Assembly (NCBI RefSeq): GCF_031081985.1
Contig: NZ_JARWSK010000002.1
Span: 62,001 to 126,000, forward strand
Source of the DNA: Komagataeibacter xylinus
Lineage (GTDB): Bacteria > Pseudomonadota > Alphaproteobacteria > Acetobacterales > Acetobacteraceae
DNA length: 64,000 bases
Direction: 5' to 3'
Under the pieces are notes generated by a model. The model did no database searches and was not told the DNA's origin. It saw nothing but the letters and a program-made list of their open reading frames with translations. The position numbers and the translations under genes were made by a program. Below, one piece after another: positions 1-64,000 of the stretch. Each line of letters starts with the position of its first letter. Position 1 is the stretch's first letter.

Positions 1-1176
1 GCGCGGGGCGCGCATTTTACGGCCGTCACCTACCACAACCCCGCCATGACGCTGATCGCGGCTGACGTGCGGCTTGGCGGGCTGACCGGCAATAACGTGC
101 AGGGCGAGAAGATCGGCAGCATCGTGCTGCGCGATGTCAAGATCATGACCCAGGCCAGCACCATCTCGCTTGACGAGGTGGACCTGCGCAACCTGGTGCT
201 GCCCAATACCGACCGCGCGAGTGCCGGTGCCAGCCGCCCGCTCGGCTTCGATTCCCTCGTGCTCGATGATGGCACGTTCACCAACATGCATCTCGCCATT
301 CCCTCCAGCCAGACCGACGTGACCGTGGCCCGCATGACCGTGGCGCAGTACGGGGTGGGGCGCACCTCGCATCTCGATCTCGACCGGCTGGCCACCCAGA
401 TCAACCTCACGCCCACCCGCCGGATCTCGGTTGATCACATCATGATCGACGGGCCGGATTTTGCCAGCGAGGTCGCAAGCCTGATCCAGTCGGGCCACCT
501 GATCCATGAAAGCCATCCGCATACGATGGACCTGAAAAAGGTGGAGATCGACAGCACCCACCCCATGCTGCAGATCGACCATGTCGCCACCTCCAGCTTC
601 TCCACCGCCACGGAGGACAAGATGGACACGACGCTGGGCAACCTCACGCTGTGGTCCACCGGCAATGATAACCAGACGATTCTCAATGCGTTTGGCTATG
701 ACCATTTCAACGGCAACATCCATATCAACAGCACCAGCGACCGCAGTGCGGGGCGCGTGCATCTTGAGCCGATGACCATCGAGTCGGCCGATATGGGCAA
801 CCTGACCGTGGTGGCCGAACTCGACCAGATCCCCTTTGATGACATGGCCATCATCCCCGAGACCGCGCGCATCGTCTCCGCCGCCATGACGTGGGAGGAC
901 CACTCCCTGGCCAGCCATGTGCTGGCGGGCCTGGCAAAGAGCCGCAATACCGACCCCGAAATCTACCGCCAGAACCTGCTTGCCGGGCTTGCCGCGTCCG
1001 ATGATGCCTCGCTGCGCGCCATGGGCCGGTTCCTGCAATCGCCACAGGACCACCCGCTACAGATCGCGCTGCGCCCGATGAAGCCGGTCAACCTGATGAT
1101 GCTGGGCGTTGCCCTGTCGATGGCGGGCGACCCCTCGGTCGCGGCCCCGCTGGGCCTGACCATTTCCACGCCCTGA
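1..1176 (+). CDS. Unidentified protein, 5' end cut by the window
   Basis: The reading frame is open from base 1, so the start lies outside the window; 391 residues are visible. An internal ATG at 46 is in frame but has no clear ribosome binding site. The visible protein is rich in beta-strand-like, polar segments with no membrane helix and no catalytic motif I recognise. Its C-terminal third is more helical and ends with a hydrophobic stretch. The stop overlaps the start of the next gene by one base (TGATG), so the two are probably translated together. It may be a periplasmic or envelope protein, but that rests only on composition. Confidence 0.75.
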   Translation, partial: ARGAHFTAVTYHNPAMTLIAADVRLGGLTGNNVQGEKIGSIVLRDVKIMTQASTISLDEVDLRNLVLPNTDRASAGASRPLGFDSLVLDDGTFTNMHLAIPSSQTDVTVARMTVAQYGVGRTSHLDLDRLATQINLTPTRRISVDHIMIDGPDFASEVASLIQSGHLIHESHPHTMDLKKVEIDSTHPMLQIDHVATSSFSTATEDKMDTTLGNLTLWSTGNDNQTILNAFGYDHFNGNIHINSTSDRSAGRVHLEPMTIESADMGNLTVVAELDQIPFDDMAIIPETARIVSAAMTWEDHSLASHVLAGLAKSRNTDPEIYRQNLLAGLAASDDASLRAMGRFLQSPQDHPLQIALRPMKPVNLMMLGVALSMAGDPSVAAPLGLTISTP

Positions 1177-2042
1177 TGCACCACTCCGGCCCCGTGCATG
1201 TCATCGGGGCCAATGGCCGCTCGGGGCTGGCGCTGTGCCGGGCGCTACGGGCGGCAGGCCGGGATATCGTGCCCATCGTGCGCGACGGGGCACGCTGGCA
1301 GGCAACGCGCCTGCCCATGCCCGCGCGACTGGCCGACCTTGCGCATGATCCCGCCCGCCTGCGCCATGCCCTGCGTGACGCCTCCACCATTGTCCTGACC
1401 GCCCATGCCCGCCACCTGCCCGCCGTGCTTGCGGCGGCACCCGCGCAGGCGCGAGTCGTGGCATTGGGCAGCACCCGCATCTTTACCCGCTGGCCCGATG
1501 CCCATGCGCGCGGCGTGCTGCACGGCGCGCAGGCGCTGGCCGGTTCGGGCCGCGATGGCGTGCTGCTGCACCCCACCATGATCTATGGCGCAACGGGCGA
1601 GAACAATGTGCAGCGCCTCGCCGCCCTGATGCGCCGCCTGCCGGTGCTGCCGCTACCCGGCGGCGGGCGCGCGCGGCTCCAGCCCATCTGGCAGGGTGAC
1701 GTGACCCGTGCGCTGCTTGCCGCCATCGGGCGCGACTGGCAGGGACCGCATAGCCTGATTATCGCGGGGGGGGATCAGGTCAGCTACCGGGATTTCACGC
1801 GCATGGTGGCCCGTGCCGCCGGGCTGCGGCCCCGCCCGGTGCTGCCGGTGCCGGCTGCCGTGCTGATGGCGCTCGCGCAGTTCAGGCTGCCGGGCCTGCC
1901 CGCCATTGCGCCCGCCGAGGTCCGGCGGCTCATGGAAGACAAGATTTTCGACATTGCCCCCATGCGCGCGCAACTCGGGCTGACGCCCCTGCCGCTGGCA
2001 GCGGGGCTTGCGCGCACGTTCGGAGCCGCAGCCATTTGCTGA
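1176..2042 (+). CDS. NAD(P)-binding epimerase/dehydratase-like protein
   Basis: A 288-residue protein opening with a Rossmann nucleotide-binding segment (VIGANGRSGLALCRAL, near residues 8-23) typical of extended or atypical short-chain dehydrogenases. A YG pair in HPTMIYGATG near residue 135 fits the catalytic region of NAD-dependent epimerases and the complex-I NDUFA9-like subgroup. Substrate cannot be told from sequence. It starts on the ATG overlapping the stop of the preceding gene and ends 65 bp before the left attachment site of the mobile element. Confidence 0.8.
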   Translation: MHHSGPVHVIGANGRSGLALCRALRAAGRDIVPIVRDGARWQATRLPMPARLADLAHDPARLRHALRDASTIVLTAHARHLPAVLAAAPAQARVVALGSTRIFTRWPDAHARGVLHGAQALAGSGRDGVLLHPTMIYGATGENNVQRLAALMRRLPVLPLPGGGRARLQPIWQGDVTRALLAAIGRDWQGPHSLIIAGGDQVSYRDFTRMVARAAGLRPRPVLPVPAAVLMALAQFRLPGLPAIAPAEVRRLMEDKIFDIAPMRAQLGLTPLPLAAGLARTFGAAAIC

Positions 2043-2044
2043 AA

Positions 2045-2100
2045 CGCGACAGAAGGCAAAGCCTTCTGGGAAAAGCTTCAGCAAAACAGTTCTGATTTTC
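2045..2100. repeat. Degenerate copy of the double-hairpin repeat
   Basis: Contains a 7-bp hairpin (AGAAGGC, AAA, GCCTTCT at 2051-2067) followed by GGGAAAAGCTTCAGCAAAAC, which matches the GAAGCTTTTT...CCAAAAAC half of the repeat seen intact at 18082 and 23764. It directly follows the stop at 2042 and precedes the attachment repeat at 2108. The gene to the right of the attachment site was brought in by the element, so this is probably the old terminator region downstream of the chromosomal gene. Confidence 0.45.
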
Positions 2101-2107
2101 AGGGAAT

Positions 2108-2133
2108 TACGGGTTGGGGCGAACGACGGGGCT
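2108..2133. other. attL: distal copy of tRNA-His 3' end
   Basis: Twenty-six bases identical to 9851-9876. It holds the CCA-encoding end, the acceptor strand and the first part of the T arm of tRNA-His, then diverges. The rest of the tRNA is absent here, so this is the duplicated attachment core, not a gene. Confidence 0.92.
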
Positions 2134-2378
2134 TCGCACCATTTAACCATAAACCGTTATATATCAATAACTTAATATCAAAAACTATGACGTTTTGGCC
2201 TGTAGCGCTACGTCAATGACGCTCCACCCAGACACATACGCTGATGCCATATGCAAGCGGCCATAGGCAAGAGACGAGACAAAAAGGGGCAGCACCATGA
2301 GAAAAGCAGCGCGGTGTTGCCTTCCATATGATGCTGCCCAAAGAAGCTCGTATTTTAGCTTCTGACGTGCCTGTCTTG

Positions 2379-2990
2379 TCAGGCCGGTGTTAGTGACTCA
2401 GGGAAGGCAAAAGTAGCCTGTGCAGCATCCTGAGCGGCTGTAGTCGACTGACAACGCTGTATGAGCTTGCGGATACTGGCACGCCTCCGGCCTGTGTCTT
2501 GAGCTATTTGCCTGATTGGCGTTCCCTCGCCATATCGCCGGATAATTTCAGACGCTTCCACAGGTGTAATGCGCGGATTGGCTTTGCCTGCAACGCCTCT
2601 GCACTTCGCAGCCATATCAGCTACATTTTCGCGCTGTGTTCCGACTCGAAGATTGCTAAGGCTGACGTTGAGCGGGTTATCATCTATGTGCATAATAACC
2701 TTCTCGGCAATCGGCCATCCAGCAAGTTCGGCTTGGGCACGGTGCACAGGGACTAACGCCCCCTGATGCCAAATGTGCGGGTAGCCGTCACTGTCGCACG
2801 ACCCTGTCCAAAGTCCGGTATCAGGATCGGTATAATAGGCAAGGGCATCCTCCAAGCTCAGTCCGCGCGGTCGCTGTTTCCTTTTCTGCTTTGTTTCTGA
2901 TGATGATTTGGTTTTATCGTTGCTGAGTTTATCAGCCGGGTAAGAGGTAAAGCTGTCTCTGTTCAATGACTTTCGAATGGTTGGCACCAC
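2379..2990 (-). CDS. HNH endonuclease with C-terminal helix-turn-helix
   Basis: A 203-residue protein. Residues 80-125 carry an HNH pattern (H83, then HIDDNPLNVSLSNL from H101 with N108 and N113) like the HNH homing endonucleases of phages and mobile elements. Residues 141-178 look like a resolvase-type helix-turn-helix that would bind DNA. The N-terminal 40 residues are basic and of low complexity. The start is a GTG at 2990 without a clear ribosome binding site. It is the outermost gene at the left end of the element and may cut target DNA for homing or for competition between elements. Confidence 0.75.
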   Translation of the reverse strand: MVPTIRKSLNRDSFTSYPADKLSNDKTKSSSETKQKRKQRPRGLSLEDALAYYTDPDTGLWTGSCDSDGYPHIWHQGALVPVHRAQAELAGWPIAEKVIMHIDDNPLNVSLSNLRVGTQRENVADMAAKCRGVAGKANPRITPVEASEIIRRYGEGTPIRQIAQDTGRRRASIRKLIQRCQSTTAAQDAAQATFAFPESLTPA

Positions 2991-3143
2991 AGAAAGGCAT
3001 TGGCAGAAGCCCGCTCCATGAGAGCAGACTGTCAGCCCTTAACAACGGTATCGTGGTATCCTTCTTTTGTGGTGTGATTTTCGTGGATTTAGGCGTGTCA
3101 ATGTTCTGCACCTTACGTTCTGAGCGGTGACACAGTTACGCTC

Positions 3144-3180
3144 ATGTCAGACAGGCTCACCCATGCGGGTCTGTCTCACA
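3144..3180. other. Imperfect hairpin in the element's left intergenic region
   Basis: Arms AGACAGG...CACCC and GGGTCTGTCT around an ATG centre. There is no T-run on either side, so it is not a clear intrinsic terminator. It lies upstream of the HNH gene start and could be a binding or folding site. Confidence 0.3.
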
Positions 3181-3260
3181 CAAGCCTAACCTGTGAGCGG
3201 AAGCGGTCAGGATTACCCGTGCCGCTCCCTTTTTTTGGATTGTTTCGCTACCCGGGCGGC

Positions 3261-3479
3261 CTATTTCAGCGCGTTACCTACGTTTTCGGCCACATCAAGC
3301 AGGGCATTGCCCAGCGTCTCAACCATTGAAGCTACGTAGGCAGCTTCTGCTGGTGTCCACGAGACAGAGGTTTGTGGATGCTTAGGCAGCGTAGTGCCCA
3401 ACGCCTCCGCCAATTCAGCGCAGCGGAGAATATCTTCCCGGTGGTCAATGCCGGAAAGGTGGATGGGGAAAAGGGTCAT
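3261..3479 (-). CDS. Small hypothetical protein
   Basis: A 72-residue frame with a plausible amphipathic, alanine/leucine-rich composition and no known motif. It begins with an ATG at 3479. It sits alone between the HNH gene and a long gene-free stretch. It is the only frame in 2991-4326 that looks protein-like, but its short length means it could be chance. Confidence 0.35.
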   Translation of the reverse strand: MTLFPIHLSGIDHREDILRCAELAEALGTTLPKHPQTSVSWTPAEAAYVASMVETLGNALLDVAENVGNALK

Positions 3480-4326
3480 GTCTTGATCCTTGGGTGGCTG
3501 GGTGCGGCACTATCCGCCTTCTGGTCCTCTGTGAGTGCTGGTCGTGTGAGCTGGTGGCCACCTTGATCCGCCAAGAGCCGATGACCGCCGTGAATCGATA
3601 TGCCGGAACAATGGATATTCTGGTATCCACAATTCAGAAGAACTCACAATCAGTAATTATTCTGGTCATAATTGATTTATTGTTGTATATAATGCCTATA
3701 ACGTCATGAAATCACAAAAGCACAACGTCACTAATACAATATACTATCGCATTTTATACGAAGGCACTAAGGCAGCGTTCTTCTATCGCCCATCGAAAGT
3801 GAGGCGTGCTCAGGTGTTGCACGTTGCAAGGTAGAGCGTTAATGCGACCCCATTTATCGACCACGCAGAATTAAAGCCTATTTATCATTTGTATGGTCGA
3901 TAACAGATCGACTTTATTCGGCCTGTCCTTTTCGGGGCGCTTCCCTATTAGGGCGACCATTTCGCCATATCCTCCGTAACCCCTTGAGATAATTATAGAA
4001 ATCACAGTTATACACAGGCACACATTACAGGCCCGTTAGGTAGCCAGAGAAGGGACCCGAGCCGTGCTCAGCCGTTTCCGCCGGGGAAGTTCTCTCACCG
4101 TTTCGCTGAACAACAACAACGGCTTTACTCCCTCTCGTTGGAAGTGCGACCGGTCACATTTCTGGCCGTCTAGTGGACCGTTTTGGAGTCCCGAAGAGGT
4201 CCAGACGCATCCGCATTCCTCAGTCATGCGTTTTCCGAATCGCCGTGATTCCAGATTGTTCGTGGTCTATCCGTGCGTTCTGCCTGTATCAAATCAGACA
4301 ACGAATGACGACAGGAATGTAACGCC
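3480..4326. other. Long non-coding stretch inside the mobile element
   Basis: I find no convincing gene in this 847-bp stretch. It includes an AT-rich part (about 3590-3760) and a perfect 10-bp inverted repeat, TTATCGACCA at 3854-3863 and TGGTCGATAA at 3894-3903. A further GATCGAC lies just after it. It precedes the rightward serine recombinase and polymerase-like genes, so it is the best candidate for the element's promoter, operator or replication-origin region. Confidence 0.4.
3854..3903. promoter_or_regulatory. 10-bp inverted repeat, possible operator or origin site
   Basis: TTATCGACCA and TGGTCGATAA are exact reverse complements, separated by 30 bases of AT-rich sequence. Too far apart for a typical terminator; spacing is compatible with paired protein-binding sites. 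Function is inferred only from symmetry and location upstream of the rightward gene block. Confidence 0.35.
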
Positions 4327-5016
4327 ATGCAGAAAGCAATCGCATACGTCCGGGTAAGCACGGCCAAGCAGGGCAAGAGCGGCCTCGGCATGGATGCGCA
4401 GCTTGCGGCCATACAGCATTTTGCACAGGCAGAGGGCTTCAGCGTGGTGGAAGTGTTCACGGAGATAGAGACCGGCAAGGGCAGCGACGCGCTGACAAAG
4501 CGGCCTCAACTCCGCAATGCGCTGGATAAGGCCAAGGTCATGCAATGCCCGGTGATCGTGGCAAAGTTGGACCGCCTCAGTCGTGACGTGGCGTTTATCG
4601 CTGGCCTGATGGTTGAGCGTGTCCCGTTTATCGTGGCCGAGCTTGGCAAGGATGCCGATCCGTTCATGCTCCACATCTGGGCAGCCATGGCGGAGAAGGA
4701 ACGCCGTATGATCTCCGAACGGACAAAGGCGGCCCTAGCCGCTGCAAAGGCCCGTGGCGTCGTTCTAGGTGGAAAGCGTGGCGGTCCTGCACCGGACCAT
4801 GCGAAGGGCACAGCGGCCATTCAGGCGAAGGCAGCAGCGTTCAAGAGCCACGTAGGGCCGATCATAGCCGACCTGCATGCCAAAGGGCTTTCCCTGCGGG
4901 CCATTGCTGCCGAGCTTATGAGCATGGGCATCAAGACCAGCCGTGGCCGTGAAACATGGACCGCAGCGGCGGTAAAGCGGTGTCTTGCTCCCGATCAGAG
5001 TGCAGTCCTCACATAA
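4327..5016 (+). CDS. Serine recombinase, resolvase/invertase family
   Basis: A 229-residue protein. The N-terminal catalytic domain begins [12 protein letters not shown], with Ser11 as the expected nucleophile, and contains the conserved DRLSRD motif near residues 80-86. The long E-helix ([19 protein letters not shown]) follows, then a basic segment and a helix-turn-helix near the C terminus ([20 protein letters not shown]). Size fits the small resolvase/invertase group, not large serine integrases. A ribosome binding site (AGGAA) precedes the ATG. In this element it may resolve multimers, invert DNA or regulate excision beside the tyrosine integrase. Confidence 0.88.
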
Positions 5017-5309
5017 GCCTCGTCATTATTCCATGCTTATTATGAATAAGTATATCAACATCAATCGGTATTTTATTGGGTATGTGTATATAGCGGCATG
5101 GAAATAAGATTGAGCAGGTAAATCCATACCACCATCACCTTCCATTCAGAATGCAGCCCTGATCCGTTGCTTGATGGTGGATCATCTTCACCTACACACC
5201 CAGCACCTACGGTATGGATGTATGATGTGGGCTGGATGATGATAGTGATGATTATCCATTTTTCCCCTTTCCTTCTCCTATCTTCTAGAGGATACCCTTA
5301 GGAGGATAA
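5017..5309. other. AT-rich spacer before the polymerase-like gene
   Basis: No gene seen. A small AT-rich hairpin, CTTATT-ATG-AATAAG (5036-5050), follows the recombinase stop. Several GATG-type short repeats lie at 5170-5250. The stretch ends with AGGAGG at 5300-5305, four bases ahead of the GTG start of the next gene. Confidence 0.4.
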
Positions 5310-6719
5310 GTGGAAAGGTTTCGGACCATAATGAATGCGCCACAGGACACATTCCAGAAGCGACCACCATCACATCATCACGACACTGAAGAATTACAGG
5401 AAGCTCGCACGCTATCCCTTGGTCGCCGTCCGCACGGAGAAGCGGCGGAAAAGCTCGTAGCCGAAGTAGCTGATGCCCTCCGTCCACTGGTTGCACGGGC
5501 GGGAAAGCCCATCACAACAGCGCCTAAAAGAGACCGTGACAAGGGCCAGGAGCGCCGCATACAGGAAACCGGCATCATTCTTGCGGGGCTGATGCGCAGC
5601 GGCTTTCGTGGAGATTGGCAAGCTGTCCACGAAGGCTCTGCCCGCTGGTTTTGGGGGAAAGACCGCAACTTACCGATCGGCCATAATGCCTTCTGGAAGA
5701 AAGCCTGCGCCATGATAGAGCTTGGCTTCTTGGACTATGTTCCGGGTAAAGGCTGGAAGAACGATTGGGGGGACTGGCAGGGCGAGGAGGCCCGCATAAG
5801 GCCCTCAGCGGCCCTCTTGCAGCTTGCGGAGTCGTGCGGGTGCACTCGGACCACAGCGGTTGCAGACTGGCCGCTCCGGCATCCTGCGCCCGTCTTATCG
5901 GACTGCCAGCCTGTTAGCATCAAGCCGTTTCCCGGTGCAGCGCTGCCACAGGACACGGTGCCTCAATCGCTTACGGATTTCATGGCGCGTCTATCCTCCG
6001 CTATGGCCCTTCATCGCATTACAGGATGCGCCGCTCCGGTATTCCAGATGAGCTTTACCGGCTCGCTAGACTTCGGAGGGCGCATCTATGCCAAGGGCGC
6101 GGATAACTACCAGAACAGCCTACTTAAGGCGGACAGGCAATTCATCACGATAGACGATGAACCTGTGGCCGAAGTCGATATATCTGCCTCTTTCCTGTCC
6201 ATTGCTCTGATCTTGTCGGGCGGGACAATGCCGCCGGAGGGTGACTTATATGACCTTCCTTGGGTAGCACCATCACACCGTGCCGCTGTTAAACAATGGT
6301 TTGTCGGGGCATTCGGGATTGGCAAGCCGTGCGCTCGCTGGCCCAAGAGCACACCTGTTGATATTCGGGATAGCATCGCCGCATCAGCTATCTGCAAGGC
6401 TGCGACAAGGCGATATTCTTTTCTGTCCGACCTGAGCAGGCTTGTGCCAGCCGAGACAATGGCAACCGTCCCGGTTGACTACCGCTCGAAAGCCGTAGGA
6501 CAGTTCCTAACTTGCGTGGAAGCCCAGATTATGCGCAGGGCTATGGACTACATTATGGCTCAAGGCAGCGTTGCGCTGCCCATGCATGACGCTTTGATCG
6601 TGCCCCGCTCATGGGCTGACAAGACACGTGAGGCAATCGTGCGGGCCAGCAAGGATCGGCTGGGGCAGCCCCTTCGGGTCACAATATCGGATGCCAGCGG
6701 GCCAAATCCGCCGAAGTGA
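5310..6719 (+). CDS. Polymerase-like protein with T7-RNAP/family-A motifs
   Basis: A 469-residue protein of no named family that I can give. Four motifs appear in the order found in single-subunit (T7-like) RNA polymerases: DFGGRIY at 254-260 (compare DxRGRxY), motif A-like VDISASF with Asp290, motif B-like K328QWFVGAFG, and motif C-like MHDAL with His426-Asp427. The residues that would bind catalytic metals are therefore Asp290 and Asp427. The N-terminal half (1-240) has no recognised domain. The GTG start at 5310 has a strong AGGAGG; ATG at 5331 is an alternative. It overlaps the Bro-N gene by four bases. It may replicate, prime or transcribe the element. The polymerase fold is inferred from motifs, not proven. 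Confidence 0.7.
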   Translation: MERFRTIMNAPQDTFQKRPPSHHHDTEELQEARTLSLGRRPHGEAAEKLVAEVADALRPLVARAGKPITTAPKRDRDKGQERRIQETGIILAGLMRSGFRGDWQAVHEGSARWFWGKDRNLPIGHNAFWKKACAMIELGFLDYVPGKGWKNDWGDWQGEEARIRPSAALLQLAESCGCTRTTAVADWPLRHPAPVLSDCQPVSIKPFPGAALPQDTVPQSLTDFMARLSSAMALHRITGCAAPVFQMSFTGSLDFGGRIYAKGADNYQNSLLKADRQFITIDDEPVAEVDISASFLSIALILSGGTMPPEGDLYDLPWVAPSHRAAVKQWFVGAFGIGKPCARWPKSTPVDIRDSIAASAICKAATRRYSFLSDLSRLVPAETMATVPVDYRSKAVGQFLTCVEAQIMRRAMDYIMAQGSVALPMHDALIVPRSWADKTREAIVRASKDRLGQPLRVTISDASGPNPPK

Positions 6720-7228
6720 CCATTGAGACCTTCACGAAGCTAGATGGCACCTTGTGTAAGGTCCGTGTGGTGGAAAGGGAGGGTAAGCCATGGTTTGCCG
6801 CTGCGGATGTTTGCACAGCTCTTGGCCTGAAGAACCCGACCGTTACGCTCCGCCACGTCGCACCTAACGACAAGGCTAAATCCGTCTTAGGGGAACGTGT
6901 AGGGAACATTGTCTCCGAAGCGGGTCTTTATCGCATCGTCCTGCGCTGTGACAAACCCGATGCACGCCCCTTTCAGGATTGGGTGACGCACACAGTGCTG
7001 CCCACGCTCCGTAAGGAAGGTGCTTATGTCCGTGATGAAGAGAAGATTGCGGATGTTAAGGACGTGCAGGACCTTGATGCCCTTAACGATATGCTTGTGA
7101 ACCTGATGAAGCGCAAGACGGAGCTGCTAGAGGCCCGCTTGGCTGAGAAGGAAGCTGTCATTCAGCAGCAGGCCCCGAAGGTTTCCCCTTATGAAGATGT
7201 ATGGCAGTTAAAACTGATTGATATTTAG
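6716..7228 (+). CDS. Bro-N domain antirepressor-like protein
   Basis: A 170-residue protein. Residues 1-105 match the Bro-N fold of phage antirepressors: KPWFAAADVCTALGLKNP, then RHVAPNDKAK, a GLYRIVLRC segment and FQDWVTHTVLPTLRKEGAYV. The rest is helical, possibly a coiled coil, with no second known domain. It starts at a GTG whose last two bases are part of the upstream TGA stop (GTGA overlap), so it is probably translationally coupled to the polymerase-like gene. Such proteins usually bind DNA or a repressor to switch element gene expression. Confidence 0.82.
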   Translation: MTIETFTKLDGTLCKVRVVEREGKPWFAAADVCTALGLKNPTVTLRHVAPNDKAKSVLGERVGNIVSEAGLYRIVLRCDKPDARPFQDWVTHTVLPTLRKEGAYVRDEEKIADVKDVQDLDALNDMLVNLMKRKTELLEARLAEKEAVIQQQAPKVSPYEDVWQLKLIDI

Positions 7229-7243
7229 GTAGGACACTCGTCA

Positions 7244-8125
7244 ATGTCAGCCAACCAGTCGAGCCGAGGTAAAATTAGTCGCCAGTTTAGCGGCACAACA
7301 GGCACGCCTGTAGATAGATTTGTGGCAGGCAACCAACCTCATGATGAATGGATTTATCTTTCTGCACGATTTCCTACAGGTATAAGGCGCGGCACCATCG
7401 CGCAACAATCCAATGAGACACAACAATTTGTGGCCGATTGGTGGTTTCTAAGCAATTATGAGCCCTTCAGTTTTTCCAAAGGCGGCCCTTACTTCGGTTT
7501 TGATGAGGATGCGCCTAGGTTAAATGAAGGAATATACCATCCATTCTTCCTCATCTCTGAAACAATACTAAAATCTGAGTTTGGAGATATTTTGGAGGAG
7601 GATGTTCTTCAGAAACTGGTCAAAAGACATCCCGGCAGATGGATGCCCATATTAGAACCTCGTGTATCTTTTCAGGATACCCCTCGGACCAAAGAAGCAA
7701 TCCGACAAGACCTTGCCAGACGTCTTGAGGTCTTAGAGCGACAAATCCAAAGCATGCCGACGCAGCCCGAATCTGTTGACCGGCACGGGATAGGCGGAAA
7801 TCACCCACCCAGCGACATTGATACGCCGTTGCCTCAGTTGCTTCTAAAAGCCGATAAAGCTGAAGCCTTGGCGCTTATATCAGAATGTCGGTCTAGCATT
7901 TCAGACGGTGCCCCAGCACAAGACGTCAGCAAGGTTTGGGAAAAACTCAAACCATACTTGGCGCAACTTGGGTCATTCGCTAAGTGGCTTCTAGGAAAAG
8001 TCGTGGATGGCGCAGCCAAACAAGTGGGCTCCAATTTTATCCAACTTCTTCCTAAGCTCGTCCAAATGCATAACAATGGTGCGACCATTTCCAAACTTAT
8101 AGCGGTTCTGTTAGGATTCGATTAA
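7244..8125 (+). CDS. Hypothetical protein, accessory gene of the element
   Basis: A 293-residue protein I do not recognise. The N-terminal 150 residues are aromatic-rich and globular. A helical segment (about 145-165) follows, then IGGNHPPSDID (near 182-192), a short motif often seen in alphaproteobacterial phage and plasmid proteins. The C-terminal third is helical and ends in a hydrophobic stretch (SKLIAVLLGF). Base composition is clearly more AT-rich than the chromosome. It lies 15 bp after the Bro-N gene on the same strand. Its position beside the integrase is where cargo genes of such elements are often found. Confidence 0.75.
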   Translation: MSANQSSRGKISRQFSGTTGTPVDRFVAGNQPHDEWIYLSARFPTGIRRGTIAQQSNETQQFVADWWFLSNYEPFSFSKGGPYFGFDEDAPRLNEGIYHPFFLISETILKSEFGDILEEDVLQKLVKRHPGRWMPILEPRVSFQDTPRTKEAIRQDLARRLEVLERQIQSMPTQPESVDRHGIGGNHPPSDIDTPLPQLLLKADKAEALALISECRSSISDGAPAQDVSKVWEKLKPYLAQLGSFAKWLLGKVVDGAAKQVGSNFIQLLPKLVQMHNNGATISKLIAVLLGFD

Positions 8126-8147
8126 TTACGTATGCGTTGCTGGCCCT

Positions 8148-9743
8148 TTAGGCCCGCATAGCTTGCAAGACAGCCTCGGCAATGCCTCTCTCGCCCATCT
8201 CCGTGATTGCCCGGTCATACACTGACCAGTCAAACCGCTTGGCCGCGTAGGTGTTGGTCGCCAACGTCACAGGCTTATGCCCAAGCAGGTGATCCAGCAC
8301 CAGATCAGAGCAACTATCGGCCCCGTTGGCCTCCGCCTGCTTGATGAACGTGGCGAAGCACCGCCGGAAGCTGTGGAAGTCCACCGTGTTATCCTCGCCC
8401 AGCACGGACTTGAGAAAGGTGGCATAGCGTTTGGAAAGGTAGTGCCCCGGCTTATCGTCGCGGCCACCCGGCTTGCATTCGGGGAAGATCATGGCATCCG
8501 CATCATGCGGGTTAGGAAGGTCCGCAAGCCGCTGTTCAATGACCGCCTGGGCAATCGGATGCAAGGGCAGTTCCCGAACGGATGATCGGGTCTTGCTCAC
8601 GTTCTCAGTGATGGAAATACGCCAAAGCTGGCCCGGATGCTGTGGGCGGATAACGCGGCCCACGGTCAGACTGGCAAGCTCATTCTGGCGGCAACCTGTG
8701 AGCGGTGCCAGCCGGAGCATGTCATAAATCACCCGTGCCCATTGGCTGCGCTTGGGTTGCGCCACACGCTCCCTTGCCTGTGTCAGTAGCTGGACAAGCT
8801 CGGCATCTGTATATGGCCGTTTTTCACCCCGCGCACGGGAGGCGAGGCTAATCTTGCGCTTGAGGCCCCGCGTTGATCCTGCCCACGGGTTGACCTCCGC
8901 GTAGCCTACGTCCTGCGCCCATTTCCAGAATGTATTCATGGTGGACAGATGGAAGCCGACCACGCGCGGGCCGACTCCGGGCACCTTTTCCAGCCATTCC
9001 CGAAAATGCCCCGCTGTCTTTCTGTCTATGCGCTCTATAGCGATGCTGCGGGCGTATCCCTCCGGGTCGCTTGTCTCGATGCCTGCGGCTTCCGCAAGGT
9101 GCTGCCCTAGCCGCGACAATGCCCGGTGGTGGCGGTCTATCAGTTCCTTGGTCACTACGCCGTCAAGCTGCGGAAACCAGCGATCCAGCAGCACACCGAG
9201 GGGCGTGGCTGTCCCGAAAGCTATGGCCTGCGCCTGCTGGTAGGCATCACGGGCTGCTTTCTGTCCTGCTGGGCCACCTGTTGCCTGTGCGATTCGCTGG
9301 GCTGATGCTGAGAGCGACTCCCTCACCACATCGGCCCCGAAGTCACGATCCGATATGCTCTCACTGACAATGACTCCCGTGGTCGGGTCATCGTTCAGGT
9401 AGTAGGGCTTCCGGTAGTCGTTAGCTTCCTCAAGAGCCTGCCGTGCCTCTAGGGCTTGGTCCGTTAGCTGCTGGCGCAAATCACAACAGGCAGGCGACCA
9501 GTCACCATGCAACGGAGGGAGGCCATGCGCCGCAAGGGCCGCGTCAACCTCCGTGCGGATGGCCGCCAGCTTCGCATCGCGCCGTAGCAGGGCTTGCCGG
9601 TAATCCTTGGTGTGGAGGGATTTGACAATATCCCGGCGTGTTCCGGCACGGGCTGCTGTTGCCCTGCCCACGTCCTGCCATCGGTCCTGCGGAACAATGA
9701 GCCGCACATAGTAGGTGCTGCCCCGCTTGGTCATGTTGTGCAT
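8148..9743 (-). CDS. int: Tyrosine recombinase (integrase) of the element
   Basis: About 531 residues. The N-terminal part (RGSTYYVRLIVPQ) resembles the arm/core-binding leader of alphaproteobacterial integrases. Catalytic residues are visible: Arg in TGCRQNELASLT (about 350), HSFRR (His about 455 with Arg three residues later), LLGHKP, and Tyr in NTYA (about 498). I chose the ATG at 9743 because AAGGGTGAG precedes it by six bases; an upstream in-frame start at 9797 would add 18 residues. It lies about 115 bp from tRNA-His and should catalyse integration at, and excision from, the tRNA 3' end. Confidence 0.93.
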   Translation of the reverse strand: MHNMTKRGSTYYVRLIVPQDRWQDVGRATAARAGTRRDIVKSLHTKDYRQALLRRDAKLAAIRTEVDAALAAHGLPPLHGDWSPACCDLRQQLTDQALEARQALEEANDYRKPYYLNDDPTTGVIVSESISDRDFGADVVRESLSASAQRIAQATGGPAGQKAARDAYQQAQAIAFGTATPLGVLLDRWFPQLDGVVTKELIDRHHRALSRLGQHLAEAAGIETSDPEGYARSIAIERIDRKTAGHFREWLEKVPGVGPRVVGFHLSTMNTFWKWAQDVGYAEVNPWAGSTRGLKRKISLASRARGEKRPYTDAELVQLLTQARERVAQPKRSQWARVIYDMLRLAPLTGCRQNELASLTVGRVIRPQHPGQLWRISITENVSKTRSSVRELPLHPIAQAVIEQRLADLPNPHDADAMIFPECKPGGRDDKPGHYLSKRYATFLKSVLGEDNTVDFHSFRRCFATFIKQAEANGADSCSDLVLDHLLGHKPVTLATNTYAAKRFDWSVYDRAITEMGERGIAEAVLQAMRA

Positions 9744-9850
9744 GTCATGCTCACCCTTCGCGTTGCGTTTGGGTGTGACGCTAGACCTATGACGCACAGC
9801 TACAGACCAATGACACAGGATTGTCTAAGCTATTGATTTTAAAGGGGAAA

Positions 9851-9876
9851 TACGGGTTGGGGCGAACGACGGGGCT
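9851..9876. other. attR: attachment core within tRNA-His
   Basis: Identical over 26 bp to 2108-2133. Bases 9858-9876 are the tRNA 3' end (CCA, acceptor strand and start of the T arm); 9851-9857 lie just downstream of it. Integration therefore left the tRNA gene complete on this side. Confidence 0.92.
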
Positions 9877-9934
9877 CGAACCCGCGACCACCGGTACCAC
9901 AAACCGGCGCTCTACCAACTGAGCTACGTCCGCC
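9858..9934 (-). tRNA. tRNA-His (anticodon GTG)
   Basis: Folds as a full cloverleaf on the minus strand: 7-bp acceptor stem with an encoded G(-1) facing C73, U8, a GGTTCGAGCCCC T arm, and encoded CCA. The anticodon loop TTGTGGT gives GTG, read as histidine. The encoded G(-1):C73 pair is the tRNA-His identity element. Its 3' end is the integration site of the mobile element. Confidence 0.96.
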
Positions 9935-9994
9935 ACAACTGGAGCGGTTATTTAGAGAAGCCGCGCAGACCCGTCAATTCCCCTTTTTGCATTT

Positions 9995-11675
<1,681 letters not shown>

Positions 11676-11797
11676 GGGTTGGCCTGCAAACATGGGTCTC
11701 ATGGCCGCTGGCCTATCGACAGCAGCACCGCGTTTCCGTAACCATAACCGCCGCGCCGCATGGAACGGCACACCAAAGTCAGGACAGGTAATTTAAC

Positions 11798-13258
11798 ATG
11801 GCAAAAAAAGCACAGGCTTCAGCCTCGGTTTCAACACCGTCGCATTCTGCTGAAGCCATCGCGAAGGTCTTTGAAATCATCAAGGAAAACGCGGTCGAGA
11901 TGGTTGACCTGCGTTTCACCGATCCGCGCGGCAAGTGGCACCACACCACCCAGTATGTCACCACGATCGAGGATGACACCTTCCGCGAAGGCTTCATGTT
12001 CGATGGTTCTTCGATTGCTGGCTGGAAGGCCATCAACGAAAGCGACATGATCCTGCTGCCTGACCCGACCACCGCGGTGATGGACCCGTTCTCCGCCAAG
12101 CCGCAGCTGATCCTGATCTGCGATATCGTGGAGCCCTCCACCGGGCAGTTCTACAACCGCGACCCGCGCGCCACCGCCAAGCTGGCCGAGCAGTACCTCA
12201 AGTCGACCGGCCTTGGTGATACCGCCTTCTTCGGCCCCGAAGCCGAATTCTTCATCTTTGACAGCGTGCGCTTTGGCACCGGCCCGAACTTCGGCACCTA
12301 CGAGCTGGAAAGCATCGAAGGCCCCGGCGCGTCGCTCAAGGACTACCCCGAAGGCAACATGGGCCACCGCCCGGGCGTGAAGGGCGGCTACTTCCCGGTC
12401 GCACCCGTTGACAGCGAAGGCGACCTGCGCGCCGAAATGCTGACCACCATGGGCGAGATGGGCCTGCCCATCGAGAAGCACCACCACGAAGTGGCGCAGT
12501 CGCAGCACGAGCTGGGCACCAAGTTCGACACGCTGGTCCGCTCCGCCGACTTCATGCAGATCTACAAATACTGCGTGCACAACGTCGCCCATTCCTACGG
12601 CAAGACGGCAACCTTCATGCCCAAACCGATCTATGGCGATAACGGCTCGGGCATGCATGTGCACCAGTCGATCTGGCGCAACGGCAAGCCCACCTTCGGC
12701 GGCAACGGCTATGCCGACCTGTCCGATGAGGCGCTGTACTACATCGGCGGCATCATCAAGCACGCCAAGGCGCTCAATGCCTTCACCAACCCGTCCACCA
12801 ACTCCTACAAGCGCCTGATCCCGGGCTTCGAGGCCCCCGTGCTGCTGGCTTACTCCGCCCGCAACCGTTCCGCCTCGTGCCGCATCCCGTATGCGACGAG
12901 CCCGAAGGCGAAGCGCGTCGAGGTCCGCTTCCCCGACCCGACCGCGAACCCCTACCTCGCCTTTGCCGCCATGCTGATGGCCGGCCTCGACGGCATCAAG
13001 AACAAGATCCACCCCGGCGATGCCATGGACAAGGATCTGTACGACCTGCCGCCCGAGGAACTCAAGCAGATCCCGACCGTGGCAGGCTCGCTGCGTGAAG
13101 CCCTGACCGCACTGGAAGCCGATTACGAGTTCCTGCTCGCCGGTAACGTGTTCACCAAGGACCAGATCGAGAGCTACTGTGAAGTGAAGTGGCAGGAAGT
13201 CTACAAGTTCGAGCACACGCCGCACCCGGCCGAGTTCGAGATGTACTACTCCGTCTGA
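11798..13258 (+). CDS. glnA: Glutamine synthetase, type I
   Basis: A 486-residue enzyme making glutamine from glutamate, ammonia and ATP, the main ammonium assimilation step. It shows [13 protein letters not shown], the metal-binding [22 protein letters not shown], and the NRSASCRIP substrate region. Tyr415 in [10 protein letters not shown] is the expected adenylylation site, so it should be covalently regulated through GlnE and P-II. It is about 15 residues longer than typical GlnA, owing to a serine/alanine-rich N terminus after the ATG at 11798. A strong terminator follows. Confidence 0.97.
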
Positions 13259-13294
13259 TCCCGCCTTCCCCCACGGGAAAACGGATCGACACGG

Positions 13295-13330
13295 AAAGCG
13301 CCGGAACCTTACGGGTTCCGGCGCTTTTTT
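13295..13330 (+). terminator. Rho-independent terminator after glnA
   Basis: Perfect 14-bp stem (AAAGCGCCGGAACC at 13295-13308 with GGTTCCGGCGCTTT at 13314-13327), a 5-base loop and a run of T. It ends the glnB-glnA transcript. Confidence 0.93.
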
Positions 13331-13443
13331 CATGTCCGGCCCCAGACCCGCGCGCACGTTTGCTCGATTGCACTTCCCGCGCACTGGTCGCAGCCCTCAT
13401 ATCGCCTAAACCTTGGGGGCCTCCACCAACGCAAGGACAGACC

Positions 13444-14490
13444 ATGACCCAGGCACCCCCCGCCACCATGCAGGCCGTGACCGTAAGCGAACCGGGCGGC
13501 CCCGATTGCCTGCGCATCACCACCGTGCCGGTGCCCCAGCCCCGCGCGGGCGAGGTACTGGTGCGGGTCATGGCCGCGGGCATCAACCGCCCCGACATCA
13601 TGCAGCGCCAGGGGCTGTATCCGCCGCCGCCGGGCGCCAGCCCCCTGCTGGGGCTGGAAGTGGCGGGCGAGGTCGTGGCGATGGGCGAAGGCGTGCCGCC
13701 CGATGCCTTTCCCGCGCCCGGCGCGCGGGTGTGCGCGCTGGTCAATGGCGGGGGCTACGCGCAGTACTGCACCGTGCCCGCAGGCCAGTGCCTGCCATGG
13801 CCCGCAGGGTTTGACGCGCTGCATGCGGCCGCCCTGCCCGAAACGTTCTTTACCGTATGGTCCAACCTGTTCATGACGGCGGGGCTGAAACCCGGCGAGA
13901 GCGTGCTGGTGCATGGGGGCACCAGCGGCATCGGCACAACGGCCATCCAGCTTGTGCACGCGCTGGGCGGCACGGTTTACGCCACCGCCGGCACGGACGA
14001 AAAATGTTCGCTGTGCACCACGCTGGGCGCGCGCGCGGCCATCAACTACCGCACCGAGGACTTCCCCACGCGCATAAAGGAACTGACGGATGGCGAGGGG
14101 GTCAATGTCATCCTCGACATGATTGGCGGGGCCTATATGGAGGGCAACCTCAAATCCCTGGCCATAGCCGGGCGGCTGGTCATCATAGCGCTCCAGGGCG
14201 GGGCGAAGGCCGATGGGGTCAGTCTGGCCCGCATCATGACCCGCAGGCTGGTGGTGACCGGCAGCACGCTGCGCCCGCGTGATGCGGCCTACAAGGCCGA
14301 AATCGCCCGCGACCTCGAGGCCCGTGTCTGGCCGCTGCTGGCGCGGCGGGCCATCCGCCCGCTCATCCATGCCACCTTCCCCTTGGCGCGGGTTGCTCAG
14401 GCCCATAAACTCATGGAAAACGGAACCCATATGGGCAAGATCATGCTGGACCTGCAACATCCCGCCCCGACAGACGAGACCGGACGATAG
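13444..14490 (+). CDS. NAD(P)H-quinone oxidoreductase, zinc-free MDR family
   Basis: A 348-residue medium-chain dehydrogenase/reductase resembling the quinone oxidoreductase/PIG3 group. The GroES-like N-terminal domain includes [22 protein letters not shown] and GLEVAGEV. The Rossmann part carries [22 protein letters not shown]. Structural and catalytic zinc-ligand cysteines are absent, as expected for quinone reductases. The ATG at 13444 is preceded by AAGGACAG; the frame extends upstream through the glnA terminator, which is not coding. A hydrolase gene follows closely. Confidence 0.9.
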
Positions 14491-14502
14491 GAACACAAGC
14501 TG

Positions 14503-15294
14503 GTGCTACTGAACGTCATTGAGCGCGGACCCGAACAAACCGGACCTGACACGGCTGGCAGACCCCCCATTGTCCTGCTGCACGGCCTGTTCGGGCGGGC
14601 GCGCAACCTTGGCTTCTTCCAGCGCAGGCTCGCACGCACCCGGCGCACGCTGGCCATCGACCTGCGCAACCATGGCGAAAGCCCGCACGGGCTGATGGAC
14701 TACAACACCATGGCGGGCGACCTGCTCGAAACGCTGGCCCACCACAACGCGCTGCCCGCAACGCTGGTCGGCCACTCCATGGGCGGCAAGGTGGCCATGA
14801 CGCTGGCCCTGACCCGGCCGGGCATGGTGCACAGCCTGCTGGTGGCCGACATTCCGCCCGCGCGCACCGGCCACGGGCAGTTTGCACTGGGCGAGCAGAT
14901 GCTGCGGGTGCCGTTCCCGCCCTTCCTCAACCGGGCGGGAGCGGAGCGGCTGCTCCAGCACTACATCCCCAACACCGATGTGCGCGCGCTGATGCTGCAG
15001 AACATCCGTGTGGGGGAAAATCCCGGCTGGAGCATCGGCCTGCGCGAGATGGTGGAATCGATGTCCAACGTCGAAAGCTGGCCCTACATCCCCGAAGGCT
15101 ACACCTATCCCGGCCCCACGCTGTTCCTGGCGGGCGGGAATTCGCCCTATATCCGCCCCGAACATTATGCCATCATGCGCAGGCTTTTTCCGTGCTACCG
15201 GCTTGAACTGATCGAACGGGCGGGGCACTGGCTGCATGTCGAAAACCCGGAGAGATTCGCCGAATTACTGGAAAATTTTGTCGAAAGCTACTGA
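14503..15294 (+). CDS. Alpha/beta-hydrolase fold esterase
   Basis: A 263-residue protein resembling the YbfF esterase group. It has the oxyanion-loop HGLFGRARN near residue 30, the nucleophile elbow VGHSMGGK (Ser near 93) and a late GHWLHVENP histidine. The start is a GTG at 14503, 12 bp after the quinone oxidoreductase stop, so the two are likely cotranscribed. Substrate is unknown; the family hydrolyses short acyl esters or CoA esters. Confidence 0.88.
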   Translation: MLLNVIERGPEQTGPDTAGRPPIVLLHGLFGRARNLGFFQRRLARTRRTLAIDLRNHGESPHGLMDYNTMAGDLLETLAHHNALPATLVGHSMGGKVAMTLALTRPGMVHSLLVADIPPARTGHGQFALGEQMLRVPFPPFLNRAGAERLLQHYIPNTDVRALMLQNIRVGENPGWSIGLREMVESMSNVESWPYIPEGYTYPGPTLFLAGGNSPYIRPEHYAIMRRLFPCYRLELIERAGHWLHVENPERFAELLENFVESY

Positions 15295-15321
15295 AGCAGC
15301 CCTCCGTTACGCATCCGGTCC

Positions 15322-15350
15322 TTGACAGGCCACCCACCCGCGTCAGTTAT
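15322..15350 (+). promoter_or_regulatory. Possible sigma-70-type promoter for the TonB-like gene
   Basis: A perfect -35 box TTGACA (15322-15327) is followed after 17 bases by AGTTAT (15345-15350), a weak -10 match. The next gene starts 72 bp downstream. Inferred from sequence only. Confidence 0.4.
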
Positions 15351-15421
15351 GCTGGCAACATGCCAGGGCAGGCAGGCAGGCCCCGGCAACAGACCCACAT
15401 GGCGGAGACCCGCAGCCTTTC

Positions 15422-16585
15422 ATGACGGTGACACTCAGTCCCTCCTCCCGGCGGCCAGAGGCCGTGGAGCCCGTACTGATCCCCCGCGACCCGCCGCCCG
15501 GGGGCGGCCTGCCGCGCAATGGCCGCACGGAACAGTACAACCCGCCCGCCCGCGAAAGGCTGCTGCCCGGCACCCCCGTGCCGCCGCCGCCCGGCTACCG
15601 CAAGCTGCGCCCCATGATATCGGGCCTGATCCGTCCCGACACGGTGGAAACGCCCGGCCCGGGGCGCGCCATCGCCATATCGGGGCTGCTGCATGCAGCC
15701 CTGCTCGCTGCCATCCTGATCGAATCCGCCCATCACAGCCAGCACGGCACGCCCGACGCCACGCGCACGGAGCCGCAGGTGGAGATGGTGTTCTCGCCGC
15801 CCACATCAAGCGGGTTGCAGGGCCAGTCCTCGCCCGACATGGCGGGCGGCCAGAACGCGCGCAAACAGCAGCAGGACAAGCAGCCCTCACCCAGTGCGCA
15901 GCAGAATACAAACAACCCGCAGCACAACAGCGAGGATTCATCGCCCTCCGCCAATGCCCCCAGCGAGGACACCCCCGCCGCCCCGCCACTGAGCGAAGCC
16001 CCCTCCGACCTGTCGGTGCCGCAGTCGCAGCAGCAGGACAGGTTCAACCCCGCCATGCAGAACTCCGGCCACGGCAGCCACGCAGCCCAGCAGTCGCAGA
16101 ACCAGTCCTCGCCCAATGCCTATGCGGCGTTGCAGCACCCGATGAACTGGTCGCTCTCGGCCTCGCCCCTGCCCCGGCGCAGCAGGCAGGGCCGCGCGGG
16201 TGGCACGGGCGGACCGATCGACCTCTCGCTCGGGCCGGTGGTGCAGAATGGCAAGATCAATGCGCCCTACTCCACCAGTACCCAGATCAAGGGCGTGAGC
16301 GACGATTACGGCGAGGAACTCGAACGCTGGATCCGCAGCCATATGTACTACCCGATGGAAGCCGCCCAGGCTGGCGAGGAAGGCCCCTCCTCGGTGCATG
16401 TGGAACTCGACCGCGACGGCCACGTGAAAAAAGTGCGCCTGACCGGCCAGTCCGGCTCGTATTACCTTGATGCGGCGACGACGGGGATGTTCCGCAACGC
16501 CCAGCTCCCCCCCGTGCCGCCGGACATGCAGGGCGACAGTTTCCCCATCGACCTGACCATCAACTACATCCTGATCCGCCGCTGA
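15422..16585 (+). CDS. TonB-family energy-transducer-like protein
   Basis: A 387-residue protein with the layout of TonB/TolA proteins: a cytoplasmic proline-rich N terminus, one membrane helix (about 82-100, AIAISGLLHAALLAAILI), a long low-complexity Gln/Ser/Pro/Asn-rich periplasmic spacer (about 120-260), and a C-terminal TonB-like domain (about 300-387, EELERWIRSHMYYPMEA ... VKKVRLTGQSGS). The domain should contact outer-membrane receptors. No exbB/exbD or receptor gene is adjacent, so its partners lie elsewhere. The spacer is unusually rich in Gln-Asn. Confidence 0.82.
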   Translation: MTVTLSPSSRRPEAVEPVLIPRDPPPGGGLPRNGRTEQYNPPARERLLPGTPVPPPPGYRKLRPMISGLIRPDTVETPGPGRAIAISGLLHAALLAAILIESAHHSQHGTPDATRTEPQVEMVFSPPTSSGLQGQSSPDMAGGQNARKQQQDKQPSPSAQQNTNNPQHNSEDSSPSANAPSEDTPAAPPLSEAPSDLSVPQSQQQDRFNPAMQNSGHGSHAAQQSQNQSSPNAYAALQHPMNWSLSASPLPRRSRQGRAGGTGGPIDLSLGPVVQNGKINAPYSTSTQIKGVSDDYGEELERWIRSHMYYPMEAAQAGEEGPSSVHVELDRDGHVKKVRLTGQSGSYYLDAATTGMFRNAQLPPVPPDMQGDSFPIDLTINYILIRR

Positions 16586-16614
16586 ACGCACGGGCAGAAG
16601 GAGATTTCATCGCC

Positions 16615-18069
16615 ATGGACACAGCACGACTCCTGCAGCAGGCCGGGCATGACTTCCACGCCTTCGATAATGCCGACGCCGCCGTGGCCCGCATTACCGA
16701 GCTTTATGACCACGCCGCCGGGCTGATCCGCCACGCCTTCGCCACGCGCGATACATCGGGGCTGGCGGATGCGGTCTATCCCTACCTTGCCTTCATGCCC
16801 GCTGCGGCCCTGCCCGCCGATGGGCCGCGCCCGCCCTTTGACGTGGTGCTCGAACCCGGCTTCTATGGCACCACGCTGACCCGCCCTGCCCTGTTCGGCC
16901 CTTACTGGCGCGAGCAGATCGAAAGCCTGCTGCGCCATTACCGCACGCCGGTCATGGTTGGCCTGTCGCGCCAGCCCATCCCGCTCTCCTACGTGATGGA
17001 GGAGGCGGTGACCTCGCTGACGGAGTCGGATCTTGCGTGGATCCAGGCCCATTTCGCGCTGCCCGACCTGCACGTGACCGACGATTCGATCGCCAACTGC
17101 GAGTACATCCCCCGCCCCGACGTGCCGCGCCCGCTTGCGCTGTTCACGGCCCAGCGCACCGATTACTCGCTGGCGCGGCTGCACCACTACACCGGCACGG
17201 CGCCAAGGCATTTCCAACGCTTCATCCTGCTGACCAACTACCAGCGCTATGTCGATGCATTTCGCGAATACGGGCATGCGCAGGTAGATGCGGGGTCGGA
17301 ATACACGGCCTTTGTCGAGCCGGGCGAGATCATCCACACCCGTGATGCGCCGCACACCGCCAGCCATGCGGGCCAGAACCTGCCACAGATGCCCGCCTAC
17401 CACCTGTGCCGCCCCGATGGCGATGGCATAACGCTCATCAACATTGGCGTAGGCCCCGCCAACGCCAAGACCATTACCGACCACCTCGCCGTGCTGCGCC
17501 CGCATTGCTGGCTGATGGTGGGGCACTGCGCGGGCCTGCGCCGCAGCCAGAAGCTGGGCGACTACGTGCTGGCGCATGGCTACCTGCGCGATGACCACGT
17601 GCTCGACGACGACCTGCCGCCCTGGGTGCCCGTGCCCCCCATTGCCGAGGTGCAGATGGCCCTGCAGGACGTGACCGCCCGCGTAACCGGCCTGCATGAT
17701 GCCGAGGTCAAGACCCGCCTGCGCACCGGCACGGTCATGACCACCGACAACCGTAACTGGGAGTTGCGGCTGGGCGCGCTGTTTACACGCATCAACACAT
17801 CCCGCGCCATTGCGGTGGACATGGAATCAGCCACGATCGCGGCCAACGGCTTCCGCTTCAGGGTGCCTTACGGCACGCTGCTCTGTGTTTCGGACAAGCC
17901 GCTGCATGGCGAACTCAAGCTGCGCGGCATGGCCAATGCCTTCTACCGCGAGCGCGTGCGCCAGCATCTGGTGGTGGGAATCGAGACCATGCAGCAGTTG
18001 CGCGCGCAGGGCGTGGACCGGCTGCATTCGCGCAAGCTGCGCGGGTTTGACGAGCCTGCTTTCCGCTAA
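16615..18069 (+). CDS. amn: AMP nucleosidase
   Basis: A 484-residue protein matching bacterial AMP nucleosidase, which splits AMP into adenine and ribose 5-phosphate and so lowers the adenylate pool. An N-terminal regulatory domain (1-180) precedes the nucleoside-phosphorylase-like catalytic domain. Visible are INIGVGPANAKT, the VGHCAGLRRSQKLGDYVLAHGYLRDD segment, AVDMESATIAANGFRFRVPYG and CVSDKPLHGELK. Length agrees with the family. It starts 29 bp after the TonB-like gene with AGAAGGAG upstream, so it could be cotranscribed with it. Confidence 0.95.
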   Translation: MDTARLLQQAGHDFHAFDNADAAVARITELYDHAAGLIRHAFATRDTSGLADAVYPYLAFMPAAALPADGPRPPFDVVLEPGFYGTTLTRPALFGPYWREQIESLLRHYRTPVMVGLSRQPIPLSYVMEEAVTSLTESDLAWIQAHFALPDLHVTDDSIANCEYIPRPDVPRPLALFTAQRTDYSLARLHHYTGTAPRHFQRFILLTNYQRYVDAFREYGHAQVDAGSEYTAFVEPGEIIHTRDAPHTASHAGQNLPQMPAYHLCRPDGDGITLINIGVGPANAKTITDHLAVLRPHCWLMVGHCAGLRRSQKLGDYVLAHGYLRDDHVLDDDLPPWVPVPPIAEVQMALQDVTARVTGLHDAEVKTRLRTGTVMTTDNRNWELRLGALFTRINTSRAIAVDMESATIAANGFRFRVPYGTLLCVSDKPLHGELKLRGMANAFYRERVRQHLVVGIETMQQLRAQGVDRLHSRKLRGFDEPAFR

Positions 18070-18081
18070 ATCATTAAGATC

Positions 18082-18166
18082 ATAAAAGTTTTTGGGTGCC
18101 GCCTTTTTTCATGAAGGCGGCATTCTTTTGAAGCTTTTTGAAAAAAGCTTCACCAAAAACTTTTAT
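18082..18166. repeat. Double-hairpin repeat, copy A
   Basis: Outer arms ATAAAAGTTTTTGG and CCAAAAACTTTTAT enclose two hairpins: GCCGCCTTTTTTC...GAAGGCGGC and GAAGCTTTTTG...AAAAGCTTC. It lies between amn (+) and the ymdB-like gene (-), which converge. Both inner stems can end in a T-run on either strand, so it probably terminates transcription from both sides. Confidence 0.88.
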
Positions 18167-18173
18167 CCGTTGA

Positions 18174-18989
18174 TCAGAAATCCGGCAGTGTGGGGGCCAG
18201 ATGGCCACCCTGCCGCACCGGGGCCATGCGGCGGGCGAGGCCGGTGGCGTCATCGGTTTCCACCATCATGCCCGCAATGCTGGCTTCGCCCTCGGCTGGT
18301 TGCAGGCGCTCGCCGGGCATCTTGCGCACGAATCGGGCAATGGCGGCGTCCTTGCCCATGCCGATCACGCTGTCATAGTCGCCACACATACCCGCATCGG
18401 TCTGGAAGGCGGTGCCGTGGGGGAAGATGCGGTGGTCCGCCGTGGGCGTGTGCGTGTGCGTGCCAATGACCAGCGACACGCGGCCATCAAGGAAATGACC
18501 CATGGCCCATTTCTCGCTCGTGGCCTCGGCATGCACGTCCACCACGGCGGCGTGCATGGTCACGCCCAGCCGGTGGCGCGAGAGGATATCGCTCACGCCG
18601 CGGAAGGGATCATCCATCGCATCCATGAACTGCCGGCCCATGATGCTGACCACCAGCGCCTTGCGGCCATCGACAAGTTCCACCATCACGCTGCCCTGCC
18701 CCGGCGTGCCGGGCGGATAGTTGGCGGGGCGGATGATGCGGGGTTCGCTGTCAATATGGCCGATCAGGTCGCGCCGGTCCCAGCTATGGTTGCCCAGCGT
18801 GATGACATCGGCCCCCGCCGCAAGCAGGTCGCGGCCGATGGCGGGCGAAAGGCCGAAGCCGTGGCTGGCATTCTCGCCATTGACCACCACCAGGTCGAGG
18901 GCAAGGTCGCGCCGCAGGCCGGGCAGGCGGGAGATGACGGCCTCGCGCCCCACGCGCCCGACAATATCGCCCAGAAACAGTATTCTCAA
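18174..18989 (-). CDS. YmdB-family metallophosphoesterase
   Basis: A 271-residue protein of the TIGR00282/YmdB family. Its metal-binding motifs are complete: FLGDIVGRVGR near the start, VVNGENASHGFG, TLGNHSWD, and GTHTHTPTADH. Members of the family hydrolyse 2',3'-cyclic nucleotides and affect stress gene expression; the physiological substrate here is unknown. It is 15 bp downstream of the folate enzyme gene on the same strand, fitting the frequent neighbourhood of ymdB and 5-formyltetrahydrofolate cyclo-ligase. Confidence 0.92.
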   Translation of the reverse strand: MRILFLGDIVGRVGREAVISRLPGLRRDLALDLVVVNGENASHGFGLSPAIGRDLLAAGADVITLGNHSWDRRDLIGHIDSEPRIIRPANYPPGTPGQGSVMVELVDGRKALVVSIMGRQFMDAMDDPFRGVSDILSRHRLGVTMHAAVVDVHAEATSEKWAMGHFLDGRVSLVIGTHTHTPTADHRIFPHGTAFQTDAGMCGDYDSVIGMGKDAAIARFVRKMPGERLQPAEGEASIAGMMVETDDATGLARRMAPVRQGGHLAPTLPDF

Positions 18990-19004
18990 GAAAACAGCCT
19001 TTAT

Positions 19005-19616
19005 CTACCGCGTCCGCCCGTCACCACGACACCGGATCCATTCACGCTCGGTCACGATCGCGGGCAGCGCCACGTCATACCGGCCGGTCGGGATGCACGC
19101 CACTTCCTGAAAGGAAAAGCCAAACCCCACCGCCCGCGCTGCAGGCAGGCTGGCCAGCGTGCGATCATAATAGCCCCCGCCATATCCCAGCCGCATGCCC
19201 CGCCTGTCAAATGCCAGCAGAGGCACGCACACCACATCAGGCTGCACGATGGGACCATCGGGGTGGGATGTGCCATAGCGGCCCGCGCGCATGGCGCAGC
19301 CCGGCTGCCACAGGCGGAAGGCCAGCTTATGGCCCTTTGGCGTGGTTTCGGGCAGGGCAATGCACAGGCCATCGGCGTGGAGCGCGTGCATGACGGGTTC
19401 GAGCGCGCTCTCGCCCGGCAAAGGCCAGACAAGGGCTACGGAATCGCCTGCCGCAGCCATGGTGCGCAGGGCGCGGACCATGCGGTGCTGGAGGCTTTTC
19501 TCGGCCATCCCGCGCCCGGGGTCTGCGGCAAAGGCGGCCCGCCTGCTGGCCATGACGCCGCGCAGGGCCTGTTTGGCATGCGCGGTGGACCACGATTCGT
19601 TTGCGATGGAAGTCAT
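19005..19616 (-). CDS. fau: 5-formyltetrahydrofolate cyclo-ligase
   Basis: A 203-residue protein converting 5-formyl-THF to 5,10-methenyl-THF with ATP. Basic KQALRGVMASRRA near the N terminus would bind phosphate, and the signature RRGMRLGYGGGYYDRTLAS lies in the C-terminal half. It lies downstream of zapA with the probable 6S RNA between them, the classic proteobacterial zapA-ssrS-fau order. Confidence 0.93.
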   Translation of the reverse strand: MTSIANESWSTAHAKQALRGVMASRRAAFAADPGRGMAEKSLQHRMVRALRTMAAAGDSVALVWPLPGESALEPVMHALHADGLCIALPETTPKGHKLAFRLWQPGCAMRAGRYGTSHPDGPIVQPDVVCVPLLAFDRRGMRLGYGGGYYDRTLASLPAARAVGFGFSFQEVACIPTGRYDVALPAIVTEREWIRCRGDGRTR

Positions 19617-19621
19617 GGAAA

Positions 19622-19790
19622 ATGATACGGAGCCGCCATGGCCGTTGGTCGGATCAGCCCTCCCGGACCTGCTGACGCAGGTGGGCGCCAGATAACGTGA
19701 CCACGATCACGACAGTGCCAGCTCCCTAGGAAGTGCTTATCGGCCCAGGGGTTGAATCATGCCTGACGCACCCGGCAGCCCCGCCCTTTC
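19622..19790 (-). ncRNA. ssrS: Probable 6S RNA locus
   Basis: The 177-bp gap between zapA and fau on the minus strand holds no protein frame. In many proteobacteria this gap encodes 6S RNA, which binds the sigma-70 RNA polymerase in stationary phase. The minus strand shows an apical hairpin (GTGA...TCAC) flanked by long partly paired GC-rich arms, and another hairpin CCTGC-GTCA-GCAGG. The call rests mainly on gene order; ends are approximate and I could not verify the full fold. Confidence 0.5.
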
Positions 19791-19793
19791 TAT

Positions 19794-20135
19794 CTAGTCT
19801 TCTTCCAGTGCGTCCGCAATGTTTTCCGCACGTTCGACAAGGTGGGCAAGCTGCTCCCTGCGGCGTTCGTTCTCGATGCGCGCCTGCCGGCCCTGCGCAA
19901 GCTGGTGGGCGGTGTCCGATGACATCTTTTCCGCCGTCAGGTCATGAATTTCGTCAGCCATGAGCAGGGCGGCCAGCGCAAGCAGCCGCCCCTCGCCGCT
20001 ATGGCCGCCGAGTTCGCGGATGCGCTCGATCCGGCGCTCGACTTCCTGCGCCATGGCCTGGAGGTGTTTCTCCTGCCCTTCCTTGCACCCCACGGCGTAG
20101 GAAAAACCATTGATGCGCACGGTAACCTGGCTCAT
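19794..20135 (-). CDS. zapA: Cell division protein ZapA
   Basis: A 113-residue ZapA. Residues 1-25 (QVTVRINGFSYAVGCKEGQE) form the globular FtsZ-binding head; the rest is a long coiled coil for tetramer formation. It stabilises FtsZ filaments at the division site. The upstream gene ends three bases before its start, so they form an operon. Confidence 0.93.
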   Translation of the reverse strand: MSQVTVRINGFSYAVGCKEGQEKHLQAMAQEVERRIERIRELGGHSGEGRLLALAALLMADEIHDLTAEKMSSDTAHQLAQGRQARIENERRREQLAHLVERAENIADALEED

Positions 20136-20138
20136 GGC

Positions 20139-20405
20139 CTATTTCTCCCCGCTGGTGGTTTCCCCACCATCATCAAGCACGTCGCGCACGCGGGCAATGA
20201 GCACGTCAATATTGGCGGCGAGCGCCTGCAGGTCGATATCGGGCGCCGCGGGTGCCTGGACAGGGGCCGCGGTGGTGCGGCGATCAAGGGCGAAGGCGAT
20301 GCGATTGAGGGCGAGTTCGAGGCGGTCAGCCGGATTCTCTCCATCCTCCGAAGGGGAGCGCGCGGCATCCTGTTCCGGTGGCATGATAATATCAGACACG
20401 TTCAT
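20139..20405 (-). CDS. Small coiled-coil protein upstream of zapA
   Basis: An 88-residue acidic protein with a helical core (ADRLELALNRIAFALDRR) and a second helix (LQALAANIDVLIARVRDVLDD). Short helical proteins often precede zapA in alphaproteobacteria, but I cannot name this family. Start chosen at 20405 (MNVSDII) with GGGAAAGG close upstream; an extension to 20459 lacks support. It is divergent from the gene at 20462. Confidence 0.75.
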   Translation of the reverse strand: MNVSDIIMPPEQDAARSPSEDGENPADRLELALNRIAFALDRRTTAAPVQAPAAPDIDLQALAANIDVLIARVRDVLDDGGETTSGEK

Positions 20406-20461
20406 CCTTTCCCTCGTTCCTCCCCTTGAACTGATCGCGCGGTGCGGTTTCAACGTCAAGC

Positions 20462-20872
20462 ATGATCGACAAACATGACCATTATATGCCGCTTATCACG
20501 ATTTCAGGCGCAGGCGAGCTGGCGCTGGTCACCACCACGGCGGCATCGTTACGCACGGACTGCGCCGTAGTTTCCCCGCCCGGGGCGGGGTGTTTCATGG
20601 GCGTGCCGTGGTGGGCGGCGCTGGTGGCGGACTGCCCGCTGCCCGCCTGGCTGGATTGCGGGCAGGCGGCGGGCCACGCGGCAGCCGCCCTGCGCGCAGG
20701 ATTGAGCGGTGTCATTGTCAGCGCCACGGCCCCGCAGCACCATGCGCTCGTATCACTGGCATGCATGACGGGTGGCCGCGTGCTGCGCGCCCGCCCGCAC
20801 GCGCTGGAACTGCCCGCAAGGGGTGCGAGGGATGCGCTGGAAAGATACCTGCGTGCTCCCCACGTACCATGA
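20462..20872 (+). CDS. Hypothetical protein upstream of the aldolase
   Basis: A 136-residue protein with alternating hydrophobic strands and glycine/alanine-rich loops, suggesting a small alpha/beta fold. No motif or family is recognised. It starts at 20462 and ends 58 bp before the aldolase start on the same strand, and could be its leader gene. The region is GC-rich, so a longer chance frame is possible. Confidence 0.5.
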   Translation: MIDKHDHYMPLITISGAGELALVTTTAASLRTDCAVVSPPGAGCFMGVPWWAALVADCPLPAWLDCGQAAGHAAAALRAGLSGVIVSATAPQHHALVSLACMTGGRVLRARPHALELPARGARDALERYLRAPHVP

Positions 20873-20930
20873 CAGAACGGTCCGGGCAGGCGCAGGATGC
20901 ACGGACAGCCATTTGCAAGGGGAACGAGAA

Positions 20931-21851
20931 ATGACACTGACACCGCAGGTCAAGGCCATCCTTGACCACTACGAAAGTGACACGCCGGGCACCAAGGCCA
21001 ATCTCTACCGGCTCATGAACACCGGCAAGCTCGCGGGCACCGGCAAGCTGGTGATCCTGCCGGTTGACCAGGGCTTCGAGCACGGTCCGGGCCGCTCGTT
21101 TGCCCCCAACCCGCCCGCCTATGACCCGCATTACCACTACTCGCTGGCCATCGAGGCGGGGCTGAACGCATTCGCAGCGCCCCTGGGCATGCTCGAGGCC
21201 GGGGCCAGCACGTTTGCGGGCCAGATCCCCACCATCCTCAAATGCAACAGCTCCGACAGCCTGACCACGCAGAAGAACCAGGCCGTGACCGGCACGGTGG
21301 CCGATGCGCTGCGGCTGGGCTGCTCGGCCATCGGGTTCACCATCTACCCCGCCAGCGACTACCAGTTCCACCAGATGGAGCAGCTGCGCGAGATGGCGCG
21401 CGAGGCCAAGAATGCGGGGCTTGCCGTGGTGGTGTGGAGCTACCCGCGCGGCCCGATGCTCGACAAGGCGGGTGAGACGGCCATCGACATCTGCGCCTAT
21501 GCCGCCCATATCGCCGCCGAGCTCGGTGCCCACATCATCAAGGTCAAGCCCCCGACCGAGGATCTGTGCCTGCCCGCGGCCAAGAAGGTCTATATCGATG
21601 AGAAGGTCGATATCGCCACCCTGCCCGCGCGAATCCGCCATGTGGTGCAGTCGGCCTTTGCGGGCCGCCGCATCGTGATCTTCTCGGGTGGCGAGCACAC
21701 CACCACCGAGCACCTGCTCGACACCATTCGCGGCATCCATCAGGGTGGCGGGTTCGGTTCGATCATCGGGCGCAACACCTTCCAGCGCCCACGGGCCGAA
21801 GCCCTGAAGCTGCTTGGTGACATTACCGACATCTTCCTCCAGAAGGTCTGA
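20931..21851 (+). CDS. fbaB: Fructose-bisphosphate aldolase, class I (DhnA type)
   Basis: A 306-residue class I aldolase of the archaeal/DhnA type, cleaving fructose 1,6-bisphosphate to triose phosphates or acting in reverse in gluconeogenesis. Evidence: LVILPVDQGFEHGPG, HIIKVKPPT with the likely Schiff-base lysine, and VIFSGGEHTTTEHLL followed by GGGFGSIIGRNTFQRP for phosphate binding. ATG at 20931 has AAGGGGAACGAG upstream. A GC-rich hairpin follows the stop. Confidence 0.94.
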   Translation: MTLTPQVKAILDHYESDTPGTKANLYRLMNTGKLAGTGKLVILPVDQGFEHGPGRSFAPNPPAYDPHYHYSLAIEAGLNAFAAPLGMLEAGASTFAGQIPTILKCNSSDSLTTQKNQAVTGTVADALRLGCSAIGFTIYPASDYQFHQMEQLREMAREAKNAGLAVVVWSYPRGPMLDKAGETAIDICAYAAHIAAELGAHIIKVKPPTEDLCLPAAKKVYIDEKVDIATLPARIRHVVQSAFAGRRIVIFSGGEHTTTEHLLDTIRGIHQGGGFGSIIGRNTFQRPRAEALKLLGDITDIFLQKV

Positions 21852-21865
21852 TCCCGCTACCGGTG

Positions 21866-21894
21866 CCCCGCATGGCAAAGCTGGCCATGCGGGG
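21866..21894 (+). terminator. GC-rich hairpin after the aldolase gene
   Basis: A perfect 11-bp stem, CCCCGCATGGC with GCCATGCGGGG, and a 7-base loop, starting 15 bp after the aldolase stop. There is no strong T-run, so termination may be partial or the hairpin may protect the mRNA end. Confidence 0.55.
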
Positions 21895-21934
21895 GCTGTT
21901 CGCCGCCGCCACGGTGGCATAGGATCGGCCCGAC

Positions 21935-22567
21935 ATGACCGATTGCCAGCTCTATCTCATCACGCCCGAATCGCTTGATCCGGCGACCTTCGCCCCCCTT
22001 CTTGCCCAGGCGCTGGACGCAGGCCCGGTTGCGGCGGTGCAACTGCGCCTTAAAAACGTTGATGACGACACGATTCGCCGCGCGGTGGATGTGCTCCAGC
22101 CCGTGACCCATGCGCGTGACGTGGCCTTCATCATGAATGATCGCCCCGACCTTGCCGTAAGCTGCGGCTGCGACGGCGCGCATGTGGGCATGGACGATAC
22201 CGACGTGGCTACCGCCCGGCGCATTCTGGGCGACAACCTGCAACTTGGCGTATCGTGCTATGACAGCCGCGACATGGCCCTGCGCGCAGGCGAGGCCGGG
22301 GCGGATTACGTGGCGTTTGGCGCATTCTTCCCCTCCCCGTCGAAAGAAACCGAAGTACGGGCCGATCCGGCGCTGCTCACGTGGTGGAGCAGCATGATCG
22401 AACTGCCGGTGGTGGCCATTGGCGGCATCACGCCCGAAAACTGCGGCACGCTGGTGCGCGCGGGGGCGGATTTCCTGTCGGTCATCAGCGCGGTGTGGTC
22501 GCACCCTGATGGACCGGGTGCAGGCGTAAAGGCCATGAACGCGGCCATCATAGCCGCAGAAGAATAA
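21935..22567 (+). CDS. thiE: Thiamine-phosphate synthase
   Basis: A 210-residue TIM-barrel protein joining hydroxymethylpyrimidine pyrophosphate and thiazole phosphate to give thiamine phosphate. Evidence: VQLRLKNV near the start, IMNDRPDLAV, GAHVGMDD, GADYVAFGAFFPSPSK, and VVAIGGITPENC. No other thiamine genes and no TPP-riboswitch signature were seen nearby. Its TAA stop lies inside the first bases of repeat copy B. Confidence 0.9.
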   Translation: MTDCQLYLITPESLDPATFAPLLAQALDAGPVAAVQLRLKNVDDDTIRRAVDVLQPVTHARDVAFIMNDRPDLAVSCGCDGAHVGMDDTDVATARRILGDNLQLGVSCYDSRDMALRAGEAGADYVAFGAFFPSPSKETEVRADPALLTWWSSMIELPVVAIGGITPENCGTLVRAGADFLSVISAVWSHPDGPGAGVKAMNAAIIAAEE

Positions 22568-22621
22568 AAGCCTCGAAAAAACGCCGCCTTTTTGAAAAAA
22601 GGCAGCACCCGAAAACTTTTA
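22564..22621. repeat. Double-hairpin repeat, copy B (one hairpin lost)
   Basis: Keeps the outer arms in reduced form (ATAAAAG ... AAAACTTTTA) and one inner hairpin (GCCGCCTTTTTGAAAAAAGGC), but lacks the GAAGC hairpin. It fills the whole gap between thiE (+) and the HEAT-like gene (-). The stop codons of both genes lie in its two ends. Confidence 0.8.
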
Positions 22622-23641
22622 ATCCATGCCCCCTGCGTGGCGCTGCAGGTACCCTGCCCACCGCCGCACGGTCGGGCTGGGGTCCGCCTCAAGCACAGGC
22701 ACAATCAGCGCCAGATCGGGGAAATCCCGCCAGCACTGCGCCAATGCCCGCAGCGCCGTGCGCCTGACCATGGCGGCGCGGTCATGCAGGGCCGTGGCGA
22801 TCAGGGCATTACGGTCAACGGGTTGCCTGACATCCCGCCGCATCAGTGCTGGCACGGGGCGATCGAGGCCCAAAGATTTGTTCACCCATTCCTGCCGGGT
22901 GCCCGTTTTCCATCGTGCCTGCCCCCATAACAGCACCTGCAGCGCGGTCGCCCGCACGCTGGCCTGCCGCGCCATGGCCGCCAGCATGGGCAGGGCGGCA
23001 TCAAGCAATGGCGTGCGCAGGAAATAGCGCAGGGTCACGCCCAACGGGGCATCGCACACGGTGGCGAACCGCGCGACCAGTTGCACCCGCACGGCGGGGC
23101 GGGCGAATAACAGCTCCATGCAGGCAGCCTGCATGGGTGCCCAGCGGGTCCAGTCCTGCCAGCTTCCCCGCAGGGCCAGCCCCATGGCGACAGCGACATC
23201 AGGTGCAACCTGCAAGAACAGCCTGCCCGCGCACCGTGCGGCGGCCTCGCGCACGGGGCCTGCCCAGTCATTGAGGCGGATGACCAGGGCCGCCAGCATG
23301 AAAGGCGAGCGCGGCACGGTGGCCAGCGCGTTGAGGGCAGCCTCGCGCACATGGCCATCGCGGTGCAAAATCAGAACCTGCGCCAGCATGGGCATGCCAG
23401 CCAGCACGCCACATATGCGGCGACGATCCTTTTCGGGGTCTGTTACGGGGTAACAAAAACAGCACAGCGCGTTTCTGATCCGCACACTGGCCGTAACAAC
23501 CTGCGCCGCCGGCAGGCCATCAAGCCCCGCAACACACGCCGCGACAAGGACGGTGGGCGGCGCAGTGCCTGCCAGCAGGCATTGGCCAAGCGCAACGAGG
23601 TCCGCCTCAAGCGCAGGGGGCAGGTCGTAATCCGTCAACAT
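22619..23641 (-). CDS. HEAT-repeat-like protein
   Basis: A 340-residue protein built mostly of short paired helices rich in Ala, Leu and Arg. Several stretches (HVREAALNALATVPRSPFM; VREAAARCAGRLF; VRRTALRALAQC) match HEAT-type repeats. The middle has conserved-looking tryptophans. Such proteins are usually scaffolds or have partner-binding roles; no function can be given. I chose the ATG at 23641; the frame continues upstream to a TTG at 23743 without a good ribosome binding site. Confidence 0.72.
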   Translation of the reverse strand: MLTDYDLPPALEADLVALGQCLLAGTAPPTVLVAACVAGLDGLPAAQVVTASVRIRNALCCFCYPVTDPEKDRRRICGVLAGMPMLAQVLILHRDGHVREAALNALATVPRSPFMLAALVIRLNDWAGPVREAAARCAGRLFLQVAPDVAVAMGLALRGSWQDWTRWAPMQAACMELLFARPAVRVQLVARFATVCDAPLGVTLRYFLRTPLLDAALPMLAAMARQASVRATALQVLLWGQARWKTGTRQEWVNKSLGLDRPVPALMRRDVRQPVDRNALIATALHDRAAMVRRTALRALAQCWRDFPDLALIVPVLEADPSPTVRRWAGYLQRHAGGMD

Positions 23642-23763
23642 GGCAAGAAAAGCTCCATGACCGGGTTCAGGCACCCCGAACGGGATGAATACCTGCCGAC
23701 ATGAGGCCGGTGACCTTTTTACCAGCGAGGCCGCGAGTTGCAAATCCTGATAGACTAAAAAGA

Positions 23764-23847
23764 ATAAAAGTTTTTGGTGAAGCTTTTTTCAAAAAGCTTC
23801 GAAAGACGCCGCCTTTTTGAAAAAAGGCGGCACCCAAAAACTTTCAT
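23764..23847. repeat. Double-hairpin repeat, copy C
   Basis: Near-perfect copy: ATAAAAGTTTTTGG, hairpin GAAGCTTTTTTC...AAAAAGCTTC, hairpin GCCGCCTTTTTG...AAAAAGGCGGC, and CCCAAAAACTTTCAT. Hairpin order is the reverse of copy A. It is downstream of epmA and upstream of the HEAT-like gene, the only copy here not between convergent genes. Confidence 0.9.
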
Positions 23848-23861
23848 TATTTCCTGACGTC

Positions 23862-24884
23862 TTACGATCCCTCTCCAAGCCACTGCACATCTGCAATCCG
23901 GTTCGTACCCGCCGCCAGCATCACCAGCCGGTCAAAGCCCAGCGCAATGCCCACACACGGCGGCAGGCTGCCAAGGGCGGACAGGAAAGCCTCGTCCATC
24001 GGCCAGTCCAGCCCGGATTCGCCGGGGTAAAGCGCCAGCCGCCGCGCCCGGTCGGCCTCAAAGCGGGTGCGCTGCTCGGCAGGGTCGGTCAGTTCCTCGA
24101 ACGCATTGGCCAGTTCGATGCCCCCCGCATAAAGCTCGAAACGCAGCGCCACACGCGGGTCCGCCGGGTCACGCCGGGCCAGCGCCGCCTGGCTTGCGGG
24201 CCAGTGGGTGAGGAAGGTGGGGCGCGTGCGGCCGATATGCGGCTCGATGCGCGCCATCATCAGGCGAAAGAACAGGTCCTCCCACGTTTCATCGCGGCGC
24301 AGGTCACAGCCTGCGGCCTCAGCCAGCGCCGGGGCGTCGCCCTCATGCGCCAGAATGTCCACGCCTGCATATCGGGCAAAGGCTTCGGCCACGCTCAGCC
24401 GCTCGAAGGGGGCGGCAATGCTGATCTCATCGCCCCCCACCCGCACCACCGGCGGCAGGACCGCGCGCAGCAGGGCTTCGGTTTCATCCATCAGACTGCC
24501 CAGCGTGGCGCCGGGGCGGTACCATTCGAGCATGGTGAACTCATGGGCATGCAGCCTGCTGCCTTCGGCATTGCGCCACACCCGCGCCAGTTGGTACACG
24601 GGCAGGCCAGTGGCGGCGACGATGCGTTTCATGGCGAATTCCGGGCTGGTGTGCAGCCACAGCCGCTCGCGGCTGCCATCTGCGCCCGCCCGCTCGGTGG
24701 CAAACACCTTGAGATGCACTTCCTCGCCCGGAGTCGGCACGGCGTAGGGGGTCTCGACTTCCGTGTAACCACGCGCATCAAAAAACGCCCGCACGCCGCG
24801 CAGCACGAGGTTGCGCCGCAGCAGTAACGGCAGCCGGTCGGCAATGCGGGCGCAGTCGGGGCGTGGGGGCAGGGACTCGGGCAT
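23862..24884 (-). CDS. epmA: EF-P--(R)-beta-lysine ligase
   Basis: A 340-residue paralogue of the class II lysyl-tRNA synthetase catalytic core without the anticodon-binding domain, as in EpmA (GenX/PoxA). Motif 2 is seen in VYQLARVWRNAEG, with HEFTMLEWYRPG after it, and motif 3 in GIALGFDRLVMLAAG. It attaches beta-lysine to EF-P. ATG at 24884 fits the family start; the frame runs open far upstream through the antisense of epmB, which I take as a GC-driven shadow. It is divergent from epmB, 51 bp away. Confidence 0.93.
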   Translation of the reverse strand: MPESLPPRPDCARIADRLPLLLRRNLVLRGVRAFFDARGYTEVETPYAVPTPGEEVHLKVFATERAGADGSRERLWLHTSPEFAMKRIVAATGLPVYQLARVWRNAEGSRLHAHEFTMLEWYRPGATLGSLMDETEALLRAVLPPVVRVGGDEISIAAPFERLSVAEAFARYAGVDILAHEGDAPALAEAAGCDLRRDETWEDLFFRLMMARIEPHIGRTRPTFLTHWPASQAALARRDPADPRVALRFELYAGGIELANAFEELTDPAEQRTRFEADRARRLALYPGESGLDWPMDEAFLSALGSLPPCVGIALGFDRLVMLAAGTNRIADVQWLGEGS

Positions 24885-24935
24885 GGAACACGCTCTTTGG
24901 TTGCAGCGGATGGATGCGCGCAGTACAGCCCCCGC

Positions 24936-26000
24936 ATGGCACTCCCGGTCAATCCCCCCCAGCCCCCGCGCACGCTGCGCAGCGTGGCCGACCTGCTTGC
25001 GGCAGGGCTGATCACCCCCGCGCAGGCCCCGGCACTGGAAAACGTGGCGCAACACTACGCCACCGCCATTCCGCCCGCCTTTGCCGAGCTGATCGAAACG
25101 CCAGATGACCCGATCGGCCGCCAGGTCATTCCCGATGCGGCGGAATGCCACGCCGACCCGACCGAAGACCCGGACCCGATTGGCGATGACGCGCTCTCCC
25201 CCGTGCCGGGCATCGTGCACCGCTATGCCGACCGCGCGCTGCTCAAGCCGCTGCTGGTCTGTCCGCTTTACTGCCGCTTCTGCTTCCGCCGCGAGCATGT
25301 CGGCCCCGGCGGCGGGGTGCTTGATGAGGCCGCACTCGAGACCGCGCTCGACTGGCTGCGCACGCACCCCGACATTCATGAAGTCGTGATGACCGGCGGC
25401 GACCCGCTCATGCTCTCGCCGCGCCGCATGCGCATGATCATGCAGGCCCTTGAGGGGATGGCGCATATTCACACCATCCGCATCCACTCCCGCGTGCCGG
25501 TGGCCGACCCTGAGCGGCTGGATGAGGAAATGGCGGATGCGCTGGAGACCACGCGCTCGATGTGGCTGGTGGCGCACATCAACCACGCACGTGAACTGAC
25601 ACCCGCCGCCCGCGCCGCCATCCGCCGCGTGCAGGCGCGCGCCATACCGGTGCTGGGGCAATCCGTGCTGCTGCGCGGCGTCAATGACACGACCGAGGCG
25701 CTCGAGGCGCTCCTGCGCGCGCAGGTGGCCGCCCGCATCCGCCCTTATTACCTGCACCAGCTCGACCCTGCACCCGGCACCGCGCGCTTTCACGTGCCCA
25801 TACGCGAGGGGCAGCGCCTGCTCGCCAGCCTGCGCGGGCGGGTCACGGGCATTGCGTGGCCGACCTATGTGCTCGACATTCCCGGCGGGCATGGCAAGGT
25901 GCCCATCGGGCCGGATTACCTGCGCACCGGCCCCGATGGCATGCTCGAGGCCGTGGCGCCTGATGGCACGCCGCACCGCCTTGCGCGCGAACGGGGCTGA
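24936..26000 (+). CDS. epmB: EF-P beta-lysylation protein, lysine 2,3-aminomutase
   Basis: A 354-residue radical-SAM enzyme converting (S)-alpha-lysine to (R)-beta-lysine. The CxxxCxxC iron-sulfur motif is present in CPLYCRFCFRREHVG, followed by VVMTGGDPLM and a PLP-binding lysine in IPGGHGKVPIGPDY. The ATG at 24936 follows family length; an upstream in-frame GTG at 24897 is possible. Together with epmA and the following efp it makes a compact modification set. Confidence 0.93.
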   Translation: MALPVNPPQPPRTLRSVADLLAAGLITPAQAPALENVAQHYATAIPPAFAELIETPDDPIGRQVIPDAAECHADPTEDPDPIGDDALSPVPGIVHRYADRALLKPLLVCPLYCRFCFRREHVGPGGGVLDEAALETALDWLRTHPDIHEVVMTGGDPLMLSPRRMRMIMQALEGMAHIHTIRIHSRVPVADPERLDEEMADALETTRSMWLVAHINHARELTPAARAAIRRVQARAIPVLGQSVLLRGVNDTTEALEALLRAQVAARIRPYYLHQLDPAPGTARFHVPIREGQRLLASLRGRVTGIAWPTYVLDIPGGHGKVPIGPDYLRTGPDGMLEAVAPDGTPHRLARERG

Positions 26001-26086
26001 AAAGAAGGGCGCGAAACCTTGCCCTTCCGCGCGCGGGGCGCTAGAAGCCGAACCGCCATACTTCCCACAACCATACAGGGACCACC

Positions 26087-26653
26087 ATGAAGCAGCAGGC
26101 AAACCTGATCCGTGCCGGGCAGGTCATCGAGCACGACGGCCGTCGCTGGACGGTCCTGAAGCAGCAGATCATCACGCCGGGCAAGGGCGGCGCATTCATC
26201 CAGGTGGAAATGCGCGACCTCAAGACCGGCAACAAGACCAACGAGCGCTGGCGCACCGCCGACACCGTTGAACGCCTGATGACCGAGGAGAAGGAATACA
26301 CCTACTCCTACATGGACGGCGACAACATCGTGCTCATGGACCCCGAGACCTTCGAGCAGCTTCTCCTGCCGCTCGACCTGCTCGGCGATCAGGCCCCCTT
26401 CCTGCAGGACAACATGACCCTGGTGCTCAACCTTGTGGAAGGCGACCCGGTTGGCGTGGTGCTGCCCGCCCAGGTGACGCTTGAGGTGGTCGAGGCCGAC
26501 CCGGTGGTGAAGGGCCAGACGGCAAGCTCGTCCTACAAGCCCGCCCGCCTGTCCAACGGTGTCAAGACCATGGTGCCCCCCTTCATTGAAGCGGGCGAGC
26601 GCATCGTGGTCCGCACCGAGGACAGCAGCTACGTCGAGCGCGCCAAATCCTGA
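26087..26653 (+). CDS. efp: Translation elongation factor P
   Basis: A 188-residue EF-P that relieves ribosome stalling at polyproline. The acceptor loop QQIITPGKGGAFIQV carries Lys33, the residue modified with beta-lysine. The KOW-like N-terminal domain and two OB domains are complete; the C-terminal signature (VVEADPVVKGQTASSSYKP) is present. Located 86 bp after epmB on the same strand, immediately beside both of its modifying enzymes. Confidence 0.96.
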   Translation: MKQQANLIRAGQVIEHDGRRWTVLKQQIITPGKGGAFIQVEMRDLKTGNKTNERWRTADTVERLMTEEKEYTYSYMDGDNIVLMDPETFEQLLLPLDLLGDQAPFLQDNMTLVLNLVEGDPVGVVLPAQVTLEVVEADPVVKGQTASSSYKPARLSNGVKTMVPPFIEAGERIVVRTEDSSYVERAKS

Positions 26654-26752
26654 GCCCACAGGGGCCGTGGCCTGCCTGCCCGCAGGCCGCAACCCGCCTT
26701 TCCTTCACCCCTTACACCCGTTCCACCGCCGAACCAGACAGGACCGATCACC

Positions 26753-27580
26753 GTGGCAATGCGACTCTCTCCCCATATGACGGTGATGCAGAACGCTGCC
26801 CAGAAGGCCGCACGCCGCCTTCTGCGTGACTTCAGCGAAGTCGAGCAGCTTCAGGTCAGCATCAAGGGGCCTGGCGATTTCGTCTCGCAGGCCGACCTGC
26901 GGGCCGAAACCACCATCCACGAGGAACTGGCCCGCGCCCGGCCCGGCTACGCCTTCCTGATGGAGGAAAGCGGCGCCTCGAGCAGCGAGGGCTGGACATG
27001 GCGCTGGGTGATCGACCCGCTGGACGGCACCACCAACTTCCTGCACGGCGTGCCGCACTGGGCCATTTCCATCGGCCTGCAGCGCCGCCTGCCCGATGGC
27101 ACGATCGAGATCGTGGCGGGGCTGGTGTACAACCCCGTGGTCAACGAAATGTTCTGGGCCGAAAAGGGCGTGGGCGCGTTCCTCAACGACCGCCGCCTGC
27201 GCGTTTCCGCCCGCCGGTCGATGAACGAGGCGCTGTTCGCCACCGGCATTCCGTTTGCCAAGGTCTCGGCGCGCAACCGCCTGTCATTTGCCCGCACGCT
27301 CGGCGCGCTGATGCCGCAGGTTGCTGGCATCCGCCGATTCGGCGCTGCCGCCCTCGACCTCGCCTGGGTCGCGGCAGGCCGGTATGATGGTTACTGGGAA
27401 CTGGGCATCAAGCCGTGGGACTGCGCCGCCGGCATCCTGCTCGTGCGCGAGGCCGGTGGCTACGCAACCGACCCGGCGGGCGAGGATCTGAACGATCTTC
27501 CCGCCTCCATCGACGCGGTGGTGGGCAACCCCCACATGCACGGCCCGCTACGCGAACTCGTGGCCAGCAGCATCGACTGA
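26753..27580 (+). CDS. suhB: Inositol monophosphatase family protein
   Basis: A 275-residue lithium-sensitive phosphatase. Metal-ligand motifs are visible: FLMEESG, WVIDPLDGTTNFLHG, and KPWDCAAGILLVREAGG. The family dephosphorylates inositol or other sugar phosphates, and SuhB also acts in rRNA antitermination in some bacteria. A GTG at 26753 and ATG at 26759 are both possible, with AGGACC upstream. The next genes on the strand form an envelope operon 73 bp away. Confidence 0.92.
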   Translation: MAMRLSPHMTVMQNAAQKAARRLLRDFSEVEQLQVSIKGPGDFVSQADLRAETTIHEELARARPGYAFLMEESGASSSEGWTWRWVIDPLDGTTNFLHGVPHWAISIGLQRRLPDGTIEIVAGLVYNPVVNEMFWAEKGVGAFLNDRRLRVSARRSMNEALFATGIPFAKVSARNRLSFARTLGALMPQVAGIRRFGAAALDLAWVAAGRYDGYWELGIKPWDCAAGILLVREAGGYATDPAGEDLNDLPASIDAVVGNPHMHGPLRELVASSID

Positions 27581-27653
27581 TGCACGGCACGGGCCCCCGT
27601 GGCCCGTTTGCCGATTGCGCCCCCGCCTGCGGCCCGGTAGCCTGCCGGGCATA

Positions 27654-28616
27654 ATGCAGCACTCATTCCCCTCCCTTCCCCGCCGGTCGGCACGCGTGCT
27701 GGCCGTGCTCGGCGTTGCCACCTGCGCCCTGCTGGGCAGCGCACAGGCACAGGTCACTACCAGCAAGAGCGCGCTTGACGCGCTTGGCGCCCCAAAAAAA
27801 CACGCCGCCATGCTGCCCGATGGCGGCAGCATGAGCCTGTCGGGCACCACCACGCCCGATATGCCGGAAAGTGCAGCCAGCGCGCCGCCTGCAGCCCAGT
27901 TGCCCCCCAAGCCCACTTCCCGCCCCCGCAACAGTGCCAGCAGCCCGCCAGCCGCCACCCGTCATGCCACTACGGCACCGGCACCAGCCCCGGCACCGCA
28001 GCCAGCCAGCCCCGTGGCGGCACCCGCCACGGCAAAGGCCCCCGCCAGCACGCACGCCACGGCCCCAGCCCCCATGCCGAGCAGCAGCGCCAACACCGTA
28101 GCCCCCGCCGCCGCCATTGCCGCCCTGCCGCCCGTAGCCACCAGACCACCCGACAACCCGGTGCTGCACCCGCCCGAGACGCCTGTGACACTGCACCCCT
28201 TCACGCCCCCGCCCGAGGTCAAGCCCGACCCGCAGGCACGCGGCCGGGCGGAAAAGGTGACGGGAGGCACGCGCCTGCACTTCGCCACCCAGTCAGCCGA
28301 CATGAATCCGCGCATGATGACGGCCCTGCAAACATTTGCCACACTCATGCAGAAGCTGCCTGACCAGCACATCAACATCGTGGCCTATGGCGAAGGCCGC
28401 CCCGATGATCCCTCAACGCCACGGCGGGTTGCCTTGAGCCGCGGGCTTGCCGTGCGTTCGGTCCTGATCCATGCGGGCGTGGCCCCCACCCGCATTTATG
28501 TGCGCGCCATCGGCCTGCCCGACGCGGATGCGCAGGGCGCGGGTGCGGATTGTGTTGACGTGACCCGTTCCGGTGTGGTGGCCTCAACAACCCCTACCGA
28601 TCCACCGGCGCATTAA
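27654..28616 (+). CDS. Secreted OmpA-like C-terminal domain protein
   Basis: A 320-residue exported protein. A signal peptide (about 1-32, ending SAQAQ-V) is followed by a long Pro/Ala-rich low-complexity spacer (about 60-200) and an OmpA-like domain (about 215-300: RLHFATQSADMNPRMM ... SRGLAVRSVLIHAG). Such domains bind peptidoglycan, and the spacer could cross the periplasm. It precedes the MotA-like and MotB-like genes by 12 bp, so it probably works with that motor-type pair. Start at 27654 matches the signal peptide. Confidence 0.82.
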   Translation: MQHSFPSLPRRSARVLAVLGVATCALLGSAQAQVTTSKSALDALGAPKKHAAMLPDGGSMSLSGTTTPDMPESAASAPPAAQLPPKPTSRPRNSASSPPAATRHATTAPAPAPAPQPASPVAAPATAKAPASTHATAPAPMPSSSANTVAPAAAIAALPPVATRPPDNPVLHPPETPVTLHPFTPPPEVKPDPQARGRAEKVTGGTRLHFATQSADMNPRMMTALQTFATLMQKLPDQHINIVAYGEGRPDDPSTPRRVALSRGLAVRSVLIHAGVAPTRIYVRAIGLPDADAQGAGADCVDVTRSGVVASTTPTDPPAH

Positions 28617-28628
28617 GGAAACCACTGC

Positions 28629-29678
28629 GTGACACGACCGACGACCTACCTTTTACGGGTTCTTGTGTTTCTTCTGGCTGTCGGGGTTGTCACAGCCCTG
28701 CTTTCCTCCACCCTCTATCAGGCTTTCTGCAACAATCCCTACCTTGATGGCCTGATCATCGGCATTCTCGTGCTCGGTGTTGCGTGGAACATCATCATGA
28801 TCCTGCGCCTCATCCCCGAGGTGCGCTGGGTCAACATCCTGCGCCACCCGCGTGAGGGGCTGACCACGCCGCCGCCGCCGCGCCTGCTCGCCCCCATGGC
28901 TTCCATGCTGGCCACGCACGACAAGGGCCGCAGGCTCACGCTGTCCGCCCCGGTCATGCAGTCGCTGCTCGACAGCCTCTCCGCCCGTCTTGACGAGGGG
29001 CGCGAACTCTCGCGCTACCTCACCGGGCTGCTCATCTTCCTTGGCCTGCTCGGCACGTTCTATGGCCTGCTGCTGACCGTGGGTTCGATTGCCGATGTGA
29101 TTGGCAACATGTCGGTGGGCAATGGCGACACCAACGCCATGTTCGATCAGCTCAAGACCGGGCTGGCAGGCCCGCTGCATGGCATGGGCACGGCATTCTC
29201 CGGCTCGATGTTCGGCCTCGCGGGCGCCCTTGTGCTGGGCTTCCTTGACCTGACGGCAGGCCAGGCCCAGACCCGCTTCTTCAACGAGCTTGAGGAATGG
29301 CTGGCCACCATTACCCGCCTCTCGGCTGGCGGGCTGCAGGTTGGCGGCAATGATGCGAGCGTGCCCGCCTATGTGCAGGCGCTACTTGAGCACACCGCCG
29401 AGAACATGGAAAAGCTGCAGGCCCTCATGGCGCGCAGCGAGGAAACGCGCGCGCAGGAGCAGCGCCTGCTGACCGCGCTGAACGACCGCCTGGCCCAGCT
29501 GGCCGACAACCGGGGCGAGGACCACCTGCAGGGCATCGAATCCCTGCTGGCCCGCCTTGTGCAGGAATCAGCGGCAGGCCGTGAGCAGATGGCAGCCGAC
29601 ATCCGCAACGACCTGCGCCTGCTTGCGCGCACCATTGCCGCAAGCACGCCCGGAACGACGGGCCACTCCGCTTCCTGA
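28629..29678 (+). CDS. MotA/TolQ/ExbB-like proton channel protein
   Basis: A 349-residue membrane protein. N-terminal helices (LLRVLVFLLAVGVVTALL; LIIGILVLGVAWNIIMIL), then a cytoplasmic part, then two helices (YLTGLLIFLGLLGTFYGLLLTVG; GMGTAFSGSMFGLAGALVLGF) carrying the small-residue pattern of MotA/ExbB proton-channel subunits. A C-terminal helical tail of about 100 residues is likely cytoplasmic. The start is GTG at 28629. No flagellar genes are near. The following MotB-like gene suggests an ion-driven envelope motor or stator complex. Confidence 0.85.
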   Translation: MTRPTTYLLRVLVFLLAVGVVTALLSSTLYQAFCNNPYLDGLIIGILVLGVAWNIIMILRLIPEVRWVNILRHPREGLTTPPPPRLLAPMASMLATHDKGRRLTLSAPVMQSLLDSLSARLDEGRELSRYLTGLLIFLGLLGTFYGLLLTVGSIADVIGNMSVGNGDTNAMFDQLKTGLAGPLHGMGTAFSGSMFGLAGALVLGFLDLTAGQAQTRFFNELEEWLATITRLSAGGLQVGGNDASVPAYVQALLEHTAENMEKLQALMARSEETRAQEQRLLTALNDRLAQLADNRGEDHLQGIESLLARLVQESAAGREQMAADIRNDLRLLARTIAASTPGTTGHSAS

Positions 29679-29704
29679 CCGCAGATCAAGGCAAGGTTTA
29701 TTTC

Positions 29705-30667
29705 ATGGCGCGCCGTTCCCGTCGCTCGATCCGTTCCGAACTGAATGCCTGGCCGGGCTATGTTGATGCGCTGTCAACGCTGCTCATGGTCATCATCTTC
29801 GTGCTGCTGGTGTTCGTTCTGGGGCAGGCTTTCCTGTCCGTAACCCTGAACAAGCGCCAGCAGGCCCTTGACCAGCTCGAGCACGAGGTGGCCCGCCTGG
29901 CCCAGATGCTCTCGCTCGAGCACAGCCACACCACGGCGCTGCAGAGCGAGATCGCCACCCTGCACAAGGAGCATGAGGCGGACGTGGCCACCGCCACCTC
30001 GCTCAACGCCCAGCTCAACCAGCAGACCAGCGAGCGTGATACCGCCCAGAGCCACGCCAGCGCGCTTGATACGCAGCTTGCCCAGCTCAACGCGCAGCTC
30101 AGCGCCGTAAGCGCAGCACTCGAAGTCAGCGAGCAGGCCGTGCAGGAGCGCGACCACAAGATCGACAACCTGGGCATGCAGCTCAACGTGGCGCTGGCGC
30201 GCAAGGTGGAGCAGTTGCAGCAGTATCGCTCCGAATTCTTTGGCCGCCTGCGCAGCGTAATGCAGGACCACAAGGGCGTGCAGATCGTAGGCGACCGCTT
30301 CGTGTTCCAAAGCGAGGTGCTGTTCCCCGTCGGCAGCGCCGACCTGTCGCCCGAGGGCGTGGAGCAGATCAAAATACTGGCCAAGACGCTGCGGCAGGTC
30401 GCCGCCCAGATTCCGCCCGATGTGCCGTGGATCCTGCGCGTGGATGGCCATGCCGACAAGATGCCCATCCACACCGCCTTCCCCAGCAACTGGGAGCTGT
30501 CATCCGAGCGCGCCATTACGGTGGTCAAGCTGCTGATTGCCGAGGGCATCAACCCGCACCATCTGGCCGCGACCGGCTTTTCGGATTACCAGCCGCTTGA
30601 TAGCGGCACCACGGCTGAAGCCTATGCGCGCAACCGCCGCATCGAGTTCCGTCTGACGGACCGCTGA
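29705..30667 (+). CDS. MotB-like peptidoglycan-binding protein
   Basis: A 320-residue protein. An N-terminal membrane helix (about 20-45, YVDALSTLLMVIIFVLLVFVLG) with a conserved Asp in YVDALS, the expected proton-carrying residue in MotB/ExbD/TolR. A long coiled coil (about 50-160) follows, then an OmpA/MotB domain (about 195-320) with FPVGSADLSPEG, VDGHADKMPI and the RRIEFRLTD ending. Forms a tight operon with the MotA-like and OmpA-like genes. Repeat copy D follows. Confidence 0.88.
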   Translation: MARRSRRSIRSELNAWPGYVDALSTLLMVIIFVLLVFVLGQAFLSVTLNKRQQALDQLEHEVARLAQMLSLEHSHTTALQSEIATLHKEHEADVATATSLNAQLNQQTSERDTAQSHASALDTQLAQLNAQLSAVSAALEVSEQAVQERDHKIDNLGMQLNVALARKVEQLQQYRSEFFGRLRSVMQDHKGVQIVGDRFVFQSEVLFPVGSADLSPEGVEQIKILAKTLRQVAAQIPPDVPWILRVDGHADKMPIHTAFPSNWELSSERAITVVKLLIAEGINPHHLAATGFSDYQPLDSGTTAEAYARNRRIEFRLTDR

Positions 30668-30685
30668 CAGGCAAGTATCAGGATC

Positions 30686-30768
30686 AAAAGTTTCCGGGCG
30701 CCGCCTTTTTTCAAAAAGGCGGCATTTCCTGAAGCTTTTTTAAAAAGAGCTTCACCAAAAACTTTTAT
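30686..30768. repeat. Double-hairpin repeat, copy D
   Basis: AAAAGTTTCCGGGCG, hairpin GCCGCCTTTTTTC...AAAAAGGCGGC, hairpin GAAGCTTTTTT...AAAGAGCTTC, and ACCAAAAACTTTTAT. Same hairpin order as copy A. Lies between the MotB-like gene (+) and the TPR gene (-), which converge. Confidence 0.88.
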
Positions 30769-30785
30769 CTTTAAATGATGTTTTT

Positions 30786-31400
30786 TCAGGTGGGCTGGCC
30801 AAAGGCCTTCAGGCGCAACTGCTCGGTCTGGTGGGCGGCATCGGGAATGGTGGGTTCGAGTTCCACCACATGCTGCCACGCTTTCCATGCGGCCTGCCAG
30901 TCGCCGCGCTGCTCTTCCGTCTCCTGCAGGATCTTCCAGGCCATGACATCGCGCCCGTCATGGTGCAGCGCCACGCCCAGGTCGGCCACCGCGCCATCAG
31001 GGTTGGCGGCGGCAAGGCGGGCCTGCGCGCGGTTGCGCCACAGCACCTCGATATCGGGCTGGAGCAGCAGGGCATCATCCATGTCCTGCTCGGCATCGAG
31101 CGGGCGCTGGGCGTCAAGGTCATCCTGAGCGCGGCGCACCAGCAGCGTGGTGGTGGGCGCCAGGTCCTTCAGGCGCAACTGCTCGATGCGCCCGAGCAGG
31201 TCGCGCGCGCCGCGCGCGGTGGCCGCATGGGCCAGTTCCGTCTCGAGGCTGTCGAGCGATGGCTCGGCCGGTGTGCTGCCATGCGCCCTGGCGGGCGGGC
31301 CTGCGTGCCGGTCAAACCCATGGGCCGGCGCATCTGCCGCATGGGCCTGCAGGGGCAACAGGCTGGCCGCAAGCATGAGTACGCACGAAAAGCCACGCAT
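30786..31400 (-). CDS. Exported TPR protein
   Basis: A 204-residue protein with a signal peptide (MRGFSCVLMLAASLLPLQAHA, cleavage about residue 21) and at least two tetratricopeptide-type repeats (about 95-195: DAEQDMDDALLLQPDIEVLWRN; GAVADLGVALHHDGRDVMAW; DWQAAWKAWQHVVELEPTIP). Periplasmic binding or scaffold role is likely. The ATG at 31400 begins the signal peptide; the frame upstream to 31463 would place residues ahead of it. Confidence 0.82.
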   Translation of the reverse strand: MRGFSCVLMLAASLLPLQAHAADAPAHGFDRHAGPPARAHGSTPAEPSLDSLETELAHAATARGARDLLGRIEQLRLKDLAPTTTLLVRRAQDDLDAQRPLDAEQDMDDALLLQPDIEVLWRNRAQARLAAANPDGAVADLGVALHHDGRDVMAWKILQETEEQRGDWQAAWKAWQHVVELEPTIPDAAHQTEQLRLKAFGQPT

Positions 31401-31476
31401 ACAGGTTAGTGAAAACCTGCCTGCGCGGCTTTGCGGCTGTTCAAAGATGAACCGGACGGTCAAGGCCGCCTGGCAA

Positions 31477-31602
31477 TCAGCCCTGACGGGCCTTCATGCG
31501 CGGGTTCTTCTTGTTGATGACGTAGACCTTGCCACGGCGACGGACCACACGGCAGTCCTTGTCCCGAACCTTGGCCGATTTCAGGCTGTTTCTGATTTTC
31601 AT
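31477..31602 (-). CDS. rpmJ: 50S ribosomal protein L36
   Basis: A 41-residue protein, [17 protein letters not shown]..., with the basic [23 protein letters not shown] tail (written here in parts). It matches the L36 form that lacks the zinc-binding cysteine set and has one Cys. It stands alone between the TPR gene and oxyR, as is common for this form of L36 in alphaproteobacteria. Confidence 0.95.
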
Positions 31603-31700
31603 GATCCGACCCTCGACTAGCGGCGATGTGCCGCAAAAGAGGCGCCCGAATACCTTTGCCTGCGCCCGGAGTCAACTCCAGCAGCGGATTCTGGGCTCAT

Positions 31701-32639
31701 TTACAGCAGGGAATTCGCCTGCGGGATGGAATCTGGCACAAAAAGCGGGGCAATGGCGTGGAAATCCGCCATGCGGGGCGAACGTGGCCGCCAAGCCAGG
31801 CCAATGGTGCGCCATGCCTGCGCGCCACTTACGGGGCGCACGGTCAGGCGGGTCCAGTCCATCAGCGGCGACTCGACGGCAAGTTGCGGCAGCAGGGCCA
31901 GCCCCATGCCCGCCGCCACCATTTCCACCAGCGTGAACAGCGAGGTGACGGCGCACTGCGTCTTGTCCTCCGGGTCGGAAGTCCATCCGCCCGCCTGGCG
32001 GCACATGGCCAGCGTCTGCTCGCGCAGGCAGTGCCCGTCCTCAAGCAGGATCATGCGCTCATGCGCAAGCTCGGGCACCGGCACCACGTCAAGGCGGGCA
32101 AACGGGTGCGCGCGCGGCATGACCAGCATGAAGGGGTCGCGCCACAGCGGCAGGGTCTCGCTATCGGCGCAGTCGCACGGCATGGCCAGCAGCACGAGGT
32201 CGAGTCGACCCCGCGTCAGCTTTTCCATCACGTTATGGGTCAGGTCCTCGCTCAGCGAGAGGTTCAGACGCGGATACTGGCGCGGCAGGCGGGCCACGAG
32301 GCCAGGCATGACAAACGGCCCGATGGTGGGAATGACACCCAGCCGCAAGAGCCCGCTCATCGGCTCGCGTGAGGCCACGGCCATGTCGAGCACGCCCTGC
32401 AGGGCCTCGAGCGCATGGCGGGCCTGGCACACCACCCTGTCGCCCAGGGGGGTGAACACGACTTTCTTGCCCACGTCACGGTCGAGCAGCCGCACATCCA
32501 TCTGGCGCTCAAGGGCCAGGATACCGGCGGAAAGCGTGGACTGGGTTACGGCGCAGGCCCTGGCCGCGCGGCCAAAATGACGCAGTTCGGCCAGCGAGAC
32601 CAAATAACGGAGCTGCTGGGCGGAAGGCATTGGAAGCAT
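31701..32639 (-). CDS. oxyR: LysR-family peroxide regulator OxyR
   Basis: A 312-residue LysR-type regulator. The N-terminal winged helix (QQLRYLVSLAELRHFGRAARACAVTQSTLSAGI, residues about 7-40) is followed by an effector domain with LLEDGHCLREQTLAMC. The two cysteines in that motif match the redox pair of OxyR, so it senses hydrogen peroxide. It is divergent from ahpC, with a 127-bp shared upstream region, the classic arrangement. It should activate ahpC under peroxide and repress itself. Confidence 0.92.
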   Translation of the reverse strand: MLPMPSAQQLRYLVSLAELRHFGRAARACAVTQSTLSAGILALERQMDVRLLDRDVGKKVVFTPLGDRVVCQARHALEALQGVLDMAVASREPMSGLLRLGVIPTIGPFVMPGLVARLPRQYPRLNLSLSEDLTHNVMEKLTRGRLDLVLLAMPCDCADSETLPLWRDPFMLVMPRAHPFARLDVVPVPELAHERMILLEDGHCLREQTLAMCRQAGGWTSDPEDKTQCAVTSLFTLVEMVAAGMGLALLPQLAVESPLMDWTRLTVRPVSGAQAWRTIGLAWRPRSPRMADFHAIAPLFVPDSIPQANSLL

Positions 32640-32766
32640 CGATAATGCCGATCAATATATCGCTAAATTATTCACTGGCATGATAGCAGCATCCCCGCCA
32701 TAGATACACTTGCCGGGTTGCGATACTGACCCGTTCCATATTTTAACCCAAACAGGAGATTTCCTG
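32640..32766. promoter_or_regulatory. Shared oxyR-ahpC promoter region
   Basis: AT-rich 127-bp gap between divergent genes. A patch with ATAATGCCGATCAATATATC then AATTATTCAC (about 32641-32674) has several spaced T/A half-site-like elements that could be OxyR contact sites. An AGGAGAT ribosome binding site precedes ahpC. Operator position is inferred. Confidence 0.45.
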
Positions 32767-33309
32767 ATGCTGACAGTCGGTGACAAGTTTCCCGCCTTTA
32801 ACCTGACCGCCGTTCCCGGCGGCCCTGAAGGGCTCAAGGGCGAGTTCGTGCAGATCACGGACGAATGCAACGAAGGCAAGTGGAAGGTCGTGTTCTTCTG
32901 GCCGCTCGACTTCACCTTCGTCTGCCCGACCGAGATCGTGGCTTTCGGCAAGCTCAACGGCGAATTCAAGGACCGTGACGCCGTGGTGTATGGCGTGTCG
33001 ATCGACAGCGCCTTCGTGCACCTGAACTGGCGCCTGAACCACGAGGACCTCAAGAACCTCGAGATCCCGATGCTTGCCGACATCAAGCGCGAGCTGATCG
33101 AAAGCTGCGGCGTGATGGCCCAGCAGGCCGGCGCCGCCCTGCGCGCCACCTTCATTGTCGACCCCGAGGGCATCATCCGCCATGTCAGCGTCAATGACCT
33201 GTCGGTTGGCCGCAACCCGCAGGAGGTGCTGCGCATCCTCGACGGGCTGCAGAGCGACGAGCTGTGCCCGTGCAACTGGAACAAGGGCGACGCCTTCATC
33301 AAGGCCTGA
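32767..33309 (+). CDS. ahpC: Alkyl hydroperoxide reductase subunit C (peroxiredoxin)
   Basis: A 180-residue peroxiredoxin of the AhpC/Prx1 type. Peroxidatic Cys53 is in FTFVCPTEIVAF. Resolving cysteine candidates Cys167 and Cys169 are in LCPCNW near the C terminus. It reduces H2O2 and organic peroxides. The ATG at 32767 follows AGGAGATTTCCTG. AhpD follows 154 bp later; no ahpF gene is present, so electrons are likely to come through AhpD. Confidence 0.95.
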   Translation: MLTVGDKFPAFNLTAVPGGPEGLKGEFVQITDECNEGKWKVVFFWPLDFTFVCPTEIVAFGKLNGEFKDRDAVVYGVSIDSAFVHLNWRLNHEDLKNLEIPMLADIKRELIESCGVMAQQAGAALRATFIVDPEGIIRHVSVNDLSVGRNPQEVLRILDGLQSDELCPCNWNKGDAFIKA

Positions 33310-33463
33310 TCCCTCTCCAGTCCGGGTTTCCGCGCGGGTCATGGCCCGCGCGGCAGCCCGCGCCGCCTGCCCCGACCCCTGCTGCGCCCAGATGTCGCAC
33401 ACAGGCGTGGGGACAAGCGGGGCCATGCCCCCTCATATTCCCTGACATCCATGGAGAACCCCC

Positions 33464-33991
33464 ATGTCGATCGATTCCATCAAGGCCGCGCTGCCCGATT
33501 ACGCCAAGGACCTCAAGCTCAACCTCGGCTCGCTGGCCAATGACATAACCCTTACGCCCCAGCAGCTTGGCGGCACGTTTGTCGCCTCGGCCATTGCCAC
33601 GCGCAACACGGCGCTGACCCATGCGCTCGTGGCCGAGTATGGCCCCAAGCTCACCCCCGAGGCGCTGGAAGCCGCCCGGGCGGCGGCGGCCATCATGGGC
33701 ATGAACAACGTCTATTACCGCTTCGTGCACCTTGTGGGGGGCGACTATGCCAAGATGCCTGCGCGCCTGCGCATGAACATTATTGCGCGGCCCGGCGTGG
33801 AGAAGGCCGATTTCGAGCTGTGGTCCATGGCGGTCTCGGCCATCAATGGCTGCGGCATGTGCATGGAAAGCCATGAGCAGCAGCTCCGCGCGGCGGGCAT
33901 GAGCACCGAGCAGATCCAGACCGCCGTGCGCATTGCCGCAACCGTAAGCGGCCTGGCCGTTGTGCTTGAAGGCGTGGAAATTCCTGCCTGA
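33464..33991 (+). CDS. ahpD: Alkylhydroperoxidase AhpD
   Basis: A 175-residue AhpD. The catalytic CxxC with the conserved His is in [10 protein letters not shown] (Cys130, Cys133, His137), with Glu in the partner helix. In known systems AhpD receives electrons from lipoylated dihydrolipoamide succinyltransferase and dihydrolipoamide dehydrogenase and passes them to AhpC. It follows ahpC on the same strand and is ended by a clear terminator. Confidence 0.94.
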
Positions 33992-34008
33992 TTACAGGGC
34001 CGCCCCTG

Positions 34009-34046
34009 AAAAACGCCATGAATCGGAAGATCATGGCGTTTTTTTT
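34009..34046 (+). terminator. Rho-independent terminator after ahpD
   Basis: Perfect stem AAAAACGCCATGA (34009-34021) with TCATGGCGTTTTT (34031-34043), a 9-base loop, and a further T-run. Closes the ahpC-ahpD transcript. Confidence 0.93.
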
Positions 34047-34129
34047 CGCCTGCCCTGTTGCCATGATGGGGCCAGCCTGTTATTTGCCCTTTCACCGAAT
34101 GGTTGCCACCCCACGGGGTTGCAGCGGAT

Positions 34130-34206
<77 letters not shown>

Positions 34207-34229
34207 CCTTATGGTGCCCTTCTAAAACT

Positions 34230-34310
34230 AAAAAGTTTTTGGTGAAGCTTTTTTCAAAAAGCTTCAGGAAGAACATCGCCTTTTTGAAAAAAGGCAGCCC
34301 CCGAAAACTT
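34230..34310. repeat. Double-hairpin repeat, copy E
   Basis: AAAAGTTTTTGGTGAAGC with its hairpin partner AAAAAGCTTC, then a weakened second hairpin (ATCGCCTTTTTG...AAAAAGGCAG) and CCCGAAAACTT. It separates tRNA-Asp (+) from the fructosamine kinase gene (-), which converge. Confidence 0.85.
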
Positions 34311-34317
34311 CCGTTTT

Positions 34318-35139
34318 TTAGCCCACCCCGGCATCATCAAAATACTGCGCCACCATGGGCCGGTATGTCGCGCCAAACAGGCGCAGATGCACCAGCGCGA
34401 TCCACAGCCGGTAAATGGCAAAACGCACCGCATGCCCTGCCTCCAGCGGGCCGCTAGCCATGTAGAACGCCGCTGGCGGCTGCGAGAACACGCCCACGGT
34501 TGCCAGATCCACCTCCGCATGGCCGTAATAGCAGCACGGGTCGATCAGGCCGGTCACGCGCCGATGCGCCACCAGCACGTTCCCACTCCACAGATCGCCA
34601 TGCAACAGGGCGGGTGCGGGTGTTGCGGGCAGCAGGTCGGGCAGGCGGCGCATGAGTTGTTCAAGGCGGTGGCCCACGTCAATGGGCACATGCGCCAGAT
34701 GTACGCCCAGCCGGTGCGCGGCCCAGAATTCAGGCCAGCTATCGGCCCATGCATTGCGCACGCTGACCGCGCCAAGGGCGTAATCGCCCGCCCAGCCATA
34801 GCGGGTCACGCCGCCTGCGGGGCGGGCTTCATGCATTTGTGCCAGCACGCGGCCCAGATCGCCCCAGCAGGTGGCCAGCGTGCCCTCGGTGGGGCGGTAT
34901 TCCATCACCAACGCATCCGCATCCACGGCCAGCACAGCGGGAACCGGCGCACCGGTTTCGCCCATGGCGCGCAGCATGGCGGCCTCGGCCAGCGGGTCGG
35001 GGCCATTCTTGGCCACCACCGTGCGCCCGTCATTGAGGTAGACCAGCAGGGTCTGGGCAATGTCGCCGCCCTGAAGCGGATGCCAGTTCCACAGCCCTGA
35101 CCCCAGCAGCGTGGCGGCATGGCGGGCGAGGCGGCTCAT
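34318..35139 (-). CDS. Fructosamine/ketosamine-3-kinase family protein
   Basis: A 273-residue kinase of the FN3K family. The catalytic-loop motif is LLHGDLWSGNVL (near residue 175) and the metal motif is DPCCYYGHAEVDLA. FN3K-like enzymes phosphorylate sugars attached to lysines so that they fall off (deglycation); bacterial forms often prefer ribulosamines or erythrulosamines. It overlaps the phosphatase gene by four bases (ATGA), and it is the last gene of the zwf operon. The start at 35139 is set by that overlap. Confidence 0.93.
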   Translation of the reverse strand: MSRLARHAATLLGSGLWNWHPLQGGDIAQTLLVYLNDGRTVVAKNGPDPLAEAAMLRAMGETGAPVPAVLAVDADALVMEYRPTEGTLATCWGDLGRVLAQMHEARPAGGVTRYGWAGDYALGAVSVRNAWADSWPEFWAAHRLGVHLAHVPIDVGHRLEQLMRRLPDLLPATPAPALLHGDLWSGNVLVAHRRVTGLIDPCCYYGHAEVDLATVGVFSQPPAAFYMASGPLEAGHAVRFAIYRLWIALVHLRLFGATYRPMVAQYFDDAGVG

Positions 35140-35609
35140 GGCCGGGCCTGCAGGAGCCTGACCAGTGCCTGCGCCCCGGCGCTGACATCGCGCCATGTGA
35201 TCTCGAACCCGCTGGCATCGCCATAATACGGATCGGCCACCGCCTCGCCCTGCCTGCCGGGCACATGGTCAAGCAGCAGCGAGAGTGCTGCACGCGCGCC
35301 TGCGGGCTGCATGGCACGCAGATGCGCAAGATTGGCGTGGTCGAGGGCGATGATGTGGGTGAAGCGGGTAAAATCGGCAGGCACGACCACCCGGGCGCGG
35401 TAGCGGCCCATGTCGATGCCGTGCTGGCGTGCCACGGCACAGGCCCTGCGGTCGGGTGGCGAGCCGGCATGCCAGTTGCCTGTACCCGCCGAATCGACCA
35501 CGACCTCCAGCCCGGCCGCTCCGGCTGCCTGCCTGAAAGCGGCCTCGGCCAGAGGCGAGCGGCAGATATTGCCCATGCACACGAACAGGACGGCAGGGCG
35601 GGTGGTCAT
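35136..35609 (-). CDS. Low-molecular-weight protein-tyrosine-phosphatase family
   Basis: A 157-residue LMW-PTP. The phosphate-binding loop is VCMGNICRSPLAE (Cys11, Arg17) and the acid motif DPYYGDAS near the C terminus. Family members dephosphorylate phosphotyrosine, but those next to FN3K-like genes are known to act on ribulosamine 5-phosphates. It lies directly after gntK (no gap) and overlaps the kinase gene by four bases, so all three are made together. Confidence 0.92.
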   Translation of the reverse strand: MTTRPAVLFVCMGNICRSPLAEAAFRQAAGAAGLEVVVDSAGTGNWHAGSPPDRRACAVARQHGIDMGRYRARVVVPADFTRFTHIIALDHANLAHLRAMQPAGARAALSLLLDHVPGRQGEAVADPYYGDASGFEITWRDVSAGAQALVRLLQARP

Positions 35610-36170
35610 CTAGCCCCCTTTGCGCTCGGGGAATTTCTGCGCCAGAATTCCCAGCGTCTCGGCAATGAGGGCTGCGGGCGTTTCCTCAAGATGCACCACG
35701 ATGGGGTGCTCATCCGCCGTGGGCGGCTCGAGTGTGGCAAGCTGGCTGGGCAGCAGGCTGGGCGGCATGTAATGCCCGCGCCTGCGCTTGAGGCGGTCGT
35801 AGAGCGTGTCCTCGGGAATTTCGAGATAGATGAACACGATATCCGCCGCCCCGTCCGCGCGCAGCAGGTCGCGGTAGGAGCGCTTGAGCGCCGAGCAGGT
35901 CAGGATGCCCCCCTGCCCCGACGCCACGCGCCCGAGCAACCATTTATGGCACTGCTCAAGCCATGGCAGGCGGTCGGCATCGGTCAGGGGAATGCCCGCG
36001 GCCATTTTTTCCACATTGGCGCGCGGGTGCAGCAGGTCGCCTTCCTGATAGGGCCAGCCCAGCACATTATGCAGCCCTTCGGCCAGCGTGGTCTTGCCGC
36101 AGCCCGAAACCCCCATGATGACCAGGACCAGCGGCCTGATGCCCTGGTCCTGCAAGGCGCGGCCGGTCAT
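35610..36170 (-). CDS. gntK: Gluconokinase
   Basis: A 186-residue P-loop kinase. Walker A is MGVSGCGKTTLAE (near residues 19-31), then YQEGDLLHPRANVEKM and LTCSALKRSYRDLLR typical of gluconokinase. It makes 6-phosphogluconate from gluconate, feeding Gnd and the pentose phosphate pathway. Acetic acid bacteria produce much gluconate in the periplasm, so this is the entry point for it. Start codon overlaps the rpiA stop by four bases. Confidence 0.94.
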   Translation of the reverse strand: MTGRALQDQGIRPLVLVIMGVSGCGKTTLAEGLHNVLGWPYQEGDLLHPRANVEKMAAGIPLTDADRLPWLEQCHKWLLGRVASGQGGILTCSALKRSYRDLLRADGAADIVFIYLEIPEDTLYDRLKRRRGHYMPPSLLPSQLATLEPPTADEHPIVVHLEETPAALIAETLGILAQKFPERKGG

Positions 36171-36871
36171 GCCACGCCCAGCCGCTGCAGGCCATCGGCG
36201 GTGGCCACGATCACCTCCGACGTGCGGCCAATGAACAGCCCAGTCTCGATCACGCCCACGATCTGCTCAAGCTGGCGCTGCAGGGAGGCGGAATCGGCAA
36301 TCGGGCCAAAGTGGCAGTCAAGGATCATGTTGCCGCCATCGGTCACGAACACATTGCCGCCCCGGTCCAGCCGCTGGGTGATCTTTGCGCCCAGTGCTTC
36401 AAGCTGGCGGGCGGTGCTGGTCCAGCCAAAATTGGCGACCTCAACCGGCACCGGCACGCGCTCGCCAAGGCGGTCGACGATCTTGCTGTCATCCACCACC
36501 ACCACGAATTTGCGCGCGGCGGCGGCCACGATCTTCTCGCGGAACAGCGCGCCGCCCAGCCCCTTGATCAGGTTGAGCGAACCACGCTCGACCTCATCGG
36601 CGCCATCGATGTCGATATCGATCTGCGGATGGGTGGCGAAGGTGACCAGCTTGATGCCGTGCGAGCGCGCCTGCTCGGCCGAGCGCTCGGATGTGGGAAT
36701 GGCACTAAAGCGCAGGCCTTCCGCCCAGCGGCGGCCGAGTTCCTCGATCATGAAGGCCGACGTGCTGCCCGAGCCAAGGCCGACCACCATGCCGTCCTTG
36801 ACCATGTCGGCGGCTTCGATGGCGGCCTGCCGCTTCAGTTCTGCCCGTGGGTCCGCGTTCTGGATGGACAT
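36167..36871 (-). CDS. rpiA: Ribose-5-phosphate isomerase A
   Basis: A 234-residue protein interconverting ribose 5-phosphate and ribulose 5-phosphate. Motifs: VVGLGSGSTSAFMIEELG, DIDGADEVERGSLNLIKGLGGALFREK (catalytic Asp and Glu; read in parts) and VFVTDGGNMILDC. The ATG at 36871 has AGAGGA at suitable distance. It follows pgl after a 93-bp gap holding a perfect palindrome. Confidence 0.95.
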   Translation of the reverse strand: MSIQNADPRAELKRQAAIEAADMVKDGMVVGLGSGSTSAFMIEELGRRWAEGLRFSAIPTSERSAEQARSHGIKLVTFATHPQIDIDIDGADEVERGSLNLIKGLGGALFREKIVAAAARKFVVVVDDSKIVDRLGERVPVPVEVANFGWTSTARQLEALGAKITQRLDRGGNVFVTDGGNMILDCHFGPIADSASLQRQLEQIVGVIETGLFIGRTSEVIVATADGLQRLGVA

Positions 36872-36935
36872 GCGCTGCTTCCTCTTGCTGCGGGGCATCC
36901 CGGCCATGGGTGCCCCGTCGTTTTTATTTGGCCCT

Positions 36936-36960
36936 GTATCGTATCACGCCGATACGATAC
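36936..36960. promoter_or_regulatory. Perfect palindrome between pgl and rpiA
   Basis: GTATCGTATC (36936-36945), 5 bases, GATACGATAC (36951-36960) are exact reverse complements. This is the widest gap in an otherwise overlapping operon. There is no T-run, so an operator for a dimeric regulator, or an RNA hairpin that sets rpiA level, fits better than a terminator. Confidence 0.5.
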
Positions 36961-36964
36961 GCAC

Positions 36965-37705
36965 TTATTGCCCCGCCGCCGCCTTGTCCATAAGCCAGAT
37001 GAGTTCACCCTCGCTGGTAATATGGCTGGCAGGCTCCGCCGGGTCGCCCGCGCGCACCTTTGCAAAGGCTTCGCGCTTGCCCGCACCCGCCAGCATGAAC
37101 ACCACATGGCGGCTGGAATGGATGGCGGGATAGGTCAGCGTGAGGCGCGTATGCGGCGCATCATCGGGCACGCAGGTCGAGACCCAGAGCTTTTTCTCCT
37201 CCAGCACGGGCTGGCGCGGAAAGAGGGAGGCGGTATGCCCGTTATCGCCCAAGCCCAGCATCACCACATCGAATAACGGGCGCCCCGGTTCCAGCACCTT
37301 GCCGCCATAAACCGCTTCAAGCTCCGCCTGATACTTCGCCGCCGCCTGCGCCGGGTCGCCCGATGTGGGCATGGGGTGCACGTTGGCGGGGGGCACCTTT
37401 ACATGCGCCAGCATCTCGGTCTCGACCATGTTGTAATTGCTGGCCGCATCGCTCTCGGGCACGAAACGCTCATCGCCAAAGAAGAACTGCGTATTCGCCC
37501 ACGGGAAGCGGTCGCGGTATTCGGCAGAGGCCAGGATCTGGTACAGCCGCTTTGGCGTGGACCCGCCCGACAGCGCGATTACGAACGGGCCGTCCTTCTT
37601 AGCCAGCGCCTGTTCGGTCAGCCACTTCGCCATGTACTGCGCAATGGCCTCGGCATCGGGCAGGACCACCATCGCGCCCGTTTTTACATCATGTCCACCG
37701 GTCAT
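36965..37705 (-). CDS. pgl: 6-phosphogluconolactonase
   Basis: A 246-residue protein opening 6-phosphogluconolactone to 6-phosphogluconate, the second oxidative pentose phosphate step. Evidence: IALSGGSTPKRLYQ, FFFGDERFVPESDAASNY, VVMLGLGDNGHTASLFP, and VSTCVPDDAPHTRLTLT. Start chosen at 37705, one base after the upstream HAD gene; an in-frame ATG at 37714 is also possible. Confidence 0.94.
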   Translation of the reverse strand: MTGGHDVKTGAMVVLPDAEAIAQYMAKWLTEQALAKKDGPFVIALSGGSTPKRLYQILASAEYRDRFPWANTQFFFGDERFVPESDAASNYNMVETEMLAHVKVPPANVHPMPTSGDPAQAAAKYQAELEAVYGGKVLEPGRPLFDVVMLGLGDNGHTASLFPRQPVLEEKKLWVSTCVPDDAPHTRLTLTYPAIHSSRHVVFMLAGAGKREAFAKVRAGDPAEPASHITSEGELIWLMDKAAAGQ

Positions 37706-37706
37706 C

Positions 37707-38537
37707 TCACGCATCCCCCAGCACGAATTTCTCGATTCCATTGGCGAATCCTTCCTCCTCGCACGAGGTGGAAACATGGGTCGCCTGCTTCTGCACCTCG
37801 GGGCTGGCCTGCCCCATGGCGATCGACATGCCGCTCTTGCGGAACATCAGCACATCATTGGGCTGGTCGCCCAAAGTCACCATCTGGCTGGCGGGAATGC
37901 CCAGCAGGCGCTCGAGCGTCATCACCACGCCGCCCTTGTTGGCGTCTTTATTGGTCACGTCCACGTAATATGGCTGCGACAGGGCGGCAGATGCCGTATC
38001 ACCCAGCGCCTGCTGCAGGTCGTGCTCGAGGCGCTTCATCAGTTCAAGGTCGTCGCTCACCCCGGTAATCTTGACCACCTGGTCCAGCTTCGCCTCGACA
38101 TCACCCACCACGGGCGGGAACTTGACCGTCCACTGCTCGCGCGCCACGTGCGGGGCATCAGGTTTCGAGACGATCCAGTCATTGCCGTTATACACCCACG
38201 GGTCGGCCCTGTGGTCGCGGATGATGCCGATCACCTTGCGCGCGGTGTCAGTTGGCAGGGTGCGGGCCTCGATCACGGTAAAATCGGGCCTGACCATCAT
38301 GCCGCCATTGAAGCCTGCAATCGGCTCGGAAATTTTCAGCGGGTCGATCACCATCTTCATGCCCTTGGGCGGGCGGCCGCTGGTAATGGTGAAAAGGATG
38401 CCCCGCTCGCGCAGGCGCTCGACCGCGCGGATGGCGCGTGGGGTCAGGATCTTGTCCTTCGTGACCAGTGTGCCATCCACATCGGCGAGCACCAGCCTGA
38501 TCTGGCCTGCTGGCGTTGCGGCTGCGTCGTGGGGCAT
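37707..38537 (-). CDS. Cof-type HAD-IIB sugar-phosphatase-like protein 1
   Basis: A 276-residue HAD phosphatase. Motif I is VLADVDGTLVTKDK (nucleophile Asp and DxD), motif II TSGRPPKGM, and motif IV LGDQPNDVLMFRKSG. A type IIB cap lies between. Typically hydrolyses sugar phosphates or flavin/PLP phosphates; the substrate is unknown. It shares its plan with the next gene (38564-39400) and lies between zwf and pgl, so it may clear a side product of the pathway. Confidence 0.9.
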   Translation of the reverse strand: MPHDAAATPAGQIRLVLADVDGTLVTKDKILTPRAIRAVERLRERGILFTITSGRPPKGMKMVIDPLKISEPIAGFNGGMMVRPDFTVIEARTLPTDTARKVIGIIRDHRADPWVYNGNDWIVSKPDAPHVAREQWTVKFPPVVGDVEAKLDQVVKITGVSDDLELMKRLEHDLQQALGDTASAALSQPYYVDVTNKDANKGGVVMTLERLLGIPASQMVTLGDQPNDVLMFRKSGMSIAMGQASPEVQKQATHVSTSCEEEGFANGIEKFVLGDA

Positions 38538-38563
38538 GTTGCCTCTCCCTTCTGTGCCGCGCC

Positions 38564-39396
38564 TCAGGGGCGGGGCAGGACAAAGTGTTCCATCGCGTAG
38601 GCCCAGCCATCATCGGTGTTGGGCCGGGTCACGAAACGGGCATGGGCCTTGACGTTATCAAGCGCGTTGCCCATCGCGATGCTGACCCCCGCTTCCTTCA
38701 GCATGGGAATGTCGTTGTTCATATCCCCGATGCATGCCGTATCCCGGATATCAATATCCAGCAATTTGGCCAGTTCTTTTGCCGCATAGCCCTTGTTCGC
38801 CTGCGGGTGCGTAATATCAAGGTAAATGGGCGATGACTGGTGTACGCTCGCCTTGCCCCCAAGCCTGTTTGCAAGGTCGCGTTCCACCCCCGGCAGGCCC
38901 GCCGGGTCACTGGCCACGCCCATGATCTTGCCTACGTTTTCATAATGGCCCGCGAAGTCATCCACCCGCACGGGCGTGGTCTGCACCACCGCGCGCTCAT
39001 GGGCGACCTGCGGCGTGTCATCACGGCGCACCAGCCAGTCATGGCCGATGAACAGCCACGGCTCGACCCCATGGCTGATGAGGAATTCGACCGCCTGTTT
39101 CGCAACCACCGGCTCAAGCGACAGGCGCTCGCGGATGGTGCCGTCAGGATCACAGATCAGCCCGCCATTCAGCCCCGCGATCGGCTCGCGGATGTCAAGC
39201 GCGCGCACGAACTGCATCATGCCACGTGGGGCGCGGCTGCTGATCAGGCTGAGTTTTATGCCTGCCGCCCGCAGGTCGGCCGCGGCCCTGTGGGCGGCGG
39301 GGGTGAGTTCACGCTCGGGCGTAATGAGGGTGCCATCGATATCGGACACCACAAGCCTGACGGCATGCGGGCGGGAGGCGGGTGCGGTCATGGGCA

Positions 39397-39400
<4 letters not shown>
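38564..39400 (-). CDS. Cof-type HAD-IIB sugar-phosphatase-like protein 2
   Basis: A 278-residue HAD phosphatase, paralogous to the gene just downstream. Motifs: VVSDIDGTLITPER, ISSRAPRGM, and CIGDMNNDIPMLKEAGVSIAMGNA. Both proteins share an EPIAGxNGG segment and a cap with paired W-positions, so they arose by duplication. Its start overlaps the zwf stop by four bases (ATGA), so it is translated with zwf. Confidence 0.9.
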
Positions 39401-40926
<1,526 letters not shown>

Positions 40927-41017
40927 TGTGCTGCTGTCCCTGAACTGTGTTCGCTATAATCCTCCCCCGGCTGTTCCGGTTGCAGTCATTAAGCGCTGTC
41001 ATTTCATGGGGAACAGC

Positions 41018-41052
41018 CAGAGCCTGCCCAGATGCCTAGCATCCGGGCAGGC
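41018..41052. other. Hairpin downstream of gnd
   Basis: AGCCTGCCCAGATGC and GCATCCGGGCAGGCT (with one mismatch) around a short TA centre, in the 151-bp gap between gnd and zwf. A strong stem without a T-run. It may weaken read-through from gnd into zwf or stabilise the gnd mRNA end. Confidence 0.45.
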
Positions 41053-41077
41053 TGTCAGTTACCGGCCCGGCGTCGGG

Positions 41078-42076
41078 TCAGTTATTCGTACCCTCAATGT
41101 GACCGCCAAAACCAAAACGCATGGCAGACAGCATCTTCTCGGCAAAGTTGTTGCCGGTACGCGAGCGGAAGCGCGTGAACAGCGAGGCGGTGATGACGGG
41201 AACGGGCACCGCCTCCTCGATCGCGGCCTCGATGGTCCACCGCCCCTCGCCGGAATCGGCCACGTCGCCCTTGTAGTTCGACAGGTCCGGGTTGCCCGCC
41301 AGCGCACTTGCCGAAAGGTCGAGCAGCCACGACGAGACCACGCTGCCGCGCCGCCATACCTCGGCAATGTCGGCCATGTTCAGGTCGAAACGCTGGTTCT
41401 CGGGCAGGGCATCGCTGTTCTTGGACCGCATCACGTCAAACCCTTCGGCGAAGGCCTGCATGATGCCGTATTCGATGCCGTTATGGACCATCTTCACGAA
41501 GTGGCCCGAACCTGCCGGGCCGCAATGCAGGTAGCCCTGTTCGGCACGCGGGTCGAAACCGGGCTTGTCGCGGTTTGGCGTGCGGGGAATATCGCCAATG
41601 CCCGGTGCAAGTGCGGAGAGGATGGGGTCGATATGATCGGTGGCTTCCTTCGTGCCGCCGTACATCATGCAGTAGCCGCGCTCCAGCCCCCACACGCCGC
41701 CCGAGGTGCCGACATCGATATAATCGATGCCCTTCTTGACCAGTTCGGCCGCACGGCGGATGTCATCCTTGTAGAAGGAATTGCCGCCATCGATCACGAT
41801 GTCGCCCTTGCCCATCAGGCCGCCGAGTTCCTGCACCGCCTGCTCGGTCACCTCGCCCGCGGGCAGCATGAGCCAGATGATCTTGCGGCCCGTGAGCTTG
41901 CCCACCATGTCCGCAAGCCCGGTGGCGGCGGTGGCGCGGCCCCCTTCGGCCTGCGCGCACACCTTGGCGGTAACAGTGGGGTCACGGTCGAAGGCCACCA
42001 CGTCATGGCCGTGGCGGGTCAGGCGGATGGAAATGTTGCCGCCCATCTTGCCAAGGCCAACAATACCGATTTGCAT
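41078..42076 (-). CDS. gnd: 6-phosphogluconate dehydrogenase, decarboxylating (short form)
   Basis: A 332-residue enzyme making ribulose 5-phosphate and CO2 from 6-phosphogluconate. [21 protein letters not shown] is the coenzyme-binding start (quoted in part), with [30 protein letters not shown] and the catalytic [14 protein letters not shown]. The short form (about 330 rather than 470 residues) is of the type often preferring NAD; the specificity here is not proven. AGGAG precedes the ATG at 42076. The stretch to tal-pgi contains a terminator. Confidence 0.95.
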
Positions 42077-42150
42077 GATCTAACACTCCTGGAAGCGGGA
42101 TAGGCCCGTAGTCCTATCGCCTTGGGGGCCATTTCCCAATGACCCCCATC

Positions 42151-42183
42151 AAAAAACCCGCCCCTCTGGTTGAAGGGGCGGGC
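42151..42183 (-). terminator. Rho-independent terminator after tal-pgi
   Basis: On the minus strand, CCCGCCCCTT...AGGGGCGGG followed by TTTTTT. It lies 12 bp past the tal-pgi stop and upstream of gnd, so gnd probably has its own promoter or depends on read-through. Confidence 0.9.
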
Positions 42184-42194
42184 CAATGTGCGGT

Positions 42195-45053
42195 TCAGAC
42201 CGCGTGGGCGATATCAAGCCCGAGTTTTTCAAGTCCGGCTTTCAGGTCGCCATGAATGTGCACCCGCAGCACGCGGCGGCCACGTTCGGCCAGCACCTCC
42301 ATGTCGCCACGCGCCTGGGCTTCCTTCACGATGCTGAAGGTATATTTCTCGCCCGGCACCGGCAGGTTCACCTCATCATCGCAGGTGATCTGCACGAACA
42401 CGCCCGTGTCAGGCCCACCCTTGTAGGCCTGACCCGTGGAATGCTGGAAGCGGGGGCCGAATTCGGCCGCCGTTGCCAGCTTCAGGCCGTCACGCAGGCC
42501 AAGCCGCGCCTTCTGGATCCATTCACGCGTGAAGGTGTCGCGGTCGATATAGGCCAGCAGGGCCACGTAATCCCCGGCCTTCGCACGGGCGAAATGCGCC
42601 TTGAGGATGGCCTCCGCCGTCTTGGCCCCGCCCAGCGCCTGCGCGTTTTTCGGGTCTGCATAGAAGGCGAACGGGCCATCCTTGGCGAACGGCTCGTAAG
42701 GCGGGAGCTTGCCGGTCTCGTTATAGGCGGTGGTGATCTTCTTGGTCTCGATCTTCGATTCCTCGACATCGGGCTGGTTGAACGGGTTGATTCCGATCAC
42801 CGCACCCGCCACCGCGGTCGCGAACTCCCAGCGGAAGAACTCCTCAAGCACCTGGCGGCGCTCATGCAGTTCGATGGTCACCACCGGCTCGCCTGCCGCG
42901 ACGAGGGCCGCGAAGGCGGCATCCTGCTTCGGGCACGGGTCCTCGGCCAGGCGCAGATAGGTGAACACGCGGTCCTTGCCATATACGCCCGGCATGCCGA
43001 TCGTCTCGTCATCGATGGGGATCAGGCCACGCCCGTCCTTGCCGGTCGATTCCGCAATGAGCTGCTCAAGCCACGCACCCATGTCGTAAATGCCGGGCGA
43101 GGCGATGATCGTCACCTTGTCGCGGCCAAAGTCACGCGCGGCCACGCCAAGCACGGCGCCAAGCACCACGCCGGGGTTCTGCGCGGGCGGCACGGAGGCG
43201 GCACATGACTTCTCGCCACGCTGGGCGGATTCGAGCAGCAGTTTGAGCGGCAGGCCCGCCACGGCGGCAGGCACCATGCCGAAATCGGACAGCACGGAGT
43301 AGCGGCCACCGATCTGCTTCTCGCCGTAGAAGATTTTCCAGAAGCCGTCCTTCTTCGCCACGTCTTCCATGTGCGAGCCGGGATCGGTCACGGTGATGAA
43401 GTGCGAGCCCACCTTGTCACCCAGCACCTTCTTGGCCTGATCGAAGAAATAGGCCTTGAGGATGTTGGGCTCCAGCGTGCCGCCGGACTTGGACGAGACG
43501 ATGAACAGCGTCTTGCTGATATCGATCTTCTTCTCGAAGTCACGCACCTGCTGCGGGTCGGTGCTGTCGAGCACGTAAAGATGCGGGAAGCCTTCACGCT
43601 TGCCAAAGGTGTTGGCCAGCACTTCCGGCCCGAGGCTCGAGCCGCCCATGCCCAGCAACAGCGCATCGCGGAAGCCGCGCGCCTTCACCTCGGCCTGGAA
43701 ATCCTCGAACTTGGACAGGGCCGCCACCTGGTCATCGGTGATGTCGAGCCATTTCAGCCAGCTTGCCTCGTCCTTGCCGGTCCAGACGGTGGCATCCTTG
43801 TCCCACACACGGCGCACGGTGCCGTCCTTGCGCCAGACTTCAAGCTCCGCATCGACCGCCTTCTGCAGGTCGGCAGGCAGCTTGAGCGCGGTGGAGGTGA
43901 CCTTTTTGCCCAAAAACGCCGCCTGCTTGGCCGCGACCGAGCCGAGCAGGTCGTCAAACGCGTCGGCAAAGGAGGCAACGCCTTCATCAACCAGCTTGCG
44001 CGTGACGCCATCAAGGTCGAGGCCAAGGCTCTTTGCCTCATCAAGCACCCGCAGCGCGCCCGCCACGTCCTGCGTCAGCGTTTCAGCCACCTTGCCGTGG
44101 TCACGGAAGGCATCGAAGGTTGCGGGCGGAATGGTGTTGACCGTGTCGGGGCCGATCAGGCCATCGACATACACCACGTCGCTATAGGTCTTGTCCTTGG
44201 TGCCGGTGCTCGCCCACAGCAGGCGCTGCGGGTTGGCGCCTGCATCAGCCAGCTTCTTCCAGCGCGGGCTTGCGGTGACTTCGCGCCAGTATTCATACGC
44301 CGCCTTGGCGTTGGCGATGGCGACCTTGCCACGCAGGGCCTTGAGTTCGGCGGAATGCTTGTCGCCTGCGGCCACGCGGGCGTCGATTTCCTTGTCGATC
44401 TTGACGTCGATGCGGCTGACGAAGAAGGACGCGACAGAGCCGATGCCCTTCACGCTCTCGCCACGGCCCAGGCGGTCTTCCAGCCCGGTGATGTAGGCTT
44501 CGAGCACCTTTTTATACGCATCGATGGAGAAGAGCAGGGTGACGTTGATGCTCAGCCCTTCGGCAATGGCGGCGCGGATGGCGGGAACGCCTTCCTCCGT
44601 GCCGGGAATCTTGATCATGAGGTTGCGGGCATCGACCGCTTTCCACAGGCGCAGCGCCTCGTGCAGCGTGCCCTTGGTGTCACGCGCCAGATAGGGCGAG
44701 ACCTCGAGGCTGACATAACCGTCCAGCCCTTTCGTCTGTTCATAGACGGGGTAGAGCACTTTGGCTGCCGCGCGGATGTCATCAATGGCGAGCAGTTCGT
44801 ACAGCGTGCCCGCGTCAACGACCTGATGGGCCAGCACATCGCGGATCTGGGCATCGTAGTCGGTGCCCTGGCCCATTGCCTTCTGGAAGATGGCGGGGTT
44901 CGACGTCACACCCTTGAGGCCGTCTTCCTCGACCAGCTTCTTCAGGCTGCCATTTTCGGTATAGGAGCGCTGGATGAAGTCCAGCCAGGGGGACTGACCC
45001 AGACGCGCCAGTTCCTTTAATGGATTTTCAGCACCAGATTCACGCGCACTCAT
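42195..45053 (-). CDS. tal-pgi: Bifunctional transaldolase / glucose-6-phosphate isomerase
   Basis: A 952-residue fusion. Residues about 1-370 are transaldolase (GVTSNPAIFQKAM near 55, and LMIKIPGTEEG with the Schiff-base lysine); residues about 400-950 are phosphoglucose isomerase (LLLGMGGSSLGPEVL, IVSSKSGGTLEPN, and a late AYIDRDTFTREW region). One protein therefore exchanges C3 units between sugar phosphates and interconverts fructose and glucose 6-phosphates, linking the non-oxidative and oxidative branches. Such fusions are known in acetic acid bacteria. AAGGAAG precedes the ATG. Confidence 0.95.
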   Translation of the reverse strand: MSARESGAENPLKELARLGQSPWLDFIQRSYTENGSLKKLVEEDGLKGVTSNPAIFQKAMGQGTDYDAQIRDVLAHQVVDAGTLYELLAIDDIRAAAKVLYPVYEQTKGLDGYVSLEVSPYLARDTKGTLHEALRLWKAVDARNLMIKIPGTEEGVPAIRAAIAEGLSINVTLLFSIDAYKKVLEAYITGLEDRLGRGESVKGIGSVASFFVSRIDVKIDKEIDARVAAGDKHSAELKALRGKVAIANAKAAYEYWREVTASPRWKKLADAGANPQRLLWASTGTKDKTYSDVVYVDGLIGPDTVNTIPPATFDAFRDHGKVAETLTQDVAGALRVLDEAKSLGLDLDGVTRKLVDEGVASFADAFDDLLGSVAAKQAAFLGKKVTSTALKLPADLQKAVDAELEVWRKDGTVRRVWDKDATVWTGKDEASWLKWLDITDDQVAALSKFEDFQAEVKARGFRDALLLGMGGSSLGPEVLANTFGKREGFPHLYVLDSTDPQQVRDFEKKIDISKTLFIVSSKSGGTLEPNILKAYFFDQAKKVLGDKVGSHFITVTDPGSHMEDVAKKDGFWKIFYGEKQIGGRYSVLSDFGMVPAAVAGLPLKLLLESAQRGEKSCAASVPPAQNPGVVLGAVLGVAARDFGRDKVTIIASPGIYDMGAWLEQLIAESTGKDGRGLIPIDDETIGMPGVYGKDRVFTYLRLAEDPCPKQDAAFAALVAAGEPVVTIELHERRQVLEEFFRWEFATAVAGAVIGINPFNQPDVEESKIETKKITTAYNETGKLPPYEPFAKDGPFAFYADPKNAQALGGAKTAEAILKAHFARAKAGDYVALLAYIDRDTFTREWIQKARLGLRDGLKLATAAEFGPRFQHSTGQAYKGGPDTGVFVQITCDDEVNLPVPGEKYTFSIVKEAQARGDMEVLAERGRRVLRVHIHGDLKAGLEKLGLDIAHAV

Positions 45054-45114
45054 TGACTGTGCTTCCTTTACTTTTCAGCAATACGGCAAACCCGCACTGC
45101 CAATACTACTTTGC

Positions 45115-45152
45115 TCAAAAACACGACAGGCAGGACTGGATGTCCTGCCTGC
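45115..45152 (-). terminator. Rho-independent terminator after tkt
   Basis: On the minus strand, a CAGGCAGGAC...GTCCTGCCTG stem followed by TCGTGTTTTT. It lies between tkt and tal-pgi, suggesting at least partly separate transcripts. Confidence 0.82.
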
Positions 45153-45164
45153 CTGCGTTTTCTT

Positions 45165-47225
45165 TTATTTTCCGGCCTGCCTGCGGGCCGCGGCCACCAC
45201 GGCATCGACCGTGAAACCAAACTTCACTTCCAGTTCGCCCGCCGGGGCGGAGGCGCCAAAACCGTGCATGACAATCGTCTCGCCCGCAAGGCCGGTATAA
45301 CGGTCCCAGCCAAGCTGTGCTGCCTGCTCGACCGCCACGCGGGCGGTGATGTCGGGCGGCAGCACGCTGTCGCGGTAGGTCTTGGGCTGGGCTTCAAACA
45401 GATCCCATGACGGCATGGAGACGAGGCGCACCTTGATGCCCTCCGCCTTCAGCTTTTCTGCCGCCTTGATGATCAGCCCCACTTCGCTGCCTGTCGCCAT
45501 AAGGATCACATCGGGACGACCATCCGCATCTGCAAGGACATAGGCCCCTTTGGCCAGCCCTGATGCAGGCGCATAGGTCTTGCGGCAGATGGTGGGCAGG
45601 TTCTGGCGGCTTAGAGCCAGCACGCTGGGGCGGTCGGTCATCTGCACCAGCGTGCGCCACGCTTCGGCCACCTCGTTGGCATCGGCGGGGCGCAGCACGG
45701 TCACGCCGGGCGTTGCGCGAAGCTGGGCAAGCTGCTCGATGGGCTGGTGGGTTGGCCCATCCTCGCCCACGCCAATCGAGTCATGGGTGAAGATATAGGT
45801 CACCGGCAGCTTCATCAGCGCGGACAGGCGGATGGGCGGCTTCATGTAATCGGAGAAGATCAGGAAGCCCGAGCAGTAGGCCCGGATGCCATACAGCGCG
45901 AGACCATTGCTGATGGAACCCATGGCATGCTCGCGCACGCCAAAATGCAGGTTGCGCCCGCCATAGGTGCCCCCCCATTGCGGCGGCTGGAAGTCGCCCG
46001 CGCCCTCGAACGTCAGGTGCGTCTTGGTGGAAGGTGAAAGATCCGCCGAACCGCCGATCATCCACGGGTAGTTTTTGGCAATGGTGTTGAGCACCTTGCC
46101 CGAGCTTGCGCGCGAGGCCACACCCTTGGCATCGGCATCAAAGACCGGGATGTCCTTGTCCCACCCTTCGGGCAGGGTGCCCGCGAAGATGTGGTCAAGC
46201 TGTGCTGCCTCATTGGGGTATTTGGCGCGGTAGGCGGCAAACAGTTCGTGCCATGCCTTGCTTGCCGCAGCCCCACGGGTGGCGATGCCCGCGCGGAAAT
46301 GCTCGGTGACACCTTCGGGCACATAGAAGCTCTTGTCTTCCGGCCAGCCATAGAATTTCTTGGTCTCGCGGATTTCCTCCACGCCCAGCGGCGAGCCGTG
46401 GGCTTCCGCCGTGCCCGCAAGGTGCGGCGCGCCCCAGCCGATGATGGAGTGGACGATGATCAGCGTGGGGCGCGAGGTCTCGGCCTTCGCCTCGGCGAGC
46501 AGGCGGCGCAGGTCGCCGGTGTCGTTGGCGTCCTTGAGTTCAAGCACGTGCCAGCCATAGGCCTCGAAGCGCTTGTGCACGCTCTCGGTAAAGGCGATGT
46601 TGGTCGAGCCCTCGATGGAGATATGATTGCTGTCATAGATCCATGTCAGGTTGCCCAGCCTGAGATGGCCCGCGATGGAGGCCGCCTCGCTGGCAACGCC
46701 TTCCATGTTGTCGCCATCGCCGCACAGCGTATAGACGTGGTGGTCGAACAGCTTGAAGCCGGGGCGGTTGTAGTGCTCGGCCAGCCATTTTTCCGCAATC
46801 GCCATGCCCACCGAATTGCCGCAGCCCTGGCCAAGCGGGCCGGTCGTGGTCTCGACGCCTGCGGTATGGTGATATTCCGGGTGGCCGGGGGTGAGCGAGT
46901 CAAGCTGGCGGAACTGCTCGAGGTCCTCAAGCGTGAGCGCCGGGCGGTCATTGGTGACCCCGCCGGGGCGCACGTCGCGGATGCCGGCAAGGTAGATGAG
47001 CGAATAGAGCAGCATCGACGCATGGCCGACCGACAGCACGAAGCGGTCGCGGTTGGGCCAGAGCGGTTCGGCCGGGTCATAGTTCAGCACGTCGCGCCAC
47101 AGCGCGTAGCCTACGGGTGCGAGCGCCATGGGCGTGCCGGGATGGCCGGAATTCGCTTTCTGCACCGCGTCCATGGATAGCGTGCGAATCGTGTTGATGC
47201 ACAGCGTATCGATATTGGTGGGCAT
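45165..47225 (-). CDS. tkt: Transketolase
   Basis: A 686-residue thiamine-diphosphate enzyme moving two-carbon units among sugar phosphates. Evidence: SGHPGTPMALAPVGYAL, GPLGQGCGNSVGMAIAE, the GDGDNMEGVASEAA thiamine-binding motif, and HDSIGVGEDGPTHQPIEQL in the pyrimidine domain. The start at 47225 (MPTNIDTL) has GGAGG seven bases upstream and fits the family. A second in-frame ATG at 47276 also has a GGAGG, giving a 17-residue extension. Confidence 0.96.
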   Translation of the reverse strand: MPTNIDTLCINTIRTLSMDAVQKANSGHPGTPMALAPVGYALWRDVLNYDPAEPLWPNRDRFVLSVGHASMLLYSLIYLAGIRDVRPGGVTNDRPALTLEDLEQFRQLDSLTPGHPEYHHTAGVETTTGPLGQGCGNSVGMAIAEKWLAEHYNRPGFKLFDHHVYTLCGDGDNMEGVASEAASIAGHLRLGNLTWIYDSNHISIEGSTNIAFTESVHKRFEAYGWHVLELKDANDTGDLRRLLAEAKAETSRPTLIIVHSIIGWGAPHLAGTAEAHGSPLGVEEIRETKKFYGWPEDKSFYVPEGVTEHFRAGIATRGAAASKAWHELFAAYRAKYPNEAAQLDHIFAGTLPEGWDKDIPVFDADAKGVASRASSGKVLNTIAKNYPWMIGGSADLSPSTKTHLTFEGAGDFQPPQWGGTYGGRNLHFGVREHAMGSISNGLALYGIRAYCSGFLIFSDYMKPPIRLSALMKLPVTYIFTHDSIGVGEDGPTHQPIEQLAQLRATPGVTVLRPADANEVAEAWRTLVQMTDRPSVLALSRQNLPTICRKTYAPASGLAKGAYVLADADGRPDVILMATGSEVGLIIKAAEKLKAEGIKVRLVSMPSWDLFEAQPKTYRDSVLPPDITARVAVEQAAQLGWDRYTGLAGETIVMHGFGASAPAGELEVKFGFTVDAVVAAARRQAGK

Positions 47226-47633
47226 GCCGCCACCTCCTTCAGGAGCCATGAGGGGGGATGTGTACAAGGAACGCATGAGGGACCGGCCTCCTTACAGCCA
47301 TGGTTGTTGCTCCGACCAAACCGGGCCGCGTGCCGGAAGCCGACAACCCTTTCTTGTTATTCTTTCCGCGCACCCGCACCCACCCGGCCCGCATGCACGC
47401 GCAGGCAGCGGGAGGGCGCGGGGATAAAGGCTTTTCACGGCCCGTACCTTCTCACGACCTTCGGGACGGAACAAGCCATCTCATCAAGCCGTTATCCAAT
47501 ACACGCCATAGGTGCCAGCGCATGCGCCCGCCACCAGTTCCGCCCGACCCCGCCCGCAGGCCACGAATTTGACACAGGGCCACCCGCCCGTTCACCTGTT
47601 GCCCTGGATACGCCGGCAGATGGAGACCCACGC
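47226..47633. other. Divergent intergenic region tkt / metallo-hydrolase
   Basis: 408 bp without a convincing gene. On the minus strand it should hold the tkt promoter and the extra ribosome binding site at about 47287-47292. On the plus side a GGAGAC precedes the ATG at 47634. I see no clear -35/-10 pair and no repeat. Confidence 0.4.
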
Positions 47634-48659
47634 ATGCCCCAGCTACCCGCCAGCGACCACACGGATGGCACGCGTTTTTTCAACCCGCCGGCCATCTGCC
47701 CCGAGGGCACGCAGCCCGCGCGCCTGCGGCGGCTCGCCATCCTGCAATGGCAGTGGAACCGCCCGAAATCGGACTGGCCGGCCTGGATTGAAAACCCTCC
47801 CCCCACCGGCGACCCGCAGGCCCTGCCCGCGCCCGACACGGTGCAGCTGACCTTTATCGGCCACAGCACCTTTCTCATCCGCCTGCCCCGGCCCGATGGC
47901 ACGGCGCTCACCATCCTGACCGACCCGATCTTTTCGCAACGCTGCTCCCCGCTGCCCTTTATCGGGCCGAAGCGGGTGCGCGCGCCCGGCCGCAGGCTGG
48001 CCGACCTGCCGCGCATTGATATCGTGCTGGTCTCCCACGCGCATTACGACCACATGGACCTGCCCAGCCTGCGCGCCATCGCCCGGCGCGGCGACAACCC
48101 GCTGGTGGTCACCCCGCTCGCCAATGCGCACTTCATGCGCAGGACCGGGCTCAAGCGCATCATGGAACTGGACTGGTGGCAGGCTGTGACCACCGGCGGC
48201 ATCCACATCACCTGCACGCCCGCCCGCCACGGCGCGGCCCGCACGCCCTTTGACCACAATACCAGCCTGTGGGGCGGCTTCATGCTGCAAGATGAGGCGG
48301 GCCACCAGTTGTTCTTTGCAGGCGATACCGCCGATGGCCGCCACTGGCGCCTGATCCGCCAGCGCCTTGGCGCGCCTGACATCGCCCTCCTGCCCATTGG
48401 CGCATACGAGCCCCGCGCCCTGATGGAGCGCGTGCACACCACGCCGGAGGAGGCCCTGTCGGGCCTGCGCCAGCTTGGGGCGCGACACGGGATTGGCATG
48501 CATTTCGGCACCTTCCGCCTGACGGATGAACCCATGGACGAGCCGGTCCAACGCCTTGCAAAAGCCGTGCGCGACGCGGGACTGCCGCCCGATACGATGG
48601 GCATCATGGCCCATGGCGCGTGCCGCGACATTGCGTGGGATCAGCCCGGCGATGCATGA
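47634..48659 (+). CDS. Metallo-beta-lactamase-fold hydrolase (NAPE-PLD/UlaG-like)
   Basis: A 341-residue MBL-fold protein. The metal motif HAHYDHMD is complete, preceded by LTFIGHSTFLIRLP and LTDPIFSQRCSP, and followed by TPARHGAARTPFD, FFAGDTADGRHW and a C-terminal MHFGTFRLTDEP. This fits the N-acyl-phosphatidylethanolamine phospholipase D/UlaG-like group, which hydrolyse phosphodiesters or lactones. No signal peptide, so probably cytoplasmic. The start at 47634 has GGAGAC upstream; the frame continues far upstream through non-coding-looking sequence. Confidence 0.88.
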   Translation: MPQLPASDHTDGTRFFNPPAICPEGTQPARLRRLAILQWQWNRPKSDWPAWIENPPPTGDPQALPAPDTVQLTFIGHSTFLIRLPRPDGTALTILTDPIFSQRCSPLPFIGPKRVRAPGRRLADLPRIDIVLVSHAHYDHMDLPSLRAIARRGDNPLVVTPLANAHFMRRTGLKRIMELDWWQAVTTGGIHITCTPARHGAARTPFDHNTSLWGGFMLQDEAGHQLFFAGDTADGRHWRLIRQRLGAPDIALLPIGAYEPRALMERVHTTPEEALSGLRQLGARHGIGMHFGTFRLTDEPMDEPVQRLAKAVRDAGLPPDTMGIMAHGACRDIAWDQPGDA

Positions 48660-48761
48660 TTGCCCGATGTTCTTTTTAGCCAAAGCGTCCTATGATCGCC
48701 CGTTCATGACGGGACCGGCCCCGGCCCCCGTTTCGCGCAATCCGACCAGCCAGGCAGGCAC

Positions 48762-49307
48762 ATGAGCAAGACAATCGCCCACGGCGACCCCGCCGCCGAC
48801 GCAACCGAATCCTTCAGCAACGCGGAAATCGAGACCCTGTTCCTCTCCGCGGCACGGGATGGGCAGACGGATCTCGTTACCGAATTCCTCAAGGCGGGCA
48901 TCAACCCCGATACCCGCAACGACAAGGGCTACACCGCGCTGATCCTGGCCGCCTATAATGGCCATGAACCCACCGTGCGCGCCCTGCTCGAGGGCGGCGC
49001 CAGCCCCGACCTGCAGGATGCAAAGGGAGCAACGGCGCTCGCGGGCGTGGCCTTCAAGGGCGACCTGCCATGCGCGCGCGTGCTCGTGGCGCATGGCGCG
49101 GGCGTTGACGTGCCCAACTTCGTGGGGCGCACGCCGCTGATCTTTGCGGTCATGTTCAACCGCGACCCCATGGTCACCTTCCTGCTCGAACACGGCGCCA
49201 ACCCCGACCTGCGCGATGGCGAGGGCATCAGCGCCCGCCTGTTCGCCACCCGGCAGGGCAACACCGCCCTGCTCGATGCCATGAAGCACACGGCCCCGCA
49301 GGGCTGA
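48762..49307 (+). CDS. Ankyrin-repeat protein
   Basis: A 181-residue protein with about four ankyrin repeats from residue 25 to 175 ([46 protein letters not shown] and so on). The last half has [29 protein letters not shown]. No signal peptide or catalytic domain, so a cytoplasmic protein-binding adaptor. AGGCAGGC precedes the ATG. Partner unknown. Such short ankyrin proteins often occur beside catalases or metabolic genes. Confidence 0.85.
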
Positions 49308-49404
49308 GCCACCCCGCCCCCTTTTTTCATCCCGTATCCCGCCGCCACGGCCTTTGTTGCCGTGGCGTGCCTCTCCTGTTCATGACCTTGTGGAATTCAC
49401 CCTG

Positions 49405-50475
49405 ATGAGCCGTTTCTGGAGCCCGATCGTACACAGCCTGACCCCGTATGTGCCGGGCGAGCAGCCCAGGATGGCAAACCTGATCAAGCTGAATACCAAC
49501 GAGTGCCCGTACGGCCCCTCGCCCAAGGTGATCGCGGCCATCCAGGCTGCGACCAACGACACGCTGCGCCTCTACCCCGACCCCACGGCACACGCCCTGT
49601 GCACCGCCATCGCCACCGCGCATGACGTGCCGGTGGACCATGTGTTCGTGGGCAATGGCTCGGACGAGGTGCTCGCCCATGCCTTCCAGGGGCTGCTCAA
49701 CCATGAGGCGCCCCTTCTCTTTCCCGATATCACCTACAGCTTCTACCCCGTCTATTGCGGGCTGTACGGCATCCGCCACGAAACCATACCGCTTGACGGG
49801 GCGATGGGCATCGACATTGCGGCCTATCGCAGGCCGTGTGGCGGCATCATCCTGCCCAACCCCAATGCGCCCACCGGCATGGCCCTCGGGCTGGACGCCA
49901 TCCGCGCCCTGCTGCGCGACCACCCTGATGCGGTGGTGGTGGTGGATGAAGCCTATGTGGATTTCGGGGCCGAGACGGCCATACCGCTCGTAGCCGCGCA
50001 CCCCAACCTGCTGGTCGTGCGCACGCTGTCGAAATCGAGCGCGCTGGCCGGGCTGCGGGTGGGCTATGCCATTGGCCAGCCCGACCTGATCGCAGCCCTG
50101 ACCCGCATCAAGGACAGTTTCAACTCCTATCCGCTTGACCGCCTGGCGCAGGTGGGGGCTATTGCCGCGATTGAAGATCGGGAATGGCTTGCAAATACAA
50201 GCGCCAGGATCATAAGCTCACGCGACAGGCTGACAGACAGCCTGGGAAAGATGGGGTTCGAGGTCCTGCCATCACGGGCGAATTTCGTATTCGCCCGGCA
50301 TCCGGACCGTGACGGCGCACAGCTTGCCGCAGCCCTGCGGGCGCGGGCGATCATCGTGCGTCATTTCCGGACCCCGCGCATTGCACAATGGCTTCGCATC
50401 ACCATTGGTACGGATGCCGAATGCCAGGCCCTGGTAAAGGGACTGGCCGACGTGCTTGCGCTGAACGAGGGGTAA
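49405..50475 (+). CDS. hisC: Histidinol-phosphate aminotransferase
   Basis: A 356-residue PLP enzyme making histidinol phosphate from imidazole acetol phosphate. Evidence: [58 protein letters not shown], and [18 protein letters not shown] with the Schiff-base lysine. Some members also serve as aromatic aminotransferases. It stands alone, away from other his genes. The ATG at 49405 suits the family; an upstream frame is not supported. Confidence 0.94.
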
Positions 50476-50607
50476 GCCCCCGGTTCATCATGCATCGCGC
50501 TGCCGCCCTGCCCTTTGGGCCGGGTGGGCGTGGGTGCGTGCTGCGCCTCTTTCCATAATACGGTTAACAACTCATTTCCTGGACCATAGGTCCACAGGAT
50601 CCTTATC

Positions 50608-50889
50608 ATGCGCGCATTCCACGGACAGATGTCCGATAACCAGCCGATCCGTCGCACTCTTGCCGAAAAGCAGAAGCAGTTGCGCGACCTGCGCGAGACG
50701 CTGGCCTCCATGAAATCGCATACCTCACCCGCCCTGCGCGAAAGCGTGCAGAAACGCATCCGCCAGCTTGAAAGCGAAGTAACCGCCGCCCCCGCCCTCA
50801 AGGCGGCTGACCGGCGCGGCACACAGGCGGCACCGGGTGGCACCGACCGCCCCCGCACCCCGCGCAGGCGGCCTGAACGCAGCATCTGA
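50608..50889 (+). CDS. Small helical basic protein
   Basis: A 93-residue protein with an amphipathic helix (LAEKQKQLRDLRETLASMK; then LRESVQKRIRQLESEVTAA), probably a coiled coil, and an arginine/proline-rich tail. No family recognised. The ATG at 50608 or 50629 are both possible. A terminator follows, which supports transcription here. Confidence 0.6.
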   Translation: MRAFHGQMSDNQPIRRTLAEKQKQLRDLRETLASMKSHTSPALRESVQKRIRQLESEVTAAPALKAADRRGTQAAPGGTDRPRTPRRRPERSI

Positions 50890-50895
50890 CCCACG

Positions 50896-50936
50896 GAAAA
50901 AGGCCGGAGCCCACAGGGTTCCGGCCTTTTTTATAT
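50896..50936 (+). terminator. Rho-independent terminator
   Basis: GGAAAAAGGCCGGAGCCC with GGTTCCGGCCTTTTTTAT, an 11-bp or longer stem, a short ACAG-like loop, and a T-run. It ends the small helical protein gene. Confidence 0.9.
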
Positions 50937-50960
50937 CGTCACGCCGGGCGTCAGGCCCAC

Positions 50961-51050
50961 AATCAAAAGTTTTTGGTGAAGCTGTTTTCAAAAAGCTTCG
51001 AAAAGAACGCCATCTTTTTTGAAAAAGGTGGCACCCAAAAACTTTTGATT
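50961..51050. repeat. Double-hairpin repeat, copy F
   Basis: AATCAAAAGTTTTTGGTGAAGC, hairpin partner AAAAAGCTTCG, then AACGCCATCTTTTTTG...AAAAAGGTGGC, and CCCAAAAACTTTTGATT. Outer arms extend symmetrically to AATCAAAAG/CTTTTGATT. Lies between the small helical gene (+) and the transporter (-), which converge. Confidence 0.88.
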
Positions 51051-51064
51051 TTCTCGACATGCCA

Positions 51065-51101
51065 TAAAAAACGGGCCTGCCCTTTGTAGGGGCAGGCCCG
51101 C
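51065..51101 (-). terminator. Rho-independent terminator after the MFS gene
   Basis: Minus strand: CGGGCCTGCCC, 7-base loop, GGGCAGGCCCG, then TTTTTTATG. A strong intrinsic terminator 32 bp past the transporter stop. Confidence 0.92.
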
Positions 51102-51133
51102 TTCACCCGCACAAACCAGGCGGGGCAGCCGGA

Positions 51134-52507
51134 TCAGTGACCCAGGGTCACTTCCTCCGCCACATCACCGCGGGCGGCGGCTTCATCAATGTAGCGACGG
51201 GCTTCGGGCGAGACCGTCAGCACCAGCGTCAGCGCGGCCGAGGCCACATACAGGCCACAGAAGATCCAGATGATCCCCTCGATGCCGTGCCAGCTTTCGA
51301 ACCACGTCACGATCGCCGGGCCAACCCAGGTGCTCGCACCCGCGCCCAGACCCAGGGCGGACAGGGCGGCGGCCTTTTCCTTCGGGCAGATCTGCGGCAC
51401 CAGGCCGGACAGCGGCACGAAGGCGGCAATGGTTGCGCCATACAGCGCGCCCATCACGGCGGCGATGGCGAAGTTGCCGGGGAACATCTGCGGCACGTAG
51501 TAGAACAGCGGCACCGTGATCGCGGCACCCACACAGCCGAACAGGGCGACAACCGTGCGGTGGCCCAGACGGTCCGCCGTGATGCCGGACACAAGGTTCA
51601 CCAGGATGTTCGACAGGAAGATGATCGACAGGAGCTGCAGCCACTGCGACAGCGAGAAGCCGATGACCTTGGTGAAGAACGCCGGCATGATGACCAGGAA
51701 CGCATATTCCGACGACGTATTGATGGTGCGCACGATCATGGCGATGAACGTCTTGGGCTCACGCCACAGGATGCTGATCGAACTGAAGAAGATCGTGGCG
51801 GGCCTGGTGCCCACGGGGGCCAGGCGGCGCGAACCGATGGGCTCACGCGTCATGAGCAGGGCCAGCAGGCCACCGAACATGACCAGACCCAGCGAGGACC
51901 AGAATGTCGCCATCTCGCCAATCAGCGGAATGGAGAAGCTGGCGAACAGCGAACCCAGCGTGGGCAGCCCACCCGAGAACGCGAACCAGAACCAGCCCGC
52001 GGCCGAGCCAAGCTGGCGCGGCGGGGTGGCGGCTGCGATCCAGACCAGGAAGCCATAGGTGAACAGCAGGTAGCCAAAGCCACGCATGGTGTAGGCGGCC
52101 AGCATGATGGGATAGCTGTTCACGGCCACGCCAAAGGTCAGGAACAGGACCTCGAACACGCCCCAGATGGCAAGGCCGATCCACATGACCCGCTTGGGGC
52201 CCCACAGGTCGGACAGCGGCCCCGAAGCCCAGGAGGACAGGGACACGGTCACGCCATAGATGGTGAACAAAAGCGCCGTATCGCGCGATGAAATGCCCTG
52301 CCCCTCAAGATAGGGCGCCAGGTAGCCAGCCTCGACACCATCACCGATCATGAAGAACAGCAGACCGACGAACCCCCAGAACAGGGGAGCCGGAATGCCA
52401 AGCCGATCGGCCAGGGACGTTGATTCGGACAGATTGTCTGTCTGTTTCAAGGGGAGAGTCTCCTCTTTCACAGGCAGCCGACACGAAAACGAGCGGCCCC
52501 GCCTCAT
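51134..52507 (-). CDS. MFS transporter, polyol-permease-like
   Basis: A 12-helix major facilitator of up to 457 residues. The inter-helix motif GPLSDLWGPKRVMWIG after helix 2 and ADRLGHRTVVAL in the second half fit MFS. Sequence resembles the ribitol/arabinitol (PPF-type) polyol permeases, although substrate cannot be settled. The N terminus is uncertain: the frame begins at 52507, but a TTG near 52451 after GGAG could be the true start. Palindromic sites lie upstream. Confidence 0.85.
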   Translation of the reverse strand: MRRGRSFSCRLPVKEETLPLKQTDNLSESTSLADRLGIPAPLFWGFVGLLFFMIGDGVEAGYLAPYLEGQGISSRDTALLFTIYGVTVSLSSWASGPLSDLWGPKRVMWIGLAIWGVFEVLFLTFGVAVNSYPIMLAAYTMRGFGYLLFTYGFLVWIAAATPPRQLGSAAGWFWFAFSGGLPTLGSLFASFSIPLIGEMATFWSSLGLVMFGGLLALLMTREPIGSRRLAPVGTRPATIFFSSISILWREPKTFIAMIVRTINTSSEYAFLVIMPAFFTKVIGFSLSQWLQLLSIIFLSNILVNLVSGITADRLGHRTVVALFGCVGAAITVPLFYYVPQMFPGNFAIAAVMGALYGATIAAFVPLSGLVPQICPKEKAAALSALGLGAGASTWVGPAIVTWFESWHGIEGIIWIFCGLYVASAALTLVLTVSPEARRYIDEAAARGDVAEEVTLGH

Positions 52508-52743
52508 TGCGGAGCGTCGATGCAGGCTGCGTCCGCACAGTCCGGCTTTCCGGAAACACCAGTGCGGAACTCAGTTTCACAAGTCGGGCGTGCAACCACC
52601 CGTGCGGGTCAAGACCATGAGGGACAAGCAGGCGGCACAAGCGCCAAAACGCCAGCGCATCATGCCTGGCAGACCTGCTGTTCATGCGAATGACCAGCCG
52701 TAAAGTCGTCAATCCGGCAGGAAAACACGCCCCTGGGCGCGGC

Positions 52744-52764
52744 TTTCATAACAATGTTATGAAA
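52744..52764. promoter_or_regulatory. 21-bp palindrome TTTCATAAC-aat-GTTATGAAA
   Basis: Nine-base arms are exact reverse complements around a 3-base centre, the typical form of an operator for a dimeric repressor. It lies about 240 bp upstream of the transporter start. Confidence 0.55.
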
Positions 52765-52847
52765 AAACACATAAACCGCACCGAAAAACGCGCACGATCC
52801 TGTGATTTCCCAGCGCCGGAAAGACCATGAATTGGCCAGATATACGG

Positions 52848-52870
52848 AATCGTTTCAGTATCGAACGATT
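52848..52870. promoter_or_regulatory. Inverted repeat AATCGTT...AACGATT
   Basis: Seven-base perfect arms (52848-52854 and 52864-52870) separated by nine bases, in the same divergent region as the 21-bp palindrome. A second candidate binding site. Confidence 0.4.
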
Positions 52871-53175
52871 TCACAGTGACAGGATAGTTTCTGACCTCCG
52901 CCAAGACATGAAAAATATATTCAGTGGGGATAATCTATACTAAAAAAGTCTCGTGAATGTAAGGGAATTTTCAAATTTTTGACACGATTCTGATTTCTTC
53001 CTTATTATATCAACAACTTTCAGATGATATTTTTATGCATGGACTGCATGCATCGCCCGCCACCCCCATCTTTCGCACCGGGTGGGTTCCTGCCATAGTC
53101 GGGGCCGCGCCCCGGTGGGGCAGATGCGCCCGCGCTGCACCTTGATGCTGCCGGGACAGGACGAACGGAACGGTC

Positions 53176-53631
53176 ATGGTGAACATCAAGCTGTCTTTAC
53201 GCCTCGCCGCGCTGCCGGTTGCATTGCTGCTTGCGCCTGCGGGCCTGAGCACGCTGGCGCATGGGCAGAGCCTGGCCACGCAGAAGGTGCAGCGCGCCAT
53301 GGACGTACTGCGCCTCAAGCCCGACCTGGCCAGCAAGGCATGCCTCGACAAGCTTGATGACCTGCACAAGATGGAAAAGGTGATTGAGGAGGCGGGCGAG
53401 AGCGCGCACAACCCCAACCTGTCGCTCGCGCATGACGTGATGGAATCCGACTACGAAGACGCCACCGAATCCTGCGTGCCCGACGCCACCAAGCTGTGCG
53501 CCAACCCCGGATCACTGGCCAGCGCCAACCAGAAGAAACTGTGTGATTCGCTCGATACGATCATGTCGGTTGACGGGTCGGATGAAGGCGAGGAAGCCGT
53601 CTCCGCCCCGCAGGGCACGTCATCAGACTGA
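53176..53631 (+). CDS. Secreted small protein with four cysteines
   Basis: A 151-residue protein with a signal peptide (about 1-31, LRLAALPVALLLAPAGLSTLAHG) and a mostly helical mature part. Four cysteines (in KACLDK, ESCVPD, KLCANP, KLCDSL) could form two disulphides in the periplasm. No family recognised; a hydrophilic acidic C terminus follows. It converges with opgH, and repeat copy G lies between them. Confidence 0.7.
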   Translation: MVNIKLSLRLAALPVALLLAPAGLSTLAHGQSLATQKVQRAMDVLRLKPDLASKACLDKLDDLHKMEKVIEEAGESAHNPNLSLAHDVMESDYEDATESCVPDATKLCANPGSLASANQKKLCDSLDTIMSVDGSDEGEEAVSAPQGTSSD

Positions 53632-53656
53632 CCGGCCTTCGGCCATTCCCCTGAAT

Positions 53657-53730
53657 ATAAAAGTTTTTGGTGAAGCTTTTTCCAGAAAGCTTCAGGAGAA
53701 TGCCGCCTTTTTAAAAAAGGCGGCCCCCTT
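53657..53730. repeat. Double-hairpin repeat, copy G (right arm lost)
   Basis: ATAAAAGTTTTTGGTGAAGC with hairpin partner AGAAAGCTTC, then GCCGCCTTTTT...AAAAAAGGCGGCCCCC. The right outer arm is missing; the opgH stop lies immediately after. Lies between the secreted-protein gene (+) and opgH (-), which converge. Confidence 0.8.
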
Positions 53731-55910
53731 CATGGCAGTTGCGCCAGCAGGTGCAGCCCTTCGGCGCTGCCCAGCACGGCGGATTTTTCCGCCCGGTTGA
53801 GTTCACGCACCGCCGTGGCCAGGTCAGGGGCCTCGCGCAGCTTGAGCAGCCCCACCAGCAGCGCCGGGTTGATCGGGTCGCCGCGCCTGCGCGGCGGCGG
53901 CAGCATGATCTCGTGCACCCGCAAAAGCCCCGCACGGGCCCGCAGGGCAGCAATGGCCTCCTGTATCGGGTGGCCCGCCATCTGGCCCATATAGGCCACG
54001 GCCTCATGCAGCACCGGCGGCGGGTCCGTCTCCTCGGGGATGAGCAGCAGCCGCGCGCGGCGCAGGGCCTGGCCTGCGGCTTCACTACCGGTCAGGGCAG
54101 CCAGCGGAATGGCACAGACCAGCCCCAGCGTGACCGGCAGCATCCACAAGAACAGCGGCAGCGACACGCTCCACGCCGCTCCCGCCAGCGCAATGCCCAA
54201 CGCCGTATGCACCCAGTACAGCCGCACGTTCTGCATGATCTGCAACCCGCCCGCATCACGCCGCTGCGCGTTCCAGCCGGAATCACGGCCAAGCAGGATG
54301 GACAGCACGCCCGCCGTCTGGATTATCATGGCGATCGGCGCGATCAGGCCGCCGATCAGCGTCTCGACCAGAATGGAGGCCGCCGCCATGATCGCGCCGC
54401 CGCAACCCCGACGCAGCGGGCCATCAATGACCAGCAGCGCATAGGCCAGGATCTTGGGGGCGAGCAGCACGATCATGGTGCCAATGAACATGTATTCCGC
54501 CTGCACGGGGTCAACATGCGGCCAGTGCGGGTAGAGCAGCTTGGTATCGCCAAAATATTCCGGCTTGTAGAAGCGGTTCTGCAACGACACCACAATGCCC
54601 ACGAGCAGGAAGATCAGCCATAGCGGCGCCGTGACATAGGAGCCGATGCCCATGAGCATGTGCATGCGGCTGACCCAGTGCAGCCCCCGCGCGGGCAGTA
54701 CCTTGGCGTGCTGCAGGTTGCCCTGGCACCAGCGCCGGTCTCGGATGGCGATATCGGTCAGCGAGGGCGGGCTTTCCTCATAGGAGCCCATCAGGGCGGG
54801 CACCATGTGAATGGCCCAGCCGCCACGGCGCATCAGGGCGGCTTCCACAAAGTCATGGCTCAGGATCGCGCCACCAAAGGGCTTGCGGCCCGGCAGGTGC
54901 GGCATGCCCGCCTGCTCGGCAAAGGCTGCGGTGCGGATGACCGCGTTATGCCCCCAGTAATTGCCCTCCGACCCGTGCCACCAGGCAATGCCGTGGGCAA
55001 TCAGCGGGCCATACACGCGGCCTGCGAACTGCTGCATGCGCGCAAACAGCGTGCGCCCGTTCACGATCACCGGCAGGGACTGGATCAGGGCCACGCCGGG
55101 GTTGTTTTCCATGGCCGAGGTCAGGCGCACGATCACGTCGCCGGACATGACGCTGTCGGCATCGAGCGTGATCATCTGCTGGTAGGCCGCGCCATAGGTG
55201 CGCACCCATTCGCCAATATTACCGGCCTTGCGGTCGGTATTGACCGCGCGCCTGCGGTAGAACAGCCGCCCGCCCCAGCCCGTGGCGCGGCACAGGGCCA
55301 TGTAGGCGGCCTCCTCCGCCACCCAGATGTCGGGGTCAGTCGTGTCGGACAGGATGAACACGTCAAACGCGCGTTCCTGCCGCGTTGCGCCCAGGCTGTC
55401 GATAGTGGCGCGCAGCCCGGCCATGACCCGGCCCGGATCTTCGTTATAGGTGGGCATGAGCAGCGCCGTGCGGGTGGTGACCCGCGGCAGCGCGCCGCTG
55501 CGCCTGATGCCAAGCCCCAGCCCGCCATGCGCCAGCATGGAGGCAAAGCCCGCCAGCGCCGAGGTAAAGGCCAGCGCGATCCATAAAAACAGCATGACGA
55601 ACAGCAGCAGCATGACCATGCCCGCCACCGAGCGCTGCACGGCATTGAACACGAGGTCCATCTCGTAACCGGCCATGCCGGTCATGGCCACGGCACCACC
55701 AATCACCAGAAGCCGCCGCAGCCCGATCAGCCGCCATTGGGTGGCGGGCACCGCAGGGCGGCCATGCCGGTCGGGCTCGGCTTCGAGCGCGCACACGGGC
55801 ATGTCGAGCGGGGCTGGAGGCGGCAGGGCGGCCCAGCCCTGCGGCAGCAGGCTGGCAGGCGGCAGGGCCGGGCGCGGTGGTGCCCCTACGGCGTCCATCG
55901 ATAGACCCAT
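53730..55910 (-). CDS. opgH: Glucans biosynthesis glucosyltransferase H
   Basis: A 726-residue inner-membrane glycosyltransferase (GT2 family) building the backbone of osmoregulated periplasmic glucans from UDP-glucose. Evidence: MPTYNEDP (UDP-binding), SDTTDPDIW, TLDADSVM (DxD) and RRWCQGNL (the QxxRW-type acceptor motif). N-terminal and C-terminal membrane helices frame the catalytic domain. It overlaps opgG by 25 bases, so the two are coupled in translation. Confidence 0.94.
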   Translation of the reverse strand: MGLSMDAVGAPPRPALPPASLLPQGWAALPPPAPLDMPVCALEAEPDRHGRPAVPATQWRLIGLRRLLVIGGAVAMTGMAGYEMDLVFNAVQRSVAGMVMLLLFVMLFLWIALAFTSALAGFASMLAHGGLGLGIRRSGALPRVTTRTALLMPTYNEDPGRVMAGLRATIDSLGATRQERAFDVFILSDTTDPDIWVAEEAAYMALCRATGWGGRLFYRRRAVNTDRKAGNIGEWVRTYGAAYQQMITLDADSVMSGDVIVRLTSAMENNPGVALIQSLPVIVNGRTLFARMQQFAGRVYGPLIAHGIAWWHGSEGNYWGHNAVIRTAAFAEQAGMPHLPGRKPFGGAILSHDFVEAALMRRGGWAIHMVPALMGSYEESPPSLTDIAIRDRRWCQGNLQHAKVLPARGLHWVSRMHMLMGIGSYVTAPLWLIFLLVGIVVSLQNRFYKPEYFGDTKLLYPHWPHVDPVQAEYMFIGTMIVLLAPKILAYALLVIDGPLRRGCGGAIMAAASILVETLIGGLIAPIAMIIQTAGVLSILLGRDSGWNAQRRDAGGLQIMQNVRLYWVHTALGIALAGAAWSVSLPLFLWMLPVTLGLVCAIPLAALTGSEAAGQALRRARLLLIPEETDPPPVLHEAVAYMGQMAGHPIQEAIAALRARAGLLRVHEIMLPPPRRRGDPINPALLVGLLKLREAPDLATAVRELNRAEKSAVLGSAEGLHLLAQLP

Positions 55911-57409
55911 TCTTCCGATACGGGGCCATTGTCATCGGCCAGCACGCAGTTCAGTTCCGCAACCTTGGCATCACCGGGTGCGAACTCGAACGTGCTGCGC
56001 CAGCCATGGATGGGCTCGACCGGCTCGACCACCACATTGCGTATCTCCCCCGCCGAGGCGCGGCATTGCAGGTGGAAGTGCGGGTTGTCGGGCAGCCTGT
56101 CAAAAGGTGCACCGGTAAAATCGAGGTCGAAGAAGCGCGTATGCGAATCATCGGTCGCATCCCCCACGCGGGTTGCGGCGATACGCGCGAGCTTGGTGGG
56201 CCATGGCGTGTCCCACCCCCAGTACATGCGGTAGGTGAACACGTATTCGCGGCCTGCGGCCAGCGGCTCCTGCGGACGCCAGAACGAGACGATGTTGTCA
56301 TTGACCTCGTTGGGGGTGGGAATCTCCACCAGGTCGACAGCACCTGCCCCCCAGTCCCCGATCGGCTCGATCCACAGCGAGGGGCGCTTTTCGTAATTCA
56401 GCGCCACGTCCTCAAAATCGGTGAAGGCGCGCTTGCGCTGCATCAGGCCAAAGCCATGCGGCCGCACATCGGTAAAGGCGGAGAACTGCAGGTCACGCGG
56501 GTTGCGCAGCGGCCGCCATAACTGCTGCCCGCTGCCCGTCCACATGGAAAGGCCTTCGCTGTCATGGGCGGCGGGGCGCCAGTCATCCACGCGCGAGCGG
56601 TCATTGGCATCGAAATAGAACATGCCGGTGAGCGGGGCGATGCCGGATTCGGCAATCGCCTTGCGCGGGTAAAGCGAGGACTGCACGTCAAACACCGTGG
56701 TCTCGCCGGGGCGGATGGTAAAGCGGAACGCGCCGGTGAGCGAGGGACTGTCGAGCAGCGCATGCAGCACCACGCTATCCACGCCCGCCTTGGGCTTTTC
56801 CAGCCAGAAGGCGCGGAACAGGGCAAATTCCTCGCCCGTCGGGTCGCCGGTACCATTGGCGAAGCCACGGGCGGACAGGCCATAGGTCTGCCCCTTGGCC
56901 ACGGCGCGGAAATAGGATGCACCAAGGAAGACGCAGAACTCCTCCATCACGCCCGGCGTATTGATGGGCGCGCGCAGGCGTAGCCCGGCAAAGCCGATAT
57001 CATCATTCACGCGCAGGGCGGGGTCATTGAAGGTAAACATGTCGGGGTTGAAGGCGATGGGGCGGCTCTGGCCGTCAACCACCTCGTTCATGTCGATCCG
57101 TGGCGCGTACAGATAGCCACGGGGAAAGAACTCGACCTCAAAACCAAGATTCTCGCCATGCCACAATGCCTGCTCAGGGCGGTAGGCCATGGAATTGTAC
57201 TGATCGAAATTCAGGTTGCGCAGGGGGGCTGGCAATGACTGGGAAGGCGGCTGGTAAGCCTGCTGCGACAACTGATGGGCCAGGGTACGAACCGTGTTGG
57301 AATCAAAATTGCTGCTCTGGGTTGCCCGCGCCGCCCGTGGCGCGGCAAACCCCACGACCGACAGGGCGGACAGGGCCGTGCCCGCTTTCATGAAATGACG
57401 TCGTAACAC
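55886..57409 (-). CDS. opgG: Periplasmic glucan biosynthesis protein (OpgG/OpgD type)
   Basis: A 507-residue exported protein. The N terminus MLRRHFMKAGTALSALSVVG has a twin-arginine (RRHFMK) signal, cut near residue 29 (RAARA-T). The mature part has FDQYNSMAYRPEQALWHG, FFPRGYLYAPRI, and SYFRAVAKGQTYGLSARG, all typical of the OpgG/OpgD family. It is needed to make or shape the glucans made by OpgH. A Tat signal is closer to OpgD than to the Sec-exported OpgG. Confidence 0.92.
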   Translation of the reverse strand: MLRRHFMKAGTALSALSVVGFAAPRAARATQSSNFDSNTVRTLAHQLSQQAYQPPSQSLPAPLRNLNFDQYNSMAYRPEQALWHGENLGFEVEFFPRGYLYAPRIDMNEVVDGQSRPIAFNPDMFTFNDPALRVNDDIGFAGLRLRAPINTPGVMEEFCVFLGASYFRAVAKGQTYGLSARGFANGTGDPTGEEFALFRAFWLEKPKAGVDSVVLHALLDSPSLTGAFRFTIRPGETTVFDVQSSLYPRKAIAESGIAPLTGMFYFDANDRSRVDDWRPAAHDSEGLSMWTGSGQQLWRPLRNPRDLQFSAFTDVRPHGFGLMQRKRAFTDFEDVALNYEKRPSLWIEPIGDWGAGAVDLVEIPTPNEVNDNIVSFWRPQEPLAAGREYVFTYRMYWGWDTPWPTKLARIAATRVGDATDDSHTRFFDLDFTGAPFDRLPDNPHFHLQCRASAGEIRNVVVEPVEPIHGWRSTFEFAPGDAKVAELNCVLADDNGPVSEEWVYRWTP

Positions 57410-57527
57410 CTAATTCAACTCCAGTCCGTTCTTCTTTTAAGAAGTGCTGACACACTATTCTTTATTTTTTACCACTGGGCAAAGACACTTATGCCACAAA
57501 CCGTGATCAACAATGCTGATGGCTTTT

Positions 57528-57881
57528 TCACGGCGTGGGTGAACACATACCTGCCAATGTTTCAAGGGGGCCTCGTACGGCCTCGCGCGCGGCCTGCTCG
57601 ATTTCACGGTACAGGCGCAGCACCGCCTCGCCCTCCGCTGAAAGGCCAGCCCCGCCACCGCCACCCGGCCTTGCGCTGACCAGCGGGCGGGCAAAGGTGG
57701 TATTCATCGCCTCGACCAGCAGCCACGCGCGCCGGTAGGACATGCCCATGGCCCGCGCCGCAGCCGAGATCGAGCCGGTCTCGCCAATCTGTTCGAGCAG
57801 GCGGATCTTGCCATGCCCGAGCAGGGGCGTGCCATTTGCGTCGAGCCGCAAGGTCAGGCGCATCTGTGTCATGTTTTCCAT
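57528..57881 (-). CDS. ModE-type winged-helix regulator, DNA-binding domain only
   Basis: A 117-residue protein. The helix-turn-helix GSISAAARAMGMSYRRAWLLVEAM (residues about 35-58) fits the N-terminal domain of ModE, and ARPGGGGGAGLSAEGEAVL is the wing region. The C-terminal molybdate-binding (TOBE/MOP) domains are absent, so it cannot sense molybdate itself. It is a stand-alone LysR-like DNA-binding domain. No molybdate transport genes are near. Confidence 0.86.
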   Translation of the reverse strand: MENMTQMRLTLRLDANGTPLLGHGKIRLLEQIGETGSISAAARAMGMSYRRAWLLVEAMNTTFARPLVSARPGGGGGAGLSAEGEAVLRLYREIEQAAREAVRGPLETLAGMCSPTP

Positions 57882-57953
57882 ACTCCCGGCAGCCGCTATG
57901 ATAATGGCCTCTTCTACCTGAAATATCCTTATCTGGAATGGATTTTTCCCATC

Positions 57954-58514
57954 ATGCGCCAGGCAGTGCTTTCACCAGGGCGACCTTCGGCTTCATGGGC
58001 CCCGATGCAGCCGGGCCATCTGCCCGCGGTGGTGGCGCTTGCCGCCCGCCTGCACCCCGGCTGCCCCGAACGGGCGGACGTGCTTGATGAACGCCGCAGG
58101 CTGTGCCCTGCGGGCTGCCGGGTATTGCTGAGGGAAAACGGGCAGGTGGGCGGCTACATGCTGAGCCACCCGTGGCGCATGAGCCACCCGCCCAGGCTCG
58201 ATACCCATCTTGGCCGCCTGCCGCACTGTCCCGATTGCTGGTATCTGCATGATATTGCAATCGATCCTGCCCTGCGCGGTCAGGGCCATGCCCATGCGGC
58301 GCTGCATCATCTCAACGCGCAGGCACGCCTGCATGGCGTGCAATGGCTGGCCCTGATGGCGGCGGAAGGGGCACGCACGCTGTGGGCGCATCTGGGGTTT
58401 GCGCCAATACCTGACGTGCCCGCCGCCATTACCACAAGCTATGGCGCGGATGCCTGCCCCATGCGCCGGGCAGTGGACATATTTCAAAACAATACATGCC
58501 CTGAAGCGTTTTGA
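57954..58514 (+). CDS. GNAT-family N-acetyltransferase
   Basis: A 186-residue acetyltransferase. The acetyl-CoA motif is HDIAIDPALRGQGHAHAALHHL (R-G-Q-G-H-A, near residue 110), and the last part (WLALMAAEGARTLWAHLGFAP) fits the family. The start at 57954 avoids overlap with the divergent ModE-type gene; longer in-frame extensions exist to 57813. Substrate unknown. It converges with the mannitol-dehydrogenase-like gene. Confidence 0.85.
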   Translation: MRQAVLSPGRPSASWAPMQPGHLPAVVALAARLHPGCPERADVLDERRRLCPAGCRVLLRENGQVGGYMLSHPWRMSHPPRLDTHLGRLPHCPDCWYLHDIAIDPALRGQGHAHAALHHLNAQARLHGVQWLALMAAEGARTLWAHLGFAPIPDVPAAITTSYGADACPMRRAVDIFQNNTCPEAF

Positions 58515-58540
58515 AACACGCTGCGCCAAAACCCTTTTAC
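58500..58540. repeat. Degenerate copy of the double-hairpin repeat
   Basis: CTGAAGCGTTTTGAAACACGCTGCGCC and AAAACCCTTTTAC match the GAAGCTTTTT...CCAAAAACTTTTAC half of the family with several changes. Again it sits between convergent genes (GNAT + and dehydrogenase -), and it overlaps both coding ends. Confidence 0.4.
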
Positions 58541-60003
58541 AGCGCCTGCATCACCGCCCGCACGCCGTGTTCACGAATGGCATGGCGCGTTTTGACCACA
58601 GCGGCATCGAGTGCGATCGAATCCATATCGCGCCAGCCATCAAAGGCAGGCAGGGCAAGGGCTGCCGCAAGATTGGCCTCATTGACCAGCGCCATGTCAT
58701 CGGCATCGAGCGTGGGTTCGAGCGGGGCGTAGCTGTCGCCCTTCTCGTCACGGCCGCGCAGCATTTCCAGATAGGCGGCAATGCCGAAGGCGATGCGGCC
58801 CAGGTCATGCCCGCTCTCCAGCGAGCGGCGCACCGTATCGGTCCAGAACACACGTACTTTCGAGGCCCCATCACTACAGATCCGCAAAAGCGTATCGGCC
58901 ACCGCCTGGTTGGAGAAACGGCTGAGCAGACGCCTGCGATATACATCAAGATCAAAATCAGCGGGCGCGTCGATCTGGGGCATGGCATCATGCATCCAGT
59001 AGGCGTTGACCAGGCGCTCGAGGTCGGCATCCGCCACGGCTTCATGCGCATAGCGGTAGCCCAGCAGAAGCCCCGCGGCACCCAGCAGGATATGCCCGGC
59101 ATTGAGCATGCGCACCTTCACCTGCTCATAGCCCGCCACGTCATCCACAAACTGCACGCCTGCCTTTTCCAACGCGGGGCGGCCATTACAGAAATTGTCC
59201 TCCAGCACCCACTGGCTGAAATCCTCCGCCAGCACGGGCAGGTCGTCATCCAGGCCGCTGGCCTCGTTCAGCGCCTGGCGCGTGGCCCGGTCCACGCCGG
59301 GCGTGATGCGGTCAACCATGGAGCATGGAAAGGTCACGTTGGCCTCGATCCAGTCGGCCAGATCGGGGTCAACCGCGCGGGCATAGCCCACAAAGGCCGT
59401 CCGCGCGACATGGCCATTGCTGCGCAGGTTATCGCATGAGAGCACGGTAAAGGGCGGCAGGCCCGCCTCGCGCCTGCGGCGCAGCCCCTCCACCACGTAA
59501 CCGAACACGGTGGCCGGGCTGCGCGGATGGGCAAGGTCCGCGCTCACGCCTGCCTCATCAAGGCGGAACTGCCCGGTTTCCTCATCAATGTTATAGCCGC
59601 CTTCGGTAATCGTCATGCTGACGATGCGGGTCTCGGGTGAGGCCAGGCGGGCCAGCACGGCCTCGGGGTCGGCGGGGGCGAGCAGGTATTCACGTAGCGC
59701 CCCAATGATGGAGATGGTGCGCGCGCCATCGGCCGCCACCTCGGTCAGGGAATACAGGCAGTCCTGCTGCTGGAACTGCCGCGCCTTGGCCTCCCCGCGC
59801 GGGCCGCCGTTCAGCCCCACGCCCACGATGCCCCATTGCGACTGCCCCGGCAGGCCGAGGCACTGGTTGACGTACCACGCCTCATGCGCGCGAAAGAAAT
59901 TGCCCACGCCAAAATGAACGATCCCTCGCCCCACCGTCTCACGCCTGTAGGCCAGCGCCTGCACGCCAGCGGGAAGGGTGGTGAGGGTTGTTGCATTCAG
60001 CAT
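58537..60003 (-). CDS. Mannitol dehydrogenase family protein
   Basis: A 488-residue long-chain polyol dehydrogenase. The coenzyme-binding start has GVGNFFRAHEAWYVN, and the catalytic motif is KVRMLNAGHILLG (Lys, Asn, His). Members are mannitol 2-dehydrogenase, fructuronate reductase and similar; the polyol is not settled. It oxidises or reduces in the cytoplasm with NAD(P). It is the last gene of a three-gene operon with the FUSC and DegP-type genes. Confidence 0.9.
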   Translation of the reverse strand: MLNATTLTTLPAGVQALAYRRETVGRGIVHFGVGNFFRAHEAWYVNQCLGLPGQSQWGIVGVGLNGGPRGEAKARQFQQQDCLYSLTEVAADGARTISIIGALREYLLAPADPEAVLARLASPETRIVSMTITEGGYNIDEETGQFRLDEAGVSADLAHPRSPATVFGYVVEGLRRRREAGLPPFTVLSCDNLRSNGHVARTAFVGYARAVDPDLADWIEANVTFPCSMVDRITPGVDRATRQALNEASGLDDDLPVLAEDFSQWVLEDNFCNGRPALEKAGVQFVDDVAGYEQVKVRMLNAGHILLGAAGLLLGYRYAHEAVADADLERLVNAYWMHDAMPQIDAPADFDLDVYRRRLLSRFSNQAVADTLLRICSDGASKVRVFWTDTVRRSLESGHDLGRIAFGIAAYLEMLRGRDEKGDSYAPLEPTLDADDMALVNEANLAAALALPAFDGWRDMDSIALDAAVVKTRHAIREHGVRAVMQAL

Positions 60004-60020
60004 GGTGTTTCTACGCTCCT

Positions 60021-61166
60021 TCAGGATGTGGGGCGGGCGCGACCCTCCGGCATGGGAACGGACGCAGCCTTGCCCTCGGGCTCGAATCCGGCCTCGGCCA
60101 CCATCGGGTGGCCATCAAGCGGGAACGGACCATCATCCGTGCGCCCGTCCGACCAGATATTCCGCACGGCCAGCCGCATGTCGGCATGCAGCAGGCCAAC
60201 AGCGAAACGCATGACAGGGGTCCAGTGTTCCCCATCCGGCTGTTCAAGCCGGTCAAGCAGGGGGCGCATGTCATCATCGGGCAAGGCGTGGCCCCGGCGG
60301 GTCTTGGCCAGCATGTCGCACCGCGCGGCCATCTGACCCAGCACATCGACCAGCATGTCACGCTCACGGGCCAGGATATCGCCCGTATGGGCGGTTTCGC
60401 CCTCGGTGCCCGCGCGCGCGATGAAAATGGCATCCGAGCGGATGCGGCGCAAAAGCCCCGGCAGGCGCAGCACCAGCGGGTCGTGCTTCGCCAGCGAGGA
60501 CGGGTGCTCCACCTCCGCCTCCTGCACGCCGTCATTCATGTCCTGCAGCAGGGAGCGGCACATCGTGTCGATGGTGGCCAGCGCATCGTGGTCGGGGTGA
60601 TTGTGCAACGCCCCCGAAAGCAGGTCGGACAGGCGGCGCAGCAGGCTTGCGGCATTGCCCAGCACCTCGCGCCGCGCCTCGCCGCGCAGCACGAAGAACG
60701 ACACCGCGAACGACACCACCACCCCGGTCATGATCGAGGCGATGCGCTGCAGCGGCCGTGAAAACGGCTCGCCCGTGGCGGGGAACAGCAGCACCACCAT
60801 GAGCGTGACAATGGCCACCCGCATCTTGGGCCGCAGCGCCACCAGCACGGCAAGCGGCATGAGCATGACCCAGAACACCATGCCCACCGAAAGCGAGGTG
60901 TACTGCTCGAGCGCAATGGCGGACATGCCCGCCGCCGCCCCGATCAGCGTGCCCACGATCTGCTCGCGCCCTGTCGAGAGTGTCTGCGTCAGGCGACTCT
61001 GGGTAATGACGATGACCGAGGTGATGAGCGCCCAGACCGGCTCATCGAGATGGATGATGGTGGCGACGATGCCGGACAGGATGAGCGAGACATTCATCCG
61101 CACGACCTGCCGCCACGTACCCGGCCCCATGATGGAATAGAAGAGGTTCTTCAGGCGTTCAGGCAT
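60021..61166 (-). CDS. FUSC-family membrane protein
   Basis: A 381-residue protein with about six N-terminal membrane helices and a helical soluble C-terminal part. The helical-pair pattern (LILSGIVATIIHLDEPVWALITSVIVITQS; then LMPLAVLVALRPKMRVAI) matches the fusaric-acid-resistance/aromatic-acid-exporter (FUSC) family. It may export aromatic acids or other stress compounds. It starts five bases after the DegP-type stop. Confidence 0.82.
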   Translation of the reverse strand: MPERLKNLFYSIMGPGTWRQVVRMNVSLILSGIVATIIHLDEPVWALITSVIVITQSRLTQTLSTGREQIVGTLIGAAAGMSAIALEQYTSLSVGMVFWVMLMPLAVLVALRPKMRVAIVTLMVVLLFPATGEPFSRPLQRIASIMTGVVVSFAVSFFVLRGEARREVLGNAASLLRRLSDLLSGALHNHPDHDALATIDTMCRSLLQDMNDGVQEAEVEHPSSLAKHDPLVLRLPGLLRRIRSDAIFIARAGTEGETAHTGDILARERDMLVDVLGQMAARCDMLAKTRRGHALPDDDMRPLLDRLEQPDGEHWTPVMRFAVGLLHADMRLAVRNIWSDGRTDDGPFPLDGHPMVAEAGFEPEGKAASVPMPEGRARPTS

Positions 61167-61171
61167 GCAGA

Positions 61172-62740
61172 TCAGTGCCCGCCCCCTTCAGGCAGCGGGA
61201 ACGGCACCCAGCGCAGGCCATCGGCGTTCTGCACCAGGAACAGCACGGTCTTGCGGTGCTGGGCGCGGGCGGCGTCGATCTGGCGGCGCAGGTCGGCGGG
61301 CGTGTTGACGGCCGACTGCTGCACCTCGGTCACGACATCGCCGGGGCGCAGGCCGCGCTCGGCGGCGGCGCTGTCATCGGTAACACCCGTGACCAGCACG
61401 CCTTTCTGCCCTTCGGCCATGTTGTATTTCTGGCGGGCGATATCGTCGATCTCGCCAACGGTAAAGCCCATGCCCGCAATGGCCAGGCTGCCCTGGGCGG
61501 GGTTCTTGCTGGCGGGCTTGCTGTCGGCCTTGTCGGTCTTTTCCTCGGGCAGGGCGCCGATGGTTATGGCCACGTTCATCTGCTGGCCCTTACGCCAGAT
61601 GCCCATATGCGCGACACTGCCCCCCGCAAGCTCGGCCACGAGGCGCGGCAGGGCACGGCCATCAATATCCTTGCCGTTCAGGCTCTGGATCACGTCCCCC
61701 GTCTGCAGGTGCGCCACCGCCGCAGGCCCCTTGGGCTCGACGCCCGCGATCAGCGCGCCGTGGGGGCTTTGCAGGCCCAGGCCATCGGCAATTTCCTGCG
61801 TCACGTCCTGGATGCGCACGCCAATCCAGCCGCGCGTGACCCGGCCATGATGGCGCAACTGCTCGATAATGCCCTGCGCTTCGGCCGACGGGATGGAGAA
61901 GCCAATGCCGATCGACCCGCCCGAAGGCGAGTAGATGGCGGTATTGATGCCGATCACCTCGCCGCGCAGGTTGAACAGCGGGCCACCGGAATTGCCCTTG
62001 TTGATGGGCGCATCGGTCTGGATGAAGTCATCATACGGCCCCTGCTCGATATTGCGCCCGCGCGAGGAGACGATGCCCGCCGTCACCGTGCCCGACAGGC
62101 CGAACGGGTTGCCGATCGCCAGCACCCAGTCGCCCACGCGGGCGTGGTCGCTATCACCAAACGGCACGGCGGGCAGGGGCTTGGGGCTGTCCACCTTCAG
62201 CACGGCAAGGTCGGTGCGGTCGTCATGGCCGAGCAGCCGGGCCTTGAGCACGGTATTGTCCTGCAGCGTGATGGTGATCTGGTCGGCATGGCGCACGACG
62301 TGGTTGTTGGTCACGACCACGCCGGAAGGGTCGATGATGAAGCCCGAGCCCAGCGCCTGCATCTTGCGCGGCGGCGCGTTGGGGCTGTCCTGGCGGTTCA
62401 TGAAGTCGTGGAAGAATTTCTCGAACGGCGAGCCTTCGGGGAAGTTGGGCACCTGGGGCGCACTATCGCCATCATCGCCGTCGTCATCGTCCTCGCCGGG
62501 GCGGACCATCTCGGTGGTGGAGACGTTTACCACGGCGGGCAGCAGCCGGGCCGCGAGGTCGGCGAAGCTGTCGGGCATGTTGCGCCCCTCGCCGGGCAGG
62601 CGCAGCGGTGCTGCGGGCGCGGGCGTTGAAGCCGGGGCGGGATCGGCCGCGCGGGCGGCATGGCCCCCAAGGGCCGTGACCAGCCCCATGGCAAGGCAGG
62701 ATCGGGAAAAGACTGCGGCGCGAAAGGACATGGGGCTCAT
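61172..62740 (-). CDS. degP: Do-family periplasmic serine protease
   Basis: A 522-residue protease-chaperone for misfolded envelope proteins. Signal peptide (about 1-32, AARAADP). The catalytic triad is visible: His in VVTNNHVVRH, Asp in DDRTDLAVLKVD, and Ser in NKGNSGGPLFN. Two PDZ domains follow (GWIGVRIQDV at about 300, and near 410-500). A charged Asp/Glu-rich loop (GEDDDDGDDGDS) lies before the protease core. It heads the operon with FUSC and mannitol dehydrogenase genes. Confidence 0.94.
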   Translation of the reverse strand: MSPMSFRAAVFSRSCLAMGLVTALGGHAARAADPAPASTPAPAAPLRLPGEGRNMPDSFADLAARLLPAVVNVSTTEMVRPGEDDDDGDDGDSAPQVPNFPEGSPFEKFFHDFMNRQDSPNAPPRKMQALGSGFIIDPSGVVVTNNHVVRHADQITITLQDNTVLKARLLGHDDRTDLAVLKVDSPKPLPAVPFGDSDHARVGDWVLAIGNPFGLSGTVTAGIVSSRGRNIEQGPYDDFIQTDAPINKGNSGGPLFNLRGEVIGINTAIYSPSGGSIGIGFSIPSAEAQGIIEQLRHHGRVTRGWIGVRIQDVTQEIADGLGLQSPHGALIAGVEPKGPAAVAHLQTGDVIQSLNGKDIDGRALPRLVAELAGGSVAHMGIWRKGQQMNVAITIGALPEEKTDKADSKPASKNPAQGSLAIAGMGFTVGEIDDIARQKYNMAEGQKGVLVTGVTDDSAAAERGLRPGDVVTEVQQSAVNTPADLRRQIDAARAQHRKTVLFLVQNADGLRWVPFPLPEGGGH

Positions 62741-62811
62741 ACATCCTGCTGAACGGGATCGATCGGACGGGCACCTATATCACGCCCTTCACAGGGGCGG
62801 AAACCACAGCT

Positions 62812-63963
62812 TCAGCCCCGGCACAGCGGGGCGGCCGCGGGCATGGAGGCCGCCCTGCCCCGCCTTGCCGCCACGCGCTGGCGCTCCTTCACCCTTGCCA
62901 CGGCCAGCAGCACGTAAAATCCCGCCACGTTCACCACCACCTGCATCACCCACCCGGTGCCAAAACTGGTCAGCACCAGCCGCCCGTACAGGTCGACCAG
63001 CGTGCCTGCGGTGAAAATTTCCAGCGAGTGGCGGCCAAACAGCGCCATGAGCTGGCCAAAGCGCGTACCGGCCCACACGGTGGCGCGTGGCGAGGACTGC
63101 ACGAGGTAGAACAGCGCCAGCACATCAACCAGCCGCCACGGCGAGAGGATCATCTTGTCCGGCAGCGCCATGACCACGGGCCTAAGATCGGCAAAGCCCC
63201 AGTCCGTCCACGGAAAGGACTGCACGGCGGAAAATATCAGGTAGAGCGCACACAGCCCCGCAAGCAGGCGCGAGCGCGGCAGGCTGCCATCATGCCGCCC
63301 CGCAACCCGGGCCGCGCACACGCCGAGCACAAACAGGAACTGCCAGGCCAGCGGGTCGAAATACCAGCCATCAGGGTCGAGCCAGTTGGGAAAGTTCAGC
63401 CGCGGGTCATAATTCACCCCCAGCCACACCGCAGCACTCAGCCCCAGCACCACCGGCGTGCCCACCCCGCGCAGCAGGGCGTAAAGCGGGGCGAACCCCA
63501 GCAGCAGCACGATATAGAGCGGCAGGATGTTGAGGTTGCCCGGCAGCGCCACGAGCGAGAGCACCCGCCACACCGAATCCAGCCCATGCGCCAGTTCCGG
63601 CTCTAAAAAATCGACCGGCACCGGCCAGAAATGCCGCCAGATTCGGATGGTCGCGATACACACCACCACCATCACGATCTGGAACACATAAAGCTGCCAG
63701 CACCGCCGCCCGATGCGCGCCAGAACCGCGACCACCGGCTTTTTGGCAAAGGCCCGCCCGTAGGCCAGCCATGAGGCATAACCCGCGAGCAGCACGAAGA
63801 CCTCCGCCGCATCGGCAAAGCCGATATTGCGCATGGTAAAGCGGTTGAGCCAGTTCTGGGGGATATGGTCGATGCACATCATGAGGAGTGCAGCCCCCCG
63901 CAGGGCGTCGATACGGTGGTCACGCCGGTGCGGGGCCTGCGCCCGCTCGCTGGAAATGCCCAT
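62812..63963 (-). CDS. opgC: OpgC-type glucan-modifying acyltransferase
   Basis: A 383-residue membrane protein with about ten helices. Near the N terminus RIDALRGAALLMMCIDHIP resembles the acyltransferase-3/OpgC family, with the conserved Asp-Arg-Gly pattern and His. In other bacteria OpgC succinylates osmoregulated periplasmic glucans. It is 7 kb from opgG-opgH here, so the three probably act in one pathway. Start at 63963 has GGGAGC upstream; a GTG at 63987 is a weaker alternative. Confidence 0.88.
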   Translation of the reverse strand: MGISSERAQAPHRRDHRIDALRGAALLMMCIDHIPQNWLNRFTMRNIGFADAAEVFVLLAGYASWLAYGRAFAKKPVVAVLARIGRRCWQLYVFQIVMVVVCIATIRIWRHFWPVPVDFLEPELAHGLDSVWRVLSLVALPGNLNILPLYIVLLLGFAPLYALLRGVGTPVVLGLSAAVWLGVNYDPRLNFPNWLDPDGWYFDPLAWQFLFVLGVCAARVAGRHDGSLPRSRLLAGLCALYLIFSAVQSFPWTDWGFADLRPVVMALPDKMILSPWRLVDVLALFYLVQSSPRATVWAGTRFGQLMALFGRHSLEIFTAGTLVDLYGRLVLTSFGTGWVMQVVVNVAGFYVLLAVARVKERQRVAARRGRAASMPAAAPLCRG

Positions 63964-64000
63964 GATGCTCCCTGCCTGCCTCAACACGATGCGCCCGGAC

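Follow-up and report, generated by a model that had tools for sequence, protein, structure and literature searches.

A tRNA-His genomic island of Komagataeibacter xylinus encodes a probable family-A-type primase-polymerase with the features of TV-Pol

The analyzed window, a 64,000-nucleotide stretch of Komagataeibacter xylinus DNA, contains a 7.74-kb genomic island inserted in a tRNA-His gene and flanked by 32-bp direct repeats. The left attachment repeat (attL, 2102-2133) is identical to the right one (attR, 9845-9876) at 31 of 32 positions, and attR covers the 3′ end of the integration target, tRNA-His(GTG) (9858-9933, minus strand), identified with ARAGORN. Segments lying wholly within the island have a G+C content of 46-62%, compared with 59-73% in most of the surrounding DNA. 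Both chromosomal flanks are present in all 19 genomes of the genus, and in each of the 18 others they are neighbors on a single contig, at most 105 bp apart, the island being absent there; at six of these empty sites (G135, G222, G634, G640, G641 and G642) the flank matches overlap by exactly 32 bp. The repeats, the tRNA-His gene and the empty sites confirm the proposal, made in an earlier note on this DNA, that the element is integrated in a tRNA gene.

The island carries a gene for an HNH (homing-type) endonuclease (2379-2990, minus strand; PF13392, E 1.2e-8), which also occurs in the related island L068 of Komagataeibacter sp. FXV3 and gave the only match in a PADLOC scan, a weak one to a homing endonuclease (E 0.002). 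A small serine recombinase of the resolvase type is encoded at 4327-5016 (plus strand; PF00239, E 1.5e-26; dN/dS approximately 0.10 relative to L068). The intergenic stretch between the resolvase and polymerase genes (5017-5309) contains no recognized gene and is strongly conserved in L068; it is a possible control region, origin or resolution site. The family-A-like polymerase discussed below (469 aa; 5310-6719, plus strand) is followed by a Bro-N protein of the phage antirepressor type (6716-7228, plus strand; PF02498, E 1e-21; phrog_130, E 5e-42), and no KilA-C domain was found in the island by Pfam. Between the Bro-N and integrase genes lies an ORF (7244-8125, plus strand) for a 293-aa protein that yielded no Pfam, NCBIfam or PADLOC match, matched PHROGs only at E 0.05-0.06 and has no phmmer relative at E 1e-3 in 60 related loci. 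The tyrosine integrase gene (8148-9797, minus strand; DUF6538 and phage integrase domains; PF00589, E 4e-6; PF20172, E 1.5e-6) adjoins tRNA-His. Pfam searches recognized no helicase or SSB gene in the island, so a helicase partner encoded within it was rejected.

The ORF at 5310-6719 is a real gene. It has a GTG start codon with the sequence AGGAGG just upstream (5300-5305), and it is under purifying selection, with a dN/dS of approximately 0.13 against the L068 copy, whose protein is 90% identical. The four motifs on which the earlier note had based its reading (DFGGRIY, VDISASF, KQWFVGAFG and MHDAL) are all found in the 469-aa product, with D290, K328, H426 and D427 correctly numbered, and Pfam, in line with that note, recognized no N-terminal domain. 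No exonuclease family was recognized in the protein. Translational coupling to the Bro-N gene, also suggested earlier, stood only in part: the stop codon (TGA, 6717-6719) and the Bro-N start codon (GTG, 6716) do overlap by 4 nt, but in L068 the probable ATG of Bro-N lies approximately 35 nt beyond the polymerase stop. Overlap-based coupling is thus not conserved and was rejected as a family feature. The segment carrying the polymerase ribosome binding site and start (5294-5328) additionally matches positions 6700-6734 of L068, upstream of the resolvase gene there, with 97% identity over 35 bp, which represents a partial duplication.

L068, from the nearest named relative, keeps the block HNH/resolvase/polymerase/Bro-N, with a DNA identity of 73% over positions 2355-3461 and 84% over positions 4075-7152 of the window. 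The Bro-N proteins are more diverged than the polymerases (62% aa identity; dN/dS approximately 0.20, with saturated dS). At its other end L068 has a tRNA-Ser gene and a different integrase (L068 3063-4843), and downstream (L068 10773-10864) there is a 92-bp piece that shares 91% identity with the 3′ end of the window integrase gene. Since the block is retained together with another target, another integrase and an integrase relic, the island core seems able to swap its integrase and target.

Residue conservation was assessed in an alignment of 67 rows including the window (A3). Its source list comprised 82 rows of at least 380 aa and at least 60 bits, shorter, split and X-containing ORFs having been excluded; A3 leaves out 15 rows that were redundant, long or low-scoring, and the entry L001, which is the window itself, was entered as the window row. 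Five residues (R258, R276, D290, K328 and D427) are invariant in A3, while R324 and Y314 (66/67 each), H426 (65/67) and D312 (64/67) are nearly so. All 15 rows outside A3 have R258, D290, R324, K328, H426 and D427, and 13 of them have D312. Over all 82 aligned rows, window included, the invariance check proposed earlier holds for D290, K328 and D427 (82/82) and very nearly for H426 (80/82). Because these residues are kept across the family, the motifs are not due to chance.

This conservation also bears on the idea of a palm-fold protein whose catalysis has been lost and which serves as a regulator or DNA-binding protein. Passages of PMC10061031 describe a precedent in five Bacillota proteins from similar settings, which consist of roughly the RRM only and mostly lack the key Asp. 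With both catalytic Asp residues present in 82 of 82 rows and the gene under purifying selection, we consider such a loss here to be very improbable.

Searches of Pfam and PDB by HMM, performed with the protein and with alignments A1 and A3, revealed no significant polymerase; bacterial DNA polymerase I (Pol I, PF00476) was matched neither by the protein at E 1 nor by any A3 member at E 0.1. Comparison of profiles with hhalign did relate A3 to an alignment of 30 Pol I sequences (94% probability, E 1.2e-7, score 63.6), the best of 20 column shuffles scoring 23.7 and the reversed alignment 12.1. A more diverse set of 80 Pol I sequences gave a probability of 90% and a score of 57.6 (shuffles at most 16.5), and eight unrelated ORF families from the same loci, some of which may be antisense ORF families, scored no higher than 16.7. 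The Pol I and T7 RNA polymerase alignments were built from ORFs picked by similarity.

The resemblance to Pol I runs motif by motif. R258 is paired with the GR of TTGRLSS, D290 with motif A (SADYSQIE), D312-x-Y314 with DIH, R324-x3-K328 with the O-helix sequence RRxAK, and H426-D427 with VHDE. Designations such as O helix, like the roles assigned to the aligned residues, follow general knowledge on Pol I and PMC2579912. With control scores far below those of both Pol I profiles, the claim of a family-A-type polymerase is well supported, and a corresponding fold is predicted for the 469-aa protein from this profile comparison. The protein differs from Pol I in having no recognized exonuclease family, in lying below Pfam detection and in the residue at the position of the Glu of motif A, which in the family is mostly His, Tyr or Phe.

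Within this broad call, which was correct, the earlier note had put its emphasis on T7 RNA polymerase and a minimal transcriptase. A T7-like enzyme of this kind would transcribe the genes of the island from a dedicated promoter. By eye, the family motif C (LPxHD[SAG]) is indeed T7-like, with HDS or HDA as in T7 RNA polymerase, and the consensus GGR-[LFW]-Y resembles RGRVY of the latter. Two PHROG families labeled "RNA polymerase" have weak matches in four and two of the 67 members, respectively (best E 0.009 and 0.015), and the sole polymerase listed in the PDB profile search was the mitochondrial RNA polymerase, matched at the motif-C end with a non-significant E of 2.8. However, hhalign to T7-like RNA polymerases (PF00940) gave no significant match: it aligned the motif-C stretch only, with scores of 22.0 and 20.4 that stay below the top shuffle scores (26.8 and 25.9), whereas the Pol I profile of comparable diversity reaches the 63.6 given above. 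This negative result is weak evidence, because the positive control, Pol I against T7 RNA polymerase, failed as well (21.8 and 16.9), which makes the T7 profile test one of low power. The protein is also approximately half the size of T7 RNA polymerase (883 aa), with no further domain recognized by Pfam.

Motif B speaks against the transcriptase too. The sequence KQWFVGAFG is present, as had been noted, but its reading as the "YG" of motif B was rejected. Residues F335-G336 precede the position of the YG of T7 RNA polymerase by one residue, and in the family they are mostly L, I or F followed by G or N. At position K+8, which corresponds to the O-helix Tyr of Pol I, 52 of the 67 rows of A3 have G or N (33 and 19, respectively) and none has Tyr. 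The conserved part of this region is R324-x3-K328. Given the motif-C-only match in a low-power test and the absent motif-B YG, a T7-like transcriptase was rejected; we regard it as very unlikely, and the emphasis on T7-type transcription as unsupported.

A second difference from Pol I is found five residues after the motif-A Asp. Here A3 has His in 32 of 67 rows, Tyr in 9, Phe in 6 and Gln in 6, the window having Phe, while Glu is invariant in the 30 Pol I sequences (alignment A5). Since this Glu is mostly replaced and no Tyr occurs at K+8, the choice of sugar and the stacking on the template are probably arranged otherwise than in Pol I.

The features of the island polymerase fit TV-Pol, a family known since 2008 and little tested in the laboratory. 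TV-Pols were described as relatives of Pol I and T7 RNA polymerase of 400-600 residues, with an absolutely conserved Arg in a beta-hairpin, two metal-binding Asp in the palm, a thumb of two helices, and fingers of HTH fold bearing an Asp and RxxxK (Iyer, Abhiman and Aravind 2008, PMC2579912). These authors proposed them to be minimal family-A primase-polymerases near the ancestor shared by Pol I and T7 RNA polymerase, and found that the mobile elements encoding them often include genes for a gamma-delta resolvase, a lambda-type integrase or a transposase (PMC2579912). The size of the window protein agrees with this description, as do its residues, compared here as residues and not as hairpin or fold: the hairpin-type Arg, of the template-Arg motif, is R258 (67/67 and 15/15), paired with the GR of Pol I; the palm-type Asp pair is D290 and D427 (67/67 and 15/15); and the fingers-type residues are D312 (64/67), R324 (66/67) and K328 (67/67). 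The mobile setting agrees as well, the resolvase, integrase and Bro-N neighbors all being present in the island, and many of the elements described are likewise alphaproteobacterial. A Brucella element combines TV-Pol, a resolvase and a Bro-N/KilA-C protein (PMC2579912), the same trio as here except that no KilA-C domain was found. In contrast to TV-Pol elements as described, the Komagataeibacter island resides in tRNA-His, combines a tyrosine integrase with a resolvase, and has no recognized D5 helicase.

A TV-Pol element has been reported in phage Ma-LMM01 (PMC2579912). In the genome of this phage, MAP_030 was the only match at E up to 10; it is weak (E 0.0125, 10.2 bits), but its score was reached by none of 1000 shuffles (499 scored, best 8.7). 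MAP_030 has His five residues after the motif-A Asp and adjoins two transposase genes, and from this place beside transposases we infer that it is the TV-Pol meant by Iyer et al.

Relatives of the polymerase are scattered. The gene occurs in two of the 19 genomes of the genus (that of the window and G637), in 17 of 249 genomes of the family and in 24 of 385 of the class, the latter two counts including the window genome. A scan of 84,980 species genomes with two short patterns found relatives in at least 43 loci. Further relatives were present in 17 viral contigs, for which a search with the single protein as query was unproductive, and in two plasmid records, of Neorhizobium and Sphingomonas. 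Five phage records matched, belonging to Aeromonas phages 2L372X, 2L372D and phiA047, and the phage collection yielded no match in a non-Aeromonas phage. Gene 127 of phage 2L372X (L145 5446-6798; phage genome approximately 116 kb) is a clear member (181 bits) that is annotated as hypothetical. All 67 members of A3 match PHROG 4756, of unknown function. Similar uncharacterized proteins do occur in other Alphaproteobacteria, as the earlier note stated, and their features and neighbors were described in 2008 as those of TV-Pol (PMC2579912). In five loci (L105, L009, L005, L006 and L086) the relatives are shortened or divided into two or three open pieces, which suggests decayed copies. In Aureimonas psammosilenae a 754-aa ORF (L107 7458-9719) matches the polymerase only in its middle part (residues approximately 208-453), and the additional N- and C-terminal parts may be fused.

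Recombinase genes are recurrent neighbors of the polymerase. Among the 60 related loci, 25 have a match to the resolvase and 24 to the integrase, 37 have at least one of these and 12 both, and Bro-N is matched in three; these counts were obtained with iterated profiles built from the window genes on the flanks at hand, many loci ending at contig ends. Independently of these profiles, 255 of 263 neighbor ORFs were scanned with Pfam (42 of 43 loci; eight ORFs of at least 810 aa, including the only one of L104, were excluded). Resolvases (19) and integrases (18) clearly outnumber the other listed neighbor families, with which they are contrasted here: among the 25 families listed per batch, the others have at most three members per batch, except for DUF6538 and HTH_7, which accompany recombinases, and any family outside the 25 has at most one. 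In a subset of TV-Pols a D5-like helicase is fused to the polymerase or encoded next to it. No D5-like helicase is recognized in the island, and no D5 family stands among the 25 listed per batch for these ORFs.

Tyrosine recombinases and small serine recombinases are not known to leave gaps in need of filling. This counts against a narrower role for the polymerase, in which it would be a DNA polymerase acting only at recombination or integration joints and not a replication initiator, although the recurrence of recombinases, not helicases, as partners and the lack of a recognized SSB or helicase in the island would fit such gap filling. CCPol of SCCmec was counted as a TV-Pol by Iyer et al. 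(PMC2579912), and passages of PMC7581432 describe it as a DNA polymerase that requires both catalytic Asp and acts as a DNA primase only together with its partner MP; this priming argues further against a mere gap-filling function, which we consider unlikely. To the knowledge of Bebel et al. (2020), as stated in a passage of PMC7581432, CCPol was the only TV-Pol characterized biochemically, and a passage of PMC11348598 mentions TV-Pol in passing. A partial literature search found no study after 2008 devoted to the alphaproteobacterial branch.

The island polymerase resembles CCPol in its family-A core without a complete exonuclease and in its association with an element bearing serine recombinases (passages of PMC7581432 and PMC10061031). 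According to passages of PMC10061031, a prediction identifies MP as an SSB with an OB fold, and comparable pairs are found in Bacillota. The sequence of CCPol has led to its annotation as PolA, and CCPol is accompanied by MP and a helicase (passages of PMC7581432 and PMC10061031), none of which was recognized here; at the level of Pfam families the island has no match to an OB-fold SSB or a Cch-type helicase, although an OB fold is conceivable for the 293-aa protein. Lacking two residues of Pol I, the Glu of motif A and the Tyr of the O helix, the island polymerase family may treat its substrates differently from CCPol, the comparison having been made with Pol I and not with the sequence of CCPol itself.

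Taken together, the sequence evidence favors, with a probability of about 0.7, the reading of the ORF at 5310-6719 as a TV-Pol, a family-A-type primase-polymerase that starts and extends the DNA of the island with the help of a host helicase. Mobility of the island, with the 3′ end of tRNA-His as its insertion site, would depend on the tyrosine integrase. Once the integrase has excised the island, or while the island moves replicatively as proposed in PMC2579912, the polymerase would start and extend its DNA strands; the resolvase would separate the products or resolve dimers or cointegrates, with Bro-N as the putative regulator of the switch. Since no helicase was recognized in the island, one of the host is assumed to serve the polymerase.

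A bolder proposal, which we put forward as speculative, is that the alphaproteobacterial branch constitutes a helicase-free, recombinase-coupled replication module, whose polymerase might use both NTPs and dNTPs and prime its own synthesis. Such substrate use and self-priming are conceivable because mostly His, Tyr or Phe replace Glu at the sugar-sensing position of motif A and the O-helix Tyr is missing. Were this so, islands of this type could replicate with a core of resolvase and polymerase while freely exchanging integrases and, with them, tRNA targets. The island is small and has clean ends, 18 relatives in the genus offer the empty site, and two substrate-selecting positions of the polymerase are unlike those of Pol I; the island is therefore a tractable case in which to ask whether TV-Pols prime DNA synthesis, and with which nucleotides.
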